Source: Verrucomicrobiota bacterium
GTDB lineage: Bacteria; Verrucomicrobiota; Verrucomicrobiia; Verrucomicrobiales; Akkermansiaceae
Assembly (NCBI GenBank): GCA_016871685.1
Contig: VHCM01000012.1
Location: 1 to 32,779, forward strand
Reading direction: 5' to 3'
Length of the DNA: 32,779 bases
Shown: positions 1 through 32,779 of the stretch, one piece after another
How the letters are laid out: each line of letters begins with the position of its first letter
How positions within the stretch are numbered: position 1 is the first letter of the stretch
The notes under the pieces: generated by a model
Databases searched by the model: none
Told to the model about the DNA's origin: nothing
Seen by the model: only the letters and a program-made list of their open reading frames with translations
Position numbers and translations under genes: made by a program

Positions 1-251
1 CGCACGAGGAAATGAAGGAGGCGTGGCGCGCGCTGCGGGACGCTGGCATGCCGGCCGACGCGCTCGCCGTGTTCTCCGACGTCTCGATCATGCCCTATGC
101 CACGGGCGGCCAGGGCGATCCGCGCTTCGACGGCAGCGACGCGCTGCGCACCGCGGAGAACGCCGCGCGCATCGGCGAGTGGTTCCGCGACAACTACCGC
201 CGCGCGCGCGACATGGCCCGCGCATCCGCCGCGCGCGGCAACACCCCCTGA
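1..251 (+). CDS. 3' end of an unidentified protein upstream of an ABC permease
   Basis: The reading frame is open from the left edge (first full codon at base 3) to a TGA at 249-251, giving about 82 C-terminal residues. The gene starts outside the window, so the ATG at base 12 is probably internal. The visible part is helical and charged at its end, with an Arg/Ala-rich tail, and shows no motif I recognise. Its stop lies 11 bases before the permease start on the same strand, so the two are probably co-transcribed. By position it could be the solute-binding or ATP-binding subunit of the same importer. That is a guess from context only, because no Walker, signature or lipobox motif falls inside the fragment. 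Confidence 0.6.
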   Translation, partial: HEEMKEAWRALRDAGMPADALAVFSDVSIMPYATGGQGDPRFDGSDALRTAENAARIGEWFRDNYRRARDMARASAARGNTP

Positions 252-262
252 CCTGATCCACC

Positions 263-1954
263 ATGCGACGCGGCCCCGCCATCCTGATCACCATCGCGGT
301 GTGCGCGCTGTTCGCCGTGTTCTTCATCTATCCCGCCGGGATGGTGGTGAAGCAGGCCTTCGAGGGTCCGCGGGGTTTCACCCTCGAGTTCTTCGCCGCG
401 GTGTTTGAGAACCCGATCCACCGTGAGGGGTTGTGGAACTCGTTCTTGATCGGCATTTGCGCGACGATGGTCGCCACGCTCATCGCGTTTCCGCTCGCGT
501 TGGTCGGGCACCGCCACAACTTCATCGGCAAGCCCGTGCTCGGCGTGCTGGTGCTCGCGCCGATGATCCTGCCGCCCTTCGTCGGCGCGGTGGGCGTCAA
601 GCAAATGCTCGGCGTGAACGGCGCGTTCAACGCGGCATTCATCCATCTCGGGCTGATGGATGCCGGCGCACCGGTCGACTGGCTCGCCGAGGGCCGCATC
701 GCCGGGATCATCCTGATGATCGGGCTCAACCTCTACCCGATCCTCTACATGAACATCGCCGCCTCGCTTGCCAATCTCGACCCGGCGATGGAGCAAGCGG
801 CTGAAAACCTCGGCTGTCCGCCGTGGAAGCGGTTCTTCCGCATCACGCTGCCGCTGGCGATGCCGGGCGTGTTCGCCGGCGCGTCGATCGTCTTCATCTG
901 GGCCTTCACCGAACTCGGTGTGCCGCTGGTGTTCGACTATGGCCGCACGGCGTCGGTGCAGATCTTCGACGGCATCAAGGGGCTCGATAAAAACCCACTG
1001 CCTTACGCGCTGACGAGTGTGCTGCTGGTGGTGGCCGCCGCCGTGTTCTCGCTCGCGAAACTGGTGATCGGCCGCTCGCCGCTGGGTACCGCGCCGCGCC
1101 CCAAGGTCCGCTCCGACGCGAAGCGGCTCACCGGATGGAGATCCGCCGCCTGCGCGATGTTGTTCCTCGGGGTGTTCCTGCTGGCCGCGATTCCGCACGT
1201 CGGCGTGATCCTGCTTTCGTTGGCCGAACGCTGGTACGGCACCGTCGTCCCCGATCAATTCACCGTGCGCCATTACATCGAGGCGCTCGGCAACGGCTTG
1301 GTCGTGCCGTCGATCCAGAACAGCTTGATGTACGCCGGCTGCGCGATGCTCGTCGCGCTGTTCATCGGCCTCGGGGTCGCATGGGTCGTCGTGCGCTCCG
1401 ACTTGCGCGTGCGCGGACTGCTCGACGCGGTGGTGATGCTGCCGCTGGCCGTGCCGGGACTGGTGATGGCCTTCGGCTACCTCGCGCTGTCGCAGGAGGG
1501 AAAACCGTTCCATTTCCTCGTTGGAGCGGCGGGCAATCCGTTCGCGCTGTTGGTGATGGCCTACGCGGTGCGGCGCCTGCCCTATGTCGTGCGCTCGTCG
1601 GTGGCGGGTCTGCAGCAGAGCAATCCGGTGCTCGAGGAAGCCGCCCGCTCGCTCGGCGCCACGCCGTTCCGCGCGCTGCGCCGCGTTGCCATCCCGCTCA
1701 TCGGCGCGAACCTCGCCGCGGGTTGCATCCTCGCGTTCGCCTTCGCGATGCTCGAGGTGAGCGACAGCCTCATCCTCGCCCAACAAGCCGAACACTACCC
1801 GATCACCAAAGCGATCTACACGCTGCTCTCCACGCTGGGCAACGGCACCGAGCTCGCCGCGGCCCTGGGCGTGTGGGCGATGGTCTTCCTCTCCACCGCC
1901 ATCATGGGTGCGGCCATCCTCGGCGGCAAACGCGGCGGATTGTTCAAACTGTGA
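263..1954 (+). CDS. ABC transporter permease, fused two-domain FbpB/ThiP type
   Basis: This 563-residue inner-membrane protein is made of two homologous permease halves, the layout of Fe(III) (FbpB/AfuB) and thiamine (ThiP) importers. Hydrophobic segments run throughout, starting at residues 4-27. Each half carries an EAA loop, the contact site for the ATPase: around residues 177-201 (EQAAENLGCPPWKRFF, then LPLAMPG) and 458-483 (EEAARSLGATPFRALRR, then IPLIG). The length is in the usual range for fused permeases of this class (about 500-700). The substrate cannot be read from the permease, and iron(III) is only the most common assignment. The ATP-binding gene does not follow; the next gene is on the opposite strand, so the remaining subunits should lie to the left of the window. 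Confidence 0.9.
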   Translation: MRRGPAILITIAVCALFAVFFIYPAGMVVKQAFEGPRGFTLEFFAAVFENPIHREGLWNSFLIGICATMVATLIAFPLALVGHRHNFIGKPVLGVLVLAPMILPPFVGAVGVKQMLGVNGAFNAAFIHLGLMDAGAPVDWLAEGRIAGIILMIGLNLYPILYMNIAASLANLDPAMEQAAENLGCPPWKRFFRITLPLAMPGVFAGASIVFIWAFTELGVPLVFDYGRTASVQIFDGIKGLDKNPLPYALTSVLLVVAAAVFSLAKLVIGRSPLGTAPRPKVRSDAKRLTGWRSAACAMLFLGVFLLAAIPHVGVILLSLAERWYGTVVPDQFTVRHYIEALGNGLVVPSIQNSLMYAGCAMLVALFIGLGVAWVVVRSDLRVRGLLDAVVMLPLAVPGLVMAFGYLALSQEGKPFHFLVGAAGNPFALLVMAYAVRRLPYVVRSSVAGLQQSNPVLEEAARSLGATPFRALRRVAIPLIGANLAAGCILAFAFAMLEVSDSLILAQQAEHYPITKAIYTLLSTLGNGTELAAALGVWAMVFLSTAIMGAAILGGKRGGLFKL

Positions 1955-2030
1955 AAAGTTTGAAGTGTGAAGGAAGAAAGAAAAAAGAGGGCGGAAGAGA
2001 TCGCTCGATGAAACGTGATCGTTGAAGCGG

Positions 2031-2876
2031 TCACCGGGTCGGCAGTCTTTCGATGCGTTTGCGCACGGGTTGGAGGATTCGTTCGATTGGATCGAGCACT
2101 TCCGGCGGGCATTCGGTTGCCGCCGACGCGCGGTCCTGATTCACAAAGTTCGACAATCCCCCGCCGGTCACCGGGCGGCCGAGCCAACGGGAGAAGGCGG
2201 CCAACTCGCCTTGCGGATCGCGGATCACATCTTCGAAGCGCGTGACGAATGCCGGCTTTCTCCGGGCCGCCATGATGTCGAGGTGATCCATGAGCAGGTC
2301 CAGTTGATGCGCCGTGGCGCACGCGTTGTGCAGCGGGATCGGATCCGCGGCGAGATTCGCCGGGTCGCGTCCGCAATGCCGGTACGCGGCGGGCAGGGTG
2401 AATCCGCCGATGTGCGATTCGATGCGCGCGGTTTGGTGGCTACGCCGCGTGGCGGTGTCCAACGGATCGCGAATCAGCACGGCATAACGCGCGTGCGGAA
2501 AAGTGGATCTCAGCTCGGGCAGGATGAAGAGGCATTCGGGCAGCTTGAATGCCCACGACGCCCTGCCTTTGTTGTGGATCGAGTGCAGAATCGTCCGCGC
2601 CGAGCAGCGCAGGTCGGATTCGATCAGCGCGGGCGAGCGGTCCTGGCGTTCGCCGAGTTTGCGCTCGACTGAGCGATAGACGGCGGGAGCCATGTCGAGT
2701 GAGTCCAGGCTCCGGTTAAGGCGGGTTCCCATCGAGACTCCGCAATCCAGCGCCATTTGCGAAAGCAGGCGGGATCCTCCGCCTCCCTTGCCGAGCAGGA
2801 TCAGCGGAGAATCGAGCAGCGGTTCCGGCCGCAGCAGCCGTCGGAGGTATCGGATGAAGCCGTGCATGGAAGTCAA
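2031..2876 (-). CDS. Sulfotransferase-like protein
   Basis: This protein of about 280 residues resembles the PAPS-dependent sulfotransferase fold. A Gly-rich loop after a hydrophobic strand near the N-terminus (LILLGKGGGGSRLLS, residues 25-39) sits where the 5'-phosphosulfate loop is expected, but lacks the classic PxSGTT spelling. A later strand, YAVLIRDPLDTATRRS, matches the RDPxD...S 3'-phosphate loop. Near the C-terminus, TRFEDVIRDPQGELAAFSRWLG (read as TRFEDVIRDP then GELAAFSRWLG) matches the YEDL..DP....F.LG pattern common in bacterial sulfotransferases. The start is uncertain: a TTG at 2876-2874 overlaps the upstream stop by four bases, and an ATG at 2867-2865 would remove three residues. 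It lies directly downstream of the GT61-like gene, suggesting that the pair modifies one glycan. The acceptor is unknown. Confidence 0.72.
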   Translation of the reverse strand: MTSMHGFIRYLRRLLRPEPLLDSPLILLGKGGGGSRLLSQMALDCGVSMGTRLNRSLDSLDMAPAVYRSVERKLGERQDRSPALIESDLRCSARTILHSIHNKGRASWAFKLPECLFILPELRSTFPHARYAVLIRDPLDTATRRSHQTARIESHIGGFTLPAAYRHCGRDPANLAADPIPLHNACATAHQLDLLMDHLDIMAARRKPAFVTRFEDVIRDPQGELAAFSRWLGRPVTGGGLSNFVNQDRASAATECPPEVLDPIERILQPVRKRIERLPTR

Positions 2877-4486
2877 CGGGTTGAATCATGATCCCGGCTT
2901 TGCGACAAGCGGTTGATTTCCCCCGCCAGACCTGCGGGGTCAAGTCCCCCGGCGAGGCGCAGGTGTCTCAGCCGCATCGGCCGGCGGGGGTCGTCCGTGG
3001 ATCGCTCGAGGCAGGTGAGGATGTGATGGTTGATTCCCTGTGTCTTGAACTGACGGATGAAATTCGTGTTGACCGGATTTCGTGAGAGCAGGATCACGCG
3101 CAGTTCCGGCCGCGGGTCGATCGCAAGGAGCAGATGCAGGGCGCTGCCCTGGGTGGCGCAGATGCACGACGCCTCGCGCAATGCCGCGAGTTGCTCCGCG
3201 AGCGTGTGTTGCTCCGGGTGGAAAATCCTCCATCCGTTCCGACGCAATGCATCCTCCAGCTCCCGCTCTTCCACGAAGAGCCTGAGTTCGCTGCCGAGTT
3301 TCGATCGGGACAGGTAAAGTTTCGCGTGTTGTTGGCCGCCGCCCGGATCCGGTGGTTTTGCATCACTGCCGCCGAGGATCGCGATCAGCCGTTTCACGAT
3401 TTCCGGATGATGCGCGTTCACATAGCCTCCGTTTCGCACGATTCCACCATTGAGCATCGACGGCGCCGGGGTCAGCAACTGGCCAACTTTCAGGTTTCGG
3501 GTGTTCACCGATGGAATGAGGAATTGCTCGTCTCCCAAGCCGAGAAGTTTGCATAGATCCGGGATGCGGTCTTGCAGGCATCGGTGGAGGACGATGGGGA
3601 TGTTCCGCAGTTCCGCGTTTCCAAACCACAGCAGCAACGGATAGATGGCGGAACAACCATCGGTCAGCAAGTGCCCGAAGTGCCGCAGCTCGATGTGGGC
3701 CAGATGCAGCGCACAGGGCAGGCTGAGGCAGTTGTCCGGGTCCGGCGGGATGATCCTTTTCGGCGATCCGTGAATGAATCTCCCGGCCTGATGGAAGAAG
3801 CAGCCGTCGAACGGCCGACCGTTCCGGTCGTGGGCGCCGTAGGCATCGGTGACCCACGCGTCCTGCGACAGGGTCATGCTCAAGACGCCCGGATCATCCG
3901 GAACCATGATCGCCGACCCGACTCCCGATTCGGCAATCTTGGCCTGCGGTATTGGCCGACCGGAGGTGAGATCGGCCGGATCAATCCGGTGGAAGGCAAC
4001 GAGCGCGCTGCGTGCCGACTGCATGTCAAGCAGCGGGCCGCATTCCGGGAAACGCTCCAATCCCGTCGCGGACAGCGCCGCCGCTTCCCGGAAGCGCATG
4101 AGCGAGACGAGGTCCTCGATCGCGCGGACCCATGCGGCCTCGCAGTCCGGGTGGTGGCGGATCCATTGCTCTGCATATCCGAGCGACGACTCGCGATCGT
4201 TGATGGCGCGTGATGCGTCGGAGGCGATGGCAAGCAGGGCGGGATGGGCGGGGTGTCGTTTGAGGCCTTCGCGGATCACGCTTTGCGCGTCCTCCGTTCG
4301 GCCCATTGCCGTCAAACTTCTCGTGGCCGCCATCCATCCATGGGGATTCTCCGGACGGCGGCCCATCCATTGCAATGCGAGCTGATGCGATACTTCGTGC
4401 ATCCCCAGCCGATTCAAGATCATCAGCGCCAGCCCGCATGCTCCCGCGCGCGGATGGTGCGTGTGACCGGGGGGCATCGGATCCAT
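2873..4486 (-). CDS. TPR-like N-terminus fused to a GT61-family-like glycosyltransferase domain
   Basis: The protein has 537 residues. The first 150 or so form helical repeats with TPR-like spacing (for example GRRPENPHGWMAATRSL and ALSATGLERFPECGPLL). The remainder resembles the GT61 (DUF563) glycosyltransferase domain: HFGHLLTDGCSAIYPLLLW corresponds to the NxxHxLxD entry motif, KLYLSRSK to the conserved Y-x-S-R strand, and the segment from LAEQLAALREASCICATQGS to ALHLLLAID matches the C-terminal EQ...A..I.G.HGA.L region. There is no signal peptide, so a cytoplasmic location is likely. The ATG at 4486 lies 33 bases after the prmA stop, and its own stop overlaps the sulfotransferase start. 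Sugar donor and acceptor cannot be inferred. Confidence 0.75.
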   Translation of the reverse strand: MDPMPPGHTHHPRAGACGLALMILNRLGMHEVSHQLALQWMGRRPENPHGWMAATRSLTAMGRTEDAQSVIREGLKRHPAHPALLAIASDASRAINDRESSLGYAEQWIRHHPDCEAAWVRAIEDLVSLMRFREAAALSATGLERFPECGPLLDMQSARSALVAFHRIDPADLTSGRPIPQAKIAESGVGSAIMVPDDPGVLSMTLSQDAWVTDAYGAHDRNGRPFDGCFFHQAGRFIHGSPKRIIPPDPDNCLSLPCALHLAHIELRHFGHLLTDGCSAIYPLLLWFGNAELRNIPIVLHRCLQDRIPDLCKLLGLGDEQFLIPSVNTRNLKVGQLLTPAPSMLNGGIVRNGGYVNAHHPEIVKRLIAILGGSDAKPPDPGGGQQHAKLYLSRSKLGSELRLFVEERELEDALRRNGWRIFHPEQHTLAEQLAALREASCICATQGSALHLLLAIDPRPELRVILLSRNPVNTNFIRQFKTQGINHHILTCLERSTDDPRRPMRLRHLRLAGGLDPAGLAGEINRLSQSRDHDSTR

Positions 4487-4519
4487 TTCGGCGGGTTCGG
4501 GTGGTGATCGGCGGAGCGA

Positions 4520-5377
4520 TCAACCGCCGACGAGGTCGACCATGCGTCCGCCTATGGCGGTGACCCAGCGGCCTTTGCGGACGACCTTGGTGAATCCGAG
4601 TCCGTTGCGTGCGGCGGCGGTGAACACGTCCCATGCCTGCGTGGCGAGAATGCCCGACGCGATGAGTGTGCCGCCCGGGGCGACGGCGCGCGCGATGACC
4701 GGCCATGCGTCGATGAGCACGGTGGAGAACAAGTTGGCCGCGACGACATCGTATCCGCGTCGGCGGGGTTTCCAGCGCAGCACGTCCTGACGGCGGATCG
4801 CGATGTCCGCGCAGTGGTTGCGGCGGGCGTTGCGCACGGCGACATCGACGGCCAGCGGATCGAAGTCGCAGGCGAAGACGTCGCGTGCGCCGAGCTTTCG
4901 CGCCGCGATGGCGAGCACGCCGGTGCCGCAGCCGAGGTCGGCCATGCTCCACGCGCTGTTTTGGCGTTGCCGTGCCGCGTCGGCGAGCAGGCGCAGGCAG
5001 GTGGCGGTGGTCGCGTGGTCGCCGGTGCCGAAGGCGAGTTCGGCAGGAATGGAAATGATGATGCGCCGCGGGTGGTCGCGACGCAGGGCGGCGAGTGCGT
5101 CGCGCCGGGTGATCGCCGTGACGAGGAGTGTGTCGCGCACGACGACCGGCCGTGGCGGTATCGGCGCGCGATTCCATTCGCCGCGCTTCACTTCGCGCAC
5201 CGATCCGCCACAGGTCCGCCGCAGGGCATCGGCCTCGCGACGCTGCGCGCAGAACAGGCTCAGACGCACGGACTCACCGTCACCGAGCCACTCGACCGCG
5301 AGATTCGGGTTTCCCTGAAGCCGTTGTTCCCACACGTCCAACTGGTCGCTCGGAGATCGCTTGGTCCAGACGAACAT
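4520..5377 (-). CDS. prmA: Ribosomal protein L11 methyltransferase
   Basis: PrmA trimethylates ribosomal protein L11 using S-adenosylmethionine. The 285-residue length fits the family (about 290). The diagnostic PrmA motif FGTGDHATT is at residues 116-124. The SAM-binding motif I, DLGCGTGVLAIAARKLGA, starts at residue 147 and is followed by the acidic strand ACDFDPLAV. The later strand VVAANLFSTVL fits the N-(I/L) substrate motif. The N-terminal 100 residues form the L11-recognition domain. The ATG at 5377 is 39 bases downstream of the tRNA-Gly gene on the same strand. The gene is probably the first member of a transcript that continues into the glycosyltransferase and sulfotransferase genes. 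Confidence 0.93.
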   Translation of the reverse strand: MFVWTKRSPSDQLDVWEQRLQGNPNLAVEWLGDGESVRLSLFCAQRREADALRRTCGGSVREVKRGEWNRAPIPPRPVVVRDTLLVTAITRRDALAALRRDHPRRIIISIPAELAFGTGDHATTATCLRLLADAARQRQNSAWSMADLGCGTGVLAIAARKLGARDVFACDFDPLAVDVAVRNARRNHCADIAIRRQDVLRWKPRRRGYDVVAANLFSTVLIDAWPVIARAVAPGGTLIASGILATQAWDVFTAAARNGLGFTKVVRKGRWVTAIGGRMVDLVGG

Positions 5378-5416
5378 GGCAGGATGGAAATCCGTGCCTC
5401 CCGGTGATTCGGGAGG

Positions 5417-5491
5417 TGGAGCGGGCGATGAGATTCGAACTCACGACATCCACCTTGGCAAGGTGGCGCTCTACCACTGAGCTACGCCCGC
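5417..5491 (-). tRNA. tRNA-Gly (anticodon GCC), CCA encoded
   Basis: Read on the minus strand, a full cloverleaf is visible. A 7-bp acceptor pairs GCGGGCG (5491-5485) with CGCCCGC (5427-5421). The D arm is GCTC...GAGC. The anticodon stem CCACC/GGTGG encloses the loop TTGCCAA, giving anticodon GCC. The T arm is GTGAG-TTCGAAT-CTCAT. The discriminator T and an encoded CCA end at 5417. It stands just upstream of prmA. Confidence 0.97.
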
Positions 5492-5513
5492 GTCGCGAAA
5501 CGCGTGGGAGGAG

Positions 5514-5541
5514 GTTCTACACCCGCGACGGCTCCGGGCAA
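5514..5541 (-). promoter_or_regulatory. Candidate sigma-70-type promoter for tRNA-Gly
   Basis: On the minus strand, TTGCCC (5541-5536) is followed after 16 bases by TAGAAC (5519-5514). The -10 box ends 22 bases before the mature tRNA 5' end. The -35 matches TTGACA at five of six positions and the -10 matches TATAAT at four of six. The position is right for a stable-RNA promoter, but this is pattern matching only. Confidence 0.4.
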
Positions 5542-5620
5542 GTGGAAATTTCACGGATCCGGCGGGGAGTTCGACTCCGGGTGCTTGCAAATCCGGGGAA
5601 ACCGCCCGACAGATGGGGGG

Positions 5621-6601
5621 ATGGACGATGCGGGAAATCCGGCACCTTGTTGCGCTGCCCGTCGCGGGGTCGTTGCCGCGACGGTGCCCTTGTCGGTGCC
5701 GCGACCTGCAGCCGATGCCGCGTTCTCATCCTCCGGGATGATCGCGCTGCCGGGCGGCGTGTTCCGCATGGGCTGTGAAGGTCCGCAGGCGTGGGCCGCC
5801 GATGGCGAAGGCCCGCTGCGCGACGTGAACGTTTCGCCGTTCCTGCTCGATGCCACAGCGGTGACCAACGCGCAATTTTCAGCCTTCGTCGAGGCGACCG
5901 GATATGTCACCGACTCAGAGCGCATCGGTTGGTCGTTCGTGTTTCTCGGTCAGCTTCCGAAATCACGCCGACGCAGACTCGCCGCGCGCCAGCGCGTCGA
6001 TGGACTCGAGTGGTGGGTGGGGGTCGAGGGCGCTTGCTGGAGCAAACCCGAAGGCCCGGGATCAACCATCCGGACGCGCATGGATCATCCGGTGGTCGGT
6101 GTGTCATGGAACGATGCGGCCGCCTACGCCGCTTGGGCGGGCAAGCGACTGCCCACCGAAGCCGAATGGGAATATGCCGCACGCTGCGGCACGACCACCT
6201 TGTTTCCCTGGGGCGACGAACTCGCGCCCGGCGGCAGGCACCACTGCAATGTGTGGCAAGGTGAATTCCCGCATCGCAACACCGCAGCCGACGGCTACCC
6301 ATGGACCGCGCCGGTCACCGCGTTCCGCAAGTCGGAGTGGGGGTTCCACAACCTGATCGGCAACGTCTGGGAATGGTGTGCCGATTGGTTTAGCCCGACC
6401 TGGCATGTGCCGGACACACCCCAGACGCGCATCAATCCGCGCGGGCCGACCACCGGTGAAGCAAAAGTGATCAAAGGCGGATCCTTTCTTTGCCACGCCA
6501 GCTATTGCAACCGCTACCGACCCGGGGCGCGCACCGCCAATACGCCGGATTCGGCCACCACACATATGGGCTTCCGTTGTGCGGCGGATGCGGTATCCTG
6601 A
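5621..6601 (+). CDS. Formylglycine-generating enzyme (sulfatase-modifying factor)
   Basis: FGE oxidises the active-site cysteine of sulfatases to C-alpha-formylglycine with O2. With the ATG at 5621 the protein has 326 residues; the frame is also open up to a GTG at 5504. The family core is clear: ALPGGVFRMGCEG, then HPVVGVSWNDAAAYAAWAGK, LPTEAEWEYAARCG, GNVWEWCADWF and KGGSFLCHASYCNRYRPGAR. The last motif holds the catalytic CxxxxC pair (Cys291 and Cys296, codons 6491-6493 and 6506-6508), as in human SUMF1 and aerobic bacterial FGEs. This is therefore a true FGE and not just an FGE-fold protein. An Ala/Val-rich stretch after two arginines near residues 14-34 may act as an export signal. The stop overlaps an ATG of the sulfatase frame (TGATG), which supports a shared operon. 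Confidence 0.9.
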   Translation: MDDAGNPAPCCAARRGVVAATVPLSVPRPAADAAFSSSGMIALPGGVFRMGCEGPQAWAADGEGPLRDVNVSPFLLDATAVTNAQFSAFVEATGYVTDSERIGWSFVFLGQLPKSRRRRLAARQRVDGLEWWVGVEGACWSKPEGPGSTIRTRMDHPVVGVSWNDAAAYAAWAGKRLPTEAEWEYAARCGTTTLFPWGDELAPGGRHHCNVWQGEFPHRNTAADGYPWTAPVTAFRKSEWGFHNLIGNVWEWCADWFSPTWHVPDTPQTRINPRGPTTGEAKVIKGGSFLCHASYCNRYRPGARTANTPDSATTHMGFRCAADAVS

Positions 6602-6648
6602 TGGAACGCCGCGATTGCGGCAAGGGTTTGTCCATCCCGTTTCGTTTC

Positions 6649-8151
6649 ATGAATCCTCCTTCATCATCCGCGCCGCCGCGATCGCGGCGTGACGTGCTCG
6701 GCCTGCTGGCCGCCGGTGCGGCCGGAGGCTTGCTGATGCCGCAGCGGTCGAGGGGCGAGGTGCCTGCGCCGCTCCGTCCGCCCAACGTCCTCTTCGTTTT
6801 CAGCGACCAGCAGAAGAACCGCGCGTGGCAGATGAACAACCCGCTCATCTCCACCCCGCGGCTGATGCAGCTCGCCGCGCAGGGCACGGTCGTGCAGAAC
6901 GCGGTTTCGCAAACACCGATTTGCTCGCCCTACCGCGCGATGTTGATGAGCGGGCAATATCCTCGCACCAGCGGAGTGATCGTCAATGACCAGCGGCTCG
7001 CCGCTAATGGCGACCGCCTCAGCGAGGTGACCTCGCGCCTCGGCTATCGCAACGGGTACATCGGCAAGTGGCATATCAGCGCGGCATCGGGCAACTCCGT
7101 GTCGGCGAGCCTGCGCCACGGATTCACGGAAACGTGGAAAGCCTACGAGGCGATGCACAACTACAGCAGCGGCACCGCATGGTACGACGAGGCCAACCGC
7201 GCCGTGAGCCTCACCCGCTACCGCAACTACCAGGAGGCCGACGAGGTGGTGAGGTTCCTCAACGACCACGCCGCCAATCACGCGGACGACCCGTTCTTCC
7301 TCGTCTGGTCGCTCGGGCCGCCGCACAACCCGTACAGCGACTACCACAAGACGCAGCCTTCGCCGAATTTCTCGCACTATCGCTCGCTGCTCAACGATCC
7401 GGTGAACCGTCCGCCGAACTACGCGGGCGGCGAGTCGCTCGACAGTGTGGCGGGTTACTACACGATGTGCAGCGGCATCGACATGGCGCTCGGCCAGGTG
7501 CTCAACCGACTGGACGCGCTGGGCATCGCCGACGACACGATCGTCGTCTACACCTCCGACCACGGTGATATGCTCGGTTCCTACGGGCTGAAGCTCAAAC
7601 AGAAGCCGTGGGAGGAATCGATCAACATTCCGTTCGTCATCCGCTACCCGGGCGTGGTTCCCGCGGGCCGGGTGAGCGACTTGTTGCTCGGCTCCATCGA
7701 CCTCATGCCGACGCTGCTCGGGTTGATTGGGCGGGCCTCGGCGATTCCGTCGTCGGTGCAGGGCATGGATTTGTCGGCCGCGCTCTGCGGTGTGCCCGGC
7801 GCGCCCGAGCGCGACGCATTGTGGATCGGCGTGCCAGTCGTCTCCTCGGCGAGTTCGCTGCCCGCGCGTCCCGCCGCCGCATTCACCGGCGTGCGCACTA
7901 AGCGCCACACCTATGCGAGTTTCAAGGCGGGCACCGTCGTCGCGGGATACGGATCCAAGGGCGGCTACATCCTCCACGACAACGTCAATGATCCGTGGCA
8001 GATGGAAAACCTCGTCGACAAACCGGGCAGTGAGGCGTTGCAGGCGAACCTGCACGACCGGTTGACGGCTCTCAATCTCGAGGTCGGAGAATCGTCGTTC
8101 ACCCTGCCCGCGCGACCCGTCTCCCGCGGACTCTACATCAAGTCGCGATGA
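6649..8151 (+). CDS. Tat-signal sulfatase (Cys-type, S1 family)
   Basis: This 500-residue exported sulfatase should hydrolyse sulfate esters; the substrate is not readable from sequence. A Tat-like signal, RSRRDVLGLLAAGAAGGLL (residues 11-29), favours the ATG at 6649. An alternative ATG at 6601 overlaps the FGE stop and would add 16 residues. The sulfatase signature is CSPYRAMLMSGQYPRTSG, with the modified cysteine at residue 92 (codon 6922-6924), fitting C-x-P-x-R. Metal and substrate residues follow the family pattern: FVFSDQQ near residue 50, GKWHIS, and TSDHGDMLGSYG. The Cys-type site needs FGE, which is encoded immediately upstream. The stop overlaps the next start (ATGA). Confidence 0.92.
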   Translation: MNPPSSSAPPRSRRDVLGLLAAGAAGGLLMPQRSRGEVPAPLRPPNVLFVFSDQQKNRAWQMNNPLISTPRLMQLAAQGTVVQNAVSQTPICSPYRAMLMSGQYPRTSGVIVNDQRLAANGDRLSEVTSRLGYRNGYIGKWHISAASGNSVSASLRHGFTETWKAYEAMHNYSSGTAWYDEANRAVSLTRYRNYQEADEVVRFLNDHAANHADDPFFLVWSLGPPHNPYSDYHKTQPSPNFSHYRSLLNDPVNRPPNYAGGESLDSVAGYYTMCSGIDMALGQVLNRLDALGIADDTIVVYTSDHGDMLGSYGLKLKQKPWEESINIPFVIRYPGVVPAGRVSDLLLGSIDLMPTLLGLIGRASAIPSSVQGMDLSAALCGVPGAPERDALWIGVPVVSSASSLPARPAAAFTGVRTKRHTYASFKAGTVVAGYGSKGGYILHDNVNDPWQMENLVDKPGSEALQANLHDRLTALNLEVGESSFTLPARPVSRGLYIKSR

Positions 8152-9722
8152 ACACGATCGTCGTTCCTTCCATCGTCGTGGTTGCGATGCTTGTGCCGGG
8201 GTTGGTTTGCGACGCGTGCGCCGGATTGCTGCGCTTCGATGGGGAACCTGCGGCAGTGATGACCGAGGACCGCTGGATCGACGGTCCGGGAAACGGCCGG
8301 TTCGCCTTGCCGTGGGGCATTGCGGAAGTGCAACAGTCCGCGGGTTTGTCCGGCAGTGCTGGGCTCGCGATCGCACCGGGCTCCGCAGTCGCCTGGGAGC
8401 GTCCGTCGCTCGTCGCGCCGGTCAACAGTGGTTCCGTCACGATCACCACCCACCGGCTCGTGGCGTTCGCCACCGAAAACGATTTCCGGACCGGCACCAA
8501 CGGTACGGTGATCGGCACCGGCGAACCGGCGCTCACCGCGTTCTCGGACGGTACTTCGTACTTTCGCGTCGAGCCGGACGACGGACGCCTGCTCGAATTT
8601 GACAGTGTCACGGACTGGCTCAATCCCGCCCATGCGGTGCGCGACCACGGCGTGACTTTCGCCGGTACCGACGTGCGCTGCGCCTATGCGAGGCCGGGTG
8701 CGTACTTTCTCCAGCTTTCAGAGGCCGCGGGACCCTTCATTGCCGACGATATCATCCGTTTTTCCACCGTCGCCGATCTCGTCGCCGGCGCCAACGGAAC
8801 GGTGATCGCCAACGGGGCGGGACGGACAATCGATGCTCTGCATAACGGATCCAAGGTCTACAAGATCGACGGCAATGGCGACCTGCAGTCCTACATCGGT
8901 GATTCGATTTTCTTCGACACCACGATCCTAGGTCCGTTCCACCGCGGCACGGATTTCACCACGACGTTCGCCGACGCCGGTTCGTTCTACGTCCAGTACC
9001 CGTGGCGGTACACGACGGTTCCGGAGAACGGGGCGGGTGTCCGCAGGCTCAGCACGTTCCACCTGATGCTGAGCGATCCCGATGCCGCGCCTCCGGTCAC
9101 GCCGGCCGAGACGCTGCGCGCCGTGCTGCATGTCGGGGCCGACGGGCTTTCCGCGCTCGATGGCAACGGCACCGGCGGCGGAACCTGGCGTCTTCTCGCG
9201 CCCACCCGGTCTGACCGGTTCCACCGCGTTTCGATCCTCGAAGACCACCTGACGGGGACGTATGAAGTGCATCTCGATGCCGTGCGAATCGCTTCGGGGC
9301 TTGGCTTCAAGAACGCCGATGCCGGTAACGGGCTTTCATTCACCCGCATTGAATCCGGCTCGGCGGCGTGGATTGACCAACTGGCCGAAACGCAGTGGCT
9401 TGAGGGACCTGCGGACGATTCCGATGGCGATGGCGCGGATGATGCTGCGGAATGGACCGCCGGCACCGACGCGGCGGACCCCGCCGATGTGCTGCGGCTC
9501 GCCATTCAACCAGTGTCGCCGCATGCGCGCGCCGGTGTCTTGGCCGGTTGGCGCAGCTGTCCGGGCCGGAGCTACACGCTCGAGGCATCCGGCGGAGTCG
9601 GCGCATGGTCGGCGCTGCCGCAGGGCGTGGTTCCGGGCGACGGCTTCCCGGTGCAGCGCCTGCTCCAACTCCCGGCAGGAACCGACCGCTGGTTCCTGCG
9701 CTTGAAAGTCGCGCATCCATGA
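8148..9722 (+). CDS. Secreted repeat protein with LamG-like region, calcium-loop motif and C-terminal module
   Basis: I do not recognise the family of this 524-residue protein. An N-terminal hydrophobic signal ends near residue 26. Residues 106-190 and 205-285 look like two copies of one unit about 99 residues apart: FATENDFRTGTNGTVIGTG matches FSTVADLVAGANGTVIANG, and the copies end in ARPGAYFLQL and ADAGSFYVQY. Residues 320-415 resemble a LamG/concanavalin-like sandwich (FHRVSILEDHLTGTYEVHLD). DSDGDGADDAAEWTAGTDAADP (from residue 424; acidic loop then EW then GTD) is a thrombospondin-3-like calcium loop typical of Verrucomicrobia secreted proteins, followed by a C-terminal module of about 75 residues. 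Its ATG overlaps the sulfatase stop, so it is translated from the FGE/sulfatase transcript and may be a substrate-binding or surface partner. Confidence 0.75.
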   Translation: MNTIVVPSIVVVAMLVPGLVCDACAGLLRFDGEPAAVMTEDRWIDGPGNGRFALPWGIAEVQQSAGLSGSAGLAIAPGSAVAWERPSLVAPVNSGSVTITTHRLVAFATENDFRTGTNGTVIGTGEPALTAFSDGTSYFRVEPDDGRLLEFDSVTDWLNPAHAVRDHGVTFAGTDVRCAYARPGAYFLQLSEAAGPFIADDIIRFSTVADLVAGANGTVIANGAGRTIDALHNGSKVYKIDGNGDLQSYIGDSIFFDTTILGPFHRGTDFTTTFADAGSFYVQYPWRYTTVPENGAGVRRLSTFHLMLSDPDAAPPVTPAETLRAVLHVGADGLSALDGNGTGGGTWRLLAPTRSDRFHRVSILEDHLTGTYEVHLDAVRIASGLGFKNADAGNGLSFTRIESGSAAWIDQLAETQWLEGPADDSDGDGADDAAEWTAGTDAADPADVLRLAIQPVSPHARAGVLAGWRSCPGRSYTLEASGGVGAWSALPQGVVPGDGFPVQRLLQLPAGTDRWFLRLKVAHP

Positions 9723-9751
9723 GGCGGACTGGTGGCACGTCCCGCCCGACC

Positions 9752-10540
9752 ATGTCCGACAAACTCGCCCAGATCCTCGCCACCAAGCGTCTTGAAGTGG
9801 AGGCGTTGCTGCCGCGCGCCGCCAACCTGCGTGCCGCCGCGCTCCAGCGCAACGACTTCGGTGGATTCCGCGCCGCGCTCGACCGCGGGCCCGGCCGCCT
9901 CGGCGTGATCGCGGAGGTGAAGAAAGCCTCGCCCTCCGCCGGCCTCATCGATCCGTCATTCGATCCGGAACGCCAGGCGCGCCGCTACCTGGAAGGCGGC
10001 GCGTCGTGTCTGTCGGTGCTCACCGATGAGCAATACTTCCAAGGCTCGCTCCACGACCTCTCGCGCATCTCGCGGTTTTCCACCGCGCCGCTGCTGCGCA
10101 AGGATTTCACCATTCATGAAGTGCAGATCCACGAGGCATCCGTCGCCGGTGCCGATGCGATCCTGCTCATCGTCGCCGCGCTCGACGATGATGCGTTGCG
10201 CCGCCTGCATGACGAGGCAAAGTCGTTGATGCTCGACGTGCTGGTCGAGGTGCACGACCTGCCGGAAATGGAACGCGCTCTCGAACTCGGCGCGGACCTC
10301 ATCGGCGTCAACAACCGCAACCTCAAGACCTTCGAAGTCGATCTCGAAACCACCGCCCGGCTCGCCGAGGAAGTGCCCGACGACGTGCTGCTGGTCTCCG
10401 AAAGCGGGATCCGCTCCACCGACGATGCCCGCCGCGTGCTCGAGGCCGGTGCCAACGCGGTGCTCATCGGCGAGGCTCTCATGCGCGCCCATGATCCGTC
10501 GCGCGAAGTCGAAGCGTATCTCGCCATCACGGAAGACTGA
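9752..10540 (+). CDS. trpC: Indole-3-glycerol phosphate synthase
   Basis: TrpC closes the indole ring in tryptophan synthesis, converting carboxyphenylaminodeoxyribulose phosphate to indole-3-glycerol phosphate. The 262-residue (beta/alpha)8 enzyme shows every family block: VIAEVKKASPSAG, YLEGGASCLSVLTDEQYFQG, PLLRKDFTIHEVQIHEA, GADAILLIVAAL, GVNNRNLKTFEVDL and VSESGI. The catalytic lysines of KKASPS and LLRKDF are present, as is the ESGI glutamate. I chose the ATG at 9752 (MSDKLAQILATK), the usual TrpC beginning. An in-frame ATG at 9719 overlaps the previous stop and would add 11 residues. No other trp gene is in the window, so the pathway is dispersed here. Confidence 0.95.
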   Translation: MSDKLAQILATKRLEVEALLPRAANLRAAALQRNDFGGFRAALDRGPGRLGVIAEVKKASPSAGLIDPSFDPERQARRYLEGGASCLSVLTDEQYFQGSLHDLSRISRFSTAPLLRKDFTIHEVQIHEASVAGADAILLIVAALDDDALRRLHDEAKSLMLDVLVEVHDLPEMERALELGADLIGVNNRNLKTFEVDLETTARLAEEVPDDVLLVSESGIRSTDDARRVLEAGANAVLIGEALMRAHDPSREVEAYLAITED

Positions 10541-10602
10541 CCATCCGGATCGCGCGGTGCATCAACCGGTCCCGCACGGGCGCTCCGCCGAACACGGCCT
10601 CG

Positions 10603-11826
10603 TCAACGCGTCACGATCCAGGCGGTCAGGATCGCGGACGCGAGCAACACCAGCAGGGCGAGCGATCCCGCGATGCGGTCGGTGAAGGTGGTGCGCGGCC
10701 GCATCGCCGAGGTCGATTTGGGGAATACCACCACCGCGTAGAGCATGCCGGCGAGGCATCCGCCCGCGTGCGCCGCATTGTCGATGAAGCGGTAGCCGAT
10801 CACACCGATCAGCCCGGTGAGCACCAATCCGGCGAGCAGTCGGCGCGTCGCCTTGCGCGGCACCAAGCGGCCGTGAAGCGCTTCGAACACCAGCAGAAAC
10901 CCCAGCCATCCCATGAGTCCGCCCGAGGCGCCCACCGTGGGTGCCTCGAGAAAACGGGCCGACGCTTCGCCGCCGATGCAGGCCGAGAACAGGAAGACCA
11001 ACGGCACGTGCGGCCAGCGGGCGAACACCTCGACGCGCTTGCCCAGATACAACAGCGCCGCCGCATTCATCAGGAAATGCAGCGGGTTGCCGTGCAGCAT
11101 CGGTGCCGTGAAAAGCCGCCACCATTCACCGGACAGATAGCGGTCCTTGATTAACCCGGCCGCCATCAGGGATTCGCCGGGCAACAACTGCGCCACGCCC
11201 GCAAGCGCGATGATGCCGAGCAGCAGCCGCGTCACCGGCGCGCGTTGCAGTTCGAGCCACGCCTCGAAGCGCAGCGGTGCGGTCCGTGCGGACAGGTCGT
11301 CCACGCGCATCCCGAGCCATGCCGCCGCCTGCTTGCGCGACTGGTACCACGGGATGCAGGCGAAGATCAGGAACATCAGCAGGGCGATGCCCACCGATAC
11401 CGAGGCGGTGACCGCCTGGATCGCGAAGTGCAGCCGCTCGGGCCAGGCCGCCGGTTGTGGCAAGATCCTCCATGCCTGCCAGCCCAGCCAGAGCGCGGTG
11501 AGGCCGAACAACAGGCCAAACCAGCGCAGCCGGTCGGCGGCGTCGAGTTGTTCGAACAACGCGCGGCGCCTTCGCGCTTCGATCACCGCCGCCGCCGCAA
11601 CGGCCAGTTCCTCGGGCAGTCGCATCCATGACGATGCCGCTGTCCACACCAGCGAAACGCCGGCGCCTTTGTCTTCGCGGATCGCTTCGATCAGCGCCGC
11701 CTCGTCCACCGCATGGTGGAGCCGGCCTTTGAAATCCACCCAACCGAACCCCGGCGGTGCCGCGGGGAACGCCTCATCGCGGGCCCACACCGGGCCCCAT
11801 TCGTCTTCGCTGACATCTTGAGCCAC
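10603..11826 (-). CDS. Rhomboid family intramembrane serine protease with an extra N-terminal domain
   Basis: This is a 407-residue membrane protease. The C-terminal half holds the rhomboid core: WWRLFTAPMLHGNPLHFLMN with the HxxxxHxxxN residues (His245, His250, Asn254), GASGGLMG with the nucleophile Ser301, and NAAHAGGCLAG with the partner His353. Substrates are unknown. Before the core are two hydrophobic segments (about 103-117 and 137-160) and a soluble N-terminus of about 75 residues (WARDEAFPAAPPGFGWVDF, later VSLVWTAASSWMRLPEEL) that I cannot assign. The start is a GTG at 11826, 12 bases after the secG stop on the same strand, so the two genes are probably co-transcribed. The catalytic dyad is intact, so an active protease is likely. 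Confidence 0.9.
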   Translation of the reverse strand: MAQDVSEDEWGPVWARDEAFPAAPPGFGWVDFKGRLHHAVDEAALIEAIREDKGAGVSLVWTAASSWMRLPEELAVAAAAVIEARRRRALFEQLDAADRLRWFGLLFGLTALWLGWQAWRILPQPAAWPERLHFAIQAVTASVSVGIALLMFLIFACIPWYQSRKQAAAWLGMRVDDLSARTAPLRFEAWLELQRAPVTRLLLGIIALAGVAQLLPGESLMAAGLIKDRYLSGEWWRLFTAPMLHGNPLHFLMNAAALLYLGKRVEVFARWPHVPLVFLFSACIGGEASARFLEAPTVGASGGLMGWLGFLLVFEALHGRLVPRKATRRLLAGLVLTGLIGVIGYRFIDNAAHAGGCLAGMLYAVVVFPKSTSAMRPRTTFTDRIAGSLALLVLLASAILTAWIVTR

Positions 11827-11838
11827 CGGATGGAAGCG

Positions 11839-12426
11839 TCACTGATCTCCGGATGTTTCTTCCGCGGGAGTTTCCTTGGCGGGATTGGCCGGTGCTTCTG
11901 CGGTGTTGTCCCTGGTCGTTGCTTCGGCTGCGGTCTCGTCACCCGCTGGTCCTTCGGTCTTCGCTTCGCCGGACGACTGCGCGTTTTCCGACGGGTTGGC
12001 CGTGCCGGTCGTCGGAGCGACCGATGTCGTCTGATCCTCGGCCGCACTGGGCAACTCGCCTTGCAACGATGGGGGCTGTTGGGCTTCGCTCTTTGGGGTC
12101 TCCTGCGTCTTTGCGGCCTCCTCTGCCACGGTCGGCTGCTCGTCGAGCGTGCCGACCTTCTTGTTCTTGATGCCGATGAGCACCGCCAGTGTGAGGCTGA
12201 GCAGGAAGAACAACGATCCGAGATAAACCGTGCCGCGTTGCAACACATTGGTCGTGCGCGCGCCGAACACCTGATCGGTGACCCCGCCGCCGAACGCCGC
12301 GCCCAAGCCCTCCTGCTTGGGTCGCTGCATCAGCACCAGCAAGGTCATCAGCAGGCAGACAACAACGAAGATCACCAACAGCAGGTTGATGGAAATGGAG
12401 AGCCAATCGATCGCGGCAAGCATCAT
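11839..12426 (-). CDS. secG: Preprotein translocase subunit SecG with long acidic C-terminal tail
   Basis: SecG is the small accessory subunit of the SecYEG channel. The first 90 of 195 residues are the SecG core: a first membrane helix (about 10-33), the conserved LMQRPKQEGLGAAFGGG loop (32-48) leading to VFGARTTNVL, and a second helix (about 66-86). Residues 91-195 are a low-complexity tail rich in Glu, Ala, Thr, Pro and Ser with no hydrophobic segment. Typical SecG proteins are about 75-115 residues, so the tail roughly doubles the protein. The start is the ATG pair at 12426/12423; the frame is open further upstream but reads as non-coding. The rhomboid gene follows closely. Confidence 0.9.
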   Translation of the reverse strand: MMLAAIDWLSISINLLLVIFVVVCLLMTLLVLMQRPKQEGLGAAFGGGVTDQVFGARTTNVLQRGTVYLGSLFFLLSLTLAVLIGIKNKKVGTLDEQPTVAEEAAKTQETPKSEAQQPPSLQGELPSAAEDQTTSVAPTTGTANPSENAQSSGEAKTEGPAGDETAAEATTRDNTAEAPANPAKETPAEETSGDQ

Positions 12427-12584
12427 GGGCCAGGGACCATGCAGGCTCCGGCGGACCTTGTAAAGCCGCGAGTGCAGCGGCACGTAGGCTCGTTTTCCGG
12501 CAAATCCTCGGGGATTTCCGGCGATCTGGCCCGGTCGGCCGGGTGTGGCTGACTCCGATTGCGCTTGACATCCGGGGAAATCAC

Positions 12585-12750
12585 GCGAGATGCTCGCCGC
12601 GACCAACCACGAGGGCGTCATGGAATCCGGTGAGAACCCGGAACAGTCGCGCTGCGGTATCCGGTTGCGAATCCCACAATGCCAATCGCCTCGATGCAGG
12701 CGGTGAAGGCGGGAGGAGCGATAACCGGGAGTCCGAATACTTGCGCCCCC
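12585..12750 (+). promoter_or_regulatory. Cobalamin riboswitch (AdoCbl/B12-box class)
   Basis: The RNA matches the conserved core of the cobalamin riboswitch. GGAATCCGGTGAGAACCCGG (12622-12641) is the GGGAA..GGTGxAAxTCC segment, followed by AACAGTCGCGCTGCGGTATCCGG (12642-12664, the GCxGC..GTA region), and the B12 box appears as AGTCCGAATACTTGCG (12730-12745). The 5' arm GATGCTC with GAGGGCGTC (about 12589-12619) fits P2. It lies 144 bases upstream of a BtuB-like receptor gene, its classic target. A TTGACA hexamer at 12565-12570 could be the -35 box, but I see no convincing -10. The outer boundaries are approximate. Confidence 0.85.
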
Positions 12751-12893
12751 GTTGCTCGTCAGCCGCCCGCCGGATCCGTCCGGAAGGCGGATCCAACTGG
12801 ACCCTCCGCGAAAGGGGGTTCGACGAGAGACGACCGCCCGGTGTTCGGGACGGCCATCTCTTCGTGCATCCACATCCAACCGAAGAGAATCCC
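12751..12893 (+). promoter_or_regulatory. Riboswitch expression platform / btuB leader
   Basis: The leader between the aptamer and the receptor ATG holds two short hairpins. GGATCCG (12772-12778) pairs with CGGATCC (12788-12794) around a 9-base loop, and ACCCTC (12801-12806) pairs with GGGGGT (12814-12819). Neither is followed by a T run, so intrinsic termination is unlikely, and control of translation fits better (inference). A purine-rich GAAGAGAA at 12882-12889 is the probable ribosome binding site before the ATG at 12894. Confidence 0.45.
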
Positions 12894-14678
12894 ATGAAAC
12901 CAAGATCCTGCCGCGGCGGGGGGCTTGCCCTCGCCCTGGCCTCACTATGCCCGGCGCTCCTGCCGGGATCCGCCAGCCACGCCGCGTCCGCGGTGAGCCT
13001 CGACCCCGTTGTCGTCTCTGCCCTGCGCGTCCCGCGTGAAGCCTCGACAGTAACCTCGTGGGTCACCCGCCTCGATCCAAAGCAGCTCGAAGCAAGCGGC
13101 ATCCTCCAGCTCCGCGACGCACTCAACGCCTCGCCTGGGGTGATTTCCACCTCGACCGGGGGTGAAACCGGCGCGCTCGGGTCAGTCTTCATCCGCGGCA
13201 CGACGACCAACGATTCGCAGATCGTCATCGACGGCATGCGTTTGAGTGATTCGTCAACCCCGCTTGGCAATGTTCTTTCGGCTGCACGCACCACCGATAT
13301 CGGCGGGCTCGAGATCCTGCGAGGCCCGCAGGGCGCGATCTACGGCGGCGAGTCGATCGGTGGCGTGTTGTGGATGGAAACCCCGCGCGGATCCGGCGAT
13401 CCACGCGGGTCGGCGACCGTCGAGGCGGGTTCGTTCCACTCGATCTCCGGGCGCACAAGAGCGGACGGCGAGGTCGGGAAGATGAGTTATCATTTCAGTG
13501 GTGGTTACGAACAAACCCACAATGACGCGCCGAACCAACATTTCGACCAGAGCGCTGTGGCACTGCGCGTCGAGGGCGAGGTCGATCCGGTCTGGACGAT
13601 CGGCACCACCCTTCGCGCGAATGATTCGTATTACGAAAATCTTGGCAATTCGGATGACCGTCTCGACGCCTCGCTCGTGACGCTTTATGCTACGGGAACC
13701 TTTTCCGATGTCTGGACCGGGCGTTTTCTTGCGGGTCATCACCAAGAGTTTTACGACAGCGATTCGTCGTTCGGGAACTACGGCAGCGACCTGCGCGACG
13801 CCAGCATCTCGACAGACCAGGAGATCAAGCTCTCGGATGATGTCCGCCTGCTCGCCGGTGCCTACGGCCATCGCAGCAACTATCAGAACACCATTGGAGC
13901 GGATGAGCAGCGCGATCGCTTTGGCATTCACTCCGCAATCGAGTGGGATGCAACCGAAACCCTGACCACCATGGCGGCGCTGCGATGGGAAGACTATGAA
14001 GCGTATGGCGACGAGCTCACCTGGCGGGTGGGCGCGATTCAGGGGTTGGTGCCGTCGACCTCGATTCGCGGCGGCATCGGTACATCGTTCCGCTCGCCGA
14101 CGTACCTTGACCTCTTTGGCTCGTCGTTCGGTGCCGGCAATCCAAACCTCGAGGCGGAGCACGCCACCGGTTGGGACATCGGCATCGCGCACAAGGTCTT
14201 CGGCCATCAATTCGAGGCAGCCTGGTTTGAAAACCAGATTGAAGACCGGATCAAGTCGTTCCCGACGCCACCGGTCAACCTTCCCGGCGAAACGCGCACG
14301 CAGGGCACCGAGTTCGCCCTGCTTGGAGCAGCCGCGGAGGAGACGGTCTCCTACCGCATCGCATGGACCTGGTTGCACGAGAGTCTCAGCGATCAACCAC
14401 GCAATGCGGCGACGGCATCGCTCGATTGGAGGGCGACCGAAAAATCGCGGATCGGCATCGGCGCAACGCATCTCGCCAGCCATTCATGGGGTGGTGATCC
14501 GATCGACGCCTACACGGTTGCCCGCCTCTACGGATCCTACCAGCTCACCGAACAAGTGAAACTCCACGCCCGCATCGAAAATGCGTTCGACGTCGATTAC
14601 GAGTTGTCCGACTTCTACGGCCAATCGATCAAAGGCACCGGCCGCGGCATCTACGCCGGCATCACGATCGACTGGTGA
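12894..14678 (+). CDS. TonB-dependent outer-membrane receptor, BtuB-like (cobalamin)
   Basis: This 594-residue outer-membrane receptor should import its ligand using TonB energy. A signal peptide covers residues 1-30, followed by a TonB box-like LDPVVVSA (36-43). The plug domain follows (about 50-160): LRDALNASPGVI, FIRGTTTNDSQIVIDGMRL and LEILRGPQGAIYGGESIGGV are the classic plug motifs. The rest is beta-barrel with the late motif RIENAFDVDYEL and a terminal aromatic (ITIDW) suited to BAM recognition. The length is close to E. coli BtuB (614). The upstream cobalamin riboswitch is the main reason to assign B12 or another corrinoid as ligand; the receptor sequence alone would not settle it. 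No btuF, btuC or btuD is in the window. Confidence 0.88.
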   Translation: MKPRSCRGGGLALALASLCPALLPGSASHAASAVSLDPVVVSALRVPREASTVTSWVTRLDPKQLEASGILQLRDALNASPGVISTSTGGETGALGSVFIRGTTTNDSQIVIDGMRLSDSSTPLGNVLSAARTTDIGGLEILRGPQGAIYGGESIGGVLWMETPRGSGDPRGSATVEAGSFHSISGRTRADGEVGKMSYHFSGGYEQTHNDAPNQHFDQSAVALRVEGEVDPVWTIGTTLRANDSYYENLGNSDDRLDASLVTLYATGTFSDVWTGRFLAGHHQEFYDSDSSFGNYGSDLRDASISTDQEIKLSDDVRLLAGAYGHRSNYQNTIGADEQRDRFGIHSAIEWDATETLTTMAALRWEDYEAYGDELTWRVGAIQGLVPSTSIRGGIGTSFRSPTYLDLFGSSFGAGNPNLEAEHATGWDIGIAHKVFGHQFEAAWFENQIEDRIKSFPTPPVNLPGETRTQGTEFALLGAAAEETVSYRIAWTWLHESLSDQPRNAATASLDWRATEKSRIGIGATHLASHSWGGDPIDAYTVARLYGSYQLTEQVKLHARIENAFDVDYELSDFYGQSIKGTGRGIYAGITIDW

Positions 14679-14706
14679 ACCACACCATCGATCGCGGCCC
14701 GCCGCA

Positions 14707-15951
14707 TCAGAAATCGACGTTCAGTCCGATGGTCAACAGCCATTGGTCCCAGTCGCTGCGGCCGCGGTTGAGCGTGTGTCGCAGCGCGGCGTCGAGGTGG
14801 ACGCGCTCCGAGCCGAGCGGGCGGCTTCCGCCGATGAAGGCGGCGACGTTCCAATCGTCGTCGGGATTGGCCGCGGTGCCGACCGATTCCGCTTCGGTGA
14901 GATGGGCTTCGAGACCGGCTTCGATCGAGCCGCGGGTGAGTTGGCGCCGCAGCGTGGTGGACCACGCGAGGTCGTTGAGCACGGCGTCGCTGGAGGTGGG
15001 CGAGGGGATGGACGCCGTGCGGATCGATTGGATCCACAGCCAGCGGTCGTTGATGCGCCAAGAGGCGGCGAGGCTGGCGCTCAGGCGCAGGCTCGTTTCG
15101 TCGTCGCCGTCGGCGTCGAGTGTCGCGAATTCCGGGCCGGCGGCGAGGGTGACGCGAATGCGTTCTCCGGCGCGGTAGCGAACCTCGCCCAGCAGCGCCC
15201 AGGCTTCGCGTCGGCGCAGCGTGTCCGACTCCATCGCGGTGAAGCGCGCGCTCGCGCCGAGGCCGAGTCTCGGAGTGGCGTCGTGCAGCGCGCCGATCCA
15301 GGTGCTGAAGACTTCCGCGCCATTGCTGGCGGAATCATCGTAGTCCGAGTTGGCGAACGAGGCACCGAGGTGTGCGCGGGTGAATGGGGCCACCTGACGG
15401 GCAATCCGCGCTCCGGTGGTGAGCAGCGATCCCTCGATGAACACGCCGGTGAGGCGGTCGGTGGCGGAAAGCTCGACATAGCGCGCGAACACGGCCGCCT
15501 CGGTTTTCGCGCCGCGCAAGGTCAGCGCGACGTCGCCCGAATGATCGATGCGGTCCAGCCCGCTGTGTTCCAGATACGTGCGCGACACCGGTCGGTAGTT
15601 GGCGACCAGTGCCGCTTCCGCACCGCCTTCGGGGTCGCTCGTGTAGCGCATCGTCGGCTGGAGCAGGAAGATCCATTCATCCGCGCGATCGGATTCCTGA
15701 AGGAAGAAATTCGAGTCGTACGCGCTCTCGGCGCGCAGCGTCCAGTCGATGTCGCCCTTGATGCCGTCGGTGAGCCCGTCGATCGTCCATCCGGTGTCGC
15801 TCCATCCTGTGCCGATGCCGAGCGGATCAGGATCGGCCACCTGCGTCGAGAACTCCACTGCAGCGGCAGTGTGGCACAGCACGGCAAGCGCGATCCAACT
15901 GCGGATGACGGCCCCGGCAGGGCAGGCGATGAGACGGAGGCGGGCGCGCAC
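14707..15951 (-). CDS. Predicted outer-membrane beta-barrel protein of unknown function
   Basis: The protein has 414 residues and no family I can name with confidence. A GTG start at 15951 gives a signal peptide (SWIALAVLCHTAAA, residues 18-31). The mature part is built of alternating hydrophobic and polar strands with many aromatic ends, for example DIDWTLRAESAYDSNFFLQE, AALVANYRPVSRTYLEHSGL and HLDAALRHTLNRGRSDWDQW, and it closes with LLTIGLNVDF. The C-terminal Phe after an alternating strand is the usual BAM signal. The pattern resembles outer-membrane barrels found near exopolysaccharide loci, but nothing here confirms that. It faces the BtuB-like gene tail to tail with a gap of 28 bases. 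Confidence 0.7.
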   Translation of the reverse strand: MRARLRLIACPAGAVIRSWIALAVLCHTAAAVEFSTQVADPDPLGIGTGWSDTGWTIDGLTDGIKGDIDWTLRAESAYDSNFFLQESDRADEWIFLLQPTMRYTSDPEGGAEAALVANYRPVSRTYLEHSGLDRIDHSGDVALTLRGAKTEAAVFARYVELSATDRLTGVFIEGSLLTTGARIARQVAPFTRAHLGASFANSDYDDSASNGAEVFSTWIGALHDATPRLGLGASARFTAMESDTLRRREAWALLGEVRYRAGERIRVTLAAGPEFATLDADGDDETSLRLSASLAASWRINDRWLWIQSIRTASIPSPTSSDAVLNDLAWSTTLRRQLTRGSIEAGLEAHLTEAESVGTAANPDDDWNVAAFIGGSRPLGSERVHLDAALRHTLNRGRSDWDQWLLTIGLNVDF

Positions 15952-16053
15952 GGACGCTGCGGTTCATGCCATGATGCCGCCGCGCACGGCATCACGGGAT
16001 CGCGTGGGGATGGATCGTCACGCCGCCTCGAAACAAGCCGTCGCCTGATCGGC

Positions 16054-16692
16054 TTAGAGTTTTTCCAGGATTTCCATGGCCGCCCGGTTGTTGAATTCGC
16101 GCGCGATGTCGAGTGCGGTCTTGCCGTCCTTGGACTTCACTTTCGGATCGACCCGGTGGTCGAGGAACAGGCGGATGATTTCCGCGCCGCCGCTGGCAGC
16201 CGCTTCGTGGAGCGGTGTGCCGCCGAGCGCGCTGAGCGTCATCGGATCCGCCCCGCCCTTGAGGATCACACCGGCCATCGCCGGCAGGTTTTTCGCGCCG
16301 GTGTGATGCAGCGGCGTCCACCCGCCGTTGTCGCGCTCGTTTGGTCGGGCACCGGCCTTGAGCAGGGCGGCGGCGATTTCCGGGTTGTTGCGCTCGACCG
16401 CGAGATGTAGCGGCGTGCGCGTCGCGCCGCTGGCGGCGTTCGGATTGGCCCCGGCATCGATCAGCACGTGGGCGATGCGGGTGCGGTTGCGCAGGATCGC
16501 TTGTTCGAGCGGCGGACGCGACCCCGGCTTGCCGCCTTGGTTGGCGCTCTGCGGGTTGGCGGCGAGATGGGCCCGCACATCCTCAAGATCGTCCTTGGCA
16601 ATCGCATCGTCAATGGTCGGGTGCTTCGGGGCTGGCGCGGCTTGCGCGACGGCGCACACGATCGACAGGGCGGGAATGAGCAGCAAATTCAT
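16054..16692 (-). CDS. Exported ankyrin-repeat protein
   Basis: With the ATG at 16692 the product has 212 residues: a signal peptide (MNLLLIPALSIVCAVAQAA) and about five ankyrin repeats filling the rest. The repeats show the usual TPLHxAxxxxxxxxxxxLLxxGAxxN pattern: PPLEQAILRNRTRIAHVLID, TPLHLAVERNNPEIAAALLK, TPLHHTGAKNLPAMAGVILK, TPLHEAAASGGAEIIRLFLD and the half-repeat TALDIAREFNNRAAMEILEKL. Ankyrin repeats bind proteins, and the partner is unknown. The frame is open 60 codons further upstream, but the signal peptide supports the chosen start. It is divergent from the oxidoreductase gene, and 102 bases separate its stop from the barrel gene on the same strand. Confidence 0.85.
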   Translation of the reverse strand: MNLLLIPALSIVCAVAQAAPAPKHPTIDDAIAKDDLEDVRAHLAANPQSANQGGKPGSRPPLEQAILRNRTRIAHVLIDAGANPNAASGATRTPLHLAVERNNPEIAAALLKAGARPNERDNGGWTPLHHTGAKNLPAMAGVILKGGADPMTLSALGGTPLHEAAASGGAEIIRLFLDHRVDPKVKSKDGKTALDIAREFNNRAAMEILEKL

Positions 16693-16811
16693 GGCAGTGA
16701 TCCGATGGATCGCGCCGAAGGCCGGGAAAATCAATGCGAATCCGCTGCGACGCGCGGTGGCGGATTCGATGGTCTCGCAATCCGCTTGCATTCGCCGATA
16801 CCCTGTTTCCA

Positions 16812-18077
<1,266 letters not shown>

Positions 18078-18127
18078 TCCGGCCTTTCGCCTTTGCGCGG
18101 GCCGGGATTCCCGCCTAGGCTTGGCGC

Positions 18128-18400
18128 ATGGAAGATCGTCCGGCGGAAGACCCGCGCTTCAAGGCATTCGTCCTGCTGCAGGCGCAGAATGCCGGGCTGT
18201 TCCTCGGGCGCATTCCCAATCCGTCGACCGGTGTCGCCACGCTCAACCTGCGGGCCGCCGCATCCGTGATCGATTCGCTCGAAATGCTCGCTTCCAAAAC
18301 CCGCGGCAACCTCGCAGACTCCGAGTCGCAGTTGCTCGACACCGTGATGCGCAATCTCAAGCCGCTCTACGAAGCCGCGCTCGCGGCCGATGAGGCCTGA
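18128..18400 (+). CDS. DUF1844 family protein
   Basis: This 90-residue cytoplasmic protein matches the DUF1844 pattern: an N-terminal helix (FKAFVLLQAQNAGLFLG), a short loop with NPSTGVATLNLRAA, then VIDSLEMLASKTRGNLADSE and a closing helix. The conserved ID.L..L..KT.GNL core is complete. The function of DUF1844 is unknown. It sits 50 bases after the oxidoreductase and 64 bases before kdsA on the same strand, so it may be part of the LPS transcript. Confidence 0.85.
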   Translation: MEDRPAEDPRFKAFVLLQAQNAGLFLGRIPNPSTGVATLNLRAAASVIDSLEMLASKTRGNLADSESQLLDTVMRNLKPLYEAALAADEA

Positions 18401-18464
18401 ACTTTCCGATCACCCGCGTCACCCGAGCCCGTCACCGCACGATTCCCCAACGGCATCCTTCTTC

Positions 18465-19283
18465 ATGCTCTCCGAACCCTTTCACATCGGCCAGGTCCCC
18501 GTCGGCGGACCCGTCCCGTTCTTCATCCTCGGCCCCTGCGCGCTCGAGTCCGAGGCGCTCGCCTGGGAAACCGCGCGCACCCTCAAGGAGATCGCCACGC
18601 GCACCGGCATTCCGATGTTGTTCAAGGCGTCCTTTGACAAAGCGAACCGCACCTCGGTGGGCTCTTACCGCGGACCGGGCCTGCTCGAGGGATGCCGGAT
18701 CCTCGGCGAGATCGCGCGCGATCTCGAGGTGCCGGTGACCACCGACATCCACACCGCCGAGCAGGCCGAAGCCGCCGCCGAACACATCGACCTGCTGCAA
18801 ATCCCGGCGTTTCTCTGCCGCCAAACCGACCTGCTCGAAGCCGCAGCGAAGACCGGGCGCGCGGTCAACATCAAGAAAGGCCAGTTCCTCGCGCCGTGGG
18901 ATGCCGTGCACGTTGCCGGCAAGATGCGCGCCTTCGGCTGTGAGCGCTTCCTCGTCACGGAACGCGGCACCACCTTCGGCTACAACAATCTCGTCACGGA
19001 CATGCGCGCGCTCCACTGGATGCGCAAGGAGGGCATCCCGGTGGTGTTCGATGCCACCCACTCGGTGCAGCGCCCGGGCGGACTCGGCGGCACCACCGGC
19101 GGCGATGGCGAACTCGCGCCCGTACTCGCGCGAGCGGCAGTCGCCACCGGTGTCGAAGGCGTCTTCATGGAAACCCATCCCGATCCCGCCAACGCGCTCT
19201 CCGACGGACCGAACCAAATCCCGATCGAGTTCATCGAGGATCTGCTCGTCAAGCTCATCGCCATCCACCATGCGGCCCACTGA
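18465..19283 (+). CDS. kdsA: 3-deoxy-8-phosphooctulonate synthase (Kdo-8-P synthase)
   Basis: KdsA condenses phosphoenolpyruvate with arabinose-5-phosphate to give Kdo-8-phosphate, the first committed step to Kdo for the LPS inner core. The 272-residue length is typical. Motifs in order: FILGPCALES, KASFDKANRTS, TDIHTAEQAEAAAEHIDLLQ, NIKKGQFLAPWD, ERGTTFGYNNLVTDMR, FDATHSVQRPGG and METHPDPANALSDGPNQIPI. The cysteine in GPCALES (Cys25) replaces the asparagine of E. coli KdsA, which points to the metal-dependent class, as in Aquifex. The ATG at 18465 was chosen; an ATG at 18390 would add 25 residues of unlikely composition. The 3' end overlaps the next start by 14 bases. Confidence 0.95.
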   Translation: MLSEPFHIGQVPVGGPVPFFILGPCALESEALAWETARTLKEIATRTGIPMLFKASFDKANRTSVGSYRGPGLLEGCRILGEIARDLEVPVTTDIHTAEQAEAAAEHIDLLQIPAFLCRQTDLLEAAAKTGRAVNIKKGQFLAPWDAVHVAGKMRAFGCERFLVTERGTTFGYNNLVTDMRALHWMRKEGIPVVFDATHSVQRPGGLGGTTGGDGELAPVLARAAVATGVEGVFMETHPDPANALSDGPNQIPIEFIEDLLVKLIAIHHAAH

Positions 19284-20523
19284 CCCGCCACTCGCCCGCC
19301 CCCTGCGTTTCCTCGGTGTCGCGCTGTCGGCCGTGGTGATGATCCAGTTGCCCGTGTCGGCCGCCGACCCGGCATCGTCGAAGCGCCGCATCACCTCCGG
19401 CCTGATGCCCGGCGGCAGCCGCATGGATGACGTCCTGTTTCCGCGCTACGATACCGACCAGCAGTTGGTCAGCGTGCTCAAGGCGCGCGTGCTGACATTG
19501 GTGAGCGACCAATTGATGCGGGGCGATGAGGTGACCATTGATTTCCTCAATCCCGACCTCAGCGCGCGCGGCCGCGTCGACATGCGGCGGGCGATGCTCG
19601 ACCAGCAGAAAAACCTGCTGAGTTCGTCGGAGCCGGTCACCTTGCGCAACGACCGCATCATCGCGAAAGGCACCGGTTTGTTTTACGACCTGACGGTCGG
19701 CGGTGCCTTCCTCACCGGGCCGGTGCTCACGTGGATCGCAGCCGCCGCCGGTGATCCCGCGGCCTCGATGGAAAATGCCGCATCCGCGCCGCTTTCGGTT
19801 CCGGCGGCGAATGCAGCGAAGCCTGCCGACGACGGATCCGCCGCTGCCGCACCCGGTGCCACCGAGCCATCGATCCGCGCCACACTCGGCGAGGCCTTGG
19901 ATCGATCCGAAGCGGCCAACGCCGCGACCCGCGAGTTTCTCAAGAAGGCGGAACTCGACGCTGCCACCGCTGACAAGCCGCAGGTGCCGCAGCAACTGCC
20001 GCTGCCCACCGCGCCCGGACCGGACGACACCGTGATCGATTGCGACGGCGGCATGCACTATGACCCAGACCAAGGCGTCTTCGTCTATCTCGGCAACGTC
20101 CGCGTCAAGGATCCGCGCTTTGATCTCTCCGGTGCCAACGACCTCAAGATTTTTCTCGAACCAGCAAATCCAACGGATCAAGACACGAAGCCGTCGGCAC
20201 CGGGCGACGCCACCTCACGCATGTCGGGCGAGGTGAAGCGCATCGTCGCCACCGGCGCGGTGCGCGTGCTCTACAAGGATGTGCCTCAGGGCAAACAGCC
20301 GATCGAGGCCAGCGGCGCGCTGCTTGATTATGATTTGAAAGCCGGACGGATCGTCATTTCAGGCGGCTACCCGTGGGTCGTGCAGGGCGCGGTGACGATG
20401 CGTGCCGGCGAGCCCGACCTCAGCCTGCGCATCGATCCAAACCAAGGGAAGTTCGAGACGAGCGGCGGTGATTGGAAAACCGTCCTGCCGTTGCAGCAAC
20501 TCCGCGGCGCTTCCGACCGTTGA
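19270..20523 (+). CDS. LptC/LptA-like LPS transport protein (OstA-like)
   Basis: The protein has 417 residues with an N-terminal hydrophobic segment (about 13-31) that is either a signal peptide or an LptC-like anchor. Two beta-rich regions are joined by a low-complexity Ala/Pro/Ser linker. The first (about 50-155) contains QLVSVLKARVLTLVSDQLMR and FYDLTVGGAFLTGPVLTWIA, and the second (about 255-400) contains VIDCDGGMHYDPDQGVFVYL, GNVRVKDPRFDLSGANDL and IEASGALLDYDLKAGRIVIS. The second matches the OstA/LptA-type beta-jellyroll pattern (DG..Y......GNV.V......L.AD.L), including a later GAV.V and ASG..L.YD. It lies between kdsA and lptB, the position of lptC/lptA in many Gram-negatives. The LPS bridge function is therefore inferred from context and a weak fold pattern. 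Confidence 0.7.
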   Translation: MRPTDPPLARPLRFLGVALSAVVMIQLPVSAADPASSKRRITSGLMPGGSRMDDVLFPRYDTDQQLVSVLKARVLTLVSDQLMRGDEVTIDFLNPDLSARGRVDMRRAMLDQQKNLLSSSEPVTLRNDRIIAKGTGLFYDLTVGGAFLTGPVLTWIAAAAGDPAASMENAASAPLSVPAANAAKPADDGSAAAAPGATEPSIRATLGEALDRSEAANAATREFLKKAELDAATADKPQVPQQLPLPTAPGPDDTVIDCDGGMHYDPDQGVFVYLGNVRVKDPRFDLSGANDLKIFLEPANPTDQDTKPSAPGDATSRMSGEVKRIVATGAVRVLYKDVPQGKQPIEASGALLDYDLKAGRIVISGGYPWVVQGAVTMRAGEPDLSLRIDPNQGKFETSGGDWKTVLPLQQLRGASDR

Positions 20524-20543
20524 ACCCAGCGCACTGCCGATCG

Positions 20544-21290
20544 ATGAACGACACCACCGCGAACGCCGTGCTCCGTGCCGACGGCCTGAGAAAAACCTAT
20601 GGCGGCCGCGCGGTCGTCGACGGCGTGACGCTCACCGTGAAACCCCGCGAAATCGTCGGCCTACTCGGTCCCAACGGTGCCGGCAAGACCACCTCGTTCT
20701 ACATGATCGCCGGTCTCGTCCCTGCCGACTCGGGTGAGGTGGGATTTCTCGGTCAGGACATCTCGAAGCTGCCGATGCACCGCCGTGCGCGTCTCGGACT
20801 CGGCTACCTACCGCAGGAGGAATCCGTTTTCCGCAAACTGAGCGTGCGCGACAACCTGCTCGCCATCCTCGAGACGCGTCCGGGCCTCGGCCGCGCCGCC
20901 CGCCACGAGCGCGCCGACGAGCTGATGCGCCGCTTCGGCATCGAAAAACTCGCCGACTCGCCCGCGATCACGCTTTCCGGCGGCGAGAAGCGACGTCTGG
21001 CCATCGCCCGCTCGCTCTGCACCGATCCCAAACTGCTGATGCTCGACGAACCGTTCGCCGGAATCGATCCGATCGCCGTCAAGGACATCCAGCGCATCGT
21101 GCTCGAACTGCGCGACCGCGACGGCCTGGGGATCCTGATCACCGACCACTCGGTGCGCGAAACGCTGAGCATCACCGACCGCGCGTTCCTCATCCACGAC
21201 GGCCGCGTCATCCTCGAGGGCAACTCCGCGGAACTCGTGAACCATCCCGTCGCCCGCGAGTTCTACCTCGGCGAGGATTTTTCGATGTGA
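20544..21290 (+). CDS. lptB: LPS export ABC transporter ATP-binding protein
   Basis: LptB drives LPS extraction from the inner membrane with LptF and LptG. The 248-residue protein has Walker A GPNGAGKT (42-49), the Q-loop YLPQEESVFRKLSVRDNL (Gln91), the signature LSGGEKRR (144-151), Walker B LLMLDEP (164-170) and the switch His202 in ITDHSVRETL. GYLPQEESVFRKLSV, the SVRETL motif and a C-terminal VAREFYLGEDF separate LptB from other small ABC ATPases. It starts 20 bases after the LptC/LptA-like gene. LptF, LptG and LptD are not in the window. Confidence 0.95.
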   Translation: MNDTTANAVLRADGLRKTYGGRAVVDGVTLTVKPREIVGLLGPNGAGKTTSFYMIAGLVPADSGEVGFLGQDISKLPMHRRARLGLGYLPQEESVFRKLSVRDNLLAILETRPGLGRAARHERADELMRRFGIEKLADSPAITLSGGEKRRLAIARSLCTDPKLLMLDEPFAGIDPIAVKDIQRIVLELRDRDGLGILITDHSVRETLSITDRAFLIHDGRVILEGNSAELVNHPVAREFYLGEDFSM

Positions 21291-21316
21291 GTCGCCGCCG
21301 TCGCGGGCCGCCCGAT

Positions 21317-22435
21317 TCACCAATCGCTGCCCAACCCGTGGCGCCCGGCCAGTTCCACCAGGTCGTTACGCATCGGCCATTCGTCGGGACGCTCGCTGGT
21401 TGCATGCCGCCTGCTCGCGCCCTTGAGCAGCATGCAGCCGGTGTTGTCGCCGATGCGCCGCACGGCATCGACTTCCTCCGGGTCGAGCCTCAGCTCCGGC
21501 AACGCGGCGAACTCGCGGATCTTGTCCTCGATCCGCCGCGCTCCATCGCCAGCCTCCTGGATGAAGGTGGGCACCACGCTTTCGACCGCCGGCTGACTCA
21601 GGTTCCAGATCGACGCGAACTGCAGCAGCGTGAGCCCGTGGCGGTCGGCGATCGGCCGCATCCGCTCCGCTTTCTCCATGCCGTGCCCGACCCATCCCTC
21701 GGGCCGGTACGTCCGGTGATCGCCGGGTTTGAACTCATGACCGGGCAAGCCGAGGTCGCCGTGGAAGACGCCGCCGTGGTCGACCACGCGCGTCATCACC
21801 TTCACGCCGTGCTGTTCGCAGGCCGGCAACGTGAGTCCCACCGGCCAGGGTTCGAGCGGATTGAGGATCAGCATCGCCCAGTCGATGCAGTCGCCGAAGC
21901 GCTCGAACGCGCCGACCAAGTCGAGCGAAAACCCGTTGGCCGGACCCGGCGCGATCCCGAGCATCCGGGTGATTCCCTGCTCGCGCAAGCCGCGCAGCGC
22001 GGACCACACCGCGTCGCTCGTGTATCCAAGTTCGTCGGGATTGTGCAGCATCAACAGGTCGAATCGCTCACTGCCGCAACGCTCGAGCTCGCGCTCCGCG
22101 GCCATCCGCACGAAATCGGCATATCCCTCCGGTCCGCGCAGTCGCGGGTCGGTGAACCTCGGATAGCCGCGCGCGCCTTCGCGCTGACCTTGGTAAAAAT
22201 CGTGGCCGATCATCCCGATCAAGCTGTACGTCGCGCGATCGATCCCGCGGAGCGCGCGGCCGAGCAACTCGTCGGCCTTGCCATTGCCGTACACGTCCGA
22301 GGTGACGAAGCTGCGGATCCCGGCCTCGTACGCGGTTTCGATGCAGCCGATGAAGCGTCCCTCACCGAGTGTCTCGCCAAAGTGCATGAAGCGTCCGCCG
22401 CTCCAAGTGCCGTATGCGGTGGTCGTGGGATCCAT
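21317..22435 (-). CDS. Aldo/keto reductase family protein, atypical catalytic set
   Basis: This 372-residue TIM-barrel protein follows the aldo/keto reductase plan. FVTSDVYGNGKADELLGRAL holds the expected Asp47 and a Tyr (Tyr49), and DLLMLHNPD holds the His. LGIAPGPANGFSLDL and ILNPLEPWP fill later barrel strands. The strand that normally ends in the catalytic lysine (v.v.TK) reads YSLIGMIGHDFYQG here, without a lysine. The C-terminus is longer than usual. The protein may be a reductase with a changed mechanism or a non-reductase relative. The substrate is unknown. It is convergent with lptB across 26 bases and sits downstream of the broken sulfatase on the same strand. Confidence 0.82.
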   Translation of the reverse strand: MDPTTTAYGTWSGGRFMHFGETLGEGRFIGCIETAYEAGIRSFVTSDVYGNGKADELLGRALRGIDRATYSLIGMIGHDFYQGQREGARGYPRFTDPRLRGPEGYADFVRMAAERELERCGSERFDLLMLHNPDELGYTSDAVWSALRGLREQGITRMLGIAPGPANGFSLDLVGAFERFGDCIDWAMLILNPLEPWPVGLTLPACEQHGVKVMTRVVDHGGVFHGDLGLPGHEFKPGDHRTYRPEGWVGHGMEKAERMRPIADRHGLTLLQFASIWNLSQPAVESVVPTFIQEAGDGARRIEDKIREFAALPELRLDPEEVDAVRRIGDNTGCMLLKGASRRHATSERPDEWPMRNDLVELAGRHGLGSDW

Positions 22436-22506
22436 GATGCGCGGACGCCGGGATAAGCCACCGCCGCCCGGTGGTCAATTCCGCGATCCGCCGCGGGATG
22501 GCCGGA

Positions 22507-24942
22507 TTATTGCGTCTCCGAGCCATCCCGCAGACCGATCTCGAGGCGGAAGAAGCCGGCGGGGCCGGTCAGCGGGAGGCGGATGCGCCCGGAAACCGGA
22601 TCGTGAAGCAGCTCCGGGCTGCCGGCATCGATCGTGCGCCACGAGGCAAGCGGGACGCGAAGGTCCGACGTGTGGCGAATGCGCCAGAAGACATCCGTCA
22701 CCTTGGGATCCGCGGCAAACGTGTAATCGGAACCCGTGATCCGCGGCCATCGTGACGGGTCGTGTTCATGCGGCCCGAATCCGAAGAAGTATCTCCATCC
22801 GTTGGGCATCTCGCCGGGACGAACAGCCTCGCCAAACTGACGCGGCAGACCATCGGGCATGGTCATCGCCCACTGCGCGTAGTTGGAGGCGAACCGCCTC
22901 GCCGTGATGGTGAACCTGAGATCCACGTTAGGCGTGATTCCCGATTCATTGAGACGGCTTCCACCGTCGTAGGCATTCGCGAGCCAGCGCTGGGCCGGAA
23001 TGCCCTGATTGGCCGCAAGGGGCGAGCCGGCGGCATCGCTGAACGCGGCGAAGCAGGTGTTTCCCGACTCCATCCACACGTCGCTGAAGTTCCAGGACAT
23101 CGCCAGCCCTTGGACACGTGGATTGGAAACGGCATTGGTGGAGACGGCGAGGATGCGTCCGCGGTTCGTCCGGTTGGTGAAGCCGTCGTACAACGTCAGG
23201 TGGGCCGAACTTTCCCCGCTGGTGGCGGCCGCCGCATAAAACGTGATCGCTTCCAGAAACCAGCCGCCATCCTGCGCCGGGACCGTGAATGACTGACCGA
23301 GATTCTGACTGCCGGAGTCTCCATCGGTATCGGGTTGTTCGACGATGACGACGGTCGGATTCGGGGAGGACAGCGTGGTTGCGGATCGCGTGCCGGACCA
23401 ATCGGTGGTGTTGCCGAGCAGGTCCCTCATCCGCACTTGGTAGGTGTGCGATGTCTCGCCGACCAGTCCCGAGTCGATGTGGCGCGGCGTCGCTTGCCAC
23501 GCGCTGTCGCGCGACAAGGTGACGTTCCTGAACTGGTATTCGACCGGGCCGTTGCCATCGGTTGCTGGGGCGGCGGCCATCCCGATGCTGCCAAGCCCGG
23601 CGGCCGCCGGCGGCGATGCCCAGACCGCCGGATCCTGCCGCGGCGCCAGCACGCGGTCCGCTCGCGCGTCACCGAATGATGCCAGCGTACCGGTCAGCAG
23701 ATCAAAGGCCGCTCGCGCCTCCGTATCGAGCGCGCCCGTGTTGAGCGGCCGTTGCTCGAGGACGTCGCTGGCAAGGTCGTGGAAATTCCCCGTTGCATAC
23801 AGCTTGAAGCGCCGGGTCTGGGCAAACTCGCGCACGCCGGCCTCGGTGGCGTTCTGGGGTTTGTACCAACAATAACTCCATTCACGGGGCGTGCCGCTGT
23901 CACCGACCAACTGCGGTAGAAAACTCCTGCCGTCGAGATCGCCGGGAGCCACGGCCCCCACCGCCTCGCACAACGTGGGAAACACGTCGGTGGTGTCGAT
24001 CAGGTCGTCGCAGACGCGGCCGGCCGCCACGGCCTTCGGCCAATTCACAATGAACGGGGTGTGCGTGCCGTCCATGGTCGTCTTGCCCTTGCCCCCTTGC
24101 ACCGACTTGCCGTCGAACATCGAGGTGATCGACGAGAGCGTGCCGTTGTCGCCAAGAAACAGGATCAGCGTGTTGTCACGGATGCCCAGGGCGTCGAGCT
24201 TGTCAACGATTCTGCCGACGAGCTTGTCCATGAATTCCACCATGCCGCGGAAGTAGATGGCGTTGTTGAGTTCCTTCGTCGCTGCAGGGTTGTAATCCGG
24301 ATGATCGGGCGGAGGCGTGAACGGGTCGTGTGTGAGCAGCATCGGATAGTACACCAGGAACGGCCCGGCTTGGTTCCGCTCGATGAACTCGATGATTTTT
24401 TCGCTGACCACTTCCGGTCCGTACGTCCCGGCGGGGAAGTTGACTTGGGTGTTCGCGAGTCCGTCCGCGGGGATCAACGCTTCGAATCCCGGCGCGTAGT
24501 AGCGGTTCGGCCGCCGGTTGAGCTGCCAGAGGAAATACTCGTCGAACCCGAAGCGGACCGGCCCTTCGTATCCGCCCTCCAACTGCCATTTGCCGGCGAT
24601 GAATGTCTTGTAGCCCGCGTCACGGAGCACGTTGGCGAAGGTGGTTTGTCCTTCATGCAGGATGCCGAACACGTCATAATTCCGGACGTTGTATCTTCCG
24701 GTCATCAACTGGACGCGGGTCGGCGTGCAAAGGGGTTGTCAGTGGGCATGACGGAACCGCATGCCCGACGCCGCCAGCGAATCGAGACGCGGCGTGGCGT
24801 AGGACTGGCCGCCATTGGCACCGATCGTTTCGTAGCCGAGATCATCGGCCATGATCACCACGAGGTTGGGCCGCGGATCGGCCGCCCATGCGGCACATGC
24901 CGTGGCCGCCAGACAGGCGATCATGCTCAAACCACGCCTCAC
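22507..24942 (-). pseudogene. Large multidomain sulfatase interrupted by one in-frame TGA
   Basis: Joined through the stop, this is an 811-codon gene. A GTG at 24942 begins a good signal peptide ([19 protein letters not shown]), followed by [20 protein letters not shown]. Codon 68 is TGA (24741-24739). The frame then continues QPLCTPTRVQLMTGRYNVRN with the formylglycine cysteine at codon 72 (24729-24727). Sulfatase motifs continue intact (AGKWQLEGG, FLGDNGT, KGKTTMDGTHTPF). Beyond about residue 430 come an FN3-like domain (about 455-525), a beta-sandwich-like region (about 530-690) and a C-terminal module (about 730-811). Only one base separates TGA from Ser (TCA) or Cys codons. The intact downstream frame suggests a recent nonsense change or a sequence error. 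Downstream initiation at the MMTGRYN ATGs (24708) would lack the active site. Confidence 0.82.
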
Positions 24943-25284
24943 CCTGTCGCGCGGGGTGGCGAGCGCGCATGGCGGTGCTGGTCGGGCTGCAGGGGATGGG
25001 TTGGCCGAGCCCACGGACCCACCACGATCGTTTCAGCACGGCCTGTAAATGTTTTTTGAGCGGGAGAGGCTTCCCGGACGCGGTGTTTCCCGAGTTGCCC
25101 GGGGAAGGCCCGTGTTCGAGAAGGTCGATTCGACGGCCAGTATCAGGATGGCGTGGCTTTCGCGGCGTTTGGATTTCCCTCTTCCGCTCCGCTGGATCGC
25201 CGATCCGCGCATGGCGGTGGGGATCAGGGAATTACGCGAACGCCCGGTTGCATCGCGTCGGAAAATTTGGCATCTTGAGCGCAC
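24943..25284. other. Divergent intergenic region of 342 bases
   Basis: This is the gap between the broken sulfatase (-) and the SprT-like gene (+). It must hold both promoters, but I see no strong -35/-10 pair. A run of six T at 25052-25057 is followed by CGGGA...TCCCG (25061-25076 region), which is the wrong order for a terminator on the plus strand. An 83-codon frame from 25049 to 25300 has Arg-rich composition and no recognisable motif, so I do not call it a gene. Confidence 0.5.
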
Positions 25285-25878
25285 ATGGCACGCGGCATGA
25301 TGCAGACGGAATTCCGTTGGACCTCTTGGCTGCGTGTGTTCATGCCGCCGGCTGCCGCTGCGGAAAAGCCGGCGAAGCTCGACGGCGGGCTCACCGCCTG
25401 GTGTTCCGAAACCGCATTGTCGCTCGCACTGCCGGAACTGGCACGCAAGGTGCGCGTCGTTTGGAATCCACGCATGCAGACCACCGCCGGCCGCGCGTGG
25501 TGGCCCGATCGCCGGATCGAGCTGAATCCGAAGCTGCGCAACTGCCCGGCCGAAGAGCTTTGGCGCACGTTGCGTCACGAACTCGCACACCTGGTCGCCT
25601 ACGAGCGCTACGCGCGCCGCCGCATCGACCCGCACGGCCCGGAATGGCAGGCCGCCTGCGCGGAACTCGGCATTCCCAACGAAGAGCCGTACCACACGCT
25701 GCCCTTCAAGCGCCGCCGGGTACGCCGCAACCATGCGTACACGTGTCCGAACTGCCGCACGACCATCCTGCGTGTGCGCCCGATCCAGCGTGCGGTCGCC
25801 TGCTACGCCTGCTGCCGCAAATACAACCGCGGCGATTACCACGACCGATTCCGCCTGCTGCCGAGTAAGATCAGCTGA
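25285..25878 (+). CDS. SprT-like zinc metalloprotein
   Basis: This 197-residue protein of the SprT/Spartan-like family has a zincin site and a zinc ribbon. The helix LRHELAHLVAYERYARRRIDPHGPEW (LRHELAHLVAYE, then DPHGPEW) supplies HExxH at residues 98-102 and the third ligand His117. Two cysteine knuckles, CPNC (154-157) and CYACC (173-177), form the C-terminal ribbon. NPRMQTTAGRAWWPDRRIEL gives the preceding family strands. Eukaryotic Spartan degrades DNA-protein crosslinks; the role of bacterial SprT proteins is not established, so I give no function. The start could be the ATG at 25285 or one at 25297 or 25300. No signal peptide is seen, so it is cytoplasmic. Confidence 0.88.
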   Translation: MARGMMQTEFRWTSWLRVFMPPAAAAEKPAKLDGGLTAWCSETALSLALPELARKVRVVWNPRMQTTAGRAWWPDRRIELNPKLRNCPAEELWRTLRHELAHLVAYERYARRRIDPHGPEWQAACAELGIPNEEPYHTLPFKRRRVRRNHAYTCPNCRTTILRVRPIQRAVACYACCRKYNRGDYHDRFRLLPSKIS

Positions 25879-25941
25879 GGGCGCGGCCCTGAAGGATGCG
25901 GGACAGTCGCGGCGGCACGGCCAGATCCAAGAAGAAAAGAG

Positions 25942-26013
25942 AGGCGGAGGTGGGAATCGAACCCACGAATGACGGTTTTGCAAACCATTGCCTTACCACT
26001 TGGCGACTCCGCC
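25942..26013 (-). tRNA. tRNA-Cys (anticodon GCA), CCA not encoded
   Basis: The minus strand folds as a cloverleaf. The acceptor pairs GGCGGAG (26013-26007) with CTCCGCC (25949-25943). The D arm is GCC...GGC. The anticodon stem ATGGT/ACCGT surrounds the loop TTGCAAA (anticodon GCA). The T arm is GTGGG-TTCGATT-CCCAC. The discriminator is T, and the next bases are CTT, so CCA must be added after transcription. Confidence 0.96.
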
Positions 26014-26039
26014 GGGAGTATGGTGGACGGAAGAAGAGA

Positions 26040-26066
26040 ATTACAGGTCGGCAGCGCGCATGTCAA
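26040..26066 (-). promoter_or_regulatory. Candidate promoter for tRNA-Cys inside the bioA 3' end
   Basis: On the minus strand a perfect TTGACA (26066-26061) is followed, after a short 15-base spacer, by TGTAAT (26045-26040), which matches TATAAT at five of six positions. The -10 box ends 26 bases before the mature tRNA. Both boxes overlap the last bioA codons and stop. TTGACA also encodes part of an Ile-Asp-Met run, so coincidence is possible. Confidence 0.35.
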
Positions 26067-27342
26067 TGCCGGAGATCGCCCGGTCCAAGGCGGCGAATGC
26101 GAGATCGAGCGCTTCGGGCGAGGTGCACAGCGGCGGCATCAGCACCACGGTGTCGAGGATCGGTCGGGTGAGCAGTCCGTGGTGCCGCGCGGCAGCACAA
26201 ACAGCCTCGCCGACGCGCGCGTCCTGCGGAAATGGGGAGCCGTCGGGCCGGCGCACTTCAATGCCGGCGATGAATCCACATTGGCGCGTTTCGTGCACGC
26301 ACGGTTGCGCGGCCTTGAGGCGCGAGAGGCCTTCGCTCATCCGGTCGATCATCGGCCGAAGCCGTGCGAGCGTGGATTCCTCCTCGAACACATCGAGGCC
26401 CGCCATGGCCGCCGCACAACCGAGAGCGCAGGCGGTGTAGCTGTGACCATAGGAAAACGCGCGGTGCGCGTCGCCGAGAAAGGCGTCATACACCGCGGCG
26501 GTGGTGAGGGTGGCGGCCATCGGCAGGGTGCCGCCGGTCAGTCCTTTGGCGAGGCACAGGAAATCCGGCACGACTTCCTCCTGCTGGCAGGCGAACATCG
26601 TCCCAGTGCGGCCGAATCCGGTCATCACCTCGTCGAGCACGAGGTGGGTGTTGGTTTCATCGCACCAGGCACGCAATGCGGCGAGCATGCCGCGCGGCCA
26701 CGGACGCATGCCGTTGACGCCCTGGATGAGCGGTTCGATGATGACCGCGGCGATCGTGTGCGGGTCGAGTCGATCGAGCTCGCCGACGTCGCGCAGCCGC
26801 GTCACCGGGTAGCCGGACTCGCGGAACCGTGCGGTGAAGCGGTCGACGCCACCGACCGACGCGGCACCGAGTGTGTCGCCGTGGTAGGCATCGGCAAACG
26901 CGATGAAGCGCGTGCGTTGCGGCTCGCCCGTCTGCATCCGGTATTGCAACGCCATCTTCAGCGCGCACTCGACCGCGGTCGATCCGTTGTCGGAGTAGAA
27001 CACACGCTCGAGCGTGCCGGCGGGGAGGCACGCGCAGAGGCGTGCGGCGAGCTCGGCGGCGAGGGGATGCGTGTTGCCGAGAAACGAGACGTGCGCGGTG
27101 AGTTCCAGCTGTTTGCGGATCGCGGCATGAATCCGCGGGTGTGCATGGCCGTGGACGTTGGTCCAGATCGACGAATTGCCGTCGAGGTAGCGGTTGCCTT
27201 CCGAATCCCACAGCCATTCGCGTTCGCCGCGCACAAGCACCACGGGCTGGTGATCCATGGAGCACCAGTCGCCCTGGCGGGTGAACGGGTGCCAGCAGTG
27301 GGCCTTGTCGGCCGCGATCCAGCGGCGGGTGTCTTCGTGCAT
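26041..27342 (-). CDS. bioA: Adenosylmethionine-8-amino-7-oxononanoate aminotransferase
   Basis: BioA transfers an amino group to 8-amino-7-oxononanoate (usually from SAM) to make diaminopelargonate in biotin synthesis. The ATG at 27342 gives 433 residues, the usual length. Motifs of this PLP class III aminotransferase are complete: WHPFTRQGDW near the start (typical of BioA), SSIWTNVHGHAHPRI, YSDNGSTAVECALKMALQY, DAYHGDTLGAASVGG, DEVMTGFGRTG (PLP-binding Asp237) and LAKGLTGGTLPMAATL (Schiff-base Lys266). The frame runs further upstream to 27483, but that part is Arg/Pro-rich and overlaps gdh. No bioB, bioF or bioD is nearby, so the biotin genes are dispersed here. tRNA-Cys follows on the same strand. 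Confidence 0.94.
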   Translation of the reverse strand: MHEDTRRWIAADKAHCWHPFTRQGDWCSMDHQPVVLVRGEREWLWDSEGNRYLDGNSSIWTNVHGHAHPRIHAAIRKQLELTAHVSFLGNTHPLAAELAARLCACLPAGTLERVFYSDNGSTAVECALKMALQYRMQTGEPQRTRFIAFADAYHGDTLGAASVGGVDRFTARFRESGYPVTRLRDVGELDRLDPHTIAAVIIEPLIQGVNGMRPWPRGMLAALRAWCDETNTHLVLDEVMTGFGRTGTMFACQQEEVVPDFLCLAKGLTGGTLPMAATLTTAAVYDAFLGDAHRAFSYGHSYTACALGCAAAMAGLDVFEEESTLARLRPMIDRMSEGLSRLKAAQPCVHETRQCGFIAGIEVRRPDGSPFPQDARVGEAVCAAARHHGLLTRPILDTVVLMPPLCTSPEALDLAFAALDRAISGIDMRAADL

Positions 27343-27415
27343 CCGCGGTGAGAATGGCCCGGCCGCGCCCGGCCGCAAGACGGGAAATCCCGCGCTGCCG
27401 CCGGGCGGGTGGACG

Positions 27416-28678
27416 TCACGGGAACAATCCGCGCGACGACTTAGCCTCTGCCACGGTTTCGATCGCGATCGCCTGGGCGGCACTGCGCTGAGGCAGCTTG
27501 TTCTTCTTGGCGAATCCGGTGACGCGCGCCTGCGCGCTCTGCAACATCGCCTCCATCTTGCCGAGCACCTCGCGCTCGGTCCACGAGTAGTGCTGGAGGT
27601 TTTGCACCCACTCGAAATAGGAGACCGTGACGCCGCCGGCGTTGCAGAGGATGTCGGGGATCACGAAGATGTCGCCGCGCTCGTTGATGATGCGGTCGGC
27701 CTCGGGCGTGGTCGGTCCGTTGGCTCCTTCGGCAAGCACCTTGCATTTGAGGTGCGGCGCGTTCTCGCCGGTGATCGTGCGGTCGATCGCGCACGGCGCG
27801 AGGATGTCGCACTCGCGGGTGAGGATTTCCTGCGGATCCACCGGCTCGGACTCTTTGAAGCCGAGGATCGTACCATGCTTCTGCACGTGCTTGCGCAGCT
27901 TGTCCATCGGCAGCCCTTTGTCGTTCCAGATCGCGCCTCCGACGTCGGAGACGCCGATGACCAACGCATCGTATGAATCGAGCGTGTAGGCGGTGTGCGA
28001 TCCGACGTTGCCGAAGCCCTGGACGATCGCCTTGGCGCCCTGCACCTTGTAGCCGCGCTTGTGCAGCGAGTTCGATGCGGTGAACGCGACCCCGTGGCCG
28101 GTCGCGCGCGTGCGCCCGCAGGACCCCTGCAGGTTGAGCGGCTTGCCGGTGACGATCGACGGCACGAGATGACCGGAATGCGTCGAGTACGTATCGGTCA
28201 TCCACGCCATCGTTTGTTCGTTGGTGCCCATGTCGGGTGCCATCACGTCGACCTCCGGTCCGATGAACGGGATCATCTCCATCGTGAAGCGGCGCGTGAG
28301 CCGCTCAAGCTCGCCCTGCGACATCGTGCGCGGATCGCAGTTGATGCCGCCCTTGCCTCCGCCGAACGGCAGGTTGAGCAGCGCGCACTTCCACGTCATC
28401 CACAATGCAAGCGCGGTGATTTCACCGAGATCGACCGACGGGTGGTAGCGCAGTCCTCCCTTGATCGCGCCGCGGGTGAGGTGGTGCTGCACGCGGTGGC
28501 CGAAGAAGATTTCGGTCCTGCCGTCGTCCATGCGGATCGGCACGGTGACGGTGATCAAGCGCTTGGGCCACTTGCAGCGCTCGCGCAGCCTGTCGTCGAG
28601 ATCGAGGAAATCGGCAACCTCGTCGAACTGCTTGGCCGCCATCTGGAACACCGGGCTTTGAAGGAGGATCTCTTTCAC
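27416..28678 (-). CDS. Glutamate dehydrogenase (Glu/Leu/Phe/Val family)
   Basis: This NAD(P)-dependent enzyme interconverts glutamate with 2-oxoglutarate and ammonia. The GTG at 28678 gives 420 residues and keeps the conserved N-terminus (ILLQSPVFQMAAKQFDEVAD); the ATG at 28642 would cut it. Catalytic-domain motifs are RGAIKGGLRYHP, ALWMTWKCALLNLPFGGGKG (Lys97 and Lys109) and APDMGTNEQTMAWM. The Rossmann motif is VQGFGNVGSHTAY, and VIPDILCNAGGVTVSYFEWV is the late family block. The length of about 420 fits the hexameric Gdh class (GluDH-II type). Glutamate is the likely substrate, but leucine or other amino acids are not excluded. The gene is divergent from def, with a 126-base gap for promoters. 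Confidence 0.93.
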   Translation of the reverse strand: MKEILLQSPVFQMAAKQFDEVADFLDLDDRLRERCKWPKRLITVTVPIRMDDGRTEIFFGHRVQHHLTRGAIKGGLRYHPSVDLGEITALALWMTWKCALLNLPFGGGKGGINCDPRTMSQGELERLTRRFTMEMIPFIGPEVDVMAPDMGTNEQTMAWMTDTYSTHSGHLVPSIVTGKPLNLQGSCGRTRATGHGVAFTASNSLHKRGYKVQGAKAIVQGFGNVGSHTAYTLDSYDALVIGVSDVGGAIWNDKGLPMDKLRKHVQKHGTILGFKESEPVDPQEILTRECDILAPCAIDRTITGENAPHLKCKVLAEGANGPTTPEADRIINERGDIFVIPDILCNAGGVTVSYFEWVQNLQHYSWTEREVLGKMEAMLQSAQARVTGFAKKNKLPQRSAAQAIAIETVAEAKSSRGLFP

Positions 28679-28804
28679 GGCGCGATTCGTATGGATCCGG
28701 CGGCCGATTGCACGCACAGAATTGGGGGTCCGCTCGGGATTTGACCCCGGCCCCGCAGCCGGGTAGCCTGACGCTGCCTCACCCGTTCTCCCGCCCCACT
28801 TCCA

Positions 28805-29359
28805 ATGATCCTGCCCATCGTCCAGTACGGCCATCCGGTGCTGCGGCGGCGTTGCCGCCCGGTCGGGCAGGTCGATTCCCGGATCGAACGCCTGGCCGCC
28901 GACATGCTCGACACGATGGCCGACGCCCAGGGGGTGGGTCTGGCCGCGCCGCAAGTGGGCGAGGACCTGCGGCTCGCCGTGATCGACGTGTCTCACGATC
29001 CCGACTGCGTCTCGCTTCTCAAGGTCAATGGCGAGGACGCCCGCCTGGCGGACATCATGCCTCTGGTTTTCATCAATCCGGAAATCGAGTACGGTGACGC
29101 GAAGGAGTCGGCCGTCGAGGGCTGCCTGAGCATCCGCGACCTGCGTGCCGACGTGCGGCGGCCGACGGTGGTGCGGGTGTCGCTGACCTTGCTCGACGGA
29201 TCGGTGATCGAGATTGAGACCGACGGATTGCTCGCGCGCGCGCTGCAGCACGAGATTGACCATCTCAATGGCGTGCTCTTCACCGACCGGCTCTCGGCCG
29301 TGGCCAAGGTGTCGGTGAAAAACCGGCTCAAGCGCCTGGCTGCGGAGGCGGGTGTTTGA
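28805..29359 (+). CDS. def: Peptide deformylase
   Basis: Def removes the N-formyl group from new polypeptides using a metal ion. The 184-residue protein has the three deformylase motifs: GVGLAAPQVG (43-52), EGCLSI with the ligand Cys107, and QHEIDHLNG with ligands His149 and His153 and catalytic Glu150. The N-terminus (ILPIVQYGHPVLRR) is typical. An insertion around residues 66-85 (DPDCVSLLKVNGEDARLADI) lengthens the region before the second motif. The start is the ATG at 28805. It ends seven bases before the stop of the opposing small gene, leaving almost no room for a terminator. Confidence 0.95.
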   Translation: MILPIVQYGHPVLRRRCRPVGQVDSRIERLAADMLDTMADAQGVGLAAPQVGEDLRLAVIDVSHDPDCVSLLKVNGEDARLADIMPLVFINPEIEYGDAKESAVEGCLSIRDLRADVRRPTVVRVSLTLLDGSVIEIETDGLLARALQHEIDHLNGVLFTDRLSAVAKVSVKNRLKRLAAEAGV

Positions 29360-29366
29360 CAATGCT

Positions 29367-29747
29367 CTAGGCGAGCCCGGCGTCGAAGCGCCAGCGACAG
29401 GCGTCGGCGAGCGCTTGGATCGATGGTTGGCGTCGTGCGGCGCGTTCGAGATCGGGCGACATTTTCTCGCCTGCGACTTTGACGAGGGAGTCCAGCCGGG
29501 TTTCGACGACTTTGAGGCCGGCGTAGTGGAGTTCGGTGAGTTTGGCGATTTCATCCTCGCCGAATGCTTTGGCGAGGTGGTTGCGGAGCATCGTGGTTTC
29601 GCGTTTGCCGAGCATGAGGAACGCGGGCATGTGGCCGCGGAAAGTGTTGCGGCGCACGAGTCCGGCAATGGCCGCGGAGTCCCAGCACTCTTCGAGCGTG
29701 ATTTCGGTGGGATCCTGCGTGGCGTGTTCTGCGTTTGATTCGTTCAT
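29367..29747 (-). CDS. Small conserved-looking protein of unknown function
   Basis: This 126-residue soluble protein belongs to no family I recognise. With the ATG at 29747 it starts MNESNAEHATQDPTEI. The body is mostly helical and charged (TMLRNHLAKAFGEDEIAKLT, GLKVVETRLDSLVKVAGEKM) with no cysteine pairs, membrane segment or signal peptide. A preceding stretch, IAGLVRRNTFRGHMPAFLML, may form a small amphipathic core. Coding character is supported by length, GC-rich third positions and a clean fit between def and the amidase gene. It is convergent with def and upstream of no obvious partner. Confidence 0.6.
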   Translation of the reverse strand: MNESNAEHATQDPTEITLEECWDSAAIAGLVRRNTFRGHMPAFLMLGKRETTMLRNHLAKAFGEDEIAKLTELHYAGLKVVETRLDSLVKVAGEKMSPDLERAARRQPSIQALADACRWRFDAGLA

Positions 29748-29868
29748 GGGATGGAGGCCGCCGGGTTCGGGGCGGACAACACCTCTCATCGTAGCACGCA
29801 CCGTGCCACACTTGCCTCGTCACGATTCCGCCACACGACGCATTCGCGTGGGCAAGCGCCGTCATGGC

Positions 29869-30726
29869 TCACGAGCGCCATCGCTTGAGCAAATCGCCGT
29901 AAGCATCGATGCGCCGATCGCGGAAAAACGGCCAGATGCGGCGGAACTCCTCGACGAGACCGAAATCGATGTCTTGGAACAAGATCTCCTCGTCGCGGGT
30001 CGACGCCTTGGCGAGCAGTTCCCCATACGGGTTGGCAACGAACGAGCGACCCCAGAATTCCGTGCCACCATGCGTGCCGCAGCGGTTCACCGCGGCCAGG
30101 TAGCAACCGTTGGCCACGGCGTGGCCGCGCTGGACGGTTTCCCACGCGCAGTGCTGGGCTTCGCCGAGTGTCTCCTTTTCATCGGGCAGCCAGCCGATGG
30201 CCGTTGGATAGACCAAGAGTTGCGCGCCGCCGAGCGCCATCAACCGCGCGGCCTCGGGATACCATTGGTCCCAACAAACGAGCACGCCGATGGCTCCGTG
30301 CGCGGTCTGCCAGACCGGCCAGCCGCTGTCTCCGGGAGTGAAATAGAATTTCTCTTCGAACGCCGGATCCTGCGGGATGTGCGATTTGCGGTAGCATCCC
30401 AGCAACGACCCGTCTGCGTCGTGCACCGTCGCGGTGTTGTGGTAGAGACCCGGTCCGCGGTGCTCGAAGAGCGAAGCCACGAGCACGATCTCGAGTTCGC
30501 GCGCGATCGCGCCGAGACGATCGGTGACCGGTCCGGGCAGAGAATCGGCGAGATCAAAAAGCGCCGGATCCTCGAGCGTGCAGAAATACGGCGTGAGGAA
30601 CAGCTCTTGGGTGACCACGATGTTCGCGCCGCCGGCCGCCGCTCGGCGGATGAGCGCTTCGTAGTGATCGAAGGCCTCGGCCTTGGTGGCAAACGTGCCG
30701 GATTGGAGGAGGGCGAGACGCGTCAT
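29869..30726 (-). CDS. aguB: Carbon-nitrogen hydrolase, N-carbamoylputrescine amidase-like
   Basis: This 285-residue member of the nitrilase superfamily most resembles AguB, which releases putrescine, CO2 and ammonia from N-carbamoylputrescine. The catalytic triad is in place: Glu41 (TQELFLTPYFC), Lys114 (YRKSHIPQDPAFEEKFYFTP) and Cys151 (GVLVCWDQWYPEAARLMAL). The KSHIP.DP...EKFYF.PGD and CWDQW.PE blocks are characteristic of AguB rather than of other nitrilases. The ATG at 30726 overlaps the stop of the upstream M16 peptidase by four bases. The other arginine-to-putrescine genes (aguA, speA) are not in the window, so the symbol is probable and not certain. Confidence 0.85.
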   Translation of the reverse strand: MTRLALLQSGTFATKAEAFDHYEALIRRAAAGGANIVVTQELFLTPYFCTLEDPALFDLADSLPGPVTDRLGAIARELEIVLVASLFEHRGPGLYHNTATVHDADGSLLGCYRKSHIPQDPAFEEKFYFTPGDSGWPVWQTAHGAIGVLVCWDQWYPEAARLMALGGAQLLVYPTAIGWLPDEKETLGEAQHCAWETVQRGHAVANGCYLAAVNRCGTHGGTEFWGRSFVANPYGELLAKASTRDEEILFQDIDFGLVEEFRRIWPFFRDRRIDAYGDLLKRWRS

Positions 30727-32779
30727 GGCGCTTGCGGGCGGATGGTGATCGAGATGGCGTTGCCGCCGCCGAGGTATTTCGCGGCGAGGGTGTTGAGTTC
30801 GTCGAGCGTGATCGACCGGTAATCGGCGTCGCGGTCGCGTGCGAGTTCCAGGCGTTCCGGCTCGGCCTGCGAACGGCCGAGCACGGTGCGCAGCCAGTGC
30901 TGGTTGTCGCGCAGTGATTTCTCCATCATGCCAAGGATGGGTCGGCGCGCGCGATCGAGTTCGTCGGCGGTGGTGCCATCGGCCGCGAGTGTCGAGGCTT
31001 CGCTGCGCATGCTGCTGAGGATTTTTCCGATGTCCTCCGGATTGCACACGCTTTGACCGAGCAGGTGGCCGACGTTTTCAAGTGCCTCCGAGCCGTCGGC
31101 GATCGCGACCGGGCTGTAGGATGCGCCGAGGTTCTCGCGGATCTCTTCGCGCAGTCGCTCCTTGAGCACGGAGGCCAGCACATGGAGTCGGCGGAATTCA
31201 CGGGGGTTGCCGCGTTGGCCCGCGGTTTTCCACATCATCAGCGCCATGGCCTGCGGGATGGTCGATTCGTAGCGGAACACGACCGCTCCCGGCGGCGCGG
31301 GGCTACCCACCTTGCGTTTGCCGGGATGCGCCTCGGGTGTCGCGTCACGCGTCGGCAAAGCGCCGAACGTCGCGAGCAGCTCGGGCAACGCGGCCTGCGG
31401 GTCGATGTCACCGACGATGCTCAGTTCCAGATAGCCGTCGGCGAGTTCGGGGTCGAGCCAGTCGCGCGCGTCGGCGATCGTGTAGGACGCGAGCTGGTCG
31501 AGTGTGGCAGCGGAGTAGCGGGCGTCCGCGCCGTGCAGCCACGACTGCATCTCGCGCAACGGGCCCCTGGTGGTGTGCCTGAGCTGCTGCATGAGCACTG
31601 GAATCGTTTTTTGAAACTGCCAGAGTGCTTCCTCACGCCATCCCGGATCGGCAATCGCGGCGTACAGCAGTCGGCATTGCAGCGGGAAATCCGCGGGCGT
31701 GGTCGATCCCGACAACACGAATGCGTCCTCGTCGATCGCGAGCGAGCAACCGACGTTTTTACCCGCGAGCATCCGCTCGAGCTCCTCCTGCCCGTGCTTG
31801 CCCAGTCCGCCTCCGTCGAACACGGCCTGCGCGAAGGAGTCGAGCATCGGCTTGTCGGCGGGCTGGGTCAACTGACCCGATCCGATGCGCGCGAGCAGGT
31901 GGATTCTGCCGGATTCGAAATCCGTGCGCTTGAGGTTGATGCGCACCTGGTTGGACAAGACCAACTGGGTGATGCCGAGGTCCTCCACGCGGGTCTCCGA
32001 CGCAACGGTTCCCGCGGGGCCGAATGATTCATATGCGAAAGCCGGCAATTCCTCGGGCCGGGGCGGATCCACCGGAATGCCCCGGGATTCCTCAAAACAA
32101 GCGGTCAGCTCGCGTGCGGTGTCTTCCACGCGGGATTTCGTCGTGAGCACGAGGTCATGGCCGGCAACGTCCCAGAACGTGCACAGCGCGTCGTGGCATC
32201 GCGCCGCATCCACCGCGTCGAGCGCCTCCCGGGTGATCGCCAGTTCGGTTTCCGGTTCTGGAAACACATCGTCCGCTCCGATGCAGCGGATCATCACCGC
32301 GGCGATGCCTTCCGAGCGTCGCGTCGGTTTCTGCCGCACTTGTTGTTCAAGGGTGTTGAGCAGCACCGACTTCGCCTCGGCCAGTTCGCCGGGAAGGAAT
32401 CCGTGTTCCATGGCACGCCGGAATTCGCGTTCCAGGACCGCCACGGCTTCCTGCCAGCGGTCGTCGGCCGCCGTCACTCTCACCGCTCCCATCTCGACGG
32501 TCTCAAACCAGACGTTGCGCGCGGCCGACCCGGCACTGATCGGCGACGCTTCGCCGCGTGCGATGCGCCCGAGCCGGCGTTCCAGCATCGCGTGGGCGAG
32601 CGCCAATGGCAGGCGATCCACGCGCGCGGCCCGGGTGTCGGGCTCCGGCAGATACCGCTTCACGCGCATCAGTGCGACATCGGTCGATGCGAGTTCCTTG
32701 TCGTCGATCACCAACGGCTCGATGCCCTCGGCTTCGCGGATCACTCCGGGATCCGGGTCGGTGCCGGGCGCCGCCGGGT
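30723..32779 (-). CDS. M16 (insulinase) family peptidase, C-terminal part; 5' end outside window
   Basis: The frame is open from the right edge to a TGA at 30725-30723, about 685 residues. The first start-like codon inside (32744) is probably internal. The visible part has the alternating domains of M16 proteins: LARIGSGQLTQPADKPMLDS and QAVFDGGGLGKHGQEEL (third-domain beginning), LELSIVGDIDPQAALPELLA (the VGD strand that ends a domain), and IPQAMALMMWKTAG with LASVLKERLREEIRENLGAS (the LxxRLReexgasY block of the last domain). The zinc motif HxxEH must lie upstream, off the window, so I cannot tell whether the enzyme is active. A periplasmic location is likely for four-domain M16 proteins. 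It is coupled to the amidase gene through ATGA. Confidence 0.8.
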   Translation of the reverse strand, partial: PAAPGTDPDPGVIREAEGIEPLVIDDKELASTDVALMRVKRYLPEPDTRAARVDRLPLALAHAMLERRLGRIARGEASPISAGSAARNVWFETVEMGAVRVTAADDRWQEAVAVLEREFRRAMEHGFLPGELAEAKSVLLNTLEQQVRQKPTRRSEGIAAVMIRCIGADDVFPEPETELAITREALDAVDAARCHDALCTFWDVAGHDLVLTTKSRVEDTARELTACFEESRGIPVDPPRPEELPAFAYESFGPAGTVASETRVEDLGITQLVLSNQVRINLKRTDFESGRIHLLARIGSGQLTQPADKPMLDSFAQAVFDGGGLGKHGQEELERMLAGKNVGCSLAIDEDAFVLSGSTTPADFPLQCRLLYAAIADPGWREEALWQFQKTIPVLMQQLRHTTRGPLREMQSWLHGADARYSAATLDQLASYTIADARDWLDPELADGYLELSIVGDIDPQAALPELLATFGALPTRDATPEAHPGKRKVGSPAPPGAVVFRYESTIPQAMALMMWKTAGQRGNPREFRRLHVLASVLKERLREEIRENLGASYSPVAIADGSEALENVGHLLGQSVCNPEDIGKILSSMRSEASTLAADGTTADELDRARRPILGMMEKSLRDNQHWLRTVLGRSQAEPERLELARDRDADYRSITLDELNTLAAKYLGGGNAISITIRPQAP

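Follow-up and report, generated by a model that had tools for sequence, protein, structure and literature searches.

The locus studied here raises the question of whether three neighbouring genes, encoding a formylglycine-generating enzyme (FGE), a sulfatase and a protein with internal repeats (gene 3), serve a shared job. They lie at positions 5621–9722 of the 32,779-nucleotide stretch of DNA that was analyzed (the window). All three were confirmed as real, consecutive and co-directional, on the + strand, as are the features described within them. A shared job is possible. The reading that we favor, with slightly more confidence than doubt, is that of a co-directional cassette of familiar parts, in which the sole FGE found and a probably Tat-exported sulfatase stand beside a separately exported protein, most likely glycan-binding, that may help the sulfatase.

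The FGE gene (5621..6601, probably starting at ATG 5621) matches PF03781 (E 1e-80; 271.6 bits against a curated cut-off of 23.3; profile positions 3–254 of 255). Its product aligns with the solved FGE 6s07 (SUMF1/PF03781) over residues 36–323 (E 6e-120), with identical spacing of the Cys pair and no notable difference. The catalytic Cys pair (6491..6508; codons 6491–6493 and 6506–6508), read from the sequence and aligned with 6s07, is GGSFLC-HASY-C and fits the pattern GGSxxCxxxxC: GGSFLCHASYCNR. An FGE with both catalytic cysteines had been proposed from the sequence-only reading, and this was borne out. The best match among 38 relatives belongs to another family (58% identity), and matches from the same genus show 44–50%. 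Enzymes of the FGE family are cytosolic and oxygen-dependent.

PF03781 is matched three times in the assembly. The Cys pair was seen in the window FGE only, the other two genes being without it in the stretches read. The same assembly contains eight sulfatases (E <= 1e-10), seven of which carry the Cys-x-P-x-R motif. With no other FGE found for these eight enzymes, the window FGE is unlikely to be dedicated to its neighbor; most likely it serves other Cys-type sulfatases of the assembly as well. Dedicated FGE-sulfatase pairing was likewise rejected as a general rule: an FGE-family gene occurs in the fetched flanks of 4 of 66 sulfatase relatives, and only one of the 66, L219 (Rhodospirillales), has such a gene directly upstream on the same strand. 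Sulfatases were present near FGE in one of the five FGE loci fetched with wide flanks (five of the 17 FGE places outside the own genome).

The second gene (6601..8151, starting at 6601 or 6649) encodes an ordinary S1-type Cys-sulfatase, probably exported by the Tat route. It matches PF00884 (E 2e-49; 168.9 bits, cut-off 25) and SGSH_C (E 5e-12). Among solved structures the best matches are 8di0, named an arylsulfatase (E 5e-55), 6j66 (E 9e-54) and, third, 6s21 (E 1e-51). The alignment with the endo-4-O-sulfatases 6s21 and 6j66 extends over the catalytic and C-terminal parts, but the window sulfatase is distant from the solved enzymes, its best match scoring 190 bits over 415 residues. We take 6s21 to be BT3349. 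BT3349 belongs to S1_27 (PMC6994673). A twin-Arg motif, SRRDVL, is visible in the leader of the window protein (RSRRDVLGLLAAG), and the Tat signal score of 12.1 bits is under both curated cut-offs (Pfam 22.7, NCBIfam 16.7). Of the initial designation, a Tat-signal Cys-type sulfatase, the catalytic type was thus upheld by PF00884 and the active-site motif, while the Tat signal stands as a visible motif scoring below threshold.

The active-site motif CSPYR (6922..6936) matches C/S-x-P/A-x-R, and its Cys (TGC, 6922–6924) is the predicted formylglycine site. It had been suggested that the Tyr before Arg may mark an unusual subfamily, and we weighed this together with altered recognition by FGE. 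The residue is found in only 12 of the 64 sulfatase relatives in which the motif was read, which fits such a subfamily. Against it, Tyr is present in all eight of the closest class relatives found, so that CSPYR is the rule in the clade, and the position varies among the other relatives, where Ala, Ser, His, Phe, Thr, Asn and Cys occur besides Tyr; two solved sulfatase relatives carry SSPHR and ATPFR. In addition, the published sulfatase consensus, C/S-X-P/A-S/X-R (PMC10154612), allows any residue there. The subfamily explanation is therefore already largely refuted, and we regard it as very improbable. In the favored reading, FGE would first convert the CSPYR cysteine to formylglycine; the sulfatase would then be exported, probably through the Tat route, and strip sulfate esters from a polysaccharide.

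The junctions between the genes had been described as TGATG and ATGA. The latter was confirmed: a 4-base ATGA overlap joins the end of the sulfatase gene (8151) and the start of gene 3 (8148). The former hinges on the start codon, since TGATG at 6599–6603 forms the FGE/sulfatase junction only with ATG 6601 as the sulfatase start, while the alternative in-frame ATG 6649 would leave a 47-base gap after the FGE gene and shorten the leader ahead of the twin-Arg motif. Tight junctions do not single out the three genes, because a 4-base overlap elsewhere in the window (2873/2876) joins a sulfotransferase and a glycosyltransferase 61 gene, both with family matches, and trpC (IGPS) follows equally closely, starting 29 bases past gene 3 or at the in-frame ATG 9719, again with ATGA. 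A further 4-base overlap (21287/21290), in which one frame has no Pfam match at all, may not be real. A simple pattern scan revealed no promoter- or terminator-like sites in 5300–10750, and a single transcript is therefore neither supported nor excluded by it.

Gene 3 (8148..9722) encodes a modular protein of 524 aa. Searches of 38 relatives, 386 other genomes of the phylum and 72 further genomes of the genus, the last with three weak partial matches, gave no full-length homologue; the genome_contigs set yielded 22 pattern matches, of which none was confirmed. Weak matches to the repeat region, in a porin (L154), a FecR-domain protein (L033) and a protein without Pfam match (L032), were rejected as relatives, none being convincing. 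Judged by eye, the protein begins with a probable Sec signal peptide (8148..8222), with possible cleavage after ACA at residue 25 and an n-region without Lys or Arg. Self-alignment distinguished two repeats of about 70 residues each, at 8457..8663 and 8751..8972 (Smith-Waterman score 76 vs 28.5 +/- 5.4, with none of 1000 shuffles as high). Of the sequence-only description of a secreted repeat protein, the repeats were thus confirmed, and export is probable on this by-eye judgement.

A profile from which gene 3 was left out assigns residues 314–411 of gene 3 (9087..9380) to a LamG-like family (E 3e-14) that is found in genomes of the phylum; this stretch makes up the second half of a domain of LamG-like (ConA-like) type. 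Laminin_G_3 (PF13385) gave no match in gene 3 up to E 1; one family member, L028, matched it at E 1e-4 (23.0 bits, cut-off 27.6). Because the single-sequence model of gene 3 was useless (pLDDT 36.7), and because alignment A2, with gene 3 as its first row, put the N-terminal part elsewhere than the by-eye alignment, the family member L022 was folded in its stead. The predicted model of L022 (pLDDT 80.9) is a ConA-like jelly roll, which compares with the jelly rolls of ConA-like lectins and polysaccharide enzymes at Z 12–17. Among the 50 chains that Foldseek listed for this model, the TM-score by query length never exceeded 0.44, the best being clostridial NTNH and toxin-binding-domain chains, TtX122, an arabinanase domain and sialidases; the matches of the fold search cover mainly model residues 13–230, and we read those of Foldseek as suggesting a shared jelly-roll type only. 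ConA-like folds often bind glycans. Proteins of the L022 type (383 aa, from another family of the phylum) have the LamG-like second half, TSP3 motif and tail ordered as in gene 3; they differ from it in lacking the repeats, and no sulfatase or FGE gene adjoins in the 14 kb fetched.

Residues 26–92 (8223..8423) are, by the by-eye alignment, a possible first half of the same domain. The first-half profile, built without gene 3, scored 3.3 bits on residues 26–100, and 36 of 983 scored shuffles equaled it. As this score is weak, a LamG-like domain split by the repeats was rejected as a firm reading and retained as a possibility only; the second half stands.

The C-terminal part (9414..9710) comprises a TSP3-like motif and a tail module ending ...FLRLKV (E 1e-23 with profile A1; 65.8 bits when the gene 3 row is left out of the profile). 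TSP3_bac scores 14.8 bits in gene 3 against a cut-off of 25, and is matched by 29 of 39 tail members at E <= 0.1. Of 194 phylum genomes, 87, among them the own one, contain the module (E <= 1e-8), and within the own genome its profile matches at 39 places (E <= 0.001), 33 of them reaching the tail proper. With the tail carried by so many other proteins, sharing it says little. Beyond its initial TSP3 stretch the module has at most weak, partial Pfam or NCBIfam matches, and several assignments were rejected as kinship for the tail as a whole: DUF3999 (matched by 8 of 39 members, at best with E 0.0016, and by the C71 sulfatase within its tail with E 3e-4), F5/8-type (3 of 39, best 0.07) and Amuc_1099 (25 of 39, best E 3e-6), for which five of six members checked singly match, each within residues 1–28, the TSP3 stretch. 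Weak matches to glucanase/chitosanase chains (E 6e-4), of the kind called discoidin or CBM32-like, were likewise set aside. The tail, which deserves a name, is a candidate module for export, retention or binding.

In four of the eight sulfatase frames of the own genome the tail is matched too, and in C47 it precedes the sulfatase domain; the window sulfatase has no tail match. Two single-chain proteins combine a sulfatase with a LamG-type domain followed by the tail. C113, from the own genome, matches Sulfatase, Big_9 and Laminin_G_3 above cut-off and PA14 below it, with a weak tail match (16.5 bits). L093, from a congener, contains Sulfatase, PA14, Big_9, Laminin_G_3, TSP3_bac and the tail. 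Since such fusions exist, a glycan-binding role beside sulfatases is plausible for gene 3. They differ from the window locus in being one chain instead of two genes, and the domain of gene 3 is without a Laminin_G_3 match.

The suggestion that gene 3 acts with the sulfatase, for instance in binding the polymer, fared unevenly. Binding fits the ConA-like domain and the fusions. A conserved link was mostly contradicted by the refuting test that had been set for it: within the flanks fetched, the three-gene order is absent from all 66 neighbourhoods of sulfatase relatives, and neither a sulfatase nor an FGE occurs in the fetched flanks of the 13 loci with the LamG-like domain of gene 3. Sulfatases encoded apart from tail proteins lie near them roughly as often as chance predicts (4 frames in 496 kb, with about 3.4 or more expected from a capped density). 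The arrangement thus seems to be lineage-specific, although built of familiar parts.

These counts bear on the explanation, to which we assign close to an even chance, that gene 3 encodes an unrelated exported surface protein that happens to lie downstream in a compact genome. Its overlap would then be gene packing, of the kind that joins unrelated genes at 2873/2876, and trpC would simply continue the run; the missing gene order and the LamG-like homologues located away from sulfatases agree with this. What speaks for more than packing is that fusions of sulfatase, Laminin_G_3 and tail show such modules beside sulfatases in this lineage, and that glycan binding is common among ConA-like folds. 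If those fusions are the guide, gene 3 might be a trans-acting accessory subunit, supplying as a separate, translationally coupled protein the lectin and tail that other sulfatases carry in cis; the catalytic and the binding part would then be produced together and leave by the Tat and the Sec route, respectively. The own-genome fusion with its weak tail match, the clearer one of the congener, the window sulfatase without tail and the ATGA overlap are consistent with this, but the fusions match Laminin_G_3, which the LamG-like part of gene 3 does not, and the split pair was seen in no relative; we consider it rather unlikely. Should gene 3 cooperate with the sulfatase, the pair would represent in trans what the sulfatase-lectin fusions of the lineage combine in one chain, and would offer a handle on how polysaccharide enzymes are kept at the bacterial surface.

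Still more doubtful is a two-part extracellular sulfatase, in which a Tat-exported catalytic protein would be joined by a translationally coupled Sec lectin subunit, its ConA-like domain split by repeats forming a substrate-specific surface and mounted on the lineage-wide tail; our already low estimate for it was lowered because the test of the first half of the domain was weak. Parts comparable to those of such an enzyme are found fused into one chain within the own genome and genus. In the favored reading of a cassette of familiar parts, gene 3, exported separately, is most likely a glycan-binding protein of the surface or extracellular space. Binding would fall to its ConA-like part, the two repeats may build or support some of the contact surface, the TSP3-like motif would act as a calcium-stiffened linker, and the tail would be the common C-terminal module. 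Such a protein may help the sulfatase to meet its substrate.

An FGE-like gene on contig 26 has TGA at what we assume to be a Trp position, while an in-frame TGA in the second sulfatase stands where we would expect Ser or Ala. Selenocysteine or recoding was rejected as the cause of the TGA in the second sulfatase: the best three of 15 matches to the tRNA-Sec family are tRNA-Leu, tRNA-Ser and tRNA-Gly (ARAGORN), with the tRNA-Leu only 0.2 bits over the gathering score and the other 12 lower, and TGA is the stop codon of all three genes of the locus.

Three co-directional genes on the plus strand lie between a divergent tRNA-Gly gene (5417-5491, minus strand) and trpC (IGPS; 9752-10540). The first (likely start ATG 5621, end 6601) belongs to the formylglycine-generating enzyme (FGE) family (PF03781, E 1e-80). 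The second (6601 or 6649 to 8151) encodes an S1-type sulfatase whose formylglycine motif is CSPYR, and the third (8148-9722) a probably exported protein of 524 aa with no Pfam or NCBIfam match over a cut-off. The sequence-only reading had described both junctions as overlapping: there is no doubt about the ATGA that joins genes 2 and 3, while the TGATG between genes 1 and 2 holds only with start ATG 6601, as a start at ATG 6649 leaves a 47-base gap behind gene 1. Gene 3 is followed by trpC after 29 bases, or again by an ATGA junction if trpC starts at 9719. Such tight junctions are not special to this locus within the window: a further 4-base overlap occurs at 2873/2876 (both genes with family matches), and a doubtful one at 21287/21290 (one frame without a Pfam match). 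A pattern scan of 5300-10750 found neither a promoter nor a terminator.

Judged by its sequence, gene 1 encodes a true FGE: it matches the solved FGE 6s07 at E 6e-120, and the pair of catalytic cysteines noticed earlier is present in GGSFLCHASYC. The source assembly (completeness 95.6%) contains three PF03781 matches, and the cysteine pair was seen in the window's alone; none was visible in the FGE-like gene of contig 26 or in the stretch read of the contig 84 gene. The contig 26 gene also has an in-frame TGA, in a place that could be expected to hold Trp (GGS*YHP). Eight sulfatases were found in the assembly at E <= 1e-10, seven with the Cys motif; since a single Cys-pair FGE accompanies all eight, it is unlikely to serve its neighbour alone. 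Among 38 relatives its best match comes from a genome of another family (58% identity), whereas identity to the FGE matches of its own genus is 44-50%, a pattern that may point to horizontal replacement.

The nearest solved relatives of the sulfatase by sequence are 8di0, 6j66 and 6s21. The Tyr of CSPYR had been proposed as a possible mark of an unusual subfamily. We examined 66 relatives, i.e. 42 loci (from 43, one left out for want of a frame; two share one contig), eight non-own matches (from at most four candidates scored per genome) and 16 regions around further matches. The corresponding residue of the CxPxR-type motif, readable in 64, was Ala (26), Tyr (12), Ser (10), His (6), Phe (4), Thr (3), Asn (2) or Cys (1). 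Tyr occurs in all eight class relatives at E <= 1e-75, the closest found, and is permitted by the published consensus C/S-X-P/A-S/X-R (PMC10154612); the proposal is very unlikely. A second sulfatase gene of the window (PF00884; 22507-25059, minus strand) is interrupted in frame by a TGA (24741-24739) four codons ahead of the cysteine of CTPTR, which probably reflects a nonsense mutation or an error in the assembly.

Gene 3 has matches at E <= 0.001 in 24 of the 38 relatives, nearly always to residues ~380 or 400 to 524. Of 386 other phylum genomes, 10 match its LamG-like stretch (residues ~283-412), and three additional ones gave only weak matches to the N-terminal part. A profile made without gene 3 recognized the second half of a LamG-like domain at residues 314-411 (E 3e-14), and residues 26-92 resemble the first half in a by-eye alignment. 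If they are the first half, the two repeats of gene 3 (alignment score 76, reached by 0 of 1000 shuffles) would be an insertion in this domain; as the first-half profile test was weak (36 of 983 shuffles equalled or exceeded gene 3's score), we keep the split domain as a possibility rather than a result. L022, a 383-aa homologue, has the same module order without the repeats. Its model (built with 45 other sequences; pLDDT 80.9) has structural matches of Z 12-17, covering 155-188 residues, to sialidase lectin domains, TtX122, galactocerebrosidase, glucuronan lyase, alginate lyase and beta-glucanases, and is thus predicted to be a ConA-like jelly roll. We consider the gene 3 protein most likely to bind glycans outside the cell.

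The C-terminal module, or tail, comprises TSP3 and then roughly PGRxYxxExSxDLxxW...RFxR, and is widespread, sulfatases included. A profile of 39 sequences found it at 39 places in the source genome (E <= 0.001), 33 extending past the TSP3 part, and in 87 of 194 phylum genomes, the source counted (E <= 1e-8). In 44 regions surrounding the best 45 of 66 non-own places from the gene 3 search of the 38 relatives, 52 proteins match, and in 43 of them no more than 15 residues separate the end of the match from the C-terminus. Past the TSP3 start, the tail has weak, partial Pfam/NCBIfam matches at most. DUF3999 was matched in 8 of the 39 members (best E 0.0016), F5/8 type in three and Amuc_1099 in 25; five of six members inspected singly match the last, all in the TSP3 stretch. 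A narrow literature search, of titles, found no publication describing such a tail.

The three-gene order was found in none of the 66 sulfatase-relative neighbourhoods, some on short contigs; an FGE-family gene occurred in four, a tail protein in two and a LamG-like domain in none. Gene 3 homologues with the LamG-like domain likewise had no sulfatase or FGE beside them within flanks of 4-16 kb (13 loci of 16 places, 10 genomes; one, a 100-aa frame, is doubtful). Across the 44 regions with tail matches, 495,552 bases in total, there are four separate sulfatase frames, one weak, against ~3.4 or more expected from a background of at least 1139 sulfatase matches in ~167 Mb; such neighbours are therefore at chance level. 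The two-gene pair occurs elsewhere too: in a Rhodospirillales MAG (locus L219, 4875-7530, plus strand), a gene for a related sulfatase directly follows an FGE gene on the same strand. Gene 3 is an orphan, and the parts are familiar in an arrangement that seems private to the lineage as far as searched.

These counts bear on the earlier suggestion that gene 3 acts with the sulfatase, and suit a reading as unrelated neighbours, to which we give close to an even chance and which gains slightly from the weakened split-domain reading. On the other side stand fusions. A sulfatase domain lies inside six tail frames in four of the 44 regions (confirmed by Pfam in all three frames scanned), and four of the eight own sulfatases match the tail in the same frame: at the C-terminus in C71, C42 and, weakly (16.5 bits), C113, and ahead of the sulfatase domain in C47. 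Laminin_G_3 is also found in C113 and in L093, a sulfatase fusion protein of a congener. With these fusions as its basis and the missing conservation counting against it, cooperation between gene 3 and the sulfatase is a fair guess. That gene 3 is a trans-acting subunit of the sulfatase is unlikely; the first-half profile test weakened the split-domain reading and lowered our confidence both here and in the explanation that we favour, if modestly: a seemingly lineage-specific cassette of familiar parts, with gene 3 as a likely exported glycan binder.

Near this locus, a sulfotransferase-family gene (PF13469) and a glycosyltransferase-61/TPR gene overlap by 4 bases (2031-4486, minus strand); judging from the former, this bacterium may synthesize sulfated glycans as well. 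A cobalamin riboswitch (12598-12762, plus strand, 68 bits) falls within the 5′ end of a frame, 12543-14678, annotated as a TonB-dependent receptor; the true start of this receptor gene should therefore lie after the riboswitch.
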